Source of the DNA: an uncultured Pelagibacteraceae bacterium
GTDB taxonomy: Bacteria; Pseudomonadota; Alphaproteobacteria; Pelagibacterales; Pelagibacteraceae
NCBI GenBank assembly: GCA_902618205.1
Contig: CACMZL010000006.1
Coordinates: 1-64,000 of the forward strand
DNA: 64,000 nucleotides
Direction: 5' to 3'
Part shown: piece after piece, positions 1 to 64,000 of the stretch
Layout: each line of letters opens with the position of its first letter
Numbering within the stretch: position 1 is the first letter of the stretch
Notes under the pieces: generated by a model
What the model was told of the DNA's origin: nothing
The model's input: only the letters and a program-made list of their open reading frames with translations
Databases searched by the model: none
Made by a program: the position numbers and the translations under genes

Positions 1-449
1 ATCTCCCCTCAGTTCTAGTAATTTCTACTGGAGGAGTAGCCACAACTACACTTATAAAATATTTAAAACTATTTTCTAATATAAATTGTGAAAATGATAG
101 TGATGGATTAAAACATTTAATTCGACCTCCAGAGGTTGATTATAAAAAAACAAAAATTATATATATCTCTGGAAGCGATGAAAAAATATTTAATAGTTTA
201 AAACGAAGAAATATATTTAATGAGCAAATGATGAAACTGGGCTGTCCTTTAAGCTTTCTTTTTACTGGGAAATTAGAAAAGTATTTTTTTTCAAAATGTA
301 TTAAAAGACAAAAGAAAAATTTTTACAACAACGACAAAATATTAACTCTTATGTTTGATGAAATTTGGGATAAGAAAGAAATAATTAAAAATTATTTAGA
401 CATTGATTCAAAATTATTTTTAGAAGAATTTCCTTCAAAAAAGGTTTAG
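1..449 (+). CDS. C-terminal part of an unidentified P-loop-like protein (5' truncated)
   Basis: An open frame runs in from the window edge (codons from position 3) to TAG at 447-449; the start lies outside. The first visible residues include [14 protein letters not shown], which resembles the nucleotide-binding loop seen in sulfotransferase-like P-loop proteins, and the rest is rich in Lys, Asn and Phe. I do not recognise the family beyond this. The last base of the stop codon is the first base of the following tRNA-Ser, so the gene reads straight into the tRNA. Confidence 0.6.
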
Positions 450-538
450 GAGAGATGGCCGAGTGGTTGAAGGCGCACGCTTGGAAAGCGTGTATAGGGG
501 AAACTCTATCATGGGTTCGAATCCCATTCTCTCCGCCA
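449..538 (+). tRNA. tRNA-Ser (GGA)
   Basis: A 90-base class II tRNA with a long variable arm. The acceptor GGAGAGA pairs with TCTCTCC (528-534), followed by discriminator G and an encoded CCA (536-538). The anticodon stem CACGC/GCGTG encloses loop TTGGAAA, giving anticodon GGA at 483-485. The first base overlaps the stop codon of the upstream CDS. Confidence 0.97.
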
Positions 539-556
539 TATTTTTGTTAGAAAAAT

Positions 557-606
557 GATGTTTTTAAAGAGATTTACAGAAATAGAAAAAAAATCTAAAA
601 AACATC
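557..606. repeat. Imperfect inverted repeat between tRNA-Ser and gyrB
   Basis: GATGTTTTT (557-565) pairs with AAAAACATC (598-606), and AGATTT (570-575) pairs with AAATCT (591-596), with a small internal loop and a 15-base apical loop. It sits in the 171-base tRNA-Ser/gyrB gap. No T-run follows on the plus strand, so it is not a classical terminator; it could be a leader structure of gyrB or a processing signal for the tRNA transcript. The rest of this gap shows nothing else that I can support. Confidence 0.4.
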
Positions 607-673
607 AAAAAAACGTTGATATTCAACACTAATTTAAGCTTTTATACATCTGCCATTTTTAAATTTTTTGTAA

Positions 674-2767
<2,094 letters not shown>

Positions 2768-4048
2768 ATGGATTTAAAACAATCTGTCAGAGCAGCATCA
2801 TTGAATAAGTCTACTTATATAAATTTAAGATGGATTGGAATTTTAGGTCAGTTTATAACTATAAACACAGTAAAGTTTATTTTTGGTTTTGAATTCGACT
2901 TTATATTATCTAATCTAATAATTTTTATTGGAGTTTTAAGTAACTTCTATTTAATATTTTTTTATAAAAAACCAATACTTTCAAATGTAACTTCTTTTAA
3001 TTTTTTATCTTTAGATATCCTTCAATTGAGTGCTTTACTTTACTTATCTGGAGGTATTTTAAATCCTTTTTCAATATTTCTTTTGATACCGAGCGTATTT
3101 GCTGCATCCAATTTAAATATTAAAACAAATATTGCTTTAATTTTAATTACTTTAGCATCTATTATAATTTTAACTTTTTATCATTATGAACTACCTAAAC
3201 CATTAGATGAATATAGTATTAGCTTGTATTATTATTATGCAATTCCTTTAGCATTGATAATTGCATTATTTTTCTTGAACTATTTTGCATTTATTTTTGG
3301 TCAAGAAACAAACCTTAGGAAAGATGCCTTAGATAAAATCCAAGAAGTGATTTCAAAAGAACATGAACTTGTTTCACTTGGGGGACAAGCTGCTGCTGCA
3401 GCCCATTCATTTGGCACTCCTTTGTCTACTATTAAAATTATTTCTCATGATCTTTTTGATCAATTTAAAGACAATGATGATGTAAAAAAAGATCTCGAAC
3501 TATTAATTAGTCAAGTTAATAGGTGTAATGATATTTTAAAAAAACTAACATTAAATCCTACGATAGAAGATGATTTTATTGACAAAAACAAAACGCTTTA
3601 CGATTATATTAGTGAGATAGTTAACTCATTTAAGGAAATTTCAAATAAGAATTTCAATATTGATACGGAACAAGATTCCAACTCATTTGAAATATTAAAA
3701 TCTGTTGAAATTGTTTATGGTTTAAGGAATTTCATTGGAAATGCTAACAAATTTTCAAATGAAAATATATATATTGCAATCAAAAGCGACAGTCAAAAGA
3801 CTGAAATAACAATAGAGGATGATGGTCCTGGTATACCAAAAGATATAATTAATAAGATTGGAGAGCCTTATATTAAGACACTTAAACCTAAAGATAATAA
3901 AAAAACTGGGTTAGGCTTAGGGATTTTTATAGGCAAAACTCTGTTAGAAAAAAATTCTGCCAAAATAACAATTAGAAATTCAGAAACTAGAGGTGGAGCC
4001 GAAGTAAAAATAGAGTGGGAAAATAAAAATTTAAAAAAATTAGTGTAA
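2768..4048 (+). CDS. regB: RegB/PrrB-type redox-responsive sensor histidine kinase
   Basis: 426 residues: about six membrane helices (residues 20-180), then a dimerisation/phosphoacceptor region and a HATPase_c domain. RegB hallmarks are visible: GGILNPF in the membrane part (the quinone-site motif of the family), an H-box [15 protein letters not shown] with H213, and Cys253 exactly 40 residues later, the spacing of the redox-active Cys in RegB. ATP-site motifs are DDGPGIP and GLGLGIF. Odd: the usual AHELGTPL reads AHSFGTPL, so the acidic residue after the phosphoacceptor His is Ser. No regA response regulator lies in the window. The start abuts the gyrB stop; the 3' end overlaps cobT by 9 bases. 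Confidence 0.88.
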
Positions 4049-5830
4049 TTTTTTATTATTTTCAAACAAACCACTAAGCTGACCAATCATTACATCACCT
4101 AACTCTTGAACATCAGCAATTTTTATAGCTTTTTTGTAATACCTCGAAACATCGTGACCTATACCTATTGCAAGAATTTCTATATCGCTTTTGTTTTCTA
4201 TTGATTTTACGGTTTGCTTTAGATGTTTTTCTAAAAAATCACCCGAGTTAACCGATAATGTTGAGTCATCAACTGGAGCTCCATCCGAAATAACCATAAG
4301 AATTTTCCTTTCTTCTTTTCTTTTCTTAAGTCTGTTGAAAGCCCATGTAATAGCTTCTCCATCAATATTTTCTTTAAGCAAACCCTCTTTTAGCATTAAG
4401 CCTAAATTTTTTTTTGATTGTCTCCAGTGAGTGTCAGCAGATTTATAAATTATGTGTCTTAAATCATTTAAACGTCCTGGATTTTTCAATTTTCCAAGTT
4501 TATTCCACTTTTCTCTACTCTTACCACCCTTCCAATTCTTTGTTGTGAAACCAAGAATTTCTACTTTGACTGAACATCTTTCAAGTGTTCTAGATAATAT
4601 ATCGGCACAAAGAGCGGCAATAGTAATTGGTCTTCCTCTCATTGATCCAGAATTATCTATGAGTAAAGTCACAACTGTATCTTTAAACTCTAAATCTTTC
4701 TCTTTTTTAAAAGAAAGAGAATTATATGGATCAATTATTATTCTCGGTAATTTTGAACTATCTAATAAACCTTCTTCAAGATCAAATTCCCAAGATCTAT
4801 TTTGTTTTGCAAGTAACTGTCTTTGCAATTTATTTGCGAGTTTCGTAATTATGTCTTGGAAACTAGTTAACTGTTGATCTAAATTTTTTCTTAATTTAGA
4901 AATTTCCTCTGAGTTTTCTAATGCTTCTGCTTTTGCTGTTTCATCAAATTCTGAAGTATATATTTTATATTCTTTATTACTTATTCCTAAATTTTTTTTC
5001 TGAACAATATTTTCTATTTCATTATTCTCAGCATCATCATTTCCTAGTTGTTCATCAAGTCTAAACTCGTTCATTTCATCAGAGCTATCAACACCTTGAT
5101 TTATACTATCTTCCTCTTCTCTTTCCTGAGAGTCTCCACTATCTGTTTTTTGATCGTCTTTTGAATTATTACTATCCCGCTCATCTTCTTTCTGCTCTTC
5201 TTTTTTATTTTCTTCTTCAGACTCGAAGATTTCCATGTTCTGAAGAATTTCCGATATTTTAGAATTGTATATGTCCTGATTCTCTGCATTTTCTTTTAAA
5301 AAGTTTATGTGTTTATCTAAAGATTTTTCAAATTCATCTTTCCAATATGATAAAATTTTTTCAGCACTTTCTGATAAACTTACATTCATTAGTTTATTAA
5401 GCATGTAATATTCAAAAGCTTCAGAAACATTAGACTCTTCTTTCTTTTTTACGTTTTCAGATTTTGCAGTACTTATCTTATTTTTATATTTGCTCATTAA
5501 ATTTTTAGAAATTCCTTTCATCATTTGTGATCCTAAAAGTTCATATCTTATTTTCTCAGAAATTTTATAAAGCGTATGACAAGTAGGTGTTTTTGGAATA
5601 TTTTGTTCCAGAGTAGAATTATCAGAAAATTTTCTTTTTAATGCCTCCGAATCTGCCTCGGCTCTTAATTTAATAAAGTTTTCTTTATCTTTTAAATTAT
5701 CAAATTTAGAAATATTAAATTCTTTTAAATTTTTTTTGTCTTTTAATGGATATGTTTCACCTGAAATCGCTTTAATCGTTGAGTTTAAAGCTTGTTTAAA
5801 TTGCTCTTTTATAAGATCATCTTTGTTCAT
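4040..5830 (-). CDS. cobT: CobT-like VWA-domain protein (cobaltochelatase subunit family)
   Basis: 596 residues. In aerobic cobalamin synthesis CobT works with the AAA+ protein CobS and the large subunit CobN to insert cobalt into hydrogenobyrinate a,c-diamide. Visible parts are an N-terminal alpha-helical region, a highly acidic linker at about residues 204-270, and a C-terminal von Willebrand A domain with the MIDAS motif DNSGSMRG (D392, S394, S396). The start overlaps the cobS stop by one base, so the pair is coupled. No cobN or other cobalamin gene is in the window, so the real substrate may be another complex remodelled by the CobS/CobT pair. Confidence 0.88.
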
Positions 5831-6804
5831 TAAACCTGAATATTTATCATTGATTCTGGCAATTCTTCACCAAAACATCTTTGATAGTATTCTGCGATTG
5901 TATTCTTTTCTACATCATCACATTTATTTAAAAAAGTTACTCTGAATGCATAGCCCACGTCTTTAAATATTTCAGAATTTTCTGCCCAATGCAGTACTGT
6001 CCTGGGACTCATAACAGTTGAAATATCTCCAGCCATAAAGCCTTTTCTTGTTAATGTTGCAACTTTTATCATGTTTGCAACTCTCTCTTTACCTCTATTA
6101 TTATCTAGAGACTTGTTTTTTCCTAAAATAATTTCCATTTCTTTTTCCAAAGCTAAATAATTCAATGTTGTAACGATGTTCCATCTATCCATTTGTCCCT
6201 GGTTTATTTGTTGTGTACCATGATAAAGTCCGGTTGTATCTCCCAAACCAACAGTATTTGAAGTTGCAAATAATCTAAAATATTTATTTTGTTTAATAAC
6301 CTTATTCTTATCTAATAAAGTAAAATTTCCCTCAGCTTCCAAAACTCTTTGAATTACAAACATCACATCTGGCCTACCAGCATCATATTCATCAAATACT
6401 AAAGCTACTGGATTTTGTATCGACCATGGAAGAATTCCTTCCTTAAATTCTGTAACTTGTTTTCCATCTTTGATTACAATTGAGTCTTTACCAATTAAAT
6501 CTATTCTACTAACATGGCTATCTAAGTTAATTCTAATACATGGCCAGTTTAATCTAGCTGCAATTTGTTCTATATGTGTGGATTTACCTGTTCCATGATA
6601 ACCTTGTACAAGAACTCTCTTATTAAATGAAAATCCAGAGAGGATTGCTAAAGTAGTGTCTTTATCAAATTTATAAGTTTTATCTATATCTGGCACATAA
6701 TCGGTTTTTTTTGAAAATGCGTCCACTTCCATATCAGAATCAATACCGAATGTTTGTTTAATCGATAATTTAATGTCTGGAGTCTGTTCAATATTTGTTG
6801 TCAA
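5830..6804 (-). CDS. cobS: CobS-like AAA+ ATPase (cobaltochelatase subunit family)
   Basis: 324 residues. MoxR-like AAA+ ATPase with Walker [10 protein letters not shown] (K74), Walker [11 protein letters not shown] and sensor-like FATSNT; the sequence is typical of CobS through the N-terminal FGIDSDMEV and the [12 protein letters not shown] stretch. It forms a ring-type complex with CobT. The coding region overlaps the upstream J-domain gene by 17 bases and cobT by one, so all three form one tightly coupled minus-strand unit. The AAA+/VWA pairing is firm; involvement in cobalt chelation is only family annotation, since CobN is not present here. Confidence 0.9.
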
Positions 6805-7321
6805 TTTTGTCCTTATAAGTATTTTTTAATTGGGTATAAGCTAAAGTTATCACTTTAAGCTTATCTTCAAATTTTTTATTGCCAGCATTCATATCAGGGT
6901 GAAATTTTTTCACAAGTCTTTTGAATTTTTCCTGTATTTTGGCCCATTTTAAACCAACTCCAACACCCAAAATTTCAAAGGCTTTAAGATCATTACTATT
7001 AAACTTAAACTTATTCATATGATTCAAGTTACTAAAATCTTTAAATTTTCCATTTTCATCTTTTAATGTATTATTCCACAATATTTTGAAAAAATTATCT
7101 GAAGAACTAAAACTCTGTGTTGGCTTATGCCATGTCATGTCAGATTTTAAAAAGTTGATTACTTGTTCGTCGCTCATACCTGAAAAATAATTCCAGCTTT
7201 TATTAAACTCTCTTACATGCTCAAGACAGAGAAGCCTATATTCTTTGCTGTTATCCTTTTCTTTTGGAGCTTTGTAAAGTCCCTCTTCGTTACAATTATT
7301 CCATTCACAAATATTTTTCAT
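6788..7321 (-). CDS. J-domain (DnaJ-like) protein upstream of cobS
   Basis: 177 residues from the ATG at 7319-7321; a longer reading from TTG at 7336 adds only five residues (MILYN) and is less likely. The N-terminus has a Cys pattern (CEWNNC and LLCLEH). The C-terminal J-domain carries [10 protein letters not shown] with the HPD tripeptide at about 141-143, required in this family to stimulate Hsp70 ATPase. The same gene is commonly found next to cobS in Alphaproteobacteria, which suggests a chaperone partner for assembling the CobS/CobT complex (inference). It is divergent from bolA, with 20 bases between the starts. Confidence 0.82.
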
Positions 7322-7341
7322 ATTATATAATATCAAGTTTA

Positions 7342-7602
7342 ATGGATATTAATCAACTTTCAAAAAAAATTGAAAATAAACTTTTGAAAGACGCTTTCAT
7401 AAAAGACGTAAAGATAATTGACAACACTTATAAGCATTTAAAACATAATTCACATCAGAAAGGCAGATTTCATATTAAATTAGAAATAAATTCTGACATA
7501 TTAAAAAAAATGAATAGAATTCAGTCTAATAAAGTAATTTACAAAATTTTAAGCGAAGAACTGAAAACTGATATTCATTCTTTACAAGTAAGCTTTATTT
7601 AA
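7342..7602 (+). CDS. BolA family protein
   Basis: 86 residues starting at the ATG 7342-7344 (MDINQLSKKIENKL); a reading from 7264 would run through the divergent J-domain gene and is rejected. BolA-like features are the KIIDNTYKHLKHNSH segment followed by GRFHIKLEI and a final helix-strand ending LQVSF. BolA proteins pair with monothiol glutaredoxins in Fe-S cluster handling. The usual RHR-type helix motif is degraded (MNRIQSNKVIY). The 3' end overlaps aroB on the other strand by 21 bases. Confidence 0.8.
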   Translation: MDINQLSKKIENKLLKDAFIKDVKIIDNTYKHLKHNSHQKGRFHIKLEINSDILKKMNRIQSNKVIYKILSEELKTDIHSLQVSFI

Positions 7603-8697
7603 TTCTTTTAATAAAAACTTATTCAATTCAGCAGATTTGGCCTGATAATTTAGGTTTAATTTACCAAAATTCCTTATTAAAATTAAGTTTATGCTATCTG
7701 ATTTATTTTTTTTATCACTTTTCATAAAATTTAGAATTGATGTAATTTTCCTTTTATTAAAAAGATCTTTATATTTATTTTTAATTTCTATTTTTTTAAT
7801 ATGATTATTTATTAAATCTGAGTTTGGATCTGAAATAATTTTTTTTTCTTTACTAAAATTTACAGCATTCATTAAACCAAATATAACGGCTTCTCCATGA
7901 TTTAATTTTTTTGAGTAACCAAGAGTAGCCTCATATGCGTGAGCAAAAGTATGGCCAAGATTCAAAGATTTTCTTAAATTTTTTTCTTTTTCATCCTTCT
8001 CAATAATTTTTTTTTTTAATAAACAGCTATTTAAAATTGCGTTAATTATAAAATTTCCTTTTAGGTTTAAAATATTATTAAAATTTTTATCTAAAAAAAC
8101 AAAATTTTTTTTGCTATCAATTAAACTACTTTTTAATATTTCAGCATATCCACATATAATTTCTCTTTTGGGGAGGGTATGTAGTAAATTAATATCTGAA
8201 ATTACTAAATCTGGCTGATAAAAACTTCCTACAAGATTTTTTCCAAATTTATTGTTAATACCTGTTTTTCCGCCTATAGAAGAGTCGACTTGAGCTAATA
8301 AAGTGGAAGGTATGTTAATAAATTTTATTCCTCTTTTATATGTGCTTGCCGCATATCCAACTACATCTCCTGTAATTCCTCCACCAAATGAAATTATACA
8401 ATCCTCTCTATAAAAATTATTTTTAAATAAAACATTATGTATTTTGTCAATACTTAAGTAATTTTTATTTTTTTCATTTGCATTAAAATTTAAAGTATAA
8501 ATTTTTTGATTTTTTAAATTTCTTAAGAGTAATGTTATAAATTTTTTCGGTATCTTACTGTCAATTACAATCAAACATTTTGAAAATAATACTTTATTTT
8601 TTTTTAAAATATTTTTAAGTTTTGGAATTAGATTGGTACCAATATGAACTTCGTAATTTTTACTTTTAGTTTTAACCTTTATTATTTTTTGTTTCAT
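7582..8697 (-). CDS. aroB: 3-dehydroquinate synthase
   Basis: 371 residues. Second step of the shikimate pathway: converts DAHP to 3-dehydroquinate using NAD and a divalent metal. NAD-binding GGGITGDVVGYAAS (105-118), DSSIGGKTG (138-146), and metal ligands E186 (GYAEILK), H249 (LGHTFAHA) and H267 (LNHGEA) are all present. The length is normal. Its start lies inside the end of aroK (26-base overlap), so aroK-aroB are translationally coupled, the usual bacterial pair. Tail-to-tail overlap with bolA. Confidence 0.96.
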   Translation of the reverse strand: MKQKIIKVKTKSKNYEVHIGTNLIPKLKNILKKNKVLFSKCLIVIDSKIPKKFITLLLRNLKNQKIYTLNFNANEKNKNYLSIDKIHNVLFKNNFYREDCIISFGGGITGDVVGYAASTYKRGIKFINIPSTLLAQVDSSIGGKTGINNKFGKNLVGSFYQPDLVISDINLLHTLPKREIICGYAEILKSSLIDSKKNFVFLDKNFNNILNLKGNFIINAILNSCLLKKKIIEKDEKEKNLRKSLNLGHTFAHAYEATLGYSKKLNHGEAVIFGLMNAVNFSKEKKIISDPNSDLINNHIKKIEIKNKYKDLFNKRKITSILNFMKSDKKNKSDSINLILIRNFGKLNLNYQAKSAELNKFLLKELNKAYL

Positions 8698-9196
8698 ATT
8701 TTTTTATAATTTTATTTGCTATTTCATCTTTATTTAGCTGATCACAATTAATTGTGAAGTCTGCCAAACTATATATTTTAGCCCTTTCATTTATTAGTCT
8801 CTCTAGATCTGTTTCACTTAATGTCATAGCCAGAGGTCTTTTTTTGCTACCATTTATTCTTTTAATTATTATATCTTTTTTCCAATTCAACCAAAAACTA
8901 AAAGAACTTTTCTTACATTCTTTCCTAATATTAGTATTAATATATGCACCTCCACCAAGTGATAAAATTTGTTTCTTACCTTTTAAACATGATAATGTTA
9001 TTTCTTCTTCACATTCACGGAAGTATTTTTCTCCCTTTTTTTTGAAAATTTCTGCAATTTTCATTTTTTCTTTTTCTTCAATTTTATTATCTATATCAAT
9101 AAATTTAAGCTTGGTTTGTTTAGAAATCAATTTTCCTATTAATGTCTTTCCCGAGCCCATCATACCTACTAAAACTAGATTTTTATTTGATTCCAT
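8672..9196 (-). CDS. aroK: Shikimate kinase
   Basis: 174 residues. Phosphorylates shikimate at the 3-OH with ATP. Walker A GMMGSGKT (11-18), FIDIDNKIEE with the shikimate-binding Asp pair (about 34 and 36), RECEEE and SLGGGAY, and the lid RPLA are all visible. First gene of the aroK-aroB unit; 96 bases separate its start from the next plus-strand ORF, so the promoters must lie in that short divergent gap. Confidence 0.95.
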   Translation of the reverse strand: MESNKNLVLVGMMGSGKTLIGKLISKQTKLKFIDIDNKIEEKEKMKIAEIFKKKGEKYFRECEEEITLSCLKGKKQILSLGGGAYINTNIRKECKKSSFSFWLNWKKDIIIKRINGSKKRPLAMTLSETDLERLINERAKIYSLADFTINCDQLNKDEIANKIIKKYETKNNKG

Positions 9197-9292
9197 ATAT
9201 TTCTAAGTTGAAAAAACACAAATATGTCTTATTTTGATTTTACAAAATTATATGCTTTTAAAACATTATACTACAAAGGAATATAACATAAT

Positions 9293-9433
9293 ATGAAATT
9301 TGCAATTAAAGCTGGAATTATTTTTTTTATATTGATTTTATCTATTGTTGTTTTGAGTCAGATTGATTTCCCATCCCCCAACAAAAAAATTGAAGTGATT
9401 TTGCCTAATGAAAATTTTAAAACAATTAAGTAA
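9293..9433 (+). CDS. Small single-pass membrane protein, 46 residues (hypothetical)
   Basis: Short frame from ATG 9293 to TAA 9431-9433: MKFAIKAG, a hydrophobic stretch of about 15 residues (IIFFILILSIVVLS), then a polar tail. An AAAGGA-like ribosome site lies about 12 bases upstream. It overlaps the start of the next exported protein by 26 bases, the pattern of translational coupling in this genome. No family recognised; it could be a lipid-anchored or membrane partner of the downstream gene. The call rests on open frame, membrane segment and spacing only. Confidence 0.5.
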   Translation: MKFAIKAGIIFFILILSIVVLSQIDFPSPNKKIEVILPNENFKTIK

Positions 9434-11147
9434 AATAATTTTCAAAATAACCTTAATTTTATTTTTTTATAATTATTCTTTTGCAAATGAACCAATCGAT
9501 ATTTGGAAAATTGAAAAAAAAGACATTATTAAAAAAGAGAATTCAACCTCAAATATAAACGTAAGTAGTAATCTAAATACTAATACAACATTATCAATTC
9601 AATCTAGTTCCGAGATAATGATAAATAAAGAAATCGAGTCATCCACTATAAAATTAGCTGGATTATATGATCCTGCACAGAATGGCTTAAAAATTGACAT
9701 GTGGTCGAACAGTGATGGTGAGTTAATTAAAAGCATATTAAATAAAAATTTAAATAGAAACTTATCTGAATTTTCAAAAAAAATATTAGACATAGCTTTA
9801 TTAACAAATTCATATATTCCAACAAATAATATTACTGAAGAGGAATTTTTAGAGTTTAAATTTAATCATTTAATAAACAAAAAAGATTTTGAATTAATTA
9901 AAGAATTTTTAATCAATAATTCTGAAGTTTCGAATAAAAATAAATTGATTAAATTTTATTCAGAATATTTTCTTTCAAACTCTGAAGTAAAAAAAGCATG
10001 TGAAATATTTAATATTAGTGGTGCTATTACTGATAAATATTTAAATAATTTTAAAATTTATTGTTTAATTCTAGAAAACAAAAAAGAACAAGCTCAACTA
10101 CTTTTTGATTTGTCAAAAGAGTTGGATGAGATTGACACTTTTTTCGAAAATAAATTTAATATATTAATGGGTTACGCAAGTAAAGATGAAATAATTTCAG
10201 ATGAAAATATTTTATATTTTCACTTGTCTCATAAAACAAATAATGATTTTAATTATGAGCCAAAAATGGACTCACCTAGATATATCTGGAGTTATTTGTC
10301 GTCATCAAATATACTTAAAAATGCTAATTCCTTTGATATTGAAAATCCAGAGGATTTAAGATTATTAGAAAGAGCAACACATGAAAATGTATTTGATGAA
10401 AGAGAACTACTAGACACATATAAAAAATTTCAATTTAACATAACACAACTATTAAATGCCAAAGATGCTTATAAGCTACTTCCAGATTATGAGGGCAGAG
10501 CTTTATTATATCAAAGATTACTTTTATCTGTTGATGTCGAGCAAAGATTAAGTATGACGTCTGAACTATATAAATCTTTCCAAAAAAAAAAATTAGATAA
10601 TGCGTTTGATAATGAAATCAAAGTAATATTAAAAAAAATAAAAAAAGACGATGTTCCATCAAATTATACTACTTTTTATGAAAATCATACCGACAATAAG
10701 TTAAAAAAAGAGAAAAAGATAAAATTTAATAATAAAAAAATACACCAGTCAAAATTATTAAATTATTTTTTAAATAAAACTAGTTTGCCTAAAGCTGAAA
10801 AGGAAACAAACGATATTTTAAAAAAAATTAAAAGAAACAAAAAATATGTTTTTTCTACAAAAGATATGATTCTTATTGAATCTCTTAAATCAGATGGTGT
10901 AAAAATAGATAAGAAATACTCAAACCTTTATGAATACAACTATCAATTTTCCTCTGATATAAAACAAATGCTATCGAATGGAGAGTTAGGCTTATTATTA
11001 ATTAAAATAGTAGATATTGTTGGTGAAAGTAAACTTGAAGATTTAGATATAAATACTGTGAATTTATTAGTTTCAACTATGAATGAGCTAAAAAATGTAG
11101 ATTTAAGGAACGAAATTCTAATAGAAGTCTTGCCTTTAAAAGTCTAA
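9408..11147 (+). CDS. Exported protein of unknown function, 579 residues
   Basis: I do not recognise this protein. It begins with a clear signal peptide (MKILKQLSK, a hydrophobic core, then SFANE, likely cleavage near residue 27). The remainder is Asn/Lys/Glu-rich and appears all-helical, with segments such as LLERATHENVFDERELLDTY and ALLYQRLLLSVDVEQRL that resemble helical solenoid repeats. It probably resides in the periplasm. It follows the 46-residue membrane ORF with overlap and precedes def by 14 bases, so it may be co-transcribed with def-fmt-truA. Confidence 0.75.
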   Translation: MKILKQLSKIIFKITLILFFYNYSFANEPIDIWKIEKKDIIKKENSTSNINVSSNLNTNTTLSIQSSSEIMINKEIESSTIKLAGLYDPAQNGLKIDMWSNSDGELIKSILNKNLNRNLSEFSKKILDIALLTNSYIPTNNITEEEFLEFKFNHLINKKDFELIKEFLINNSEVSNKNKLIKFYSEYFLSNSEVKKACEIFNISGAITDKYLNNFKIYCLILENKKEQAQLLFDLSKELDEIDTFFENKFNILMGYASKDEIISDENILYFHLSHKTNNDFNYEPKMDSPRYIWSYLSSSNILKNANSFDIENPEDLRLLERATHENVFDERELLDTYKKFQFNITQLLNAKDAYKLLPDYEGRALLYQRLLLSVDVEQRLSMTSELYKSFQKKKLDNAFDNEIKVILKKIKKDDVPSNYTTFYENHTDNKLKKEKKIKFNNKKIHQSKLLNYFLNKTSLPKAEKETNDILKKIKRNKKYVFSTKDMILIESLKSDGVKIDKKYSNLYEYNYQFSSDIKQMLSNGELGLLLIKIVDIVGESKLEDLDINTVNLLVSTMNELKNVDLRNEILIEVLPLKV

Positions 11148-11161
11148 ACAATAAATAAACT

Positions 11162-11683
11162 ATGTCAGTAAAAGATCTAATCACAGTACCTGATGATATT
11201 CTTAGAAAAAAATCTGAGCCTTTAAATAAAGTTGATGTAAATGAAAAAAAACTCATAAAAGATTTATTTGAAACCATGTACCACCACAATGGTATAGGTT
11301 TAGCAGCTGTTCAAGTTGGAATCCTTAAAAGAGTAGTTGTTTTAGATGTCTCAAAAAATGAAAATGAAAAAAAACCTTTATGCTTTATTAATCCACAAAT
11401 AAAAACTTTAAGTGAAAAAATGTCTACATATGAGGAAGGTTGTTTATCAATACCCAATACTTTTATTGAGATAGAGAGACCAGAAATTTGTACCGTATCA
11501 TATATAGATGAAAATGGTTATAAGAAAGAAATGAAATGTGCTGGACTACTCTCAACATGTTTACAACATGAAATAAATCACTTAGATGGAAAACTAATAA
11601 TTGATTATTTATCTAAAATCAAAAAAGATTTAATAATAAAAAAATTGTCTAAACAAAAAACTTCTAATAGAGTTGTTGTTTAA
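11162..11683 (+). CDS. def: Peptide deformylase
   Basis: 173 residues. Removes the N-terminal formyl group from nascent proteins. The three family motifs are GIGLAAVQ (44-51), EGCLS (92-96, metal ligand C94) and QHEINH (HExxH at 136-140, catalytic Glu with two His ligands). Directly followed by fmt with no spacer, the classical def-fmt pair that adds and later removes the formyl group. Confidence 0.96.
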   Translation: MSVKDLITVPDDILRKKSEPLNKVDVNEKKLIKDLFETMYHHNGIGLAAVQVGILKRVVVLDVSKNENEKKPLCFINPQIKTLSEKMSTYEEGCLSIPNTFIEIERPEICTVSYIDENGYKKEMKCAGLLSTCLQHEINHLDGKLIIDYLSKIKKDLIIKKLSKQKTSNRVVV

Positions 11684-12598
11684 ATGTCAAATATTGTATT
11701 CATGGGTACACCGCAGTTTGCTGTGCCCATTCTAAAAAAAATTAATCAAAAATATAAAATTAACTGTGTATTTACTCAACCTCCAAGTAAATCAAATAGA
11801 GGTCAAAAGTTTACGAAATCACCAATTCATAAATGTGCAGAAGAACTTAATCTAGAAATAAAAGCTCCAAAAAAAATTGATGAAGAATTTGAATATCTTA
11901 AAGAATTAAATTTAGATCTTGTAATTGTTGTTGCATACGGACAGTTAATTCCAAAAAAAATTCTTGATTTGAGTAAAAAAGGTTTTTTGAATATTCATGC
12001 TTCATTATTACCAAAATGGAGAGGAGCGGCACCAATCCAAAGATCGATTTTAAACAATGAAAAAAAAACTGGTATATCATTTATGAAAATTGATGAAAAA
12101 TTAGATTCTGGACCAGTATGTAATAAATATTCAATAGATATTCTTGACCAAGATAATGCAGAAAATTTATCTGAAAAATTATCTTATTTAAGCACAGAAA
12201 AAATTTTAGAAAATATGCAAAATGTTTTAGAAGGAGAGGCAATATTTAAAGAGCAAGATCATGCAAAAGCCACATACGCAAATAAAATTCAAAAAATAGA
12301 GGGAAAGATAGATTGGAATAATAGTGCTAGTAAAATAATTGCTCAAATAAATGGATTATACCCAAAACCTGGTGCATGGTTTGAGCTTAACAACAAAAGA
12401 TACAAAATATTAAAAGCCAAAATTAACAATCAGTCAGCAACAATCGGTGAAGTAATCGACGAACAAATGACAATAGCATGTGGTAGAAATTCAATAAATA
12501 TTATTGAGATGCAAAAAGAGGGTAAGAATCCTCAATTAATTAAAGAATTTTTATTAGGGAATAAGGTTAGAAAAGGAACAATAATAAAAAGTGAATAG
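11684..12598 (+). CDS. fmt: Methionyl-tRNA formyltransferase
   Basis: 304 residues. Transfers formyl from 10-formyl-THF to Met-tRNA(fMet). N-terminal FMGTPQFAVPIL, catalytic N103/H105 in NIHASLLPKWRGAAPI and Asp in DEKLDSGP (about 142) are present, followed by the C-terminal tRNA-binding domain (IQKIEGKIDW, GLYPKPGAW). The start abuts the def stop; the last bases overlap the truA GTG start by 8 bases. Confidence 0.96.
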   Translation: MSNIVFMGTPQFAVPILKKINQKYKINCVFTQPPSKSNRGQKFTKSPIHKCAEELNLEIKAPKKIDEEFEYLKELNLDLVIVVAYGQLIPKKILDLSKKGFLNIHASLLPKWRGAAPIQRSILNNEKKTGISFMKIDEKLDSGPVCNKYSIDILDQDNAENLSEKLSYLSTEKILENMQNVLEGEAIFKEQDHAKATYANKIQKIEGKIDWNNSASKIIAQINGLYPKPGAWFELNNKRYKILKAKINNQSATIGEVIDEQMTIACGRNSINIIEMQKEGKNPQLIKEFLLGNKVRKGTIIKSE

Positions 12599-13331
12599 AT
12601 ATCAGATTTTAATAGAATACGAAGGCACTTTATACAATGGTTGGCAAATTCAAAAAAAAGGTAAGTCAATCCAGGAAAATATTGAGATTGTCTTATCTAA
12701 ATTACTTAAAGAAAAAATAAAAATTTACGGGTCTGGACGAACAGACTCAGGAGTTCATGCTAAAGAGCAATCAGCACACTTTGATACTACAGGCAAAATT
12801 ATTCGAAAAGATAAATTAATAAATTCACTAAACTTTTTTTTAAATAAAAAAAAAATATCTATATTGAAAATAAAAAGAAAAAATAAATTTTTTCATTCAA
12901 GATATTCTGCGAAAGAAAGACGGTATACCTATTTAATAAGAAATGATGTTTCTCCTTCTGTTATTAATTTTAATAGAGAGTGGCACGTTAAAAAAAAAAT
13001 TAATGTTAATTTGATGAAAAAAGGAGCCAAAAAGTTAATTGGAACACATGATTTTTCAACTTTTAGAGCATCTAATTGTGCTGCAAAAAGTCCGGTAAGA
13101 ACCATGAAGAAGGTAAAAATAACCAAAGTTAAAAATATTATAAAAATTCAATTTGTATCAAAATCTTTTCTTAAGAGTCAAGTTAGATCCATGGTTGGTT
13201 CACTCAAATACCTTGGTGAAAATAAATGGAACTTAAAAAAATTTACCAGTATCTTTAAATCAAAATCTAGAAAAAATTGTGCTCCTATTGCTCCTGCACA
13301 TGGCTTATATCTTGAGAAAATTATTTATTAG
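12591..13331 (+). CDS. truA: tRNA pseudouridine synthase A
   Basis: 246 residues with a GTG start overlapping the end of fmt. Makes pseudouridine at positions 38-40 of the tRNA anticodon arm. The catalytic Asp is D52 in YGSGRTDSGVHA; RRYTYLIR and FLKSQVRSMVGSL further support TruA. Third gene of the def-fmt-truA unit. Its 3' end overlaps the convergent SET-domain gene by 11 bases. Confidence 0.95.
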   Translation: MNRYQILIEYEGTLYNGWQIQKKGKSIQENIEIVLSKLLKEKIKIYGSGRTDSGVHAKEQSAHFDTTGKIIRKDKLINSLNFFLNKKKISILKIKRKNKFFHSRYSAKERRYTYLIRNDVSPSVINFNREWHVKKKINVNLMKKGAKKLIGTHDFSTFRASNCAAKSPVRTMKKVKITKVKNIIKIQFVSKSFLKSQVRSMVGSLKYLGENKWNLKKFTSIFKSKSRKNCAPIAPAHGLYLEKIIY

Positions 13332-13782
13332 ATTTCTTTTTTTTCTTTTTTATTCTCCATCTTGATCCTTCTCTAACTATATAACCACAACAATTTTTGG
13401 AGCCACACTTACAAGGAAAATCCTTATAGTTTTCATCAAAACTAAACCCATAATCATAAGTTAGTTCCTCATTTTTATTTATATCTTTAATGGAACTAAT
13501 CCATAATTTTAAACCTTTGCCTTCAACTTCGCAGTTTGGATCACAAGAGTGATTAATAAGTCTAGCAGTATTGTAAGCAAAATCACCGTCTAAATCATAT
13601 CTATTATTTAAGTTAAAAAGATAAATCGCTTTATCATTATCGAATTTTGGATTATTTTCAGTCTGTTTTTTTGTAATTATTTTACCTGTGTAGTAAATAA
13701 TCTTAGTTCCTTTTTTTATATTTTTAGATGCAAACAGTCCCCTGTTATCAATATTTGATGATTTTTGTTTATATAGTTTCAT
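13321..13782 (-). CDS. SET-domain protein lysine methyltransferase
   Basis: 153 residues, essentially a stand-alone SET domain. Visible: RGLFASKNIKKGTKI at the N-terminus, the SAM/active-site motif RLINHSCDPN (77-83) and ELTYDYG (106-112) with the catalytic Tyr. After it comes a post-SET Cys cluster, C124-x-C126-x4-C131, which with C80 forms the zinc site known from eukaryotic histone methyltransferases. The C-terminus is a Lys run. SAM-dependent protein-lysine methylation is the family activity; the target is unknown. Two bases downstream of the deacetylase-like gene and probably co-transcribed with it. Confidence 0.85.
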   Translation of the reverse strand: MKLYKQKSSNIDNRGLFASKNIKKGTKIIYYTGKIITKKQTENNPKFDNDKAIYLFNLNNRYDLDGDFAYNTARLINHSCDPNCEVEGKGLKLWISSIKDINKNEELTYDYGFSFDENYKDFPCKCGSKNCCGYIVREGSRWRIKKKKKKSNK

Positions 13783-13784
13783 GA

Positions 13785-14714
13785 TTATTTATTTTCTGTC
13801 TCGATTAATGCATTTACATGATAATTAGCGCTTTCAGCAAGTGCTTTCAGGTCGTATCCACCTTCTAGTAAAGATACCACTTTTCCATTAGTAAATTTAT
13901 TGGTGGCTTTTAGCGTTCTTCTTGTTATTTCATAAAAATCTTTGGATGAAAGTTCAAATTGAGCTAGTGGATCGTTCTTGTGTGCATCAAAGCCAGCAGA
14001 AAAGATTAAGTAATCAGGCTTATATTCAATTAACTTATCTAAAACTCTATCATAAGCATTAAAATATTCTTCAGAATTTGTGCCTGCAGGAAGAGGTATA
14101 TTAAGAGAATTATTATACTTTCCCTTGTCTTTTTCTGAGCCACCACCTGGATAAAATGGATATTGATGTGTTGATATATAAAGTGAATTTTTGTTGTCAT
14201 ACATTACATCATAATTTCCATTTCCCCAATGAACATCAAAATCTACACATGCAATTCTTTTATAATTATATTTTTTTATTAAATAATTAACTGCAACACC
14301 TGCATTAGAAATACAGCAAAAGCCCATTGATTTGTTTTTTTCAGCATGGTGTCCTGGTGGTCGTACCACACAAAATGCATTTTTATATTTTTTATTCTCA
14401 ATTCCATCTATTGCACTTATAGCTGATCCTGCAGCTTGAAACACTGCATCCTTACTTCCAGGCGATACAACAGTATCACCATCTAAAAAATTTAATCCAC
14501 TTTTAGGAAATGAGTCTTTTAAATTATTAATATAATCTTCAGAATGTGTCATATTAAGAATATCATTAGGAACAACATCTGGTTTATCCCAAAGCAGTTC
14601 TTTATTTTTTTTTAAAGTATCAATTATTGAAACTACTCTTTTCGGTTGCTCTGGATGACCATCGCCTGTTATATGTTTTTCTGAAGATTCAGATGTTATA
14701 ATTGCAGTTTTCAA
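13785..14714 (-). CDS. Histone deacetylase/acetoin-utilisation family amidohydrolase
   Basis: 309 residues. Zn-dependent deacetylase fold of the HDAC/AcuC/acetylpolyamine amidohydrolase family. Catalytic His pair in RPPGHHAEK (H122, H123), metal ligands D160 and H162 in DFDVHWGNG and D243 in SAGFDAHKNDPL, and the transition-state Tyr in EGGYDL (Y287) are all present. The substrate cannot be told from sequence: an acetylated protein lysine or an acetylpolyamine are both possible. Overlaps dapE by 4 bases and is followed by the SET-domain gene. Confidence 0.87.
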   Translation of the reverse strand: MKTAIITSESSEKHITGDGHPEQPKRVVSIIDTLKKNKELLWDKPDVVPNDILNMTHSEDYINNLKDSFPKSGLNFLDGDTVVSPGSKDAVFQAAGSAISAIDGIENKKYKNAFCVVRPPGHHAEKNKSMGFCCISNAGVAVNYLIKKYNYKRIACVDFDVHWGNGNYDVMYDNKNSLYISTHQYPFYPGGGSEKDKGKYNNSLNIPLPAGTNSEEYFNAYDRVLDKLIEYKPDYLIFSAGFDAHKNDPLAQFELSSKDFYEITRRTLKATNKFTNGKVVSLLEGGYDLKALAESANYHVNALIETENK

Positions 14715-15853
14715 GCGAAATAATTATGTAAAATGTTCTTATAAATCTTAGTTAACTTTTTTAAATCTGAGATCGATGTTCTTTCATTAACCATATGAAT
14801 AGTATTATTTCTTAACCCAAGCTCAAGACGCGGTATTGAACCTAAAAATCTGCTGTCACTTGTGCCACCTCTACAATTTAATTTTGCATTGTTCCCTGTA
14901 ACTTTTTTTACAACTTTTTTTACCATATAAATTTCTTTATTTGGTTCTGTGTAAAATGCTTCTCCACTTACTTTATAATCTATTTTGGTTTTGCAATTTT
15001 CTTTTTTTGCAACTGCATTAATAATTTTACTAAGTTTTTTTTTCAAAGATGTTGATTTATAAGTTGAATTAAACCTAACATTAAATTTAGCACTTGCAGA
15101 TTGTGGGACTACATTTTCAGATATATTATCCACATTCATTTTTGTAAATTCCAAATTTGATGGTGGCATATACTTTGTTCCTTTGTCCAGCGTAACACTT
15201 TTTAGTTTAGATATTATTTTAGCAAGAGCAGTACATGGATTTATATATGTCCCATAAAATGCAGAGTGTCCACTTTTTCCATATACTATTACTGTTGCAT
15301 TCATAGAACCTCTTCTTCCAATTCTAATTTCATCCCCAACTGATTTATTTGATGATGGTTCGCCTACTACCGAAAAATCAATTTTCTCTCTTTTTTTCTT
15401 TAAATATTTCATAACGGCTGGACATCCATGACCTGTAGTTTCTTCATCAGCCGTAATTATTATTGATATAGAACCTTTAAATTTTTTATTTTTAATAAAA
15501 TTACTTACAGCGCTTATCCAACATGCCACACTACCCTTCATGTCCTGGGATCCTCTTCCATATAAATATCCTTTTTTTACTACTGCTTTAAACGGCGGAA
15601 ACTCCCAATTATTGAGGTTAGCAACAACATCTGTGTGACCCAAATAATTAATGTTAGGTTTTGATTTACCAAATTTTGCATACAAATTTAATGCAGGTTT
15701 AGCACCTGTGCCTTTTGATTTTATTATATGACATTTAAATCCTATTGATGAGAGTTTCCTTGAAAGGAAATTCATAATACCTTTATCTTGTGTTTTAATT
15801 GTTTGAAATTTTATTAGCTCTTGAGCTAAAGTCAGTTCATTATAAGTTTTCAT
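14711..15853 (-). CDS. dapE: Succinyl-diaminopimelate desuccinylase
   Basis: 380 residues, M20 metallopeptidase family. Releases succinate to give LL-diaminopimelate for lysine and peptidoglycan. Metal-site motifs NYLGHTDVV, GRGSQDMKG and TADEETTGHG are present, plus GEPSS and CRGGTSDSRF at the C-terminal part. It lies 4 bases after dapD on the same strand, so two succinylase-pathway steps are adjacent. Normal length. Confidence 0.94.
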   Translation of the reverse strand: MKTYNELTLAQELIKFQTIKTQDKGIMNFLSRKLSSIGFKCHIIKSKGTGAKPALNLYAKFGKSKPNINYLGHTDVVANLNNWEFPPFKAVVKKGYLYGRGSQDMKGSVACWISAVSNFIKNKKFKGSISIIITADEETTGHGCPAVMKYLKKKREKIDFSVVGEPSSNKSVGDEIRIGRRGSMNATVIVYGKSGHSAFYGTYINPCTALAKIISKLKSVTLDKGTKYMPPSNLEFTKMNVDNISENVVPQSASAKFNVRFNSTYKSTSLKKKLSKIINAVAKKENCKTKIDYKVSGEAFYTEPNKEIYMVKKVVKKVTGNNAKLNCRGGTSDSRFLGSIPRLELGLRNNTIHMVNERTSISDLKKLTKIYKNILHNYFA

Positions 15854-15857
15854 TAAT

Positions 15858-16685
15858 CTATTCTCTTAAAAGATCGTTAACAGATGTCTTAGATCTAGTT
15901 TTTTCATCAACTTGTTTAATAATTACTGCACAGCTTAACGAGGGTGCAGATGGATTATTTTTATCAGGAAGAGATCCTGGTACAACAACCGAGTATGGAG
16001 GGATTTTGCCATAAGTGATTTCACCAGTCGCCCGGTTTACTATTTTAGTACTTTGCGTTATCAGCATCCCCATACTTAATACTGAGCCTTCTCCAACTAT
16101 AACACCTTCAACAACCTCCGACATTGCGCCAACAAAAACATTATCTTCAATAATTGTTGGTAATGCTTGGGCAGGTTCCAATACTCCTCCAATCCCTGAG
16201 CCAGCAGAGATATGACAATTTTTTCCAATTTGACAACAACTTCCTGCTCGACTAAACGTGTCCATCATGGTTCCGGAGTCGATCCATGCTCCGATATTTA
16301 CATAGCATGGCATTAAGACTGCATTTTTACCTATAAAAGATCCTCTTCTAACAGGAGAATTAGGAACCATCCTAAATCCTGCTTTTTCATGGTCTTCTCT
16401 AGACCACCCTGCAGTTTTACCTTTTAATAGATGCGCTTTATCATACCAGCTACTGTAGGGGCCATTTAAATTTTCCATTGGATACATTCTAAAACTTAAC
16501 ATAATTGCTTTTTTTATGTGCTGATGTGTTACCCACTCACCATTAATTTTTTCAGCTACTCTGACTTTACCACTATCTAAGTCATCAATAATTTGATTAA
16601 CTGTATTTTTTAAACTCTCATCTGAATTTGGACTTACTTGGTCTCTATTTTCCCAAGCATCATTGATTATATTTTCTATGCTCAT
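15858..16685 (-). CDS. dapD: Tetrahydrodipicolinate N-succinyltransferase
   Basis: 275 residues. Uses succinyl-CoA to acylate tetrahydrodipicolinate, the step before DapC and DapE. The left-handed beta-helix hexapeptide repeats are visible from VRRGSFIGKNAVLMPCYVN onward (GAWIDSGTMMDTFSRAGSC, IGKNCHISAGSGIGGV). The N-terminal helical domain is typical. Upstream of dapE by 4 bases and downstream of the HAD phosphatase gene. Confidence 0.95.
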   Translation of the reverse strand: MSIENIINDAWENRDQVSPNSDESLKNTVNQIIDDLDSGKVRVAEKINGEWVTHQHIKKAIMLSFRMYPMENLNGPYSSWYDKAHLLKGKTAGWSREDHEKAGFRMVPNSPVRRGSFIGKNAVLMPCYVNIGAWIDSGTMMDTFSRAGSCCQIGKNCHISAGSGIGGVLEPAQALPTIIEDNVFVGAMSEVVEGVIVGEGSVLSMGMLITQSTKIVNRATGEITYGKIPPYSVVVPGSLPDKNNPSAPSLSCAVIIKQVDEKTRSKTSVNDLLRE

Positions 16686-16689
16686 AAAA

Positions 16690-17361
16690 TTAAGAACTTT
16701 TTAATAACCTTATTTCTTTTAAAAATAAAGAGAGATTTTCGATTTTATAGTCGATGTAATTTTTATCAGACTCTTTTTTACCCCAGTATTCGTTATTAAT
16801 AAGCCAAGCTGTTATAGTACCCCGCTCTTTACCTATTGATAAATTTTTAGCTATATCCTCAATATAAAGAGTTTCTTTTGGATTAATCTTAAATTTATCA
16901 ACCATAAGATCAAAAGCTTTCGCTTCAGGCTTAGGGTGATATTTTGCGTCCACGATATCAAATATATCTTTAAATTGGTCTTCAATACCAAGAGTTTTCA
17001 CTATATTTTTTACGTGCGCTCTACTTCCGTTTGTGAATACGAATTTATTTAAATTTATATTTTCAAGCTCATTTCTTAAAACAAGATCTTTTTCCATAAA
17101 TGAAAGATCGATATCATGAACATACTCCAAGAATTCTTCCGGCGGTATATCATGATGTATCATCAATCCATTTAGGCTTGTGTTATATTTGTGAAAATAA
17201 TCTCTTTGTAATTCTTTAGCTTTTACAAGATCTAGCTTAAGTTTATTGGAAATATATTTTGTCATCCTCTTACTAACTTGGCCAAAAACTGCTTCTAGAT
17301 CACTATATAAAACACCATCACAGTCGAACAAAATATTCTTTATATTCTTTAGATTATTCAT
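16690..17361 (-). CDS. HAD-superfamily phosphatase, pyrimidine 5'-nucleotidase type
   Basis: 223 residues. HAD motif I is ILFDCDGVLYSD (nucleophile D13, acid D15); motif II FTNGSRAHV and motif IV ETLYIEDIAKN follow. The overall pattern fits the pyrimidine 5'-nucleotidase/SDT1-like group found between argB and dapD in many Alphaproteobacteria. Its start overlaps the argB stop by 4 bases (ATGA). The natural substrate is not evident from sequence. Confidence 0.8.
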   Translation of the reverse strand: MNNLKNIKNILFDCDGVLYSDLEAVFGQVSKRMTKYISNKLKLDLVKAKELQRDYFHKYNTSLNGLMIHHDIPPEEFLEYVHDIDLSFMEKDLVLRNELENINLNKFVFTNGSRAHVKNIVKTLGIEDQFKDIFDIVDAKYHPKPEAKAFDLMVDKFKINPKETLYIEDIAKNLSIGKERGTITAWLINNEYWGKKESDKNYIDYKIENLSLFLKEIRLLKSS

Positions 17362-18206
17362 TTTCTTATTAATGTTCCTGCACCCTTATCAGAAAATAAC
17401 TCAAATAGTATTGAATGTGGTTTTCTCCCATCTACAATAACAACACCTCTAACACCATTAGATATTGCATCTAAACAAGTATTTATTTTTGGTATCATGC
17501 CTCCAGAAATAATATTATTTTTTAACATTTCATTGGCTTTATTGAGATTAATTTCAGATATAAGTTTTTGATTTTGATCAAGAACTCCTTCAACATCTGT
17601 CATCAAAAGAAGACGTCTTGCATCGATCTCTTTTGCGATTGAACCTGCAGCAACATCTGCATTAATATTATAAATTCTACCGTCATCACCCAATCCTAAA
17701 GGGACAACAATTGGAATTTGTTTATTATTAATAAAATTTAATATTTTCTCTTTATTAATTTTTTTCGGTTTCCCGACATATCCCAATTCTTCACTTTCTG
17801 GAATAATATTAATTACATTATTTTCTTTAGGTGATATTGAACAAACATTAGTGTTTTTAGATTTTAATTCATTTAAAATCTCTAAATTAAGTTCTAGTAA
17901 AGCCTCTTCTATATATCTTATTGTTTTATCGTCTGAAACCCTAAGTCCTTTGATAAATCTTGTTTCAATATTATTTTCATCTAATTTTTTTTTAATATTT
18001 TTACCTCCACCATGAACTACTATTGCTGATAAACCAATTTTGTTTATTACTGAAATATCTTCTATGAACTGATTAAATAGTTTTTTATCTAATAAAACAG
18101 ATCCACCACATTTAATTACTATAACCTCAGACTGGTATTTATTTATATATTTTTCAACCTCATTAATATTCGGCCCATCTGCTGGAATAATCTTATCTAA
18201 TTCCAT
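17358..18206 (-). CDS. argB: Acetylglutamate kinase
   Basis: 282 residues from the ATG at 18204-18206 (a TTG one codon upstream gives MM and is ignored). Second step of arginine synthesis: phosphorylates N-acetylglutamate. Amino-acid-kinase motifs VIKCGGSVL and VVHGGG, then GLGDDGRIYNINADVAAGSIA and LLLMTDVEGVLD, and GGMIPKI near the C-terminus, are all conserved. Follows yidC with a 3-base gap; other arginine genes lie at 48.5-50.6 kb and 61.5-62.8 kb. Confidence 0.95.
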   Translation of the reverse strand: MELDKIIPADGPNINEVEKYINKYQSEVIVIKCGGSVLLDKKLFNQFIEDISVINKIGLSAIVVHGGGKNIKKKLDENNIETRFIKGLRVSDDKTIRYIEEALLELNLEILNELKSKNTNVCSISPKENNVINIIPESEELGYVGKPKKINKEKILNFINNKQIPIVVPLGLGDDGRIYNINADVAAGSIAKEIDARRLLLMTDVEGVLDQNQKLISEINLNKANEMLKNNIISGGMIPKINTCLDAISNGVRGVVIVDGRKPHSILFELFSDKGAGTLIRK

Positions 18207-18209
18207 CAA

Positions 18210-19892
18210 TTAAACGGTTTTAACTGAAGTTCTCTTCATAATTACATATTGTTGTGCCATTGTAAGCACGTTATTAATTGTCCAATATATAACTAATCCT
18301 GATGGAAAAGGTGCTAGTATCACTGTTAAGAATACAGGAAAAAACATAAATATTTTTTGCTGAATTGGATCTGGTGGCGTTGGATTAAGTTTTTGTTGCA
18401 TCCACATTGTTACACCCATTGCTACCGGCCAAGCTCCGATAATTAAAAATGACGGCACATCATATGGTAACAAACCAAATAGATTAAATAAACTTGTTGG
18501 ATCTCTTTCACTTAGATCATGTATCCAACCAAAAAAAGGCTGATGTCTCATTTCAATTGTAACAAATAGCATTTTATAAATTGCAAAAAAGAATGGTATT
18601 TGAATTAAAATAGGCAAACATCCACTTACAGGATTCACTTTCTCTCTTTTGTAAAGAGCCATCATTTCTTGCTGTAACTTCATTTTATCTTCCTTATGTA
18701 GTTCTTTAAGTCTAACCATTTCGGGCTGAAGAACTTTCATTTTTGCCATTGATCTAAATGAGTAGTTAGCGAGGGGAAAAAATAATATTCTTATACAAGC
18801 GGTAATTAGTATAATTGCAATTCCATAGTTGCCAGTTAATTTAAAAAAATAATCTGATATTAGGAATATTGGTTTTGTTAAAAAATATAGGAAACCCCAA
18901 TCAATTGCTAAATCAAATTTATTAATATTTAGTTTTTCAGCATAACCATCAACAACATCCACTTCTTTTGCTGCAATAATCACTTTTACCTGATTAGTTT
19001 TACTTTCATTAGCTCTAACTTCTGTTGCAGAAGTCTCTATGAAGTTAGCTTTAAATTTATTTTTATAATCGAAATCTGATCTAAAACTTTTATTACTTTC
19101 TGGTATTAAACTTGTTATCCAATATTTATCTGTAATACCCATCCATCCTTTATTAGCATTTACAGAGTACTTCTTGTCTTTAATGTCATCGTAATCTTCT
19201 TCAACAAGATTATCATCAAAAACACCTAATAAGCCTTCATGTAATATATAAAAATCAGTTACATCAGGAGCTAGGTTTCTAATAATTTGTCCATATGGAT
19301 AAAAGTTATAAGTATTTTGAGTATTATTCGTAATTTTTTGGTTAACAGTAAATAAAAATTTATCATCTATACTTATTTCCTTCTCAAAACTTATATTCTG
19401 TTCATTATTCCACACTAATTTAATTGGATTGTTCGGTGTCAGCAATTTATTGCCAACTACTTCCCATTTTGTATTTGAATTAGGAACTTCGATATCTTTA
19501 TTATTTATAGCCCAACCTGTTTCTATATAATAACCATTTTCAGATTCTTTAGGATGAAGTAAAACAACACTTTCATCAGAGTCTAAAGTTTCAGTGTATT
19601 TCTTAAAAATCAAGTCATCGATTAATGATCCCTCTAGAGAAATTGAACCTTTAATATTTTCATTTTCAAAAAGAATCCTTTCAACTTTGTTAATTGCCTC
19701 GGATCTAGAAATTTTATTATTCTCAATATTTTGATCTATTTTTGGTGCCTCATTAAGTTTAAGATTGTTCTTATCTTGATCATTATTAATTACCTGCTTT
19801 GGATCAGGACTTGGCGGAGCAAAAAATAGTCCATAGAGAATTATTACTGCTGCACTTAATGAAATTGCTGCTATTACGTTTCTCGTGTCCAT
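18210..19892 (-). CDS. yidC: Membrane protein insertase YidC
   Basis: 560 residues. Inserts and folds inner-membrane proteins, alone or with Sec. Layout: N-terminal membrane helix (residues 5-26), a large periplasmic domain to about residue 340, then the conserved five-helix insertase core with YGIAIILITACIRILFFPLA, the MKVLQPEMVRLKE loop and PVSGCLPILIQIPFFFAIYKML. The C-terminal tail is short and basic. Overlaps yidD by one base in the rpmH-rnpA-yidD-yidC unit. Confidence 0.96.
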   Translation of the reverse strand: MDTRNVIAAISLSAAVIILYGLFFAPPSPDPKQVINNDQDKNNLKLNEAPKIDQNIENNKISRSEAINKVERILFENENIKGSISLEGSLIDDLIFKKYTETLDSDESVVLLHPKESENGYYIETGWAINNKDIEVPNSNTKWEVVGNKLLTPNNPIKLVWNNEQNISFEKEISIDDKFLFTVNQKITNNTQNTYNFYPYGQIIRNLAPDVTDFYILHEGLLGVFDDNLVEEDYDDIKDKKYSVNANKGWMGITDKYWITSLIPESNKSFRSDFDYKNKFKANFIETSATEVRANESKTNQVKVIIAAKEVDVVDGYAEKLNINKFDLAIDWGFLYFLTKPIFLISDYFFKLTGNYGIAIILITACIRILFFPLANYSFRSMAKMKVLQPEMVRLKELHKEDKMKLQQEMMALYKREKVNPVSGCLPILIQIPFFFAIYKMLFVTIEMRHQPFFGWIHDLSERDPTSLFNLFGLLPYDVPSFLIIGAWPVAMGVTMWMQQKLNPTPPDPIQQKIFMFFPVFLTVILAPFPSGLVIYWTINNVLTMAQQYVIMKRTSVKTV

Positions 19893-20131
19893 TATTTAAT
19901 ATTCTTTTTCTTTACCGGATCATACCCATGTCCTCCTCCTAAAAATTTTATAGGATGACAAGATAAAATTCTTTTAATGCCTTTGTAACAACCTTTTAAA
20001 ACACCATATTCATTTAAACTATCAATAAAATACTCTGAACAGGTTGGAAGATACCTACAATTATTACCCAGAACCGGTGAAATGAAAAATTTATAAAATT
20101 TAATTATATATATAAATCCTTTTTTAATCAT
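19892..20131 (-). CDS. yidD: Membrane protein insertion efficiency factor YidD
   Basis: 79 residues. Small amphipathic protein of the YidD family, encoded as usual between rnpA and yidC. Hallmarks FYKFFISPVLGNNCRYLPTC, the SEYFIDSL helix and CHPIKFLGGGHGYDPV are visible, including the conserved Cys residues. Helps membrane protein insertion by an undefined route. Starts 2 bases after the rnpA stop. Confidence 0.93.
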   Translation of the reverse strand: MIKKGFIYIIKFYKFFISPVLGNNCRYLPTCSEYFIDSLNEYGVLKGCYKGIKRILSCHPIKFLGGGHGYDPVKKKNIK

Positions 20132-20133
20132 AA

Positions 20134-20475
20134 CTATCTAATTTTTTTTAACTCACTAAAAAGTTTTATTTTAATAAATTTGTATTCATCTTCTAAGACA
20201 GATTTTCTAGCAATTAATAAATAACTATAGTTAAGATTAATTTTTATTTTTTTTAAAGCCTCATTCATCATATTTCTTAATCTTCTTTTAATTTTATTTC
20301 TTATAACAGCTGTACCAATCTTTTTTTTTGTAATAAAACTTATATTAAAATATTTATTACTTTTACTTTCTAATCTCCTGTAAAAAATTGTTGAATATTT
20401 ATTTGAAATTTTTTTACCATTTAAAATAAATTTAAAATCTTCATTTTTAGATAAACTTTTTAATTTAACCTGCAT
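20134..20475 (-). CDS. rnpA: Ribonuclease P protein component
   Basis: 113 residues, very basic. Protein subunit of RNase P that matures tRNA 5' ends with the RnpB RNA. The family signature is RNKIKRRLRNMMNEA, preceded by KKKIGTAVIRN. Its ATG overlaps the rpmH stop by one base, so the two are coupled, as is common in bacteria. Confidence 0.93.
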   Translation of the reverse strand: MQVKLKSLSKNEDFKFILNGKKISNKYSTIFYRRLESKSNKYFNISFITKKKIGTAVIRNKIKRRLRNMMNEALKKIKINLNYSYLLIARKSVLEDEYKFIKIKLFSELKKIR

Positions 20476-20609
20476 TAAACAGTGAGTTTTTTTCTACCCT
20501 TGCTTCTTCTTCTTCTAATTAGTTTTCTTCCACCTTTAGTTTTCATTTTAGACCTAAAACCATGCCTTCTTTTTCTCACTTTTTTACTAGGTTGATATGT
20601 TCGTTTCAT
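20475..20609 (-). CDS. rpmH: 50S ribosomal protein L34
   Basis: 44 residues read directly from the minus strand (ATG at 20607-20609, TAA at 20475-20477): [20 protein letters not shown], then [20 protein letters not shown] and LTV. This is a textbook L34 of normal length. It heads the rpmH-rnpA-yidD-yidC unit. The 84-base divergent gap to the next gene (20610-20693) must hold the promoters; A/T-rich -10-like boxes are too many there for a firm call. Confidence 0.96.
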
Positions 20610-20693
20610 ATTAAGGCTTCTTTTTTGTTAAATTTCGGTAGTTATACAATTTAATGTATATAAGTACAGCGATTTTTAATAAATTAAGTCAAA

Positions 20694-21410
20694 ATGGAAA
20701 ATGAAAATAAATTAAAAATTATTCTTGGTATTATATATCTTTCAATAGTTACTGGCTTTTTGTTGCTTTTTTTTAGCTATTTTTCATTTGACGACTTTTC
20801 AAGTTTTGAACTTATAAAAAATAATAGAGACAAACTATATGATATCAAAAATTCTAATTTTTTAATTGCTAGCATATTATTTTTTATTGGAGTGATTATT
20901 TGGGTAATGCTGTTAGGATTTGGTGCACCAGTTTTTTTAGTTGGAGGATTTGTATTTGGAAAATGGATAGGGACAATTCTTATTGTATTTGCTTTATCTA
21001 TTGGCGCAACGCTTTTATATATTTGCGCAAATTATTTTTTTAAAGATTTAATAAAAAAAAAATTTTCACCAAAGTTTTCTAACCTTACTGAAAAATTTAA
21101 AAAAAATGAATTTACTTTTTTTCTGATATATAGATTTGTTGGTGGTATACCTTTTTTTATATCAAACATTTTGCCGACATTATTTAATGTTAAGATTAAA
21201 AATTTCTTTTTTGGATCTGTTATTGGAATGACACCTCAGTTATTCGTTGGAGCTTCACTTGGCGCAGGACTAAATAAAGTAATTGAAAACAATCAAGTAC
21301 CTCCAAGCATGTTTGATATAATTTTAACTTCAGATATTTATTTACCAATAATTGGTATGATAATTCTGGTTTTAGTTGGATTTATAATCAGAAAAAAATT
21401 CTACAAATAA
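20694..21410 (+). CDS. TVP38/TMEM64 (VTT) family membrane protein
   Basis: 238 residues with about six hydrophobic helices. The VTT (SNARE-associated) core is visible: GFGAPVFLVGGFVFGKWIGT with a re-entrant-loop-like Gly/Pro pattern, FFLIYRFVGGIPFFISNILPT and GSVIGMTPQLFVGASLGAGL. Members of this family resemble DedA and are implicated in lipid scrambling or membrane homeostasis; the exact role is unknown. Its stop is one base from the convergent tRNA-Thr gene. Confidence 0.83.
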   Translation: MENENKLKIILGIIYLSIVTGFLLLFFSYFSFDDFSSFELIKNNRDKLYDIKNSNFLIASILFFIGVIIWVMLLGFGAPVFLVGGFVFGKWIGTILIVFALSIGATLLYICANYFFKDLIKKKFSPKFSNLTEKFKKNEFTFFLIYRFVGGIPFFISNILPTLFNVKIKNFFFGSVIGMTPQLFVGASLGAGLNKVIENNQVPPSMFDIILTSDIYLPIIGMIILVLVGFIIRKKFYK

Positions 21411-21411
21411 C

Positions 21412-21485
21412 TGGTGCCCTCACCCAGAATTGAACTGGAAACTCATCCTTACCATGGATGTGTTATACCATTTAACTATGAGGGC
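21412..21485 (-). tRNA. tRNA-Thr (GGT)
   Basis: On the minus strand the acceptor GCCCTCA pairs with TGAGGGC, followed by discriminator A and encoded CCA (plus-strand TGG at 21412-21414). The anticodon stem CATCC/GGATG encloses ATGGTAA, giving anticodon GGT (plus-strand 21451-21453). The T arm TCCAG-TTCAATT-CTGGG is normal. 74 bases. Confidence 0.95.
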
Positions 21486-21580
21486 ATTTTTTAATTATAA
21501 TTAGTGTATAAAATTGTTTTTTTCAAATAAATGCCTTAATTTTTTACGAAAATCAGGTATATCTAAATTAGGTAAATGAT

Positions 21581-21778
21581 ATGGGAATTCACTACGATTA
21601 TAAATCTACAAGAGGAGCTAAGGCTATGGAGAAGCAGGCTAAAAGAGAAAAAAAGCTTGCTGAAAAAAGAGCAAAGAAAATAGCCAAACAAGGTGACCCC
21701 AAAAGTCCAGAGGATAAAACAATACCAATCGATCAAGTAATTACTTTGGATCACCTCACCAATCCAGACAAAAAATAA
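21581..21778 (+). CDS. Small highly charged basic protein, 65 residues (hypothetical)
   Basis: Starts MGIHYDYKSTRGAKAMEKQA and continues with a Lys/Arg/Glu-rich helix (KREKKLAEKRAKKIAKQ), then a short polar tail ending DHLTNPDKK. No known domain. A very charged helix of this sort suggests nucleic-acid or ribosome contact, but that is inference. It heads a run of plus-strand genes leading into dcd and murA; 5 bases separate its stop from the next tiny ORF. The 95 bases between it and tRNA-Thr show no feature I can support. Confidence 0.65.
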   Translation: MGIHYDYKSTRGAKAMEKQAKREKKLAEKRAKKIAKQGDPKSPEDKTIPIDQVITLDHLTNPDKK

Positions 21779-21783
21779 TCAAG

Positions 21784-21885
21784 ATGGACAGGAAGAAGGA
21801 TAAAAAAGCTAAACTCGAAGAAGCTTTGCGTAAAAACTTAAGAAAAAGAAAAATTTTTCAAAAAAAAAATAAAAAAAATAAATAA
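21784..21885 (+). CDS. Tiny basic protein, 33 residues (hypothetical)
   Basis: ATG at 21784, TAA at 21883-21885: MDRKKDKKAKLEEALRKNLR then KRKIFQKKNKKNK. It fits exactly between the 65-residue ORF (5-base gap) and the dcd ATG, which follows its stop with no spacer; such tight fitting argues that it is translated. More than half the residues are Lys or Arg. No family recognised; it could bind RNA or the ribosome (inference). Confidence 0.6.
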   Translation: MDRKKDKKAKLEEALRKNLRKRKIFQKKNKKNK

Positions 21886-22440
21886 ATGTCAGTGCAATCA
21901 GATAAGTGGATAATCAAAATGGCGAAAGAACAAGCAATGATTTCACCATTTGAAGATAAACAAATAAGGGAAGGGAAAATTTCATTTGGTGTTTCTTCAT
22001 ACGGGTACGATGCGAGAGTATCTAATGAGTTTAAAATATTTACTAATGTTAACTCTGAAATTGTAGACCCTAAAAATTTTAAACCAACAAATTTTGTAAC
22101 AAAAGAGACTGATGAATGTATTATTCCACCAAATTCTTTTGTTTTAGCAAGAACTATCGAATATTTTAAAATTCCTAGCGATGTCTTAGTTATTTGTTTA
22201 GGTAAATCTACTTATGCTAGATGTGGAATAATTGTTAATGTAACACCTTTGGAACCAGGATGGGAAGGCCATGTGACTCTTGAATTTTCTAACACTACCC
22301 CATTACCAGCCAAAATATATGCAAATGAAGGTGTGGCTCAATTTATATTTTTAAAAGGGAATGAGAAACCTGATGTTTCATATGCCGACAGAAATGGAAA
22401 ATATATGGGTCAAAAAGGGGTAACGCTTCCCAAAATTTAA
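21886..22440 (+). CDS. dcd: dCTP deaminase
   Basis: 184 residues. Deaminates dCTP to dUTP for thymidylate synthesis; trimeric dUTPase-like fold. Recognisable segments are [46 protein letters not shown] and [19 protein letters not shown] with the catalytic Glu region. The start abuts the preceding tiny ORF and the stop is one base from the murA ATG. Confidence 0.95.
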
Positions 22441-22441
22441 A

Positions 22442-23704
22442 ATGGATAAATTTAAAATTAATGGTCCCTCTAAGATCAGAGGAGAGGTATCAATTTCTGG
22501 AAGTAAAAACGCTGCTCTACCAATACTTGCTGCGAGTTTACTCTTTGATAAAAATGTAACAATTAAAAATCTTCCAAGAGTTAAAGATATTGATACAATG
22601 CTTAATTTGCTGAAATCGTTAGGAAGAAAAATTAGCTTTAAAAATAATAAAAAAATCGCGACAATCTCAAAAGGAAAAAAAAATAATTTTTTTGCACCTT
22701 ATTCTCTAGTTAAAACAATGAGAGCAGGAATTTTAGTTCTTGGTCCTTTATTGGCAAAAAATAAAAAAGCAAAAGTAAGTAGCCCAGGTGGTTGCAGTAT
22801 AGGAGTAAGACCAATAGATATACATTTAAAGGCTATATCAAAGTTAGGTGTTAAAATAAAAATTGAAAAAGGATATGTTAATGCAAAAGCTCAAGAAGGA
22901 TTAGTTGGCTCTGAAATAAGATTTCCAAAAATATCCGTTGGAGCTACCGAAAATTTAGTTCTTGCTGCTTGTCTTGCAAAAGGAAGGACAACAATAAAGA
23001 ACTGCGCTATAGAGCCTGAAATCAAAGATCTGACAAATTTTTTAAAAACAGCTGGTGCTAAAATCAAATGGATCGGTAAAAGAACTTTGAAAATAGAGGG
23101 TGTCAAAAAATTAAAAAGTATAACTTACTCAATCATGAATGATAGGATTGAAGCAGGTACTTTTTGTGTTGCTGCATGTTTGAATAGTGGAAATTTAAAA
23201 ATTAAAAACTTTGAGCCAAAAATTATAAACACAGAGATAAATTTACTTAAGAAAATTGGTGCAAAGATAAAGACCACGAAAAATACAATTCAAATTAAGG
23301 GACCAAAAAAAATTAGAAGTTTGAATTTTTTAAAAACTGGAGAATACCCAAACTTTCCCACCGATTTGCAAGCTCAAATGATGGTATTATTAACCAGAGC
23401 TAATGGAAAAAGTACAATTGAAGAAAATATATTCGAAAACAGATTTATGCATGTTCCAGAATTAAAAAGATTGGGTGCAAAAATAAATACTAAAGGAAAC
23501 AAGGCAATTATTGAAGGAACTAATAATTTAGAGGGAGCCGAGTTAATGTCTAGTGATTTAAGGGCATCAGTCGCTTTAGTTTTGGCAGCTTTTATTTCGA
23601 GAGGAACATCTATTATTAATAGAGTGTATCATTTAGACAGAGGTTATGAAAAAATTGAAAATAAATTGAAAAAAATTGGTGTAAAAATAAAAAGAATATC
23701 TTAG
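22442..23704 (+). CDS. murA: UDP-N-acetylglucosamine 1-carboxyvinyltransferase
   Basis: 420 residues. First committed step of peptidoglycan synthesis: transfers enolpyruvate from PEP to UDP-GlcNAc. SGSKNAALPILAA holds the Lys/Asn pair (K22, N23) and PGGCSIGVRP holds the PEP-reactive Cys118. NDRIEAGTF and DLRASVALVLAA are also typical. A Cys rather than Asp at 118 predicts fosfomycin sensitivity at the target level. One-base overlap with the DUF2948 gene. Confidence 0.96.
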   Translation: MDKFKINGPSKIRGEVSISGSKNAALPILAASLLFDKNVTIKNLPRVKDIDTMLNLLKSLGRKISFKNNKKIATISKGKKNNFFAPYSLVKTMRAGILVLGPLLAKNKKAKVSSPGGCSIGVRPIDIHLKAISKLGVKIKIEKGYVNAKAQEGLVGSEIRFPKISVGATENLVLAACLAKGRTTIKNCAIEPEIKDLTNFLKTAGAKIKWIGKRTLKIEGVKKLKSITYSIMNDRIEAGTFCVAACLNSGNLKIKNFEPKIINTEINLLKKIGAKIKTTKNTIQIKGPKKIRSLNFLKTGEYPNFPTDLQAQMMVLLTRANGKSTIEENIFENRFMHVPELKRLGAKINTKGNKAIIEGTNNLEGAELMSSDLRASVALVLAAFISRGTSIINRVYHLDRGYEKIENKLKKIGVKIKRIS

Positions 23705-24105
23705 TGAATAATTTTTTAAAGAAGGTAATCGCTCAATCTCCAGACGACTTACAAATTATATCAGCAATATGTGCAGAGTCTAAAGTAAAAATTTCTGATA
23801 TTAAATATTTACCATCTACAAAAATTTTTTTACTTTCTGTTTTAAGAATAGATAAGGAAACAGATAGTAGCAAACCTATTAATAGTGTTATAAAATTTGA
23901 ATTTATTGAAACTTCCAAGTCTAAAAACATTAACCAATCCAATGTAGATTTAACTTTAGAATTACTTGCAATTGATATTTTTAAAAAAAAAGAAAATTTT
24001 GAAATAGTTCTGTTATTTTCAAAAAATGGAATTATAACACTGTCCACAGAAGTTATTGATGTAACTTTAGAAGACCAAAAAATTGATAATGATAAAAGTA
24101 ATTAA
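23704..24105 (+). CDS. DUF2948 family protein
   Basis: 133 residues from a GTG start that shares one base with the murA stop. The phrase SPDDLQIISAICAESKVKIS near the start and the position between murA and hisD match the alphaproteobacterial DUF2948 family. Function is unknown. It overlaps the hisD start by 17 bases. Confidence comes mostly from position plus the N-terminal pattern. Confidence 0.75.
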   Translation: MNNFLKKVIAQSPDDLQIISAICAESKVKISDIKYLPSTKIFLLSVLRIDKETDSSKPINSVIKFEFIETSKSKNINQSNVDLTLELLAIDIFKKKENFEIVLLFSKNGIITLSTEVIDVTLEDQKIDNDKSN

Positions 24106-25351
24106 TTGTAAGAAAAAAAATTATAAAAGAGAATTAGTATCTTTTTTGGATAAAAGGAGATCAGGAAAAGCAGTAGACACTTCGATAGTTCCAAAAATTT
24201 TAAAAGACATCAAAATTAATGGAAGAAAAGCACTTTTAAAGTATGAGAAAAAATTTAGTAAAAATATAGAGATAGTTCCTTCAAAAGATAAAGTAAACAA
24301 AGCAATTAAAACATTAGAACCTAAGATTAAAAAAAGTATCGATTTAGCCTATAACAGAATTTTTAAGTTTCATTCACTACAAAAACCAAAAAATATTAAG
24401 TATGTAGACAATTTTAAAAATAAACTTGAATATAAGCATGTGCCACTACAGTCCGTAGGTATTTATGTACCAGCTAATTTACCATCCACATTATTAATGA
24501 ATGCAGTGCCTGCAAAAATTTCTGGTGTAAAAAGAATTGTTTTGGCCAATCCAAAACTTAATGGAAAACTAAATCCTGCTGTTCTTTATGCAGCTAAAAA
24601 AGTTGGAATTAAGGAAATTTACTCAATGGGTGGTGCCCAAGCTATAGCAAGTTTAGCATACATTCAAAAAGTGAATAAAATTGTAGGGCCTGGAAATATT
24701 TATGTTGCAAGAAGCAAACGTGAAGTCTTTGGTGATGTTGGAACAGAAGGAATGGTCGCTGGACCTAGTGAGATTTGTGTTTTAGCAGATGGTAAAACTG
24801 ATCTAAATCAAGTTATAACATCTATGATTGGACAAGCAGAACATGATGTAAATTCTCAGTGTATTTTAATTACGAAAGACAAAAAATTAGCAAATAAATT
24901 TAATGTAGAAATAAAAGAAAGTATCAAAAAAGTTCAAAGGAAACGAGTTGTTTTAAAAAGCTTAAAAAATAATGGATTAATTGTGTTGGCCCAAAGTGAT
25001 AAGCAAATAATAGAAGTAATTAATGAAGTTGCTCCAGAGCACTTAGAAATTAATGTGTTTAATTTTAAAAAGTATTTAAATCAAATTCATAATGCAGGAA
25101 GTATTATGATTGGAAAGTATTCTCCAATGGCTGTCTCAGATTATAATGTTGGTTCTAACCATGTATTACCAACTTTAGGATCTGCAAAATTTTCATCTGG
25201 ACTAAATCTTAGTGAATTTTATAAAAAAATTAGCCATATAACTCTTACAAAAAAAGGTATTGAGAAATTAGGAGAATCCGCTACACATCTCGCTGAGTAT
25301 GAAGAACTAGATAATCATGCTCAAAGTATTAAATCTAGAATGAGGAGATAA
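24089..25351 (+). CDS. hisD: Histidinol dehydrogenase
   Basis: 420 residues from the ATG at 24089-24091; a TTG two codons upstream would add MI and is less likely. Last two oxidations of histidine synthesis, NAD- and zinc-dependent. Conserved parts are [54 protein letters not shown] (metal-site Gln and His) and PEHLEI. It is the only his structural gene in this block; hisZ and hisG follow some 2-4 kb downstream on the same strand. Confidence 0.95.
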
Positions 25352-25355
25352 TAAT

Positions 25356-25571
25356 TTGAGTAAACAGGATACTTTGGAGTTTGAAGGTGTGGTAACAGAT
25401 CTTCTACCTAATGCTATGTTTAGAGTTAAACTAGACAATGGTCATAATGTTACGGCTCACACGGCAGGAAAACTTAGAAAAAATCGTATTCGTGTTTTAC
25501 AAGGAGATAGAGTGAAATTGGAAGTATCTCCATACGATTTATCAAAGGGTCGTATAATTTTTAGATCTTAA
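25356..25571 (+). CDS. infA: Translation initiation factor IF-1
   Basis: 71 residues, a single S1/OB fold: [46 protein letters not shown]. Start is a TTG (25356) preceded by AGGAG inside the end of hisD at a good distance; no ATG lies nearby in frame, so the rare start appears genuine. IF-1 binds the 30S A site during initiation. The stop is 3 bases before tRNA-Phe. Confidence 0.95.
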
Positions 25572-25574
25572 TAT

Positions 25575-25650
25575 GGCTTCGTAGCTCAGTTGGTAGAGCA
25601 GAGCCCTGAAAAGGCTTGTGTCGCTGGTTCGAGTCCCGCCGAAGCCACCA
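25575..25650 (+). tRNA. tRNA-Phe (GAA)
   Basis: 76 bases. Acceptor GGCTTCG pairs with CGAAGCC, then A and encoded CCA (25648-25650). The anticodon loop CTGAAAA between GAGCC and GGCTT gives GAA (25608-25610). D loop and T loop (GGTTCGAGTCC) are standard. Only 3 bases after the infA stop, so probably cut from an infA transcript. Confidence 0.97.
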
Positions 25651-25717
25651 CTCCCATGTGGTATTAATATCCATCATTATGCTTGCATTCAAAATTAAAA
25701 TCTAATACCTATCCATC

Positions 25718-25742
25718 AGCTATTTATAGCTAATTATATAAT
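25718..25742 (+). promoter_or_regulatory. Candidate promoter/operator of the cold-shock gene
   Basis: A perfect -10 hexamer TATAAT (25737-25742) lies 23 bases before the csp start codon, immediately downstream of a small palindrome with arms AGCTAT and ATAGCT (25718-25731). No good -35 box is present at 16-18 bases, so the call is tentative. The palindrome could be an operator or a small hairpin if transcription starts further upstream. Confidence 0.35.
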
Positions 25743-25765
25743 AACAAAGAAAGAGTAACTAAAGT

Positions 25766-25978
25766 ATGAGTACATTAAAAGGCAAAGTGAAGTGGTTCAA
25801 TGGTAAGAAGGGCTACGGTTTTATTGAAAGAGAAGACGGAGAAAAAGATTGTTTCGTTCATGCGAGCGCAGTTAGAGAAGCTGGGCTAAGATTCTTGAAT
25901 GAAAACGATGCTATAGAATTCGAAATTCAAGATGGCGAAAAAGGTCCAAGCGCTGTAAATTTGAAAAAATTAGGTTAA
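25766..25978 (+). CDS. CspA-family cold-shock protein
   Basis: 70 residues, one cold-shock domain. RNA/DNA-binding motifs RNP1 (KKGYGFI) and RNP2 (DCFVHASAV) follow the typical KGKVKWFNG start. It acts as an RNA chaperone or antiterminator in this family. A weak AAAGAG ribosome site precedes the ATG. It stands alone: tRNA-Phe is 115 bases upstream and the structured region before tRNA-His begins just downstream. Confidence 0.94.
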
Positions 25979-26008
25979 TAAAATTTAATTCATCAAAAAT
26001 ATTTGTAT

Positions 26009-26043
26009 AGGAATAGGATATGTTAAAAAACATAGCTATTCCT
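26009..26043 (+). repeat. Strong stem-loop downstream of csp
   Basis: AGGAATAG (26009-26016) pairs perfectly with CTATTCCT (26036-26043), and TATGTT (26019-26024) with AACATA (26029-26034), leaving a four-base AAAA loop. It can extend outward by T-G and A-T pairs. No T-run follows, so it is not a simple terminator; it could protect the csp mRNA 3' end or belong to the leader of the next unit. It contains an AGGA and an ATG (26020) that would start a 50-codon frame and would be hidden in the stem. Confidence 0.5.
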
Positions 26044-26060
26044 GTGCAAAACCTTTTCTT

Positions 26061-26180
26061 GCTTGCATTTAAAAAAAAAAATGCTAATTACACAGCAATG
26101 AATAAATTCGTTATTAATAACAGAGAAACTCACAGACATCATTCTCATGCTGGCTGCAAGCTAGCTATTTAATTATTTAT
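26061..26180 (+). promoter_or_regulatory. Candidate histidine leader/attenuator region upstream of tRNA-His-hisS
   Basis: Three mutually exclusive pairings can be drawn. GCATTT (26065-26070) pairs with AAATGC (26079-26084) across an A-run. GCTTGCA (26061-26067) pairs perfectly with TGCAAGC (26155-26161). GCTGGCT (26149-26155) pairs with AGCTAGC (26159-26165), followed by T-rich TATTTAATTATTT. Four His codons (26131-26148) lie directly before the last hairpin. This layout resembles an amino-acid attenuator, but the U-tract is interrupted and the ORF stop lies just after the hairpin, so the mechanism would not be the classical one. No mapped transcript supports it here. Confidence 0.45.
26098..26172 (+). 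CDS. Histidine-rich putative leader peptide, 24 residues
   Basis: ATG 26098 to TAA 26170-26172 reads MNKFVINNRETHRHHSHAGC KLAI, with four His in a six-residue stretch (codons CAC AGA CAT CAT TCT CAT). The frame is also open from an ATG at 26020 (50 codons), but that start lies in a strong stem and the longer frame crosses an 11-A run. No good ribosome site precedes 26098. Position directly ahead of tRNA-His, hisS, hisZ and hisG is what makes a regulatory leader plausible. Confidence 0.42.
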   Translation: MNKFVINNRETHRHHSHAGCKLAI

Positions 26181-26190
26181 AAATTTAATT

Positions 26191-26199
26191 TTATCCACA
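26191..26199 (+). promoter_or_regulatory. Perfect DnaA-box 9-mer upstream of tRNA-His
   Basis: TTATCCACA matches the high-affinity DnaA box of E. coli exactly. It lies 6 bases before the -10-like box of tRNA-His. An isolated box could be a DnaA or replication-linked control site, but a single 9-mer is expected by chance about once in a window of this size and composition. Confidence 0.3.
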
Positions 26200-26204
26200 T
26201 TTAG

Positions 26205-26210
26205 TATAAA
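26205..26210 (+). promoter_or_regulatory. Candidate -10 box for tRNA-His-hisS
   Basis: TATAAA ends 12 bases before the mature tRNA-His 5' end, a reasonable place for a tRNA promoter with a short 5' extension. No convincing -35 hexamer stands at 16-18 bases upstream. If real, the tRNA-hisS transcript could start here and bypass the leader region. Confidence 0.33.
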
Positions 26211-26222
26211 ACAGTAGAAGGA

Positions 26223-26299
26223 GCACGGGTAGCTCAGTTGGTTAGAGCAGCGGTTTGTGGAACCGAAGGTCGACAGTTCGAATCTGTCCCCGTGTACCA
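26223..26299 (+). tRNA. tRNA-His (GTG), without encoded G-1
   Basis: 77 bases. Acceptor GCACGGG (26223-26229) pairs with CCCGTGT, with a G-U first pair, then discriminator A (26296) and encoded CCA (26297-26299). The anticodon loop holds GTG after TT. The T arm GACAG-TTCGAAT-CTGTC is normal. The base before G1 is A (26222), and position 73 is A rather than C, so the almost universal G-1:C73 pair of tRNA-His is missing, as reported for a group of Alphaproteobacteria. The hisS ATG is 4 bases downstream. Confidence 0.96.
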
Positions 26300-26303
26300 A
26301 AAA

Positions 26304-27734
26304 ATGAATAAAGAAAAAAAATTGTCTGCAAATACCCCTTCGGGTTTTGTTGATAGATACGGAAAAGAATTAGCGTTAAAAGAAAATTTAATTGCTAAGA
26401 TTGAGGAAAATTTTTTAAAATTTGGTTTTTCTAAGCTAGAAACCCCAAGTTTTGAAATATCAGAAAATATAGGAAAATTTTTACCAGATGAAGATAGGCC
26501 AAGCTCTGGTGTATTTGGTTTTCAAGAGGAAAATAATAGCTGGATATCATTACGTTATGATTTAACTGCGCCATTAGCAAGATACGTATCTCAAAATTAT
26601 TTAAATATCCCAAATCCTTTTAAGAGATATCAAATCGGAAATGTATGGCGAAATGAGAAACCTGGTCCTGGTAGATTTAGAGAGTTTACACAAGCCGATT
26701 GTGATATTATTGGATCTAATAATCCTTTAGCAGATGCTGAGATGTGCAATCTTTTAGCCGAAACATTATATTTCTGTGGCTTAGAAAAAGATCAATATCA
26801 AATCAAGCTAAGTAATAGAAAATTAATTCAAGGACTTATTGAAAACTTAAAAATTTCAGAAAGCAAACAACAACTTACTGTTTTGAGAGCTATTGATAAA
26901 CTTGATAGAGTTGGAACTGATGGTGTTAAACAATTGCTTACAACAGGACGTGAAGACAAATCTGGTGATAAAACTATTGGAGCAAACCTCTCTGATAACC
27001 AGGCTGAAGAAATAGTCAGTTTTATAAATATGAAATCTTTAGATGAAATTAAGTCAGCTATACCAAACAAATTAGTTGAAGATGGTGCTGATGAATTAAA
27101 TAGAGTACTAGATGGATTAAATTATTCATCTAATTTTGATCAAATAATTTTTTCCCCTGAAGTTATTAGAGGACTTGAATATTATGATGGCCCAATATTT
27201 GAGGCAAATTTAACATTTAAAGTCAAAAATCAAAAAAACCAAGAGGTGGAATTTGGCTCAATTGGTGGAGGTGGAAGATATAATTCTTTAGTTTCAAGAT
27301 TTAAAAAAGTAAACTTATCTGCAACAGGTGTTTCCATAGGCCTTGATCGCTTGCTATACGCATTAGTTCAATTAAATAAAATCGAGGTAAAAAATAATTC
27401 ACCAATAATAATATGTGTTTTAGATGAAAAATATCTCTCTAATTATTATAAGTTGTTATCACAACTTAGAAATCAAAATATAAGATCTGAAGTTTATCTA
27501 GGAGACTCAGGTTTGAAATCTCAACTAAAATATGCTGATAAAAGAAGTGCGCCAGCTGTAATTCTTTGTGGGGACGATGAATTTAAAAACAATAAAATTA
27601 CTATAAAAAAATTAGCTCCAAATTTAGAAGAAACATCAAAAAATTTGTCTAGAGAAGAATGGAAAAAATCTGAAAATAATCAAATCACATTTGATAAGGA
27701 GAAACTGATTGATGAAATCAAGAAACTTATCTGA
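26304..27734 (+). CDS. hisS: Histidyl-tRNA synthetase
   Basis: 476 residues from the ATG at 26304; an upstream reading from 26238 would run through tRNA-His and is rejected. Class II synthetase: RYDLTAPLARYV, motif 2 region RYQIGNVWRNEKPGPGRFRE, the histidine-site segment RGLEYYDGPIFEA, motif 3 GVSIGLDRLLYAL and a C-terminal anticodon domain. The EYYDG segment differs from the usual RGLDYYxxT of bacterial HisRS, consistent with the divergent alphaproteobacterial type that reads tRNA-His without G-1:C73. The end overlaps hisZ by 23 bases. Confidence 0.95.
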   Translation: MNKEKKLSANTPSGFVDRYGKELALKENLIAKIEENFLKFGFSKLETPSFEISENIGKFLPDEDRPSSGVFGFQEENNSWISLRYDLTAPLARYVSQNYLNIPNPFKRYQIGNVWRNEKPGPGRFREFTQADCDIIGSNNPLADAEMCNLLAETLYFCGLEKDQYQIKLSNRKLIQGLIENLKISESKQQLTVLRAIDKLDRVGTDGVKQLLTTGREDKSGDKTIGANLSDNQAEEIVSFINMKSLDEIKSAIPNKLVEDGADELNRVLDGLNYSSNFDQIIFSPEVIRGLEYYDGPIFEANLTFKVKNQKNQEVEFGSIGGGGRYNSLVSRFKKVNLSATGVSIGLDRLLYALVQLNKIEVKNNSPIIICVLDEKYLSNYYKLLSQLRNQNIRSEVYLGDSGLKSQLKYADKRSAPAVILCGDDEFKNNKITIKKLAPNLEETSKNLSREEWKKSENNQITFDKEKLIDEIKKLI

Positions 27735-28764
27735 AAATATTTTAAAAGTAATTAAGTCAAATGGATATAAATATATTGATCTTGATACAGTAATTGACAC
27801 GAATTTAATATTGGAAAGATCAGGAGAAAATTTTAGAAGATTTATCTTTTCCTTTAATGATCAATTAGGAAATGAACTTTGTTTGAGACCTGATTTAACA
27901 ATTGCATCTTGTGTTAGATATTTAAACCAAAATAAGAAAAGTAGTGAAAAAATTTTTTATAGTGGTCAAGCATTTAGAAAAGGATTAAATAAAAAAGACT
28001 CTGTTATTAGAAATCAAATTGGTTTTGAAATATTGGGATCATTTACTGAAAAAAAAGATGATAAAAAAATAATAGAAACTTCACTAAAAACAATATCAAA
28101 AATTAAATATAAAAGTGGAAATTTAGTAATAGGCAACATAGAAATTTTTAGACTTTTGTTGGATAAATTGGATTGTCCCGCAAGATGGAAATTAAGATTA
28201 AAACGTCATTTTTGGAGAGAAAAATATTTTAATGATTTACTAAAAAGATTGGAGACCAACTCTGATATTGATCCAACAATTGTTGAGGTAGATAAAAGGA
28301 AATATACTAGAATGATTAATGGAAACCTAAAAAAAGATGTTGCAGGAAGATCAATAGAGGAAATTTTATTAAGATTTGACTCAAAAATTAAAGATCCAAG
28401 AAGAACAAAAAAAGGAAGTAATGTAGTAAAAATTTTAAAAGAATACTTAAAAATTGAGTGTCCTATTAATCAAGCATCTAAAAAGTTAAATTTATTTTTT
28501 AAAAAAAATAAAATTAATCTTAGGATTCAGGATGATTATTTCCCAATAACTAAAAATAAAATTAATAAATTAAACGTTAGATTTAATTCTTCTTTTGGAA
28601 GACATCTCGAATATTACACTGGCTTGGTTTTTAAGATTGATATTAAATCAAAGTCTGAGAAGTTGAATATTAGAGGTGGAAGATATGACTCTTTAATTAA
28701 AGATCTTGGTTTTAAAAAAAATATCCCAGCTGTTGGAGCAGCAATTAACTTAAAAAAAATATGA
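27712..28764 (+). CDS. hisZ: ATP phosphoribosyltransferase regulatory subunit
   Basis: 350 residues from ATG 27712, with AAGGAG about 10 bases upstream inside hisS. HisZ is a catalytically silent HisRS-like protein that binds short-form HisG and makes it histidine-sensitive. Synthetase-like segments LRPDLTIASCVRYL, FYSGQAFRK and YYTGLVFKI are visible, and it lacks the HisRS anticodon domain. It overlaps both hisS and the sulfotransferase gene (4 bases), and its partner hisG lies one gene downstream. Confidence 0.88.
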   Translation: MKSRNLSENILKVIKSNGYKYIDLDTVIDTNLILERSGENFRRFIFSFNDQLGNELCLRPDLTIASCVRYLNQNKKSSEKIFYSGQAFRKGLNKKDSVIRNQIGFEILGSFTEKKDDKKIIETSLKTISKIKYKSGNLVIGNIEIFRLLLDKLDCPARWKLRLKRHFWREKYFNDLLKRLETNSDIDPTIVEVDKRKYTRMINGNLKKDVAGRSIEEILLRFDSKIKDPRRTKKGSNVVKILKEYLKIECPINQASKKLNLFFKKNKINLRIQDDYFPITKNKINKLNVRFNSSFGRHLEYYTGLVFKIDIKSKSEKLNIRGGRYDSLIKDLGFKKNIPAVGAAINLKKI

Positions 28765-29555
28765 TAATTTGGTTAGCCTCATATCCCAAAAGTGGAAATA
28801 CTTGGTTGAGATCTTTATTGGCAAGTTATTATTTTTCACCTAATGGGAGTTTCAATTTTGGCATGTTAAACAATATTGATCAATTTCCTTCACCAAAATA
28901 TTTTGAGTACGTTAAAAATAGTATTGTAGAGCCAGAGGATTTTTCTAAATATTGGATAGAGAAACAAATTGATATCAACAAAGATAAAAAAATAAGAATT
29001 TTTAAAACACATGCTGCTAATTGTAAAATCAATGAAAATCCTTTTACAGATAGCAAAAATACTCTTGGAGCAATTTATATATTAAGAGATCCAAGAAACT
29101 TAATAACTTCTTTATCAAATCATTACCAATTGAGCTTAGAAGATTCATTAAAATTTATGATCAGTGAAAAAAAAGCTTTAGTGGATAGAGAAAATGAAAA
29201 ATTTAAAGCTTTTGTCCCTTTATTTTCTTGGAGTTTTCATGTCCGGTCTTGGGTAGAAAATAAATCTTTTAGGACAATAATTATCAGATATGAGGATTTA
29301 ACTAACGAAACTTTTTCTACTTTTAAAAAAATAATTGAATTTATTAACAAAATTACAAATAACACAAAAAAATTTGACAGAGAGAAAGCTAAAAAAGTAA
29401 TTTCAAATTGTAACTTTGAAAATTTACAAAGTCTTGAGAAGAGTAATGGATTTTTTGAGGCTTTAACTAAGAAAAATTCTAAAGAAAAAATTAGATTTTT
29501 TAATTTAGGAAAAAAAAATGATTATAGAAAATTACTAGATAAAGATTTAAAATGA
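28761..29555 (+). CDS. Sulfotransferase-family protein
   Basis: 264 residues. The PAPS 5'-phosphosulfate loop is clear at the start (SYPKSGNTWLRSLLAS, residues 7-22), with a 3'-phosphate motif in YILRDPRNLITSLSNHY and a C-terminal IRFFNLGKKNDYRKLL segment like the GxxxDWK region. It would transfer sulfate from PAPS to an unknown hydroxyl. It sits between hisZ and hisG with an ATGA overlap on one side, an unusual guest in a histidine unit; its codon use looks like its neighbours. Confidence 0.82.
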   Translation: MIIWLASYPKSGNTWLRSLLASYYFSPNGSFNFGMLNNIDQFPSPKYFEYVKNSIVEPEDFSKYWIEKQIDINKDKKIRIFKTHAANCKINENPFTDSKNTLGAIYILRDPRNLITSLSNHYQLSLEDSLKFMISEKKALVDRENEKFKAFVPLFSWSFHVRSWVENKSFRTIIIRYEDLTNETFSTFKKIIEFINKITNNTKKFDREKAKKVISNCNFENLQSLEKSNGFFEALTKKNSKEKIRFFNLGKKNDYRKLLDKDLK

Positions 29556-29591
29556 ATGATATATTTCAAGAGGAGTTGGTTAAATATAAAT

Positions 29592-30263
29592 ATGAGTAAA
29601 AATATAATTAAGATTGGCATACCAAGTAAAGGACGATTACGATTAGGTGTTTTAGATATTTTTAAGAAAAAAAAGTTAAAAATTCTTTCTGAAAGAGGTG
29701 AGAGAGATTTGTTTGGTTTTATTAAAGGAAAGAAAAATATAGTTATTAATTATCTGCATGCTAGAGAAATAATAGAACGTCTTGCAGATGGGTCATTAGA
29801 TATTGGCTTTTCCGGATATGATTTATTAATGGAAAGCGAAATTAACATTCAAAAAAAGGTGATTGTAAAAAAAAAGTACAATTTTGGAGAAGCTACATTA
29901 GTAGTTGCAATCCCAGATGATTGGATAGATGTACAGACAATGCCTGACCTTGAAGAAATAGCTTTTGAATTTAAAGATAAAAAAAGAAATAGATTACGTA
30001 TAGCTACAAAATACCCTAATCTAACTAGAGAATTCATGTTCTCAAGAGGAGTTACACAATTTAAATTGGTGAAGAGCCTTGGCGCAACAGAGATATATCC
30101 ATTTACTGGATCATCAGAAATTATAACTGATATTACTTCAACGGGAGCAACTTTAAAAGCCAATAAATTAAGGATATTAAAAGATGGAATAATTCTTAAA
30201 TCTCAAGCTTGTTTAATGACCTCAAAAAAAAATAAAGAAGTAAAACTTTTAAAAGTATTTTAA
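29592..30263 (+). CDS. hisG: ATP phosphoribosyltransferase, short form
   Basis: 223 residues from the ATG at 29592 (MSKNIIKIGIPSKGRLR). A longer reading from 29556 adds 12 residues without homology-like character. First step of histidine synthesis: ATP plus PRPP. The catalytic core is present (DIGFSGYDLLMES, TGSSEIITDITSTGATL with the PRPP loop), and the C-terminal ACT-like regulatory domain is missing, which fits the need for HisZ encoded upstream. An AGGAG lies about 16 bases before the chosen start, rather far. Confidence 0.9.
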   Translation: MSKNIIKIGIPSKGRLRLGVLDIFKKKKLKILSERGERDLFGFIKGKKNIVINYLHAREIIERLADGSLDIGFSGYDLLMESEINIQKKVIVKKKYNFGEATLVVAIPDDWIDVQTMPDLEEIAFEFKDKKRNRLRIATKYPNLTREFMFSRGVTQFKLVKSLGATEIYPFTGSSEIITDITSTGATLKANKLRILKDGIILKSQACLMTSKKNKEVKLLKVF

Positions 30264-30304
30264 ATAAACTTTAAATATTCTTAAGTAAGTGTAACATACG
30301 AATC

Positions 30305-31399
30305 ATGGATATAATTTTAATAATTATTTTAGCTTCAATATTAATAGCGACTTTATTTATCCTTTATTTAAACATTAAATCAAATATAAAAAAAGAGGAT
30401 GAAAACAAAGCTGATGAGATAGCTAATCTAAATGCCGAAATAATTAAATTAAAAGATAGTTTAAATACTACTATAAATACATCTTTAAGTTCGATGTCTT
30501 CATCTTTTAACAATCTTTCAACTGGTGTTACGAAAGATATGACAGCAGCTCTGACAAAAGTTGATGAGAAAGTTGCAGCTTTTAATTCCCAAGTTGAAAA
30601 TTTAAACGAAAGTCAGAAAGGCATTAATAAAATTTTAGCTGGAGTGAAAAAGTATGGAACTTTAGCTGAGTTTAGCCTGGGCTCACTTATTAAGGATTTA
30701 CTACCTTCTTCACAGTACCTTTCAAATGTAAAAATGAAGGAGGAAACTAGCGAAAATGTTGAATTTGCTATAAAACTTCAAGAGGGTGTATTGGTTCCGG
30801 TTGATAGCCATTTTCCTGTTGAGAGATTTAAAGCTATTCAAGATGCTCATCAAGAAGACGATAAAAAAGCTATTGCGGATGCAAGAACTAAACTTGCAAA
30901 AGCTTTTAAAGAAAAAGCCAAGAGTATAAATGAAAAATATATTGTCCCACCTAAAACCACTGATTTTGCAATTGTGTATGCGCCAACAGAGAGTTTGTTT
31001 TTAGAGTTAGCTAATTATCAAGATCCAAATACTAAAGAATTATTGAGCCAAGAGTTAATGAAAAAATATAAAGTAACTGTTATGGGACCAAATAATTTAT
31101 CTGGGTATCTACAATCATTACACATGGGTTTTCAAACATTAAAAGTTCAAAAACACGCAACAGAAATATATGATCATTTAAAAACAATAAGTACTAGATT
31201 TACAAAACACTTTGATGGAATTGTTAATCTCAGAAAAAAGTTAGAAGAGGCAATGACAGTTGTTGATAAATTTGGAACAGATGCAAGATCTATTAAAAGA
31301 ACATTAGAAAATATAAAAGATCCCGAGCAAATTGAAAAAGCTATTGAAACAGAAAATGTCGAGAAATTCGAGGATATTCCAAGACAAGCAAAAAATTAA
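30305..31399 (+). CDS. rmuC: DNA recombination protein RmuC
   Basis: 364 residues. N-terminal membrane helix (residues 3-24), a coiled-coil region to about residue 110, then the RmuC domain (GTLAEFSLGSLIKDLLPSSQY, PVDSHFPVERFKAI, VPPKTTDFAIVYAPTESLFLE, MGPNNLSGYLQSLHMGFQTL). RmuC is a PD-(D/E)XK-related protein that limits inversions at repeats. 24 bases upstream of the next nuclease gene, forming a run of three DNA-processing genes. Confidence 0.92.
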   Translation: MDIILIIILASILIATLFILYLNIKSNIKKEDENKADEIANLNAEIIKLKDSLNTTINTSLSSMSSSFNNLSTGVTKDMTAALTKVDEKVAAFNSQVENLNESQKGINKILAGVKKYGTLAEFSLGSLIKDLLPSSQYLSNVKMKEETSENVEFAIKLQEGVLVPVDSHFPVERFKAIQDAHQEDDKKAIADARTKLAKAFKEKAKSINEKYIVPPKTTDFAIVYAPTESLFLELANYQDPNTKELLSQELMKKYKVTVMGPNNLSGYLQSLHMGFQTLKVQKHATEIYDHLKTISTRFTKHFDGIVNLRKKLEEAMTVVDKFGTDARSIKRTLENIKDPEQIEKAIETENVEKFEDIPRQAKN

Positions 31400-31423
31400 A
31401 TTAATTCTATTACAAAAAATTTA

Positions 31424-32110
31424 ATGAAATGGAATAATAAATTTAATTATCCCAAGTCTTCAAGGTCAATTGAAGATGGATACAGAAAATATTTATTAGG
31501 AGAGAACAAACTACCAAGTGTTACTACTATTCTAAGTACTACAAAGTCTGAAGAAGAGAAGGCAGCTCTTGCAAATTGGAAAGAGAGAGTAGGTGTTAAG
31601 GAAGCAAATAGAATTAAAACAGAGGCGTCATCGAGGGGTACTTCTATGCACTCTTATATTGAGGACTATTTAAGAGGAAGAATTAATGAGAGTTTTTTTG
31701 AGAGTAATGAACAATATAAAAACATGGCTAAAGAAATAATTCAAAAAGGAATTACTGGAAGACTTAACGAAGTATATGGAATGGAAGAAACTTTATATTA
31801 TCCAGATCAATATGCTGGAACAGCTGACATGATAGCAGTATACGAAGGTAAAGATGTCATTGTAGATTTTAAACAGTCTAATAAACCGAAAAAAGTAGAT
31901 TACATTCAAGATTATTTTTTGCAATTAGGAGCATATACATTAGCACATGATACTGTCCATGGAACTAAGATGAAAGCGGGTATAATATTATTATGTACTA
32001 AAGATATTTTATTCCAAGAATTTAAAATTGAGGGAGCTGAATTAGAAATGTATCAAAATTTATTTTTAGGAAGGGTTAAAAAGTTTTACGAATTGAATAA
32101 TATATCTTGA
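31424..32110 (+). CDS. PD-(D/E)XK exonuclease, MGME1/RecB-like
   Basis: 228 residues. The nuclease core shows GTSMHSYIEDY (His76), EET (E121-E122), GTADMIAVY (D135) and VIVDFKQS (D148, K150) in the order of the PD-(D/E)XK superfamily, and QDYFLQLGAYTLA is the following QxxxY motif of RecB-like nucleases. It most resembles the MGME1 type of single-strand exonuclease known from mitochondria and some phages. The role is probably DNA end processing; the family call is from motif order only. Confidence 0.78.
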   Translation: MKWNNKFNYPKSSRSIEDGYRKYLLGENKLPSVTTILSTTKSEEEKAALANWKERVGVKEANRIKTEASSRGTSMHSYIEDYLRGRINESFFESNEQYKNMAKEIIQKGITGRLNEVYGMEETLYYPDQYAGTADMIAVYEGKDVIVDFKQSNKPKKVDYIQDYFLQLGAYTLAHDTVHGTKMKAGIILLCTKDILFQEFKIEGAELEMYQNLFLGRVKKFYELNNIS

Positions 32111-32234
32111 CTTTAACTAACCAATCCATAAAAGAGCTATTAATACCTGAGCTAATCGTTTATATGCTAATGGTTAAGTCTTTAAAAAACTTTCCAAAAA
32201 CCCATAAAATATTAGCTAATTTGAGGATAAAATT

Positions 32235-33668
32235 ATGAATTTAGCAATTTGGGACATAGAATCATCGAGCGCAAGCACTGACTTCGGGAGCATCATTGAA
32301 ATTGGCGGAGTTTTAGTTGATGAGAATTTTAAAGAGAAAGACAGATTTAATTTAAGATGCAGCTTACCTGAAGGAGAAATCTTTCAGGCCATGGCGCTTA
32401 TTGTCAATAAGACATCAATAAAGCAATTAACTCAAACTAATCTTTCTCATTATCAAATGTTAGCAGAAGTTGAAAAAATATTTAAAAAGTGGAGTCCCGC
32501 AGTATTTCTTGGTTGGTCTAATATTGGATTTGATGATGAAATGATAAGAAAAGAGTTTTTTAAAGGCATTAGATATCCTTATTTAACAAATTCTGCTCCG
32601 AACAAAAGACATGATGGTATTAATATTGCTCGTGCAGCTTATGCAATAGATCCTGCAATTTTAGAAGTAGAAGTTAATGAAAAAAACAATGCAGTATTTA
32701 AATTAGAATCATTAGCTAGAATGCAAGGTATAGACTCGACCGATGCTCATAGTGCTTTAAGTGACAGTATAATGACAGCTAAAGTTTTAAACATTGTCAA
32801 AAAAAAACAACCAGAGACTTGGGAATCTTTTTTCAAAACTGCCAATAAATCTGACACTGAAACTATAATTAAGAAAGGGGAAATTATTACCTTAAATGAG
32901 TATTATTACGGCAAATCTAGACTTCATTTAGTTGCACCACTTCATCAAAAATATTGTATGCATCCAATATATGCTGGTTGGTATTATGCATTTGACTTGA
33001 GGATTGATATTGAGCCTTTATTAAATTTATCAATTAATGAGCTAAAAGTTGAAATGAAAAAGTCCCCTAAGTTCTTAAGAACTATTAGATCAAATAAGGC
33101 CCCAATTATTGTTGATGCAAAATATGGCATGAAAGCAGAACCTTATAGAGCCATGGATAAGTCATTAATTAAAAAAAGAGCAAATATTGTTAAAAATAAT
33201 GAGAAATTTTCTCAAAATATACTTCATGCATTAAGAGAAGTAGCTGAAGAAAAAGAACAGTCTAAAACACAAGAAGATATATATGCTGAGGAAAGTATTT
33301 ATACTAAATTTACATCAAACAAAGATACTGCCTTATTTCCTGCTTGGCATGCAGCATCATGGAAAGATAAACTTAAATTATTAGATAAATTTGATGATGA
33401 TCGTTTAGTAGGTTTTGGAAAAAAAATCATATATCAAGAGGCACCTGAAGTTTTACCCGAGAGTATGCTTAAATCAATAAAACGAGAAATTGCAAAGCGG
33501 ATTTTGAGTGAAAAGAAAGAAAAATGGTGGACAATTCCAACGCTCTACACAGAAATTGATACTCTTAGAGAAAAATATACTAATGAGAATGATAACGAAA
33601 AGCTATCGCTACTAGACGAGTTTAATGAATATGCAATGTCAATACAGAAAAAGTATGAAAATGTTTAA
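32235..33668 (+). CDS. sbcB: Exodeoxyribonuclease I
   Basis: 477 residues, the usual ExoI length. 3'-5' ssDNA exonuclease. DEDDh motifs: IWDIESSS (D7, E9), LGWSNIGFDDEMIRKEF and DAHSALSDS, followed by the ExoI-specific central and C-terminal regions. A GAGGAT ribosome site precedes the start. The 124 bases upstream contain only a doubtful 24-codon frame. Third of the rmuC-nuclease-sbcB run. Confidence 0.92.
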   Translation: MNLAIWDIESSSASTDFGSIIEIGGVLVDENFKEKDRFNLRCSLPEGEIFQAMALIVNKTSIKQLTQTNLSHYQMLAEVEKIFKKWSPAVFLGWSNIGFDDEMIRKEFFKGIRYPYLTNSAPNKRHDGINIARAAYAIDPAILEVEVNEKNNAVFKLESLARMQGIDSTDAHSALSDSIMTAKVLNIVKKKQPETWESFFKTANKSDTETIIKKGEIITLNEYYYGKSRLHLVAPLHQKYCMHPIYAGWYYAFDLRIDIEPLLNLSINELKVEMKKSPKFLRTIRSNKAPIIVDAKYGMKAEPYRAMDKSLIKKRANIVKNNEKFSQNILHALREVAEEKEQSKTQEDIYAEESIYTKFTSNKDTALFPAWHAASWKDKLKLLDKFDDDRLVGFGKKIIYQEAPEVLPESMLKSIKREIAKRILSEKKEKWWTIPTLYTEIDTLREKYTNENDNEKLSLLDEFNEYAMSIQKKYENV

Positions 33669-33677
33669 TGTGGATAA
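33669..33677 (-). promoter_or_regulatory. Perfect DnaA-box 9-mer upstream of trxA
   Basis: TGTGGATAA on the plus strand is TTATCCACA on the minus strand, an exact consensus DnaA box, at the very start of the 66-base sbcB-trxA gap. It could be a DnaA-linked control site for trxA or chance. Confidence 0.28.
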
Positions 33678-33734
33678 TTTTAACATTTCTCTTTTAACTA
33701 TTGATAAAAAAATTTTTATTTATATATAAAGCTT

Positions 33735-34055
33735 ATGGCAACATTAAAAGTTACAGATGAAAAATTTGAGGAACAAGTTTTAAAAAATGAGAAACCTGTT
33801 TTAGTAGACTTTTGGGCCGAATGGTGTGGACCTTGTAAAATGGTTGGACCAATTTTGGAGGAAATTTCAGAGGAGATGGCAAATGATATTGTCATTGCAA
33901 AACATGACATAGACTCAGAGCCTAACATGCCTACTAAGTATGGTGTTCGAGGAATTCCTACTATGCTTTTATTTAAAGGAGGCGAATTAAAAGCAACTAA
34001 AGTTGGAGCTACACCAAAGAGTGATATTGTTGCTTTTATAAAAGAAAATATTTAA
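33735..34055 (+). CDS. trxA: Thioredoxin
   Basis: 106 residues. Classical thioredoxin fold with active site WAEWCGPCKM (C31, C34), the buried Asp in LVDFWAEW and the cis-proline loop GIPTMLLF. General disulfide reductase of the cytoplasm. Normal length. The 3' end overlaps folC on the other strand by 4 bases. The upstream gap holds TTGATA and several TATA-like boxes close to the ATG, which could give a very short or leaderless mRNA. Confidence 0.96.
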   Translation: MATLKVTDEKFEEQVLKNEKPVLVDFWAEWCGPCKMVGPILEEISEEMANDIVIAKHDIDSEPNMPTKYGVRGIPTMLLFKGGELKATKVGATPKSDIVAFIKENI

Positions 34056-35317
34056 TTCAAATTAAGTAGCTCACCAGCAAGATACAAAGATCCAGTTATC
34101 ATTATCAAATCATCTTTCTCTGAATTAAGAGAATTCAAAGCCTCTTCAATAGATTTTTTGTAACTAACATTAGGATATTTATTTAATTTTTTCTTAAGTT
34201 CTTTACCTTTGATAGCATTTGGCTGGTTTGGAATATCGATTGTTGTAATAGAGGATATATTATGAAAATGGCTTATATATTCTTCGTGATCTTTATTAGA
34301 CATCATTCCAAGAATTAAATGCTTTTTACAATCAAGAGTGTTTAAATATTCATTAAGAGCTTTTGCACCTAAAGGATTATGTGATCCATCTAAATATAAT
34401 CTATTATTCTTACAAATATTTTTAAACTTTCCAGATTTAATTTCTTGTAGTCTTGCAATACTTTTTATCTTAGTAATACCTTCTTTAATATTTTCATCTT
34501 TTACTCCAAGTTGTAAATTTCTTACTGTAGCAATAGCAGTTGCACAATTATCAATTTGAAAATTACCTAAAAGATTTGGTTTTGGTAATTTTAAACCACC
34601 ATATTCGTCTTCATAATAAATAAAACCATTCTCATTTAATGAATAATTAAATTGATCTTTATAAACAATTTTTTTTGATTGATTATTATTAATTGTTTTT
34701 TTTATTAAATTTAAGGTTTCATCTGAGCTTTGTTTACCTACAACTATGTCTGATGTTAGTAATGATGAAGTTTTTTCATAAACAATTTTTTCAATATTCT
34801 TCTCATTTTTCGGCAACCAATCTAAATGATCTAAACCTATTGAAGTAACAATACTGGATAAATTCGTATCAATAATATTTGTTGCATCAAATCTGTGGAA
34901 TAAACCACTTTCTAAAATATTTATTTTGTCTTTAAACTTACTAGCATGATAAAGATATGCTGCAGTTAGTATTTCAAAATAAGTTATTTGTTCTCCATTA
35001 TTAACATTTTCAACTTTTATTAATAAATTAGACAATTCATCGTCAGATATTTCAACGTCGTTAAATATAAATCTCTCATTAATTCTTTGAATATGTGGGC
35101 TTGTATATATATTACAATTTATATTAGCATTCTTTAAAATTGACCTTACAGCTTGTATAGTTGAATACTTACCGTTTGTGCCAACGACTGATATAAATTT
35201 TAATTTTTTCTGTGGATTACCTAATTTACTACAAAGGTTCTTAACTCTATCTAGACTGAGATCAATTTCTTTAGGATGCAGCTTTTGCAAGCGGTTCAAT
35301 ATTGTCTGAAGTTTCAT
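34052..35317 (-). CDS. folC: Folylpolyglutamate/dihydrofolate synthase
   Basis: 421 residues. Adds glutamate to dihydropteroate and/or folates. The Mur-ligase-like P-loop is VVGTNGKYST (usual GTNGKGS, here a Tyr), followed by YTSPHIQRINERF, the EILTAAYLYHA segment, SIGLDHLDWLP and DGSHNPLGAKAL. The start lies 47 bases inside the end of accD, a long overlap that is also seen for the accD-folC pair in other Alphaproteobacteria as adjacency. Confidence 0.92.
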   Translation of the reverse strand: MKLQTILNRLQKLHPKEIDLSLDRVKNLCSKLGNPQKKLKFISVVGTNGKYSTIQAVRSILKNANINCNIYTSPHIQRINERFIFNDVEISDDELSNLLIKVENVNNGEQITYFEILTAAYLYHASKFKDKINILESGLFHRFDATNIIDTNLSSIVTSIGLDHLDWLPKNEKNIEKIVYEKTSSLLTSDIVVGKQSSDETLNLIKKTINNNQSKKIVYKDQFNYSLNENGFIYYEDEYGGLKLPKPNLLGNFQIDNCATAIATVRNLQLGVKDENIKEGITKIKSIARLQEIKSGKFKNICKNNRLYLDGSHNPLGAKALNEYLNTLDCKKHLILGMMSNKDHEEYISHFHNISSITTIDIPNQPNAIKGKELKKKLNKYPNVSYKKSIEEALNSLNSEKDDLIMITGSLYLAGELLNLN

Positions 35318-36203
35318 TTATTTGCTTTTCATTTACCGCGTTATCTTTTTTTAACAATATTGATAATAGTAAGCTTATCTCTGTTTTTAAATCTTTTCGT
35401 TCAACGATTCTGTCTACAAATCCATGCTTTTCTACAAATTCAGATGTTTGAAAGTCAGAACTAAGCTCTTCCTTAACAGTTGCTTGTATAACTCTTTTTC
35501 CTGCAAAGGCTATCAAACAACCTGGTTCAGCAAAATGAATATCTCCTAACATTGCAAATGATGCCGTAATACCACCAGCGGTTGGATCAGTAAAACAAAC
35601 TAAATAAGGAAGATTGTTTTTTTTGAGTTCATTAATAGCAAGCGTAGTTCTTGTCATATTTGCGAGTGCAATAGGAGACTCAAACATTCTTTGTCCACCC
35701 CCACAAGGAAAGAAAACAAATGGTGTTTGATTATCAATAGCGTGTTGAACCCCATAAATAATTGCTTCACCCTCTGCAGCTCCAACAGAACCACCAATGA
35801 ACTCAAAATTTATTGCTCCAGCTGTCACTTCGATACCATTTATTCTTCCTTTAGCAATCATCACAGCTGAATTTTGATTAGTTTTCTTTCGCGCAGATCT
35901 TAATCTATCTTTATAAGACTTGGTATCTACCCATCCAAGAGGATCTTCTGCAGGAATTGGTGTATCAAGTATTTCGTAAGCATCTCTTCCAAAAATAATA
36001 TCAAATCTTTGTCGACAATTAATTCTATGATGTTTTCCGCACGAGTTGCAAACCCATAAATTTTCCTCAAGATCTTTTTTTAATATCGGGCCCTTGCAAC
36101 AACTAGTCCAGTCTGAGTTTGCTACATCCTCTTTTGATGGTCTTTTTTTTAAAACTCTTTTAATTTTTTCACCAAAACTTAAAGCTTTTGTAATCCAGTT
36201 CAT
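35271..36203 (-). CDS. accD: Acetyl-CoA carboxylase carboxyltransferase subunit beta
   Basis: 310 residues. With AccA it transfers CO2 from carboxybiotin to acetyl-CoA. After RPSKEDVANSDWTSC comes an N-terminal zinc ribbon in which the usual first CxxC is an adjacent CC; the second pair, VCNSCGKHHRI, is normal. The crotonase-like core is visible (GGSVGAAEGEAI, TDPTAGGITASFAMLGD, AFAGKRVIQATVKEEL). The usual SGGARMQEG reads CGGGQRMFES. It overlaps trpA by 4 bases and folC by 47. Confidence 0.92.
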   Translation of the reverse strand: MNWITKALSFGEKIKRVLKKRPSKEDVANSDWTSCCKGPILKKDLEENLWVCNSCGKHHRINCRQRFDIIFGRDAYEILDTPIPAEDPLGWVDTKSYKDRLRSARKKTNQNSAVMIAKGRINGIEVTAGAINFEFIGGSVGAAEGEAIIYGVQHAIDNQTPFVFFPCGGGQRMFESPIALANMTRTTLAINELKKNNLPYLVCFTDPTAGGITASFAMLGDIHFAEPGCLIAFAGKRVIQATVKEELSSDFQTSEFVEKHGFVDRIVERKDLKTEISLLLSILLKKDNAVNEKQINETSDNIEPLAKAAS

Positions 36204-37000
36204 AGAATTTTACTTTTTAATTTTTTTACTAGCTTACTTACATTTGTGACAGGATTTTGTCTATGCTTTAAACTCTTACTAATTTCCTTACAAATAGCAC
36301 TTCCAACAACCAATCCATCTGCAGATTTGAGTTTACCAATTGTTTTTCCTGTGATTCCAAAACCGATAACAATCTCTTTTTTTGGATCGATTTTTTTTAT
36401 TTTGTTATAATTTTTTATTATATCTTTCGGTGATACTTTTAGTTTACCACCTGTTGTACTCAACATGGAAATAAAATAATTCATAGGATGAGAGTCTCTG
36501 ATAATTTTTTTAAGTCTTTGTATAGTTGTTGTTGGTGATAAAAGCTGAATAAAATAAATAGATTTTTTTTTACATTTTCTAGCAAAATCTATATTTTCCG
36601 GCCAGGGCAAATCTACAACTATTAATCCATTTACTCCTGAGGAATTACATTTATTTAAAAATTTGCTTTCCCCATATTGAAAAATCATATTAAAATAACC
36701 CATGAGTATAATTGGTTTATCTTTATTTAATTTTTTAAATTCTTTTACGATTTTAAAAATATCATTCATTTTAATTCCATTTTTAATTGCTCTGTATGCA
36801 CTTGTCTGGATTTGACTACCGTCTGCTACTGGTGTGTTGTGCGGAACACCTAATTCTAAAATATCAGCATCTTTTGAAATTGATTTTAATATATCTAATG
36901 ATTGTTTTTTTGAGCTATCTCCTGCAACAGTATAAGTTATTAGAGCAGCTCTATTTTCTTGTTTTGCTTTTTTAAAAGCAAGACTAATTGGATTAAGCAT
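36200..37000 (-). CDS. trpA: Tryptophan synthase alpha subunit
   Basis: 266 residues. Cleaves indole-3-glycerol phosphate to indole for TrpB. The catalytic pair sits at the canonical numbers: E49 in DILELGVP and D60 in VADGSQIQ. Phosphate-site segments GFGITGK and DGLVVGSAI are present. Odd: the signature PFSDPxADG reads PHNTPVADG and the GVTG loop reads STTGGK. It overlaps trpB by 8 bases and accD by 4. Most likely the alpha subunit, though its partner TrpB is unusual. Confidence 0.85.
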   Translation of the reverse strand: MLNPISLAFKKAKQENRAALITYTVAGDSSKKQSLDILKSISKDADILELGVPHNTPVADGSQIQTSAYRAIKNGIKMNDIFKIVKEFKKLNKDKPIILMGYFNMIFQYGESKFLNKCNSSGVNGLIVVDLPWPENIDFARKCKKKSIYFIQLLSPTTTIQRLKKIIRDSHPMNYFISMLSTTGGKLKVSPKDIIKNYNKIKKIDPKKEIVIGFGITGKTIGKLKSADGLVVGSAICKEISKSLKHRQNPVTNVSKLVKKLKSKIL

Positions 37001-38228
37001 ATTTTTTTCCCAATCTTTTTTTTAAAATTTCTCTATCTTTATATGAATCACCACAACTATTAACTACTACTATAGTATCTTTGGATAATTTTTTTGCTTC
37101 TTTTATTGCAATTGAAAAGGCATGACTTGGTTCTAGAGAAGGTCTTAATTTTTCAAACTTAGTAACAGTTTTATAAGCAATTAAAGCATCTTCATCACTT
37201 GCCGCAGTATATCTTGCTCTTTTTGTATCTTTTAAAAAACAGTGTAGTGGAGAAATTCCAGGGTAATCAAGTCCAGCAGAAATTGATTCAGTTTCTTCTA
37301 TCTGTCCATCCGAGTCTTGATTAACATATTGAGCTGCACCATGAAGAATTCCGATTTTTGAACCGTAAGTTAAAGGTGCTGCATGTTTTTTACTTTTTGC
37401 TGGTCCACCAGCTTCCACACCAATAAATTCACACTGTTTTTTATCATAATCCATAAATTCGTTCCAAAAACCAAAACTTGAACTTCCACCACCAACACAA
37501 TTATAAAGTTTTAGTTTTCTTGGTACTGATCCGAACTCATCAATTAATTGTACTTTGAGTTCTCTTGAAATTTGACTAGTACTCCATCCACAAATACGAA
37601 CAAAGACAGCAGGTCCTACTGTGCTTCCAACACACATTGCTGTAGTATCACAATTCGCAACCCAGAATCTCATACATTCAGAAACAGCATCAACAAGTGT
37701 TTGACTTCCTGAATATACAGGTATTACTTCAGCTCCATTTTTTTTCATAGCCTTTACATTGGGCTGTTGTCTTGCAATATCTTTTGCACCCATGAAAATT
37801 TTGCATTTTAAGCCAAATTTTTTAGCTGCCATACTCAACATTTTACCCGCATAACCAGCGCCAGTGTCGCCAATAATAAATTTTTTACCAGATCGTTTAG
37901 CAAGCAGACAATGTACAGTAGCATTGTATATTTTGTGTGCTCCGCCATTTGCATCTGATACAACTTTAGACCAAATTTGAGCCCCACCTACATGATTCGT
38001 TAGATTTTCTAATTTTATAAAACGAGTAGGGGTACCAATCCAATTTTTAAAATATTTATCTCTTTCAGCTATGAATCTTTTGTCATTTTTTAATTTATTA
38101 AATAGAACTTCTAGATCTTCTATCGGCTTTTTTAATGTCTCAGGAACGTAGTTCCCTCCAAACTTCCCCCCCCAAAAACCAAGTTTGTTTACCTGATCTA
38201 TTAGTGGAATTTTTTTTTTAATTTTCAT
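36993..38228 (-). CDS. trpB: Divergent tryptophan synthase beta subunit
   Basis: 411 residues. Fold-type II PLP enzyme that would join indole and serine. The PLP lysine is K99 in NGGAHKIYNA, the N-terminus GFWGGKFGGNYVPETL is TrpB-like, and CVGGGSSSFG is the phosphate loop. Several catalytic signatures differ: LKREDLNHTGAHK reads SKVVSDANGGAHK, and ETGAGQHG reads DTGAGYAG, so the Glu equivalent to E109 is D121 and the following Gln-His are Tyr-Ala. VVGPHPYP reads TVGPAVFV. Position between trpF and trpA supports TrpB; altered activity is possible. Confidence 0.82.
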   Translation of the reverse strand: MKIKKKIPLIDQVNKLGFWGGKFGGNYVPETLKKPIEDLEVLFNKLKNDKRFIAERDKYFKNWIGTPTRFIKLENLTNHVGGAQIWSKVVSDANGGAHKIYNATVHCLLAKRSGKKFIIGDTGAGYAGKMLSMAAKKFGLKCKIFMGAKDIARQQPNVKAMKKNGAEVIPVYSGSQTLVDAVSECMRFWVANCDTTAMCVGSTVGPAVFVRICGWSTSQISRELKVQLIDEFGSVPRKLKLYNCVGGGSSSFGFWNEFMDYDKKQCEFIGVEAGGPAKSKKHAAPLTYGSKIGILHGAAQYVNQDSDGQIEETESISAGLDYPGISPLHCFLKDTKRARYTAASDEDALIAYKTVTKFEKLRPSLEPSHAFSIAIKEAKKLSKDTIVVVNSCGDSYKDREILKKRLGKKYA

Positions 38229-38842
38229 ATATTTGCAAACAAATTTAACAATTTATCGATTTTATTTATATCCTTTTTTCCATTAGTATCTTCTAGTGAT
38301 CCACTCAGATCTATAATGAAATTTTTATTATTAAATTTAGAAATATCGTCTATTTGTATATTACCTGCAATCATTTTATTTAATTCATTTGGCACAATAT
38401 CTAACAAGTTATGATCAAAACTTTCAGATTTATGATATCCTTTTGAATCAAATAAAATTATATCTGATATATCTAGATAATTTTTATATTTAATTACGTC
38501 ATCTTCTCTGGAAACTGTAAGTGCAGTTATTATTTTTATACCATATTTTATTTTAATTTCTTTTGTTCTTTTAGGATCTACATCATAGAGTTGATAGTAA
38601 TCAAAATTTAAATTCTTTATTTTTTCTAAAATTTCGTAAGTTGGATTAACAAGGACAGAAATAAATTTTATATTTTTTTTATTGACGTTAAGGAGTTCTT
38701 TTAGTTTTTCATATTCAACAAATCTTTTACTTTTTCTATAATTTGTTATAAAGCCAATAAAATTCGGTGGATTAGGATGGTCCAAGATATAGTTTAATGT
38801 TTTAGGGTCAGAGATCCCACAAATTTTTAAACCTTTAATCAT
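38225..38842 (-). CDS. trpF: Phosphoribosylanthranilate isomerase (divergent)
   Basis: 205 residues. Amadori rearrangement of phosphoribosylanthranilate. The N-terminal LKICGISDP contains the catalytic Cys (C8), and IILFDSKG carries the likely catalytic Asp. Other signatures are weak: QLHG reads QLYD, the GGTGKxFDW loop reads GYHKSESFDH, LAGGL reads IAGNI and DVSSGVE reads DLSGSLE. It overlaps trpB and pyrF by 4 bases each. Fold and position fit TrpF; efficiency or substrate could differ. Confidence 0.78.
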   Translation of the reverse strand: MIKGLKICGISDPKTLNYILDHPNPPNFIGFITNYRKSKRFVEYEKLKELLNVNKKNIKFISVLVNPTYEILEKIKNLNFDYYQLYDVDPKRTKEIKIKYGIKIITALTVSREDDVIKYKNYLDISDIILFDSKGYHKSESFDHNLLDIVPNELNKMIAGNIQIDDISKFNNKNFIIDLSGSLEDTNGKKDINKIDKLLNLFANI

Positions 38843-39513
38843 TTATCTAAATGATTAATTAATTTTTGAATATTATTTTTAATGTTACCTTTTGTAATAT
38901 CTCTACCTATCACTAACCAATCAGCACCATTTTTATAAGCTTGTTTTGGAGTAAGTGTCCTTTTTTGATCATCTGAGCTTGTGTTTAATCTTATTCCTGG
39001 AGTTATGATTTCATTCTTGAATACTTTCTTCACTATTTGAACTTCTTGAGCACTACATACAATAGCATCCAGTTTTGCTTTATTTGCTAATTTTGCTTGA
39101 TGAGTCACTAATCTTTTTACACTCTTGTTAAATCCAATTTCTTTTAATGCTTTATAGTCCAATGAGGTCAATATTGTAACGCCAATTAATTTTGCTTTTC
39201 CAGAAACTTTTTTTGCAGCTTTTAAGGCATTCAGACCAGCACTAATATGGATAGTAAGATAATTAAAATTTAAGTCACTTATAGCTCTTATCGCAGATGA
39301 GCATGTATTTGGAATATCTGAAAACTTGTAATCACCGAATGTTATTCTATTTTTGAGTGAATTAATAAATTTTCTTCCATTTTTAGAATTTAAAAACTCT
39401 AAACCAAATTTATAACCAAAAATTACATTTTTATTTTGTGTTTCCTTTAAAATTCTTTTGATTTTTTTTATATCTGTGGTGTCGCAAGCTACAAAAACTT
39501 TATTTTTCTTCAT
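38839..39513 (-). CDS. pyrF: Orotidine 5'-phosphate decarboxylase
   Basis: 224 residues. Last step of UMP synthesis. The catalytic DxKxxD is GDYKFSDIPNT; KFGLEFL, LTIHISAGLNALKAA, GVTILTSL, ITPGIR and ADWLVIGRDITKG complete the TIM-barrel pattern. It overlaps ihfB by 14 bases and trpF by 4, part of the long minus-strand run from rnd to folC. Confidence 0.92.
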   Translation of the reverse strand: MKKNKVFVACDTTDIKKIKRILKETQNKNVIFGYKFGLEFLNSKNGRKFINSLKNRITFGDYKFSDIPNTCSSAIRAISDLNFNYLTIHISAGLNALKAAKKVSGKAKLIGVTILTSLDYKALKEIGFNKSVKRLVTHQAKLANKAKLDAIVCSAQEVQIVKKVFKNEIITPGIRLNTSSDDQKRTLTPKQAYKNGADWLVIGRDITKGNIKNNIQKLINHLDK

Positions 39514-39790
39514 TTATTTTCTTTAACCATAATTTTGATGGTTTAAAAGATATATTATATTTATCTTTAATGAATATCTTTTCATTAGTTTTAGGATTCC
39601 TTGCATATCTAGCTTTTTGATGCCTAGTTTCCATTGTGAAAATATCTCGTAATTCGACTCTATTTTTTCTTTTTAAAGATTTTTTTACCTCAACTAAAAA
39701 TATATTTACTAATTTTGTAAGATCTTTTTTAAAAAAATTTGGATAGTTTTTGTTTAACTTTTTTATTATTTCTGATTTAGCTGCAGACAA
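39500..39790 (-). CDS. ihfB: Integration host factor beta-like DNA-binding protein
   Basis: 96 residues, HU/IHF fold. The N-terminal SAAKSEIIKKLNKNYP and VELRD segments and the intercalating arm ARYARNPKTNEKIFIKDKYN, then FKPSKLWLKKIN, are typical. The central GFGSF turn reads DIFTM, a departure from most IHF/HU proteins. Directly downstream of rpsA, the conserved location of ihfB. Bends DNA as a nucleoid protein. Confidence 0.87.
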   Translation of the reverse strand: MSAAKSEIIKKLNKNYPNFFKKDLTKLVNIFLVEVKKSLKRKNRVELRDIFTMETRHQKARYARNPKTNEKIFIKDKYNISFKPSKLWLKKINEEK

Positions 39791-39794
39791 TTAT

Positions 39795-41534
39795 TTACTC
39801 ATTATCCTTTTTTTTTTTATCGTCAAGTTTTTCTGAAAGTGATGAAAATGGTAAATTTTTCCCACTTAGCGGACTTGAAAATTTTGTAACAGCTTCTTTA
39901 TTTTGTAATTCTTCAAGCAATTTTATACTTAAACTTGCTTTTCTTTTCTCTAAATTTAACTCTGATATTGCAGCATCAATTCTCTCACCCCCAACAAACC
40001 TTGAAGGTCTAGCATCTGACGAACTTACAGCAATATTTGATTTTTTTATTAAAAATTCTAGCTCACATTTTTCAGGTTTTACTATTAATCCCTTATTATC
40101 AGATGAAACTACTTGAACTGTGACGACATCATTTAATTTTTTGTCTTTAAACCAATCAAACGGATCTGCACTCAGCTGCTTCAAGCCAACTCTAACTTTT
40201 TGTTCTTCTTTCTTTATTTCTAACACCTTAACCTTTAATTTTTCACCTTTTTTATATTTTTTTAACTCCTCTTCAGGTTTATTTGTATAACTCAAATCAT
40301 TGGCGTGTAAAAATCCATCGATCTCAAAGTTGTCTATCTTGATATACAAAGCATACTCATTTGCATTTGATATAATTCCATTTACTTCGCTACCTTCTGG
40401 ATGTTTATCCAAAAATGATTGATATGGATTTTCAATTGCAAGTTTATGTGAAATCGCTATTCTTCTCTTATCTTTATCTATTTCAGTAATAACACATTCA
40501 ATAGTATCACCTTCATTAAATAATTTTTTCGGTACTACGTTTCTCTTAGTCCAACTCATTTCACTATTATGCAACAAAGTACTCAGACCTGGTTCTAAAC
40601 TACAAAAACATCCATAATCTGTAATCTTATCAATTTGAACTTTATATTTTTTTCCAATTTCATAGTTTGAAATATGCTCAAATGGATCGGGAGATAATTG
40701 TTTAATTGAACAACCGACCTGTAGTTTTTGTAAGTCTACCGAAATTACTTTTAGATCATGTTTCTCGCCGATATTGAAAATTTCATCAGGATGATTTACT
40801 CTGCTATAACTGATCTCTTGCAAATGACATAGTGTGTCTATGGTTCCGTCAGGTGTATTTACCTCAAAAAAACATCCAAATGATGAGTAACCTTTTACTA
40901 CTGCATCTTTAATTATGTCTCCAACTTTAAACATACTTACTATTTTTGCTTTATCTTCTCTTTTACTAGAAGAAACAATTTGTCTTCTTGAAACACATGC
41001 ATTTCCTCTCAATTTATCCAATTTTATAATTGCAAATTTCTGTTCCACTCCTATTAAGTGATCAATATTTTTTAAAGGTTTATCACTAATCTGTGAACCT
41101 GGGCAAAACATAAGAGATCCAGTTTCTATGTGCTCAACAATAACTCCACCTTTGCATTTTGATGTGATTTTTCCTAATATCGATTGGTTTTCCTCATATG
41201 CCTTTTCTAATTTAAACCAACCCTTAATTTTTTGAGCTTTAATTGCCGAGACTATGACCTCTCCATTCTTATCTTCAATTTTTTCTAACAAAACTGGAAT
41301 TTCTTGACCTACATCTATTTTGTCTTTCAAGCCTATTAGTTTTAACTCATTTATATCAACAATCGGCTCACTTTTTAATCCAGGTATAAAGATAAAAACA
41401 AATTTTTCCGTAATTTTTGTAATCTTTCCCTCGATTATTTTTCCTTCCTCTATTTTATTTTTTGAAAGTTGTGAATTTAGCAATTCTTCAAATTTTTTGC
41501 TATCAGGTGAGTTTAAATCTTTATAAATTTCCAT
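39795..41534 (-). CDS. rpsA: 30S ribosomal protein S1
   Basis: 579 residues with six S1 (OB) repeats, for example VIEGKITKITEKFVF, VKGYSSFGCFFEV, KITDYGCFCSLEPGLSTLLH, NEYALYIKIDNFEIDGFLHANDLS. S1 brings mRNAs to the 30S subunit, important in a genome where many starts lack strong Shine-Dalgarno sites. One-base overlap with cmk; 4 bases before ihfB. The order cmk-rpsA-ihfB is widely conserved. Confidence 0.96.
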   Translation of the reverse strand: MEIYKDLNSPDSKKFEELLNSQLSKNKIEEGKIIEGKITKITEKFVFIFIPGLKSEPIVDINELKLIGLKDKIDVGQEIPVLLEKIEDKNGEVIVSAIKAQKIKGWFKLEKAYEENQSILGKITSKCKGGVIVEHIETGSLMFCPGSQISDKPLKNIDHLIGVEQKFAIIKLDKLRGNACVSRRQIVSSSKREDKAKIVSMFKVGDIIKDAVVKGYSSFGCFFEVNTPDGTIDTLCHLQEISYSRVNHPDEIFNIGEKHDLKVISVDLQKLQVGCSIKQLSPDPFEHISNYEIGKKYKVQIDKITDYGCFCSLEPGLSTLLHNSEMSWTKRNVVPKKLFNEGDTIECVITEIDKDKRRIAISHKLAIENPYQSFLDKHPEGSEVNGIISNANEYALYIKIDNFEIDGFLHANDLSYTNKPEEELKKYKKGEKLKVKVLEIKKEEQKVRVGLKQLSADPFDWFKDKKLNDVVTVQVVSSDNKGLIVKPEKCELEFLIKKSNIAVSSSDARPSRFVGGERIDAAISELNLEKRKASLSIKLLEELQNKEAVTKFSSPLSGKNLPFSSLSEKLDDKKKKDNE

Positions 41535-42190
41535 TAATTGCGAATTTTTTTATCCATAATTGCTTTTATTTTATAAAAGCTCGCTTTCTTACTTAATTTG
41601 GAAGTATTAATCAAGATTGAATCTTTAGTTCGTCTTAATGGACTATTTTTACGATTTTTATCTAAATAGTCCCTTTTTTCAAGGTTTTTAAGAACTTCTT
41701 TAAAGCTAATTTTATTTTTTAATTTTTTATACTCTAAATAACGTCTTTTGGCTCTAGTTTTTAAATCTGCAGTTATAAAAAATTTGAACATTGCATCTTT
41801 CATTATGACAGATGTTATATCTCGTCCATCAAGAACAGAACCTGCAAACTTTATGGGTGGATTGTAAGCAATATTTAGTTGGAACTTTTTTACTAAATTT
41901 CTAATTTTATTATCTTTAGCGATTATAGAGGCAGATAACGCAATTTTATCAGCTAGTAATTTTTTATTATTTAAATCTTTTATATTAATTTTATTTATTT
42001 TTTTTTTTACTAATTGGTAATTAAAATTAGTCCCATATATAAGTTTTAAATTTCCAACATATCTATAAATTTTTCCAGTATCCAAGTATATTAAATTATA
42101 AGCTTTTGATATCATTTTTGCTTGAGTTCCAGCTCCTGCGGCAGCAGGAGAGTCTATTGCAACTGTTATTATATTCTTTCTTTTTTTCAA
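41534..42190 (-). CDS. cmk: Cytidylate kinase with altered Walker A
   Basis: 218 residues between aroA and rpsA. Family features are YLDTGKIYRYVG, DGRDITSV (usual GRDIGTVV) and FITADLKTRAKRRYLEYKKL. The P-loop is odd: instead of DGPAASGKGT it reads DSPAAAGAGTQAK, so the Lys that contacts ATP phosphates is Ala (codon GCT, confirmed on the sequence). Either another Lys, such as that in TQAK, substitutes, or activity is reduced. It should make CDP/dCDP from CMP/dCMP. Confidence 0.85.
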   Translation of the reverse strand: MKKRKNIITVAIDSPAAAGAGTQAKMISKAYNLIYLDTGKIYRYVGNLKLIYGTNFNYQLVKKKINKINIKDLNNKKLLADKIALSASIIAKDNKIRNLVKKFQLNIAYNPPIKFAGSVLDGRDITSVIMKDAMFKFFITADLKTRAKRRYLEYKKLKNKISFKEVLKNLEKRDYLDKNRKNSPLRRTKDSILINTSKLSKKASFYKIKAIMDKKIRN

Positions 42191-43512
42191 TTAATTTTTG
42201 CACCAAGTTGTTTTAAAATTTTAAAAAAATTCGGAAATGAGGTTTTGGCTGAGTCTGTATCATAAATTTTCCACTCTCCACCTAATGTTAAACTAGCAAT
42301 ACAAGACATCATCAATACTCTATGATCCTTCATAAAATTTTTAATTACATATTTTCCCTCTAATTTTAGATCTGGGTTACCATATATTTTAATATCATAA
42401 TTATTTCTCTTAACTTTTATTCCAAGTTTGTTTAATATTTTAATAGCTATATCTAATCTTGGGCTTTCTTTTTTATTTAATTCAGACAAATTCTTAAAAT
42501 GAGATATTCCTTTTGCTTTAGCAGCAGCAATGAAAATTATTAAAAATTCATCAATTGCCGAACTATTTAATTTTTCAGGGCATTTAATGCTTAGTAGTTT
42601 ACTTTTACTCTTCACATGAATATCTGCTATTAATTCACCTTTGTAATTTTTTTTATTCTTAAAATTTATATTTGCCTTCATTTTATTTAAAATAGTTATT
42701 ATCCCAGTCCTTGTTTTATTGATATTGACATTTTTGATAACTAAGTAAGACTTTTTTGACAATAAAGTTAATACAATAAAAAAAGCACAGGAACTAATAT
42801 CACCTGGTATTATATAATCAAAACTTTTGAAATTTGATATTCCTTTTATTTCAATAAAATCAAATTTTTTATTTTTAGAAATTTTTATTGGTATATTTAA
42901 ATGTTTAAAAAACATTTCTGTATGATCTCTTGATTTTTTTGCTTTAATTTTTGTTAAGCCATGAGTTTTTAAAGCAGCCAACATCACAGCACTTTTGCAT
43001 TGTGCACTTCCTAGTTTTTCAAAATAATTTATAGGTCTTAAAAATTCAGACCCAATAATTTTAACAGGTAATTTTCTATTCGAAGAATTTATATTTGCGC
43101 CAAATAAACTTAAAGGCTCAGTAACCCTAGAAAAGTCTCTTTTGGACAAACTTTTATCACCTACAATTTTTACACTTTTGTTTACATTAATTAATAATCC
43201 CAAGATTAATCTTGCAAGAGTTCCAGAATTTCCCGCATCAATTACTAGGTTTTTTTTTAATTTATAACCATTTAGTCCATAACCTGTTATTTCATAATGT
43301 GAACTAAATTTTTTATATTTAATACCAAGACTTTTTATTGTTTTTAAAGCATTAAAAACATCTTCAGACTCTAATAGATTGTATAGCTTTGATTTTCCTA
43401 TTGCTTGAGATGCTAACAGGACACTTCTAATTGAAATACTTTTATCTCCACTAACTCCAATTTTTTTTTTAAAAGGAGTTATTTTTTTTTTAATAACTAT
43501 GTGATTTGTCAT
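42187..43512 (-). CDS. aroA: 3-phosphoshikimate 1-carboxyvinyltransferase (EPSP synthase)
   Basis: 441 residues. Joins PEP to shikimate-3-phosphate. Core motifs GVSGDKSISIRSVLLAS (usual SISHRA), DAGNSGTLARLILGLL, AQCKSAVMLAALK, SRDHTEMFF, SAIDEFLIIFIAAA and ESPRLDIA are present. The Asn-Ser-Gly-Thr-Leu loop is followed by Ala rather than the usual Met-Arg context, a variant of the PEP-site region. It overlaps cmk by 4 bases, the usual aroA-cmk-rpsA order. Confidence 0.93.
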   Translation of the reverse strand: MTNHIVIKKKITPFKKKIGVSGDKSISIRSVLLASQAIGKSKLYNLLESEDVFNALKTIKSLGIKYKKFSSHYEITGYGLNGYKLKKNLVIDAGNSGTLARLILGLLINVNKSVKIVGDKSLSKRDFSRVTEPLSLFGANINSSNRKLPVKIIGSEFLRPINYFEKLGSAQCKSAVMLAALKTHGLTKIKAKKSRDHTEMFFKHLNIPIKISKNKKFDFIEIKGISNFKSFDYIIPGDISSCAFFIVLTLLSKKSYLVIKNVNINKTRTGIITILNKMKANINFKNKKNYKGELIADIHVKSKSKLLSIKCPEKLNSSAIDEFLIIFIAAAKAKGISHFKNLSELNKKESPRLDIAIKILNKLGIKVKRNNYDIKIYGNPDLKLEGKYVIKNFMKDHRVLMMSCIASLTLGGEWKIYDTDSAKTSFPNFFKILKQLGAKIN

Positions 43513-43518
43513 TAACTA

Positions 43519-44295
43519 CTAATTTATGTTGAACTCATCACCAAAATACTGACTTTTAGCTAATTTATTAGAAATAACTTCATGAGGACTTCCTGATGCA
43601 ATAATTTTACCATTGGATAAAATAATTGCTCTATCAACACAATTTAAAAGATCTCTGGCCTGATGATCACATACCACAACTGTTATCTCTTCGGTTGATT
43701 GCAGGTTAAGTATAACTTCTTGAAGCATTTTTATTGTTAGAATATCAAGTGCAGCAAAAGGTTCATCTAATAATAAAATTTTTGGATCATTCATAAGGGC
43801 CATAGCTATAACCAGTTTTTTTTTTTGACCTCCAGACAAATGTTTTGATTGAATATTTAAAAGTGGTTCGAATTCGAATTGGCCAATAAGTTTTTCTATT
43901 TTTTGTTTTCTTGCCTCTTTTTCGGCAATATGTATCTCTGAAACAAGTTTAAGATTATCAATTAATGACAAATCATGAATTATTCCTCCATATTGAGGAA
44001 CCAATCCAAGTTTAAATTTTGTAAATCTTTCATTGATTGGAAGATTAGTGCAATCAATTCCATTTATAATTATTTCACCGTAATTAGGATCTTTTAAACC
44101 TGTAATTAAATTAAATATAGTTGATTTTCCAACTCCATTGGGCCCTAACATACCAAGAATTTCTTGTTTATTAATTTTAAAATTTAAATTGTTGATTATT
44201 TCTCTTTTATTGAAAAAAACAGATATATTTCTTAGTTCAATAATAGGTTCCTCACCTTTAAAACTCTTAATTCTAAATTTTTTTATAAGACCCAT
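43519..44295 (-). CDS. lptB: LPS export ABC transporter ATP-binding protein LptB
   Basis: 258 residues. Powers extraction of LPS from the inner membrane with LptF/LptG. Walker A GPNGVGKST (51-59), signature LSGGQKKK, Walker B ILLLDEPFAALD and the H-loop VCDHQARD are clear. The N-terminus has about 20 extra residues before the ABC fold. Shares one base with lptC upstream. No lptA is between them, unlike the common lptC-lptA-lptB order. Confidence 0.92.
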   Translation of the reverse strand: MGLIKKFRIKSFKGEEPIIELRNISVFFNKREIINNLNFKINKQEILGMLGPNGVGKSTIFNLITGLKDPNYGEIIINGIDCTNLPINERFTKFKLGLVPQYGGIIHDLSLIDNLKLVSEIHIAEKEARKQKIEKLIGQFEFEPLLNIQSKHLSGGQKKKLVIAMALMNDPKILLLDEPFAALDILTIKMLQEVILNLQSTEEITVVVCDHQARDLLNCVDRAIILSNGKIIASGSPHEVISNKLAKSQYFGDEFNIN

Positions 44296-45032
44296 TATTC
44301 AACTCTAATATTTACTTTATTTTCAGAATTTATCACAATATCTTTTGTTTTTATATTTAAGGAAATACTATCTGCATTCATTATAGAATTTTCGTTTTTT
44401 ACTGTTACATTGCCGTAACCAACAGCGATGTTGTCATTAAAACTAAAGTCGAGATTATCGCATAAAATTATTTTATCATCAAAATTTATTTTCACGTTGT
44501 TAAAAAAAGAGGAATTATAGTTTTCATAATTATATTTTGCATTATCGGAAATTATATAAATTTCATTTTTTTCAGAAGAGAAAATTGTTCCATTTACAGT
44601 ATTTAATTCTAAAACATTACTATTCTTTAAATTTGTCTGACCATTTTTTGCAAAAATTTTAAAGGTATCTCCTCTTTTATTTGAAGCAATATATTCAATT
44701 TGTTTGGTCAAATTTTTATTTTGATTTATGTAATCATCAGAATTTAATATTACATTATTTTTATTTTTATCGTTTAATTTAACTTTAGTATTGGTGTCAA
44801 TGTTATTAGTATTTGTTTTTGATGTATTATCCAAGTTTTGCATTTCTTTATCCCCAAGAATTACTTGATCATTTTGTAATTTTGAAACTTCATTATAAAT
44901 TGTTTCTGATTTTTCATTTATGCTTATACGATTTAAATCTTCATTTGAATAAAAATATATAAAATATACTCCCCCTATTATTATTATTATTAAAGAAAAT
45001 AAAATAAGTTGTAATACGGACTTTATTGACAT
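44295..45032 (-). CDS. lptC: LptC-like LPS export protein
   Basis: 245 residues. One N-terminal membrane helix (about 7-27), an Asn-rich spacer, then a beta-jellyroll-like domain of LptC/OstA type (FKIFAKNGQTNLKNSNVLEL, IYIISDNAKYNYENYNSSFF, AVGYGNVTVKNENSIMNAD). LptC hands LPS from LptBFG to LptA in the periplasm. It shares one base with kdsD and one with lptB. The sequence is weakly conserved, and the call leans on position between kdsD and lptB. Confidence 0.78.
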   Translation of the reverse strand: MSIKSVLQLILFSLIIIIIGGVYFIYFYSNEDLNRISINEKSETIYNEVSKLQNDQVILGDKEMQNLDNTSKTNTNNIDTNTKVKLNDKNKNNVILNSDDYINQNKNLTKQIEYIASNKRGDTFKIFAKNGQTNLKNSNVLELNTVNGTIFSSEKNEIYIISDNAKYNYENYNSSFFNNVKINFDDKIILCDNLDFSFNDNIAVGYGNVTVKNENSIMNADSISLNIKTKDIVINSENKVNIRVE

Positions 45033-46009
45033 TAATTAATATTAGATCTTAAAATATCATGCATATGAATAATTCCAATCGTCTTATTATTTCTCTTATT
45101 TTCGTGAACACAAAGAGAGGTTATTTTTTTTGAGTTCATTATGGATAATGCTTTTGCAGCTAATGTATCTTTATCGATACTTAATGGTTTCTTTTTCATT
45201 ATTTTTTTTAAGTCTAAATTTTCAAATTTTTTATATTTTTGAGCAATTCTTTTTAAATCACCATCTGTAAGAATTCCTACGGTATTACTGTTTTTTTTTA
45301 TTAATAGTACACCTAGCTTTTTGTCGTTTATTTCCCTTATAGCTCTTTCCATACTCGCATTTTCATTTACATTTGGAATTTTTTTCCCTGTTGACATCAA
45401 GTCGCCTACAGTTTTTAACTTTAAAGATAACGATCCACTTGGATGAATTTTTTTAAAATCAAACTTTGTAAAATTTTTATTATTCATACAAGCAATAGAA
45501 ATGGCATCTCCCAATGCAAGTTGCGCTGTTGTAGATGACGTAGGTACTATATTTTCTAAACCCGCTTCCTTAATTTTGGGTACTAAAAATTTAACATTAG
45601 AGTATTTGTATAGTAAAGAGTCTTTTCTAGATGTTATTCCTATAAGTTTTATATTTTTATTTCTGGTTACATATTGTATTATATTGTTTAACTCATTACT
45701 CTGACCGCTGTTACTAATTAAAATTACTACATCATTAGACGATATTTGACCCATATCACCGTGACTGGCATTAGATGCATCTAGAAAAAAGGATGAAGTA
45801 CCAGTTGATGATAGTGTTGCCGCCCATTTTCTGGCTATGATACCACTTTTTCCGACTCCAGATATTATAATTTTACCATTTTTACAATTCAAAATAGTTT
45901 TAACTATTTCAATGAAAGATTTATTTATGCTTCTTTTTAAATTTTTTAATGCATTAATTTCGAATTGAATTACGTTTTTTGCAATTTCTTTTGTTTTTAA
46001 TTTTTGCAT
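45032..46009 (-). CDS. kdsD: Arabinose-5-phosphate isomerase
   Basis: 325 residues: SIS sugar-isomerase domain (about 40-170; ISGVGKSGIIARKWAATLSS, NASHGDMG, LISNSGQSNEL) followed by two CBS domains (GVLLIKKNSNTVGILTDGDL and LCVHENKRNNKTIGIIHMHD). Makes arabinose-5-phosphate, the precursor of KDO for LPS. Its location in front of lptC-lptB is the usual one; kdsB is at 51.2 kb. Confidence 0.93.
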   Translation of the reverse strand: MQKLKTKEIAKNVIQFEINALKNLKRSINKSFIEIVKTILNCKNGKIIISGVGKSGIIARKWAATLSSTGTSSFFLDASNASHGDMGQISSNDVVILISNSGQSNELNNIIQYVTRNKNIKLIGITSRKDSLLYKYSNVKFLVPKIKEAGLENIVPTSSTTAQLALGDAISIACMNNKNFTKFDFKKIHPSGSLSLKLKTVGDLMSTGKKIPNVNENASMERAIREINDKKLGVLLIKKNSNTVGILTDGDLKRIAQKYKKFENLDLKKIMKKKPLSIDKDTLAAKALSIMNSKKITSLCVHENKRNNKTIGIIHMHDILRSNIN

Positions 46010-46621
46010 TTAATGAGACCAAATATCATTTGTAAATGAAGCCAAATCTAACTCAACTCTACTATTTATAAATTTGATTGCATTATTATATAAATCAATT
46101 CTTTTTTCTCTAATTAATATATTTTTTAAATTTTCATATATTTTATGTAGATAGATCACATCTCGAGCACAATACTGTAACTGTTTTTCTGTTAAATCAC
46201 CGCCAAAATCTGATGACTGAAGATTTTTACTAATTTCATTTCCCGTGAATTCTTTAACCAAATCTTTTAACCCATGTTTGTCACTATAGCTTCTTGCAAG
46301 TTTACTCATAATTTTTGTACAATTTATATTTGTCACATTCACTCCAAGATATTTTTTTATGAATAGTAAATCAGCTCTGGCATAATGAAATATTTTGTTA
46401 ATATTTTTATTCTCTAAAATTTTTTTTAAATTTGGTGCATTATAAAGTTCTCTATTTAATTGAACTATATGAGCATCATTGTTGCCTGTAGAGATTTGTA
46501 CTAGGCAAAGGCTATCTCTTTCAACGTTAAGGCCCATAAATTCACAATCTACAGCAATATTGTCACTTATGGAGAATTGATCTGGCAAATCCTGCTTGTG
46601 TAATTTAATATCTAAATTCAT
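46010..46621 (-). CDS. Ribonuclease D-like 3'-5' exonuclease (short form)
   Basis: 203 residues. DEDDy exonuclease domain only: VDCEFMGLNVERDSLCLVQI with the metal-binding Asp/Glu pair, KIFHYARADLLFIKKYLG and LQYCARDVIYLHKIY. The HRDC domains of full RNase D are missing, as in most short alphaproteobacterial members. Acts in 3' trimming of tRNA and other stable RNAs. Heads the long minus-strand run; its start is 15 bases from the divergent NDUFA9-like gene. Confidence 0.88.
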   Translation of the reverse strand: MNLDIKLHKQDLPDQFSISDNIAVDCEFMGLNVERDSLCLVQISTGNNDAHIVQLNRELYNAPNLKKILENKNINKIFHYARADLLFIKKYLGVNVTNINCTKIMSKLARSYSDKHGLKDLVKEFTGNEISKNLQSSDFGGDLTEKQLQYCARDVIYLHKIYENLKNILIREKRIDLYNNAIKFINSRVELDLASFTNDIWSH

Positions 46622-46636
46622 TTGATAAATATATAT

Positions 46637-47602
46637 ATGAAACAGAAAGAAATTCTACTTTTCGGTGCTACAGGTCAAATAGGTAGAAATTTGATAAGAA
46701 AGTTATCAAAAAATAACTACAAAATTACGGCTGTAACCAGGAATATTCATAGAGCAGGATATATATTAAAAACGCAAGCAAATCCTGGATATCTTGAATT
46801 AGTAGAATTAAATAATTTTAATCTCGATAAAATAGATTCTTTAATTAAGAATTGTTCCATATGTATAAATCTAATTGGAATTTTGTACGAAAAAAAAAAA
46901 AATTATTTCAATATTATTCACAGAGACTTTCCAGATATGTTATCTAAAGTTGCAAATAAAAATAAAATAGAAAAGTTTTTACATGTATCTGCTTTGGGAA
47001 TAGAAAATGCGTTAGAAAGCAAATATGCAAAAAGCAAATTAGATGGTGAAAAAAAAGTTTTAAGCAATTTTAAAAATTCCACAATATTAAAACCTTCTAT
47101 TGTTTATTCAGTTGATGATAAATTTACAACAAATTTTATGACATTATTGAGTAGATTGCCTATAATGCCATTATATTATAATGGCAATACTAAGTTTAGC
47201 CCTATTCATGTATCAGACTTTGTAGATATTATTTTGAAAATGGTTGAAAAAGATAATAATAATTTAGTTTTAGAGTGTGTAGGTCCTGAGGAAATTTCTT
47301 TCAAAGAAATTATTAAACAATTATTAACTTCTATGGACAAAAAAAGACTTTTAATACCTTTGCCTAATTCAATAGCATCTCTATCTGCAAAAATATTACA
47401 ACTGTTACCAAAACCACTTTTGACCGAAGACCAATTGAAACTATTAAAATATGATAATATTAAATCTGGTATTTATAAAACAAATTATGATTTAGGGTAT
47501 CAAGCCAAAAGATATTTTAAAACAGAAATTGATAAATACAGTTTTAATTGGAGATCAGGTGGTCAATTTAACAAAGATAATAGCATGGTTGATACCAAAT
47601 GA
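46637..47602 (+). CDS. NAD(P)-binding SDR protein, complex I NDUFA9-like
   Basis: 321 residues from the ATG at 46637; a TTG at 46622 would add MINIY and touch the divergent gene. Rossmann motif LFGATGQIGRNLIRKL, then FLHVSALGIENALESKYAKS with Ser/Tyr/Lys-type residues and TILKPSIVYSVDDKF, fit the atypical SDR group that includes the 39-kDa subunit of complex I. The coding run contains 13 consecutive A at 46890-46902, a potential slippage site. ATGA overlap with the SHOCT gene. Confidence 0.8.
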   Translation: MKQKEILLFGATGQIGRNLIRKLSKNNYKITAVTRNIHRAGYILKTQANPGYLELVELNNFNLDKIDSLIKNCSICINLIGILYEKKKNYFNIIHRDFPDMLSKVANKNKIEKFLHVSALGIENALESKYAKSKLDGEKKVLSNFKNSTILKPSIVYSVDDKFTTNFMTLLSRLPIMPLYYNGNTKFSPIHVSDFVDIILKMVEKDNNNLVLECVGPEEISFKEIIKQLLTSMDKKRLLIPLPNSIASLSAKILQLLPKPLLTEDQLKLLKYDNIKSGIYKTNYDLGYQAKRYFKTEIDKYSFNWRSGGQFNKDNSMVDTK

Positions 47603-47865
47603 CTTATTTAGTTATAGGAATTTGTATTGCGTTATTATTAGCAGTTATAATTATTTCAGCTAAACCAATAGGAATGGGAATAGAGGCGAGAAGAAACATA
47701 AATCAAAAAGGTTCTTCAGATTATATAGATGAAGATCAAACAGAAGCAGAAAAAATCAATAATTATAATATCTCTGATGAAATAATTAATTTAAATAAAT
47801 TAAAAAAAGATGGAATTTTAACAGATGAAGAGTATGAAAAAGCTAAGAAAAAATTATTAGATTAA
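47599..47865 (+). CDS. Small membrane protein with C-terminal SHOCT domain
   Basis: 88 residues. One N-terminal membrane helix (residues 3-21), a polar linker, then LNKLKKDGILTDEEYEKAKK KLL, a textbook SHOCT motif. SHOCT segments are short helical oligomerisation elements; the function here is unknown. It overlaps the NDUFA9-like gene by 4 bases, so they are probably translated together, and overlaps gcrA tail-to-tail by 4. Confidence 0.8.
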   Translation: MTYLVIGICIALLLAVIIISAKPIGMGIEARRNINQKGSSDYIDEDQTEAEKINNYNISDEIINLNKLKKDGILTDEEYEKAKKKLLD

Positions 47866-48356
47866 GCAGATTTAATTTTTTTTTGGATAAATTTTGGCAT
47901 ATCTTCATCTTTGTCTACAATATCTTCTTTTTTTCCTTTTGGTTGGAAAACAATCATTAAATGTAAAGGACAATAAGAAAATTTTTCAACATTTTTTCTA
48001 CCACAAAAACTTGCGTTTTTTTCTTCTGGATTTCCCTCCATATACTTACAAGTATCCTCAGTTAATTGCTCCAAATTTAAATTTTTTGCAGGTTCAAAAT
48101 CATTATTTAAAAGAAGTGACTTAAATTTTCCTCTTTTGCCTTTAAATTTGACGTTGTTTTCATCAGCCTTCAAATTATTTTTTGTGTTTTGAAATGATGA
48201 TCTTGTTTTTAACTTTGAGGATAAATTTAATCTATGAGCTTTACCAATTACTGCGTTTCTTGAGACTCCTCCAATTATCTCGGCAATTTGACTAGCAGTT
48301 TTTCCTTTGCCCCAAAGTTCTCTTAGTTTTCCAACTTTTTCATCAGTCCAACTCAT
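47862..48356 (-). CDS. gcrA: GcrA-family cell-cycle regulator
   Basis: 164 residues. The N-terminal helix-turn-helix reads SWTDEKVGKLRELWGKGKTA then SQIAEIIGGVSRNAVIGKAHR, the GcrA signature of Alphaproteobacteria; the C-terminus holds a Cys/His cluster (CKYMEG, FCGRK, YCPLHL). In Caulobacter GcrA binds sigma70-RNA polymerase and responds to GANTC methylation. It is divergent from argD, with 164 bases between. Confidence 0.93.
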   Translation of the reverse strand: MSWTDEKVGKLRELWGKGKTASQIAEIIGGVSRNAVIGKAHRLNLSSKLKTRSSFQNTKNNLKADENNVKFKGKRGKFKSLLLNNDFEPAKNLNLEQLTEDTCKYMEGNPEEKNASFCGRKNVEKFSYCPLHLMIVFQPKGKKEDIVDKDEDMPKFIQKKIKSA

Positions 48357-48410
48357 TGTATTTACTACATTTAGTGTTAAAAAAATTTATAATAACATCA
48401 TCTTGCATAT

Positions 48411-48440
48411 TTGACTGTTTAAACAAGTTTTTTTTATATT
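48411..48440 (+). promoter_or_regulatory. Candidate sigma70 promoter for argD-argF
   Basis: TTGACT (48411-48416) and TATATT (48435-48440) with an 18-base spacer lie about 80 bases before the argD start, in the only sizeable divergent gap of this part. Transcription would begin near 48447 and leave a leader of roughly 74 bases in which I see no clear structure. Confidence 0.42.
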
Positions 48441-48520
48441 TTTTCAACAAATGAATAAAATTTATAACTTGAGGTTGCAAATTAATGTGTCAAATAAAGT
48501 AAAAAAAATTATAAGTAAAT

Positions 48521-49684
48521 ATGAGCGCACTTGCACCCAACTATAAAAGAAAAAAATTATCCTTTGTCAAAGGAAAAGGAAGTTTTTTATTATCTAAAAA
48601 TGGTAAAAAATATCTAGATTTTGTTCAAGGAATTGCAGTGAATAGCTTAGGGCATGCTAATAAAAAACTTATATCTGCAATTAATAAACAATCTAAAAAA
48701 CTTTGGCATGTGTCTAATGCGTTTCTTATACCAGAAGGTGAAAAATTAGCTCAGAGATTGGTTAAAAAAACTTTTGCTGATTCAATAATTTTTCAGAATA
48801 GTGGTGCAGAAGCTACCGAGGCGGCAATCAAAGTCGCTAGAAGATATTTTTATTCAATTGGTAAGGAAAATAAAATAAATATAATTTGTATAAAAAATTC
48901 ATTTCATGGGAGAACGATTGCTGCAATACATGCAAGTGGATCAAAAAAAATGATCCAAGGTTTTGGACCTAAAGTTCCAGGTTTTAAACATTTTGAATTT
49001 GGAAATCATAAACAATTAAAAAAATTAATAAATAAAAATACAGCAGCCATTATGATCGAAACTGTAATGGGTGAAGGTGGAATAAAAGTAATACCTAGTT
49101 GGTGTATAAAAGCTATCAGAGAACTTTGTGATAAAAAAGGAATACTTTTAATTCTTGACGAAGTTCAATGTGGAATTGGAAGATCAGGCAAATTTTTCGC
49201 TTTTGAATATGCTGGTGTTAAGCCTGATATTGTTCCAATAGCAAAAGGAATTGGTGGAGGATTTCCAATAGGCGCAGTTTTAATGACAAAGAAAGTTGCA
49301 AGAGCAATGATACCAGGAACTCATGGATCTACTTTTGGAGGAAATCCATTAGCAATGGCAGTGGGAAATGCTGTTTTAGATCAAATAAACAAAACACTAC
49401 TTAATAATGTAAATAAAATGTCAAAATATTTTTTATTTAATCTGAATATTTTAAAAAAAAAATATCCAAGTATTATTAAAGAAGTAAGAGGAATAGGTTT
49501 ATTAATTGGTATACAATTACATCAGGATCAAACAAAATTTATAAAAAAATTAATGGATAATAAGTTACTTACAATAAGAGCTGCTGAAAATGTTATAAGA
49601 ATACTTCCACCGTTAAATGTTAAAAAAAGTGAAATTGATTTAGCTTTGAAGATTATTAAGAAAGTTTGTAGACAATTAAATTAA
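48521..49684 (+). CDS. argD: Acetylornithine aminotransferase
   Basis: 387 residues, class III PLP aminotransferase. Converts N-acetylglutamate semialdehyde to N-acetylornithine, and may also serve as DapC in lysine synthesis. Motifs FQNSGAEATEAAIKVAR, SFHGRTIAAI, LILDEVQCGIGRSGKFFAFE and the PLP-lysine segment VPIAKGIGGGFPIGA are intact. One base separates its stop from argF. Confidence 0.95.
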   Translation: MSALAPNYKRKKLSFVKGKGSFLLSKNGKKYLDFVQGIAVNSLGHANKKLISAINKQSKKLWHVSNAFLIPEGEKLAQRLVKKTFADSIIFQNSGAEATEAAIKVARRYFYSIGKENKINIICIKNSFHGRTIAAIHASGSKKMIQGFGPKVPGFKHFEFGNHKQLKKLINKNTAAIMIETVMGEGGIKVIPSWCIKAIRELCDKKGILLILDEVQCGIGRSGKFFAFEYAGVKPDIVPIAKGIGGGFPIGAVLMTKKVARAMIPGTHGSTFGGNPLAMAVGNAVLDQINKTLLNNVNKMSKYFLFNLNILKKKYPSIIKEVRGIGLLIGIQLHQDQTKFIKKLMDNKLLTIRAAENVIRILPPLNVKKSEIDLALKIIKKVCRQLN

Positions 49685-49685
49685 A

Positions 49686-50615
49686 ATGAAACATTTTATC
49701 AATCTAAAAGATTTACCAAGCAAAGATCTTAGAAAGATCTTAATAGATGCAAAAAAAAGAAAAAGTTTAAGAAAAAATCTTAATACTCTAGAGATAGATA
49801 AAGATTCTCCTTTAAAGGGCAAAATGTTAGTTCAAATGTTTGAAAAAGCTAGTTCTAGAACTAGAATAAGCTTTTATTTGGCAATTAAACAGCTTGGAGG
49901 AGGCACTCTAACACTAAGGTCTAATGAGTTACACTTAGGACAGGGTGGAGAAAGTATAGCTGATACAGCAAAAATTTTATCTACTTACGGTGATGGCTTT
50001 ATGTTAAGAACCGACAGTGATAAAAAGGTTGAAAATTTTAAAAAATATTTAACTATTCCAATAATCAATGGCTTAAGTCCCTCATCTCACCCTACGCAAG
50101 TATTATCAGATGTCTTTACAGTTGAAGAAATAAAAAAAAAACCTATTTCAAAACTAAAAATTTGTTGGATTGGAGATTCAAATAATGTTTTAGATAGTTT
50201 AATAGCTGCCTCGGTAAAATTTTCATTTAAATTAAATATTGGTTGTCCAAAAAAATTTGAACCAAAAAAAAAAGTTAAAGATTGGGTTAAAAATAATAAT
50301 AAAAAAATCTACATATACAATGATCCAAAAAAAGCTGCTAAGGGAGCAGATGTAATTTTTTCAGATAAAGTAATTTCTTTGAACGACAAAGTTGATAAGA
50401 AAAAAAAGATAGAAAATTTTAAAAAATTTAAAATAACTAAAAAATTAATGAGTTACGCAAAAAATAATTGTATTTTTTTGCATTGTTTACCAAGAGGAAA
50501 TGAAGTCGAAGACGATGTTTTTTTAGGAAATAATTCTCATGTTTGGCAACAAGCTATGAATAGAGTTCATGTGCAAAAGAGTATATTACTATATTGTTTC
50601 GGGATATTAAGGTAG
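49686..50615 (+). CDS. argF: Ornithine carbamoyltransferase
   Basis: 309 residues. Makes citrulline from ornithine and carbamoyl phosphate. Carbamoyl-phosphate motif KASSRTRISFYLAI (usual STRTR), HLGQGG, SSHPTQVLSDVFT (HPxQ) and the Cys motif FLHCLPRGNEVEDDVF (usual HCLPAHRG). The ornithine loop usually reading DxxxSMG here reads SDKVISLND, a variant. Forms an argD-argF pair; 9-base tail overlap with the convergent cytochrome gene. Confidence 0.93.
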   Translation: MKHFINLKDLPSKDLRKILIDAKKRKSLRKNLNTLEIDKDSPLKGKMLVQMFEKASSRTRISFYLAIKQLGGGTLTLRSNELHLGQGGESIADTAKILSTYGDGFMLRTDSDKKVENFKKYLTIPIINGLSPSSHPTQVLSDVFTVEEIKKKPISKLKICWIGDSNNVLDSLIAASVKFSFKLNIGCPKKFEPKKKVKDWVKNNNKKIYIYNDPKKAAKGADVIFSDKVISLNDKVDKKKKIENFKKFKITKKLMSYAKNNCIFLHCLPRGNEVEDDVFLGNNSHVWQQAMNRVHVQKSILLYCFGILR

Positions 50616-51146
50616 TGGTAGTGGATTATCTGAATTTTGATTAAGATATAAAATCACCGAGGCCCTGTCTTTCTCTTTTCTTAATCCTGCAAATGCCATT
50701 TTGGTTCCTTTAATGTAACTTTGCGGTTTTTTTAGGTATCCGTTCATTTCTTCAAATGTCCAATTTTTATCGTAAGCTGCCATAGCTTTTGAATATTTAT
50801 AATCTTGTTTTGATGCAACTTTTCTTCCTATTACACCATACAATGCAGGTCCAATTTTATTTTCCCCACCTTTATTTACTAAATGACAAGCTGAACATTT
50901 TTTGAAAACTTTCTCTCCATGAGAAACATCTCCTAATGCAAGTAATGCAGAAATATCAACTTTTTCCTCAATTTTTTTTGCTGATGAACTTGAAACTTGG
51001 GTGCTTTCCTGAATATCCACTTTGTACGCTGATTTCTCTGGTTTATCTACATGAAAGGCGATATCTGAAATTTTCCCAATTCCAATTACAAGTAGTGCAA
51101 TAAGAAGCACAGCTGCAATAATTTTGTTTATCTCAAATGAATCCAT
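50607..51146 (-). CDS. Membrane-anchored class I cytochrome c (CycM-like)
   Basis: 179 residues. N-terminal uncleaved membrane anchor (about 8-26), a flexible Ser/Lys linker, then a c-type haem domain with CSACH (C84, C87, H88), GPALYGVIGRKVA and axial-Met region KGTKMAF (Met about 150). Likely carries electrons between the bc1 complex and cytochrome oxidase on the periplasmic side. Starts 95 bases from the divergent kdsB. Confidence 0.9.
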   Translation of the reverse strand: MDSFEINKIIAAVLLIALLVIGIGKISDIAFHVDKPEKSAYKVDIQESTQVSSSSAKKIEEKVDISALLALGDVSHGEKVFKKCSACHLVNKGGENKIGPALYGVIGRKVASKQDYKYSKAMAAYDKNWTFEEMNGYLKKPQSYIKGTKMAFAGLRKEKDRASVILYLNQNSDNPLPLP

Positions 51147-51211
51147 TATTTATTTTTATTAAGGTCGTATAACATGTTAAACAAATTTATACGAAATTTA
51201 ATTTATAAATT

Positions 51212-51228
51212 TGCGTCTCAAAGACGCA
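51212..51228. repeat. Perfect GC-rich hairpin/palindrome before kdsB
   Basis: TGCGTCT (51212-51218), CAA, AGACGCA (51222-51228): seven perfect pairs with a three-base loop, 13 bases before the kdsB start codon. Such a GC-rich element stands out in this AT-rich DNA. It could be an operator between the divergent cytochrome c and kdsB genes or a 5' mRNA hairpin; no long T-run follows on the plus strand. Confidence 0.5.
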
Positions 51229-51241
51229 TAAAAACGAATAA

Positions 51242-51976
51242 ATGAGCAATACGATTATAATAATTCCTTCACGATTAGCAGCAACAAGACTTCCTCAAAA
51301 GCCATTAATAAAAATTAATAATAAAACACTAATCATGCATGTATACGAAAAAGCTGTAAAAAGCCAAATTGGAAAGGTTTATGTTGCAACATGCGATGAG
51401 GAAATTGCCTCAGAAGTAAGTAAAAATGGAGGTAAATTTATAATGACAGATATAAATCACACAACTGGGACGGATAGAGTATTTGAAGCCTCTCAAAAAT
51501 TAAACTTAAAAGATATAGATTTTATTATGAATATCCAAGGTGATGAACCGATGATCAATCCTTTAGATATTAAAAATTTAAATAAGCTATCAAAGGAAAA
51601 AAGCTCAAATATTTCAACACTAGCATACAATATTGAGAAAAATGAAGATTATGACAATGAAAATATTGTAAAAGTTATTACAAAAAATAAAATATCTGAT
51701 AACTCAACATCAGAAGCTTTGAATTTTCATCGAGTGATTAAAGAAGTCAGCTATGACAATATATACCAGCATTTTGGGATATACTTATTTAAGTATTCAG
51801 CTTTAAAAAAGTTTGTTAATTTAAAAAAAAGTAAAAATGAAATCAAAGAAAGACTGGAACAACTAAGAGCAATTGATAATAATATGAAAATCGAAGTGCT
51901 ATTGGCAAATTATTTTTCCTCTGGAATTGATACTAAAAAAGATCTAGAAGAATACATAAATTTATTGAATAAATAA
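51242..51976 (+). CDS. kdsB: 3-deoxy-manno-octulosonate cytidylyltransferase
   Basis: 244 residues. Activates KDO as CMP-KDO for LPS. N-terminal IIPSRLAATRLPQKPL nucleotide-binding motif, VATCDEEIASEV, GTDRVFEAS and NIQGDEPMI are conserved, as is the C-terminal GIDTKKDLEE. Works downstream of kdsD (45-46 kb). Four bases precede pheA. Confidence 0.95.
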   Translation: MSNTIIIIPSRLAATRLPQKPLIKINNKTLIMHVYEKAVKSQIGKVYVATCDEEIASEVSKNGGKFIMTDINHTTGTDRVFEASQKLNLKDIDFIMNIQGDEPMINPLDIKNLNKLSKEKSSNISTLAYNIEKNEDYDNENIVKVITKNKISDNSTSEALNFHRVIKEVSYDNIYQHFGIYLFKYSALKKFVNLKKSKNEIKERLEQLRAIDNNMKIEVLLANYFSSGIDTKKDLEEYINLLNK

Positions 51977-51980
51977 CAAT

Positions 51981-52811
51981 ATGAAAATTGTTTACCAAGG
52001 AATTGCTGGAAGTTATAGTGAAAGTTGTGCAAAACATATGTTTCCAAATGTAGAGACTATTCCTTGCAAAACTTTCGATGAATGTTTTGAAAAAGCACAT
52101 AAAGATAGCAATATTAGAGCAATCATACCAGAGTCCAATAAAACTACAGGAAACATTGGAGTAGAATATTTAATTTTTAAACATAGGTTAAATATTTATG
52201 AAGAATTTTTTTTCCCAATTAATCATAATTTAATTGGCATAAAAGGATCAAAATTAAAAGACATTAAAAATGTTTATTCCCATGCTCAAGCGTTAAGTCA
52301 AGCTTCAGAATTTATAAAAAAAAATAAATTTTTAGCCAATGTTAGAGCTGATACTGCAGGTTCTGCAAAATATATTTCAGAAGAAAAAGATAAAACAAAA
52401 GCTGCAATTGCATCAAAATTAAGTGCTAAAATTTATGATTTAGAAATTTTACAAGAAAATATTCAGGATGTTGATGATAACTACACAAGATTTCTGATAA
52501 TGGGTAAAGATATAATTCAGCCAGAAATTGATAAAAATAATTTTATTACATCATTGTTATTTAAACTTAGAGAGAGGCCGGCAGCTTTGTATTCTGCTTT
52601 GTCCGGTTTTGCTATTAATGGAGTGAATATGACGAAGCTTCAAAGTTTCCCAGAAAAAAATTCATTTTCGTCATTCTTTTTCCTATGTGATATTGATGGA
52701 CATTTGGATGATAAAAAAATAAAAAATTCACTAGAAGAGCTTGCTTTCCACTGTGAAGATATGCACGTCCTAGGTGTTTACAAAGCACATGAATTTAGGG
52801 AAAAAAAATAA
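51981..52811 (+). CDS. pheA: Prephenate dehydratase
   Basis: 276 residues. Makes phenylpyruvate from prephenate. Prephenate-dehydratase domain (YQGIAGSYSESCA, SNKTTGNIGVEYL, VRADTAGSAKYISEEKDKT, DNYTRFLIMG) and a C-terminal ACT domain for Phe feedback (RPAALYSALSGFAINGVNMT, ESFP-like LQSFPEK). No chorismate-mutase domain is fused, as usual in Alphaproteobacteria. Follows kdsB by 4 bases, a conserved pair. Confidence 0.94.
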   Translation: MKIVYQGIAGSYSESCAKHMFPNVETIPCKTFDECFEKAHKDSNIRAIIPESNKTTGNIGVEYLIFKHRLNIYEEFFFPINHNLIGIKGSKLKDIKNVYSHAQALSQASEFIKKNKFLANVRADTAGSAKYISEEKDKTKAAIASKLSAKIYDLEILQENIQDVDDNYTRFLIMGKDIIQPEIDKNNFITSLLFKLRERPAALYSALSGFAINGVNMTKLQSFPEKNSFSSFFFLCDIDGHLDDKKIKNSLEELAFHCEDMHVLGVYKAHEFREKK

Positions 52812-52820
52812 TTAACTTTA

Positions 52821-52850
52821 TTGTAGATTAGAAAAAATTATTGTTATAAT
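52821..52850 (+). promoter_or_regulatory. Promoter of the SRP RNA-dnaX unit
   Basis: TTGTAG (52821-52826), 18-base spacer, perfect TATAAT (52845-52850), then a start point near 52857 where the SRP RNA begins. The spacing and match fit a strong sigma70 promoter for a stable RNA. Confidence 0.68.
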
Positions 52851-52856
52851 ACATTT

Positions 52857-52944
52857 GGAGGCCTTCCAGGTGGGATTACCATGAACTCCCCCAGACTTGA
52901 AAAAGAGCAAGGGTAATGAGTTTTTTCCAGGTTGGTTGGTCTCC
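52857..52944 (+). ncRNA. ffs: Signal recognition particle RNA (4.5S)
   Basis: About 88 bases. Ends pair as GGAGGCC (52857-52863) with GGTCTCC (52938-52944), and AACTC with GAGTT. The conserved apical domain reads GAACTCCCCCAGACTTGAAA then AAGAGCAAGGG, with a GAAA tetraloop closed by CTT/AAG and the symmetric-loop bases CAGA/AGCA needed for Ffh binding. The layout matches the alphaproteobacterial form. Binds Ffh for co-translational targeting. The dnaX start is only 4 bases downstream. Confidence 0.9.
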
Positions 52945-52948
52945 TATT

Positions 52949-54559
52949 ATGACAATAAAATCTCAAGTTCTCGCATTGAAATATCGACCCCAAATATTTA
53001 AAGATTTAATAGGGCATGAAGAAATTGCAACGACAATTTATAATTCTATTATAAATAATAGTTCAGCTAATGCTTTTTTGTTTACTGGCATTAGGGGAAT
53101 TGGAAAGACCACATTTGCAAGAATTGTAGCTAAAGCTTTAAACTGCGAGCACACACTTGAAGGGATGTGTGAAAAGAAATGCAGTCATTGCGACCCTATA
53201 GCAAATTCAAATCATATTGATGTTCTTGAAATTGATGCAGCAAGTAAAACAGGAGTAGATGATGTTAGAGAGCTTATAGAATTTTCTAGATATCCACCAT
53301 CTGTAGCAAAATTTAAAATTTTTATTATCGATGAAGTGCACATGTTAAGCAAACAAGCATTTAATGCATTACTTAAAACTTTGGAAGAGCCCCCAGAGTA
53401 TTTAAAATTTATTTTTGCAACCACTGAAGTAAAAAAAATTCCAATTACTGTTATATCCAGGTGTCAAAGGTATGATTTGTCAAGAGTTAAGTCTGAAGAA
53501 CTGTTTGTTTTTTTAAAAAATATAACAATAAAAGAAAAAAAGAATGTTGAGGATAATGCAATCAAATTAATAGCCAAATTATCGGAGGGGTCTGTTAGGG
53601 ATGCATTATCTTTACTAGATAGAGCAACAATTTCTAACAACGATAATTCCCTGACATTTGAAGACGCTCAAAAGATTTTTGGCTATGTCAATAAAAGTTC
53701 ATATATAGAATTATTAGAAATAATTTTTTTAGGTGATGAGGAAAAAATAATAGATCATTATAGAAAATTGTATAATTCAGGTATTGAACCCAACCTATTT
53801 TTAAATGATTTCTTAGAGGTATTATATTTTGTTAAGAATATATCGTACATTGAAAATGTAGGAAATAATTTTTCATTAAATGATAGTGATTACAAAAAAA
53901 TAACATCTTTATCAAAAGAAATAGACTCTAATGCCTTATTATTATTTTGGGAATTTACTTTAAAAACTTTAAAAGAAATAAATATAGTTGCTAATCCAAA
54001 TTTATTAGTTGAGATGTTTCTTGTACAGTTAACCTATTTGAAAAAAAAAAAAGTAATACAAAATAATCAGCAAAATGAACTCTACAAAACACAAATAAAA
54101 AATATAGATGTGAAAAATACTATAAACAAAGATGCAATTAACCAAATTAAAAATATTAAACAAGAAGAGGATAAAATTGAAAAAAAAAATACTCAAGAGA
54201 TCAAAAATTTAGAAGATTTAATTAATATGTGCTTAGAAAAAAAAGAAATGAAACTAAAATATGAATTAGAAAATAATGTAAACTTAGTATCTTTTTCAAA
54301 TATGAATATCGAAATATCTTTTAATGATAAACTAAATAAGAATTTTGTAAAAGATTTATCTGAAAAATTGTATGATTGGACTAAAAACCGTTGGCTAATC
54401 TCTTTTTCAAAAGAAAAAGGACAGATGAGTGAAAAAGAGAAAAAAAATAGTCTTAAAAAAAAGAATTTTAAAGATTATGAAAGCTCAAACGAATATAAAA
54501 ACTTGTTGAATATATTTCCTGATATTGAATTAATTAATATTGAAAAAAAAGATGACTGA
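52949..54559 (+). CDS. dnaX: DNA polymerase III subunits gamma/tau
   Basis: 536 residues from the ATG at 52949; a reading from 52916 would lie inside the SRP RNA. Clamp loader ATPase: Walker A GIRGIGKTT (47-55), zinc Cys (C66, C74, C78, C81), Walker B FIIDEVHML, SRC motif ISRCQRYD. Domain III ends near residue 360, followed at 365-368 by a Lys run encoded by 12 A, then a charged tau-specific tail. The run could give truncated gamma-like forms by slippage. It overlaps ybaB by 8 bases. Confidence 0.93.
   Translation: MTIKSQVLALKYRPQIFKDLIGHEEIATTIYNSIINNSSANAFLFTGIRGIGKTTFARIVAKALNCEHTLEGMCEKKCSHCDPIANSNHIDVLEIDAASKTGVDDVRELIEFSRYPPSVAKFKIFIIDEVHMLSKQAFNALLKTLEEPPEYLKFIFATTEVKKIPITVISRCQRYDLSRVKSEELFVFLKNITIKEKKNVEDNAIKLIAKLSEGSVRDALSLLDRATISNNDNSLTFEDAQKIFGYVNKSSYIELLEIIFLGDEEKIIDHYRKLYNSGIEPNLFLNDFLEVLYFVKNISYIENVGNNFSLNDSDYKKITSLSKEIDSNALLLFWEFTLKTLKEINIVANPNLLVEMFLVQLTYLKKKKVIQNNQQNELYKTQIKNIDVKNTINKDAINQIKNIKQEEDKIEKKNTQEIKNLEDLINMCLEKKEMKLKYELENNVNLVSFSNMNIEISFNDKLNKNFVKDLSEKLYDWTKNRWLISFSKEKGQMSEKEKKNSLKKKNFKDYESSNEYKNLLNIFPDIELINIEKKDD
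54041..54052 (+). other. 12-A run in dnaX, candidate transcriptional slippage site
   Basis: The run encodes K365-K368. With 11 A the next codons are AAG TAA, so the protein stops immediately; with 13 A it reads S-N-T-K and then TAA. Both slips would therefore give a product of about 368-372 residues ending at the border between the ATPase/collar part and the tau-specific part. No flanking Shine-Dalgarno or strong stem-loop of the E. coli type was seen. Confidence 0.45.
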
Positions 54560-54869
54560 TTTTAATAAAATTCTTGAAAAAGCAAAAGAGATAGAAAAAA
54601 AAATGAAAGAAGGTCAGGAGAATCTCAAAAAAATTGAAGTTATTGGTGTTTCTGGAGGAGATGTGGTTAAAATTACGCTTAACGGAGATGGAGAGATGAC
54701 TAAAATTTTATTAAGCGATAAAGTACTAAAAGAAGATAAAGAGATAATTCAGGATTTAATCACTGCCGCACATAATGATGCTAAAAATAAATTAAAATCA
54801 AAAACTTCCGAAGAAATATCTAAAGCGACTGGTGGATTAGGTGTGCCTGGATTTAAATGGCCTTTATAA
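54552..54869 (+). CDS. YbaB/EbfC family nucleoid-associated protein
   Basis: 105 residues from the ATG at 54552; a TTG at 54540 would add MKKK and is unlikely. Helical N-terminus (FNKILEKAKEIEKKMKEGQE), GVSGGDVVKITLNGDGEMTKI and the C-terminal GGLGVPGF typical of YbaB. Dimeric DNA-binding protein, encoded as usual between dnaX and recR. Overlaps dnaX by 8 bases and precedes recR by 4. Confidence 0.93.
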   Translation: MTDFNKILEKAKEIEKKMKEGQENLKKIEVIGVSGGDVVKITLNGDGEMTKILLSDKVLKEDKEIIQDLITAAHNDAKNKLKSKTSEEISKATGGLGVPGFKWPL

Positions 54870-54873
54870 TTAA

Positions 54874-55482
54874 ATGCAAAATCTTCCTGAAATAGATAAT
54901 TTAATAAAACTAATATCTAAATTACCAGGTCTTGGACCAAAGTCTGCAAAAAGAATAATTTTAAAAATGATCAATAATCGCCAAGAAATATTAAGGCCTT
55001 TGGCAAATAATTTAAGTCAGGTAATAAAAAATATTGAACGTTGTAAAATATGTGGAACATTAAAACCTAATACAATTAATTGCGAATATAATAACTGTAG
55101 TTTAGTAGAAAAAAAATATGATAAAATTTGTGTAGTCGAGAACATTTCAGATCAATGGGCAATAGAAAGTTCATCTATTTTTCAAGGTTATTATCATATT
55201 TTAGGTGGCACGATTTCTGATACCGATAACACCAATAATAGAGAAAATTTGCTAATTAATTCTTTAATTGAAAGAATAAAAAATGATAATATTGATGAAG
55301 TGATTTTAGCAACAAGCGCTACCGTTGAAGGGCAAACCACTGCTTTTTACATTCAGGATAGTTTAAAAAATACAAATGTAAAAATTTCAAAATTAGCTCA
55401 AGGTTTGCCTGTTGGAGGAGAAATAGAAACTTCAGATGACGGAACGCTTATATCTGCCTTTAAAAATAGAAGAGATTTATAA
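54874..55482 (+). CDS. recR: Recombination protein RecR
   Basis: 202 residues. Acts with RecO/RecF in gap repair. N-terminal helix-hairpin-helix LPGLGPKSAKRI, a zinc finger with irregular spacing (CKICG...NCEYNNC), a Toprim domain (ICVVENISDQWAIES) and the C-terminal KLAQGLPVGGEIE motif are present. The Toprim stretch usually reading LSPLDGxGPEDL reads ISDTDNTNNRENL. Third gene of the dnaX-ybaB-recR unit. Confidence 0.9.
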   Translation: MQNLPEIDNLIKLISKLPGLGPKSAKRIILKMINNRQEILRPLANNLSQVIKNIERCKICGTLKPNTINCEYNNCSLVEKKYDKICVVENISDQWAIESSSIFQGYYHILGGTISDTDNTNNRENLLINSLIERIKNDNIDEVILATSATVEGQTTAFYIQDSLKNTNVKISKLAQGLPVGGEIETSDDGTLISAFKNRRDL

Positions 55483-55490
55483 ATTTAAAA

Positions 55491-57641
55491 TTAGCTTTTT
55501 TTAATTAACCTATTTAAATGCAATAGAGGTTCAGTATAGCCCGAAGGTTGTGACTTACCATGAAAAATCAATTCACATGCTGCCTTAAAAGATATTGACT
55601 TGTCGAAATTAGGTGACATATTTTGATATTCTGGATCACCTTGATTTTGTTTATCAACAATCTTTGCCATTTTTTTTAGAATTTCTAAAACTTGTCTATT
55701 TGAGCAAATACCATGATGCAACCAGTTTGCTATATGTTGTGATGATATTCTTAGTGTTGCTCTATCCTCCATTAATCCAACATTATTTATGTCTGGAACT
55801 TTAGAGCATCCTATCCCTTGATCTACCCATCTAACAACATATCCTAATATTGTTTGAGCTGAGTTACATAACTCATTATTTATTTCTTCTTTGCTCCAAT
55901 TTGGTCTATCTGCAATTGGTATAGTTAATAAATTGTCAATGTAATTAATTTTATTTTCATTTAATTTTTTGTGCTTTTCAAAAATATTTAACTTATGGTA
56001 ATGCATTGCATGTAAAGAAGCTGCTGTGGGAGATGGTACCCATGCACAATTCGCACCGGCTTCAAGATGTGATATTTTTTGATCTATCATGTCTTTCATT
56101 TTATCTGGCATAGCCCACATACCTTTACCTATTTGTGCAACACCTGAAAATCCACATTTTAAACCAACAACAACATTGTTATTTTCATAAGCAGCTATCC
56201 ACTTTGATTTTTTCATGTCACCTTTTTTTATCATTGGACCTGCTTCCATTGATGTATGCATTTCATCTCCGGTTCTGTCTAAAAAACCTGTATTAATGAA
56301 AAAAACCCTGCTTTTTAATGTTCTGATACATTCTTTTAAGTTTACAGATGTTCTTCTCTCTTCATCCATAATACCGCATTTAATTGTATTCTTTTCAAGT
56401 TTTAATACTTCTTCAACTCTTGTGAATATTTTATCTGTAAAAGCAGTCTCTTCAGGTCCATGCATTTTCGGTTTTACAATGTATATAGATCCAGTTCTTG
56501 AGTTACCTTTTCTTTTTAAATCATGAATTGCTGCAGCAGTTGTAATAAATGCATCCATGATACCTTCTGGGACCTCAGAACCATCTTCTAAAATAATTGC
56601 TGAATTAGTCATTAGATGACCAACATTCCTAATTAAAAGTAAGCTTCTACCATGTAATTTTTCTTTTTTATTATCTTTTGAAATATAACTTCTATCTGGA
56701 TTTAGTTTTCTTTCTAAAGTTTTTCCATCCTTTTCGAAGACAGATTTTAGAGTTCCTTTCATCAAACCCAACCAATTTCTGTAACATAATATTTTATCTT
56801 CTGAATCTACTGCTGCAACACTATCTTCGTTATCACATATTGTAGATATTGCAGATTCTATAATTATGTCACTTATTCCCGCAGCATCTTGAACAGCACT
56901 AAATGCTTTTGGGTTAATTATTATCTCAATTTTTAAATTATTATTTTCTAAAATTATTGTTGTTGGATTATTAGGCTCTCCTCTGTATCCAATAAATTTA
57001 TTTTTATCTATTAGCTCAAACTCTTTATCATCTTTTAAAATTTTCAAGTCACTTCCCTTTATTTTAAATCCATTTATATCTTTCCAATGAATTTCATTGA
57101 TAGAGAAGTGGTCATTTAGAAAATCACGTGCATATCTTATTACCTCTTGTCCTCTTAGAGGATCATACTTTTGACTTCCGGTTTCTTCTGACTCAATTAA
57201 ATCTGTTCCATATAAACTATCGTAAAGACTCACCCACCTAGCATTAGCAGCATTTAATGTATATCTAGAGTTCATTATAGGAACTACAAGTTGAGGACCT
57301 GCAATGCTTGAAATTTCACGATCAAGCTTTTTGGTATCTATTTTGAAATCATTCCCTTCTTCTTTTAAATATCCAATTTCTTTTAAAAAATTCTTATACT
57401 CTTGATGATTAAATTCTCCATTTCTGTTTTTTTTTAACCATAAATCAATTTCAGATTGAAGAGTTTCACGAACTTCTAATAACTTTTTATTGATTGGCGC
57501 AAGTTCATTAATACTTTTATCAAATCCATCCCAGAAATCTTTTTCGTTAACATCTAATCCTGTAAGAAGTTCATTTTTTACAAAATCAACCAAATTCTTA
57601 GAAACAGATAAAGTATTTATTTTAATAAATGAATCACCCAT
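55491..57641 (-). CDS. glcB: Malate synthase G
   Basis: 716 residues. Condenses glyoxylate and acetyl-CoA to malate, allowing growth on C2 compounds and glycine/glycolate-derived glyoxylate. Features: NAANARWVSLYDSLYGTD, GRSLLLIRNVGHLM, FINTGFLDRTGDEMHTSMEA, VPSPTAASLHAMHYH and the catalytic-base region GLMEDRATLRISSQH. Length is normal. Divergent from accA, with 146 bases between; no glycine-riboswitch consensus (GGAGAG or ACCGAAGGGG) is visible there on the minus strand. Confidence 0.95.
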   Translation of the reverse strand: MGDSFIKINTLSVSKNLVDFVKNELLTGLDVNEKDFWDGFDKSINELAPINKKLLEVRETLQSEIDLWLKKNRNGEFNHQEYKNFLKEIGYLKEEGNDFKIDTKKLDREISSIAGPQLVVPIMNSRYTLNAANARWVSLYDSLYGTDLIESEETGSQKYDPLRGQEVIRYARDFLNDHFSINEIHWKDINGFKIKGSDLKILKDDKEFELIDKNKFIGYRGEPNNPTTIILENNNLKIEIIINPKAFSAVQDAAGISDIIIESAISTICDNEDSVAAVDSEDKILCYRNWLGLMKGTLKSVFEKDGKTLERKLNPDRSYISKDNKKEKLHGRSLLLIRNVGHLMTNSAIILEDGSEVPEGIMDAFITTAAAIHDLKRKGNSRTGSIYIVKPKMHGPEETAFTDKIFTRVEEVLKLEKNTIKCGIMDEERRTSVNLKECIRTLKSRVFFINTGFLDRTGDEMHTSMEAGPMIKKGDMKKSKWIAAYENNNVVVGLKCGFSGVAQIGKGMWAMPDKMKDMIDQKISHLEAGANCAWVPSPTAASLHAMHYHKLNIFEKHKKLNENKINYIDNLLTIPIADRPNWSKEEINNELCNSAQTILGYVVRWVDQGIGCSKVPDINNVGLMEDRATLRISSQHIANWLHHGICSNRQVLEILKKMAKIVDKQNQGDPEYQNMSPNFDKSISFKAACELIFHGKSQPSGYTEPLLHLNRLIKKS

Positions 57642-57668
57642 AAATTTTAAATTTAGAAACCGTTGTAT

Positions 57669-57692
57669 ATGACAATCAATAAATTATGTCAT
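57669..57692. repeat. Inverted repeat in the glcB-accA divergent region
   Basis: ATGACA (57669-57674) and TGTCAT (57687-57692) form six-base arms around a 12-base AT-rich centre, 28 bases upstream of the glcB start codon. The size and symmetry fit a binding site for a dimeric regulator; a weak RNA stem is the other possibility. The remaining part of this 146-base gap shows AT-rich boxes only. Confidence 0.4.
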
Positions 57693-57787
57693 TACTTTAT
57701 TTAAAAAAATGTTATTTTTCATCCGAAAAGAATATAATTTTTGTAATTTCATCATTTTATCGCCAAAAAATTATATATAATAAAGTA

Positions 57788-58894
57788 ATGAAAAATTATT
57801 TAAATTTTGAGACAGATATAAAAAACTTAGAAACAGAATTAGATAAATTAAAAGATCCTTATAATCAAGACGGCATTTCAGAAGTTGATACAACTAAAAT
57901 AACAGATTTACAAAATGAAATAGATAAAAAACTTAACGATGTATATTCAAATCTAGATGCATGGCAGACAACATTGGTTGCAAGACACGAGGATAGACCT
58001 AAATCAAAATTTTTTATTGATAATTTATTTGATGAATTTATTTCACTTTCTGGGGATAGATTTTATGGAGAGGATAAGTCTGTAATATGTGGTTTTGGTA
58101 AATTTAATTCTAAGTCAGTTTTAGTAATAGGACAGGAAAAGGGCGAAAATTTAGATACAAGGATTGAGAGAAATTTTGGAATGATGAGACCAGAAGGTTA
58201 CAGAAAAACAATAAGATTAATGAATTTAGCTAATAAATTCAAAATACCAATTATTAATTTTGTTGATACTCCAGGTGCATACCCTGGAGTTGGTGCTGAA
58301 GAAAGAGGACAAGCGGAAGCAATTGCAAAGTCTATTGAATGTTCTATGCAACTGACTGTTCCAACTTTATCTATAATTATAGGCGAAGGAGGCTCTGGTG
58401 GTGCTATTGCATTAGCTTCTTCAAGTAAAGTATTGATGTTAGAGAATGCAATATATTCAGTAATATCTCCAGAGGGATGTGCAACCATACTTTGGCGAGA
58501 TCCAACAAAAACTTTAGAAGCAGCGAAAGCAATGAAACTTTCAGCGAAAGATCTTTTAAAACTAGAAATTATAGATGAGATAATACCCGAACCTTTGGGT
58601 GGTGCGCATCGAGATAAAGATCTTATTTTAGATAATGTACGAAATGCTATTGATAGAAACTTAAGTAAATTTCTTACGTTAAATGAGGAAGAAATATTAA
58701 ATCAAAGAAAGAATAAGTTTTTAGATATTGGAAGGAATAAAGGCTTCACCACTAATGCAACGAATCAAGATAAACTTACTATTAAAAATAATCTCTTTCA
58801 AAATTTGATTTTAAAAATTAAAACTAATAAAAAATTATTTATTTCAACTACATCAATTCTTCTATTATTAATTTTATTAACAGTGATTTTTTAA
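57788..58894 (+). CDS. accA: Acetyl-CoA carboxylase carboxyltransferase subunit alpha with C-terminal membrane tail
   Basis: 368 residues from the ATG at 57788 (MKNYLNFETDIKNLE); an upstream reading from 57686 adds 34 residues that do not look like AccA. Standard AccA body: SGDRFYGEDKSVICGFGKF, RPEGYRKTIRLM, FVDTPGAYPGVGAEERGQAE, EGGSGGAIALASSSKVLML and SVISPEGCATILWRD. The family usually ends near residue 320; here about 45 residues follow, ending in a 20-residue hydrophobic stretch (LFISTTSILLLLILLTVIF) preceded by Lys, like a tail anchor. Partner accD is at 35-36 kb. Confidence 0.93.
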   Translation: MKNYLNFETDIKNLETELDKLKDPYNQDGISEVDTTKITDLQNEIDKKLNDVYSNLDAWQTTLVARHEDRPKSKFFIDNLFDEFISLSGDRFYGEDKSVICGFGKFNSKSVLVIGQEKGENLDTRIERNFGMMRPEGYRKTIRLMNLANKFKIPIINFVDTPGAYPGVGAEERGQAEAIAKSIECSMQLTVPTLSIIIGEGGSGGAIALASSSKVLMLENAIYSVISPEGCATILWRDPTKTLEAAKAMKLSAKDLLKLEIIDEIIPEPLGGAHRDKDLILDNVRNAIDRNLSKFLTLNEEEILNQRKNKFLDIGRNKGFTTNATNQDKLTIKNNLFQNLILKIKTNKKLFISTTSILLLLILLTVIF

Positions 58895-58895
58895 T

Positions 58896-61430
58896 TTATA
58901 AGGCACCGCAACAATTTTTAAATTTTTTTCCAGTAGCTTCACATCTTTCATTTCTAGATATTTTTCCTTCTTTATTTTTTACAAGTAGGCATTTTGGATC
59001 ATTCTTAATATTATCACTTGTTTTAGTCTGACTATCATCTTTTTCTATTATTCTTAAATTTAGAAGCATTGTTACAAGATCAGTTTTTAATTTTCCAAGT
59101 AAATTTTCAAATAATAGAAAAGCTTCCTTTTTGTACTCCACTAGAGGATCTCTTTGTCCATAAGATCTTAAACCAATTACTTGTCTTAATTGCTCTAGGT
59201 ATTGAATATGTGATTTCCAGTTTTGATCTATAATTTGTACCAATATTCTTTTTTCAATTTCTTTTCCTTGTTCAACGCCTAATAAATTATTTCTTTCATC
59301 TCTATTACTTATAAATTTATCTTTTATTTTTTTTTCCATTGTTTTTAGATCTGAATTTAAAATTTCATCTAATTCATCATTAGTTATTGATTTACCTAAA
59401 GTCTGCTTTAAAGCATTTGGAAATTCTTTAGAATTTGGAGATTTTTCGTATACTATTTTTTGCCTTTTTAAATTTTCTAAGACCTCTTCAAGAAAAATAT
59501 CTGAATAATTCTCCTTTTCTTTGTCATTTATTACATTTTTTCGTTGTTCAAAAATTACATGTCTTTGGTCATTAAGAACATTATCAAATTTGATAAGCGT
59601 TTTCCTTATATCAAAGTTTCTTGCTTCAACTTTTTGTTGCGCTCTTTCAATTGCTTTATTTATCCAAGGATGGTCAATACTCTCACCGTCTTTAAGTCCA
59701 AGTTTTTCTAGCATTGAATTCATCGTTTCTGAACCAAACAATCTCATCAAATCATCTTCTAAACTTACAAAAAATATTGAACTACCTTCATCTCCCTGTC
59801 TTCCAGATCGTCCTCTTGCTTGATTATCTACTCTTCTGCTTTCCATTCTTTCTGTTCCAATTACAAATAAGCCTCCTCTTTTTTTTACATTCTCCTTTTC
59901 AGATTCATCTTGTCCGCCCAATTTAATATCAACACCCCTACCTGATATACTTGTTGTAATGATCACAGAATTTATTTTGCCAGCGTTAGCAATAATTTCT
60001 GCTTCTTTCTCATGATTTTTAGCATTTAAAACAATATGTTTTATATTTTCTTTTTTTAACAAATGTGAGTAATGCTCTGATTTATTTATGCTAGATGTAA
60101 AAACTAAAAGTGGTTGTCCAATATTATTACAATCTTTTATTTTTTGTATGATAGCGTTGTCTTTTTCTAAGTTTGTTCTAAAAATTTGATCATTTAGATC
60201 ATTTCTTATCATATCTTTGTTTGTTGGTATTTGTAAGACTGGTAAGTTATAGATTTCAAAAAATTCTGCAGACTCTGTTTGTGCTGTTCCTGTGCAACCT
60301 GCCAACTTATCATACAACTTAAAAAAATTTTGATAGGTTATTGACGCAAGAGTTTGATTTTCAGCTTTAACTTCTATTTTTTCTTTAGCTTCTAAGCTTT
60401 GATGAAGTCCATCACCAAATCTTCTACCTGGCAATTGCCTACCTGTTTGTTCGTCAATTATAATTATTTCGTTATCTTTAACTATATAATCTCTTCCATT
60501 CTCAAATAAATAATTTGCTCTTAATGCTTGGTTTACATGATGAACCAAATGTAAATTTTCAGGATCATAAAAGTTATTATTTTTCAGAATACCAGCATCA
60601 GAAAATATTTTTTCAACATTATCTATTCCTTCATTTGTTAACAGTATATTTTTTTCTTTTTCATCTAGGTCAAAGTCTTTTTTCTTCAAATTTTTGATTA
60701 ATTTATCAACAGCAATATATTGCATAGTTTTATCCTCTGCTGCTCCAGAAATAACCAAAGGAGTTCTTGCCTCATCAATTAAACAAGAGTCAATCTCGTC
60801 AACTATTGCAAAATTATGTTCTCTCAAGACCATTTCATTTTTTGAATATTTCATGTTGTCTCTTAAAAAATCAAAACCTAGCTCACTGTTAGTTGCATAA
60901 GTTATATCCCTGTTGTAATTTTCTTTTCGTTCTTCATCTGACTGGTCTGAGTTTATATACCCACAACTTAAACCTAAAAAATTGTATATTTTTCCCATAT
61001 TTACACTATCTCTTTTTGCCAAGTAATCATTTACTGTAACTATATGAACGCCTCTTTTTTCCAAAGCGTTAAGGTATGCTGCAAGAACAATAGTGAGTGT
61101 TTTACCCTCACCTGTTTTCATCTCTGCAATCTTATTTTCATGTAATGCAATACCACCGATTAGTTGAACATCAAAATGCCTTTCATTATTAATTCTTTTT
61201 GATGCCTCTCTTACTAACGCAAATGCTTCAGGCAATATATTGTTTAATTTTTCTCCATCTTTTAATCTGGAAATAAATTCATTTGTTCTTAAAGGAAATT
61301 TTTTATCTTCAAATTTGCTAACGTCACTCTCTAGAAAGTTAATTTCTTTTACAATTTTCTTAATTCTATCTATTTCTTTTTGATTGCCACTTTTTATAAA
61401 TTTATTAATAATATTTAAAGGATTAAGCAT
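58896..61430 (-). CDS. secA: Preprotein translocase ATPase SecA
   Basis: 844 residues. Motor for Sec export. Motifs: IALHENKIAEMKTGEGKT (Walker A), GVHIVTVNDYLAKRD, YATNSELGFDFLRDNM, VDEIDSCLIDEARTPL, TGTAQTESAEF, NQARGRSGRQGDEGSS. The C-terminal SecB/zinc motif (usual CPCGSGKKYKxCC) reads RCEATGKKFKNCC: C830, C840, C841 remain, but the second Cys is lost. One base separates its end from accA. Divergent from argJ across 59 bases. Confidence 0.96.
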   Translation of the reverse strand: MLNPLNIINKFIKSGNQKEIDRIKKIVKEINFLESDVSKFEDKKFPLRTNEFISRLKDGEKLNNILPEAFALVREASKRINNERHFDVQLIGGIALHENKIAEMKTGEGKTLTIVLAAYLNALEKRGVHIVTVNDYLAKRDSVNMGKIYNFLGLSCGYINSDQSDEERKENYNRDITYATNSELGFDFLRDNMKYSKNEMVLREHNFAIVDEIDSCLIDEARTPLVISGAAEDKTMQYIAVDKLIKNLKKKDFDLDEKEKNILLTNEGIDNVEKIFSDAGILKNNNFYDPENLHLVHHVNQALRANYLFENGRDYIVKDNEIIIIDEQTGRQLPGRRFGDGLHQSLEAKEKIEVKAENQTLASITYQNFFKLYDKLAGCTGTAQTESAEFFEIYNLPVLQIPTNKDMIRNDLNDQIFRTNLEKDNAIIQKIKDCNNIGQPLLVFTSSINKSEHYSHLLKKENIKHIVLNAKNHEKEAEIIANAGKINSVIITTSISGRGVDIKLGGQDESEKENVKKRGGLFVIGTERMESRRVDNQARGRSGRQGDEGSSIFFVSLEDDLMRLFGSETMNSMLEKLGLKDGESIDHPWINKAIERAQQKVEARNFDIRKTLIKFDNVLNDQRHVIFEQRKNVINDKEKENYSDIFLEEVLENLKRQKIVYEKSPNSKEFPNALKQTLGKSITNDELDEILNSDLKTMEKKIKDKFISNRDERNNLLGVEQGKEIEKRILVQIIDQNWKSHIQYLEQLRQVIGLRSYGQRDPLVEYKKEAFLLFENLLGKLKTDLVTMLLNLRIIEKDDSQTKTSDNIKNDPKCLLVKNKEGKISRNERCEATGKKFKNCCGAL

Positions 61431-61489
61431 ATTTTTGATGTTTTAATAGTTATAAATTATATAGTTATTTATTTAAAAAATTAAATAGC

Positions 61490-62791
61490 ATGGATTTTGG
61501 TATAAACAACTTTTTTGATAAGAAATACAAGGACTCTAAAATAGGTCATTTTCAAGATCTTGAGCATATTGATGGAGTGTCTATCTCAACAATTAGCTGT
61601 GGCCTTTATGAAAAAAAAAGAGATGACTTAGTTTTATTTTATTTTAGAGAGGGTGCAAGTTATGCAAATGCATACACACAATCTAGCTTAGTCTCTGAAA
61701 ATATAAAATGGAATAAAAAAATAAAAGAAAAAAAAATTTTTGGTATTTTAATCAATACAAGAAACGCAAATGCCTTGACGGGAAATGACGGCTATAATTC
61801 TCTTAAAAAAATATCCTTAAAATTGTCAAAATTATTAGTGTCAAAACAGTCGGCAGATGAGGAAAAACCAAGAGAAATTAAACCAAACCAAATATTATTC
61901 GCTTGTACAGGAACTATTGGGGAAAAATTTCCTGAAAATGTAATTTTAAATAATATTGAAAATTTAGTTGATAAAATAAAATACAATCAAAATAAACTAG
62001 TTTGGATTAAAGCAGCTCTTGGAATTATGACTACAGATACTAAACCAAAATTATCAATGGCAGAATGTAAAATAGGTGGTTCCAACGTAAAAATATATGG
62101 CGTTGCAAAAGGATCAGGAATGATATTTCCAAACATGGCAACAACTTTAGGATTTATTTTTACTGATGCCAACATTTCATCATCAATTTTGAAGCAGATA
62201 CTTAATTTAAATATTAAGACTACATTTAATGCTATATCATGTGATGGTGACACTAGCACAAATGACATGGTCTCAATATTTTCAACAGGCAAAGCCAATA
62301 ACAAAGAAATAAAAAGTTTTAAAGATCCAAAATTAAAAGAATTCATTAATAATGTTCACCAGGTCATGCTAAACTTGGCAAAAAGAGTTGCGAGTGATGG
62401 AGAGGGAGCAACAAAATTTGTTACGATAAAATGTCTTAATAGCAAAACAGAAAAAGATGCAAAAAATATCTGTTTCTCAATAGCAAACTCACCATTAGTT
62501 AAAACAGCAATTTTCGGAGAAGATCCTAATTGGGGAAGAATCGCAATGGCAATCGGAAAAAGTGGTGCAAAAGTTAAAAATGAAAAATTATCAATATTAA
62601 TGGGATCCAATATTATCCTTAAGCATGGTAAGTTGGATAAAAACTATAATGAAAATATTCTAAGCGATTACATGAAAAATGAAAATATAGAGATAACAAT
62701 AGATCTATCTATTGGAAACAAAAAATTTACAGCATATACAATGGATCTATCTAAAGAATATATTGAAATTAACTCAGATTATAGATCTTAG
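61490..62791 (+). CDS. argJ: Bifunctional glutamate/ornithine N-acetyltransferase
   Basis: 433 residues. Recycles the acetyl group from acetylornithine to glutamate. Motifs: GILINTRNANALTGNDGYN, LFACTGTIGEKFP, the oxyanion/precursor region MATTLGFIFTDA, and the autocleavage site DGEGATKFVTI with the nucleophilic Thr, plus FGEDPNWGRIAMAIG. Self-cleaves into alpha and beta chains in this family. With argJ present a separate argE may not be needed. Confidence 0.94.
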   Translation: MDFGINNFFDKKYKDSKIGHFQDLEHIDGVSISTISCGLYEKKRDDLVLFYFREGASYANAYTQSSLVSENIKWNKKIKEKKIFGILINTRNANALTGNDGYNSLKKISLKLSKLLVSKQSADEEKPREIKPNQILFACTGTIGEKFPENVILNNIENLVDKIKYNQNKLVWIKAALGIMTTDTKPKLSMAECKIGGSNVKIYGVAKGSGMIFPNMATTLGFIFTDANISSSILKQILNLNIKTTFNAISCDGDTSTNDMVSIFSTGKANNKEIKSFKDPKLKEFINNVHQVMLNLAKRVASDGEGATKFVTIKCLNSKTEKDAKNICFSIANSPLVKTAIFGEDPNWGRIAMAIGKSGAKVKNEKLSILMGSNIILKHGKLDKNYNENILSDYMKNENIEITIDLSIGNKKFTAYTMDLSKEYIEINSDYRS

Positions 62792-62828
62792 ATATTGAAA
62801 TCTTATAAATCATAATTAATTAAATTTA

Positions 62829-63245
62829 ATGATAAAATATCTATTAAACTGTAAAAGTTGCAAGCTTGAGTTTGAGAGCTGGTTTGCTAGTTCGAAGGAA
62901 TTCGATAAGTTAAAAAAACTAAAGCTTCTTAATTGTCAGCAGTGTAATTCCCAAAAAATTGAAAAGTCTTTGATGAAACCAAATTTAGCCAATTCTAACT
63001 TCAAACAAGATAAAGCCTATAAAAATAATAAAAATGTTAAAAAAAAATTAAGAGAGTATCAAAAATTTATAAAAGAAAACTTTGAATATGTTGGTGAAAA
63101 TTTTGCTTATGAGGCAAGATCTATTCATTATAATAAAAATAAAAAAAATATTTTTGGGAAAGCATCAATTGAAGAAGTTAAGGAATTAAAAGAAGAAGGT
63201 ATAGAGACATCAACTATTCCATGGATTGAAGATAAGGAAAATTAA
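62829..63245 (+). CDS. DUF1178 family protein (small zinc-finger-like)
   Basis: 138 residues. Two Cys pairs, C8-x2-C11 (LNCKSCKLEFESWF) and C36-x2-C39 (NCQQCNS), suggest a zinc ribbon; the C-terminal EYQKFIKENFEYVGENFAYE and ARSIHYNKNKKNIFGKAS are typical of DUF1178. Function unknown. Overlaps ubiG tail-to-tail by 4 bases. Confidence 0.85.
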   Translation: MIKYLLNCKSCKLEFESWFASSKEFDKLKKLKLLNCQQCNSQKIEKSLMKPNLANSNFKQDKAYKNNKNVKKKLREYQKFIKENFEYVGENFAYEARSIHYNKNKKNIFGKASIEEVKELKEEGIETSTIPWIEDKEN

Positions 63246-63970
63246 CCTTTTTTGTATTTTGTGATGTAATTTACTGATTTATCATTTGAAAGTTTCCACT
63301 TATCTAAAAGTGGATTAAATTTAACTCCGTCTATTCTTTTTAATACAAGTGAATTTTTTTTGCAGATATTTTCTAAATTTTCAGGTTTTACAAATTTATT
63401 CCAATCATGAGTCCCGATTGGAAGCCATCTTAAAATATATTCAGCTCCAATTATTGCAAATAAATAAGATTTTAACGTTTGGTTTAAAGTAGCAATAAAC
63501 ATTAAACCATTATTTTTTAAAAATTTTGTACTTTGATTTATAAATTTAGAAATATTTTCAACGTGTTCAACTATTTCCATGTTAAGAATCACATCAAATT
63601 TTTTTTCATAATTAAAATTCTCTGGAGACTTATCATGATAATCAATTTTCAAATTGCTTTTTTTTAAGTGATGTTTTGCAATATCAATATTTTTTTTTGA
63701 GGCATCGATACCCACAACCTCTGCTCCAAGTCTTGCTAAAGGCTCAGATAGCAAACCCCCTCCGCATCCAATATCAAGAATACTAATTCCTTTTAGTGGT
63801 TTATCATTTGATGAAATGTTAAAATCTTTAATAATATTATTTTTAATATACTCAATTCTAATTGGATTAAATTTGTGAAGTGGTTTAAATTTTCCATTAG
63901 GATTCCACCATTCTTCAGCAATTTTGTTAAATTTTTCGACTTCTTCCCTGTTTATAGTATTATTGCTCAT
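63242..63970 (-). CDS. ubiG: Ubiquinone biosynthesis O-methyltransferase
   Basis: 242 residues. Methylates two hydroxyls in ubiquinone synthesis. SAM motif ILDIGCGGGLLSEPLARLGA and EVVGID, the N-terminal EVEKFNKIAEEWWNPNGKFK segment, NMEIVEHVENI and TLNQTLKSYLFAIIGAEYIL all fit UbiG. The 30 bases beyond its start to the window end hold only its upstream region. Confidence 0.95.
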   Translation of the reverse strand: MSNNTINREEVEKFNKIAEEWWNPNGKFKPLHKFNPIRIEYIKNNIIKDFNISSNDKPLKGISILDIGCGGGLLSEPLARLGAEVVGIDASKKNIDIAKHHLKKSNLKIDYHDKSPENFNYEKKFDVILNMEIVEHVENISKFINQSTKFLKNNGLMFIATLNQTLKSYLFAIIGAEYILRWLPIGTHDWNKFVKPENLENICKKNSLVLKRIDGVKFNPLLDKWKLSNDKSVNYITKYKKG

Positions 63971-64000
63971 TCTTTATTGACATTATAAATTAGATGTATT

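Follow-up and report, generated by a model that had tools for sequence, protein, structure and literature searches.

The window, a 64,000-nucleotide stretch of DNA from an uncultured Pelagibacteraceae bacterium, carries on its minus strand an IHF-beta-like gene, pyrF, trpF, trpB, trpA, accD and folC. A first-pass annotation had placed a TrpB between trpF and trpA without naming a strand. We confirmed this at 36993-38228 of the minus strand, where the reading frame is open over 411 codons; plus-strand translation of the same region has 27 stops. The trpB frame overlaps trpF by 4 bases and trpA by 8 bases. By that adjacency and overlap, trpB and trpA form a putative operon pair. The features of the locus are:

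36993-38228, minus strand: trpB, divergent SAR11-type tryptophan synthase beta subunit, 411 aa (TIGR00263, 376.6 bits)
37932-37934, minus strand: codon of Lys99, the PLP lysine (Salmonella Lys87), from alignments
37845-37868, minus strand: DTGAGYAG, residues 121-128, with Asp for Glu109 and Tyr-Ala for Gln114-His115, from alignment
37692-37694, minus strand: codon of Val179, at the Salmonella Lys167 position, from alignment
37599-37628, minus strand: GSTVGPAVFV, residues 201-210, in place of the canonical GPHPYP stretch, from alignment
36200-37000, minus strand: trpA, tryptophan synthase alpha subunit, 266 aa (TIGR00262, 206 bits, cut-off 102.35)
36833-36835, minus strand: codon of TrpA Thr56 (canonical Asp56), from alignment
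38225-38842, minus strand: trpF, phosphoribosylanthranilate isomerase (PF00697, 84.3 bits, cut-off 22.7); its matches to the NCBIfam trpF models fall under their cut-offs
38839-39513, minus strand: pyrF, orotidine 5'-phosphate decarboxylase, a conserved neighbour (profile match and compared loci)
35271-36203, minus strand: accD, acetyl-CoA carboxylase beta, a conserved neighbour (TIGR00515, 277.3 bits, cut-off 317.45)

NCBIfam, Pfam and PDB sequence searches all identified the window protein as a TrpB-like PLP enzyme; its best sequence matches in the PDB were the LBCA and P. furiosus TrpBs. Its score falls under the curated cut-off of TIGR00263, the TrpB1 equivalog model (392.45 bits). Identity as a TrpB2 was ruled out, the match to TIGR01415 reaching 86.5 bits against a cut-off of 518.85. 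Among TrpB1 hallmarks, the PLP lysine with its preceding His and the GGGS phosphate loop are present, and Glu109 is absent, with Asp in its place. Residues are numbered here as in Salmonella TrpB, by adding 5 to the P. furiosus number; near the C-terminus the result appears to fall short by one, judging by PDB entry titles (S377), and motif names are used there. Asp121 of the window protein aligns with P. furiosus Glu104, the counterpart of Salmonella Glu109, and Tyr126-Ala127 stand where canonical proteins have Gln114-His115.

Rewritten active-site motifs had been claimed from the window sequence, and alignments and the order-wide sample bear this out, the same changes recurring in related genomes. 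In the list of motifs, the DTGAGYAG and GSTVGPAVFV changes stand; the GG of GGAHK is nothing out of the ordinary, as HGGAHK is the reading in P. furiosus TrpB. The C-terminal SGRGDKD motif has Cys in place of Ser, but since 36 of 60 canonical TrpBs share that Cys, we do not count it as a sign of divergence.

An AlphaFold model of the beta subunit alone, built from 25 alignment rows all from SAR11, had pLDDT 86.0 and pTM 0.89. Its best PDB structure matches were serine-bound P. furiosus TrpBs (Z 58.7, rmsd 1.4 over 387 residues); the window protein is thus predicted to have the TrpB fold.

Extent of the divergent form was monitored with the exact 30-base codon pattern for DTGAGYAGKM. It was found in 229 of 297 Pelagibacterales genomes, covering 8 of 11 genera, and in only five of 385 genomes sampled across the class, these five being every Pelagibacterales member of that sample. 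A scan of the GTDB collection with the family alignment confirmed at least 558 relatives, of which the best 80 were all labelled Pelagibacterales, Pelagibacteraceae or Pelagibacter. By these motif counts and labels, the divergent TrpB is a feature of the SAR11 clade, not an accident of one genome. Single-contig genomes are among the carriers; G001 and G007 each have one TrpB-model match, with the variant motif. A looser DNA pattern for DTGAGxAG performed at chance level (40 of 349 phylum genomes, vs about 45 with a reversed control), and among 30 of its matched loci that were retrieved the window's own was the sole TrpB.

TrpB-model matches at E 0.001 or better were present in 288 of the 297 order genomes, 14 of these having weak matches only; the nine genomes without such a match are all at most 87% complete. 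The 23 genomes lacking a strong match include some that are 95-96% complete (G076, G099), and it is possible that they are tryptophan auxotrophs or have assembly gaps. Scores exceeded the TIGR00263 cut-off in 87 of the 297, and 23 of the 30 best belonged to the family with Asp at position 109, by which residue we define the Asp109 family. In a class sample of 106 genomes, the best full-length TrpBs outside the order scored 549.2 to 657.8 bits, against 376.5 for the window genome and 393.4 for its one order-mate.

The exact motif was missing from 68 order genomes. We took TrpB from 30 of them, chosen among strong matches: 21 were Asp109 members with other letters, and six and three represented two other TrpB types. 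Eight further genomes held three canonical proteins, three of the L007 type, one of the L011 type and one Asp109 member; the rest are the 23 without a strong match and seven outside the typing. The canonical proteins (L004-L006) occupy the same locus and come from the order's other family, so the suggestion that close relatives of the window genome have canonical motifs at this locus fails.

Seven genomes of the window's own genus (L011, L216-L218, L221-L223) have a different, deeply diverged trpBA pair with ESGAGQH, Gln or Thr at Asp305 and Glu at TrpA Asp60; where flanks were compared (L011, L216, L221), this pair lies between accD and a trpF 59-62% identical to that of the window. In the second family of the order, L007-L009 carry at this locus a type with ETGAGAHL, Asn at Asp305 and Leu at Arg141, which groups with the L011 type in trees. 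A further type at the same locus, in L243-L245, has ETGAS, Leu at Lys167, Lys at Arg141 and Thr at TrpA Asp56; it keeps Glu109 and Asp305, and so the alpha56/beta167 charges have also been lost outside the Asp109 family. Four of 30 genomes (G170, G201, G220, G296) gave a second match of about 145-152 bits, over trpB model positions 49-380, perhaps a TrpB2. Searches of the window genome with TrpB1 and TrpB2 models gave no such second match.

For residue comparisons, 208 loci yielded 177 near full-length TrpBs, 156 of them distinct, to which P. furiosus TrpB was added as a ruler. The first alignment held 93 family members and 60 canonical TrpBs, the latter including the ruler and three canonical Pelagibacterales proteins; four TrpBs of other types were set apart. 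Over all aligned distinct TrpBs, position 109 was Asp in 113 and Glu in 73. Every one of the 113 Asp109 proteins keeps His86, Lys87, Thr110, Gly113, Asn145, the closed-state pair Arg141-Asp305 and Glu350, the last three also being TrpB1 hallmarks. Around these the family is altered. At position 114 the proteins have Tyr (95) or Met (18) and never Gln, the Met not being family-specific (6 of 60 canonical TrpBs have it); at position 115, Ala in 94, Phe in 10, Asn in 7 and Gln in 2, with no His; at position 167, Val in 111 and Ile in two, with no Lys; positions 171 and 236 are Ser throughout; and Arg148 survives in just three.

At 69 of the 120 positions invariant in the 60 canonical TrpBs, the canonical residue is found in more than 95% of the 93 family members. 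The other 51 are not so kept, with the canonical residue still commonest at a few. Conversely, 18 positions have one fixed residue across the 93 that is absent from the 60 canonical proteins. With 51 of 120 invariant positions no longer so conserved and the same changes recurring in related genomes, the pattern is not chance. Three members (L010, L079, L080) keep Asn89 and Arg148, yet have Asp109, Ala115 and Val167. Since Asp109 and the loss of Lys167 occur there alongside Arg148, both probably preceded its disappearance from the other members.

The TrpB phylogeny that the first-pass annotation proposed was built, and it sets the window's family apart as a separate clade. With 12 members its support was 100/100, and its stem measures 1.93 changes per site; this first tree sampled 12 of the 93 family members and 55 of the 60 canonical TrpBs, its bootstrap had not settled, long branches meet in it and some rows differ in composition. 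The Asp109 clade came out again, with support 1.0, in a faster tree of 16 members. The canonical group of the first tree holds a few Pelagibacterales TrpBs (L004, L006). The Asp109 clade stands apart from TrpB1, yet is nearest to it.

Ratios of dN/dS for the window TrpB against its ten closest relatives were 0.028-0.047, pointing to purifying selection. These are simple Nei-Gojobori estimates; eight of the ten pairs had dS greater than 1, and the closest two gave 0.047 and 0.045. For TrpA against its ten closest relatives the range was 0.076-0.153.

The window TrpA keeps Glu49 and Asp60 and has Thr for Asp56. Among 109 TrpAs paired with Asp109 proteins, Glu49 and Thr183 are present in all and Asp60 in 108 (one Glu), and IGP cleavage by these subunits should therefore work. 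Asp56 occurs in none of the 109, being replaced by Thr, Ala or Cys, and Gly181 is replaced in 108 (Ser in 105, Asn in 3). In Salmonella, alphaAsp56 and betaLys167 form an inter-subunit salt bridge. Across 173 TrpA/TrpB pairs the two positions agree: either both carry a charge (Asp/Lys 51, Glu/Lys 10) or neither does (109 pairs of the Asp109 family and three, Thr/Leu, of the L243 type, which is a different clade), with Asp/Lys in 51 of 51 canonical pairs. Because the pairs are related by descent, these matched losses amount to few events, though to two or more should the L243 type have arisen independently. PMC8187860, in the part available to us, names Asp56, Lys167 and Asn171 as the residues that partner Tyr279 of the tunnel.

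Searched with the TrpB1 and TrpB2 models, the window genome, which is 97% complete, yielded no TrpB beyond the window's own. Of two weak PALP matches, one resembles a diaminopropionate ammonia-lyase and the other is a cysteine synthase. Of the pathway genes, trpC, trpD and trpG are grouped elsewhere in this genome with a contig-end trpE fragment. The SAR11 isolates HTCC1062 and HTCC7211 are cultured in artificial seawater supplemented with pyruvate, glycine, methionine and vitamins, a recipe that lists no tryptophan in the consulted part of PMC8437039. In the sections of PMC2395257 at hand, Kagan et al. (2008) place the SAR11 trpB on a distinct, single-copy trpB1 branch, report a single trpB for P. 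ubique within this divergent cluster, and argue from the single copy that the gene is functional. From the place of HTCC1062 in that cluster we infer that its TrpB carries DTGAGYAG. The idea that this could be a known active TrpB subtype is thus partly right: the SAR11 cluster had been recognized and argued functional.

Work on enteric bacteria and P. furiosus supplies most of what is known about tryptophan synthase, a model for allostery and for the channelling of substrates. A Glu109-to-Asp mutant of the Salmonella TrpB is impaired. In the portion of the review PMC9512447 that we consulted, the Salmonella Glu109 carboxylate hydrogen-bonds indole N1 and stabilizes charge during C-C bond formation, an interaction treated as required, while Lys87 is the acid for loss of the serine hydroxyl. 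The earlier statement that E109 is needed for the serine beta-reaction is accordingly better put as a need for it in activating indole (PMC9512447). The same source has the Gln114 side chain bonding Asn145 and Arg148 in the closed but not the open state, Gln114Ala destabilizing the closed state, and Gln114 mutants changing reaction specificity.

We consider it very probable that the locus encodes an active, TrpA-coupled SAR11 tryptophan synthase, with Asp doing the job of Glu109 and with closed-state and subunit contacts rewired. PLP on Lys99 would convert serine to aminoacrylate, and Asp121, one methylene shorter than Glu109, would give the carboxylate that pairs with indole N1 as the C-C bond forms. 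Gln114, His115 and mostly Arg148 would be dispensed with, two of which (Gln114 and Arg148) help to hold the Salmonella closed state. These losses and that of the alphaAsp56/betaLys167 pair may be offset by changes in nearby conserved positions and in TrpA, and the alpha and beta subunits would stay coupled via different contacts. What the sequences show is a separate clade, its conservation under purifying selection, the matching change in TrpA, the pathway genes and a predicted TrpB fold; tryptophan production, the role of Asp121 and the rewired coupling are what we infer. Counting against this reading are the TIGR00263 score under the cut-off and, in Salmonella, the need for the Glu109-indole N1 interaction and the impaired Asp mutant. 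A functional tryptophan synthase appears by far the likeliest reading, given the sole TrpB, the pathway genes, the dN/dS values, the structural model, the tryptophan-less media and the single P. ubique trpB.

A changed mechanism had been proposed, and the sequences suggest one in a narrow sense only, namely Asp for Glu109 with rewired closed-state and alpha-beta contacts. Changed substrate use was proposed as well. The active site might have been rewritten for another donor (O-acetylserine or phosphoserine) or another nucleophile, leaving the old Glu109 system unneeded; Gln114, His115 and their neighbors by the substrate-carboxylate loop are replaced family-wide, and Salmonella Gln114 mutants do shift reaction specificity in the available text of PMC9512447. 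Nonetheless an acid at 109 is kept in 113 of 113 proteins together with Asp305, Arg141, Lys87 and Glu350, which favours ordinary tryptophan synthesis, and the trpF-trpB-trpA context, the pathway genes and a separate cysteine synthase in the window genome also make this alternative unlikely. Less likely again is a largely TrpA-independent, stand-alone-like beta subunit fed free indole by TrpA. Loss of the alpha56/beta167 pair on both sides and joint replacement of Gln114 and Arg148 in most members would suit it, but trpB and trpA are still adjacent and overlapping, TrpA keeps Thr183 and its catalytic pair, and Ser or Asn for TrpA Gly181 looks more like a matched change than a loss.

The first-pass annotation also raised a decayed TrpB complemented elsewhere. 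Conservation has indeed lapsed at 51 of 120 normally invariant positions, as it might in a dying gene whose step is met by another enzyme or by uptake. We rejected decay as very improbable: dN/dS is about 0.04, the motif is conserved widely in Pelagibacterales, in most genomes of the order, catalytic residues are kept in both subunits, and neither the TrpB1 nor the TrpB2 model brought up another TrpB in the window genome. Assembly or read error in the window genome, which is in 28 contigs, was rejected too and has a negligible chance of being the explanation, given a frame open over 411 codons and a motif shared by 229 of 297 order genomes, single-contig ones included.

In SAR11 bacteria, tryptophan thus appears to be made by a conserved form of the textbook enzyme that has been heavily rewritten. 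More tentatively, at somewhat under an even chance, the pair may achieve normal coupled catalysis through a different internal design, with a catalytic Asp, other contacts, and TrpA and TrpB evolved jointly. If so, the SAR11 enzyme is a natural test of which textbook allosteric parts are needed. Should it work well without Glu109, Gln114, His115, Lys167, alphaAsp56 and mostly without Arg148, such residues would be replaceable when their surroundings change with them.

Literature searches on SAR11 or Pelagibacter TrpB and on E109D returned only PMC2395257 as concerning SAR11 TrpB, judged by title and start of abstract, with most subscription journals outside their scope. Active-site residues and TrpA changes are absent from the portion of PMC2395257 consulted, and as far as these searches reach, the residue-level rewriting and the matched TrpA change are new.

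Among known systems, TrpB2 (TIGR01415) shares the PLP fold family with the window protein, at a score far under its cut-off. TrpB1 of P. furiosus and Salmonella has in common with the SAR11 family the predicted fold, PLP lysine, GGGS loop, Asp305, Arg141, Glu350 and an adjoining trpA. The SAR11 family differs from it in having Asp for Glu109 and Ser for Asn236, in lacking His115 and Lys167, and in replacement of the Arg of SGRGDKD (by Asp in 89 of 93). The SAR11 trpB1 cluster, as set out in the consulted part of PMC2395257, is a probable counterpart: P. ubique has a single trpB, and the gene order in the window matches the published one.
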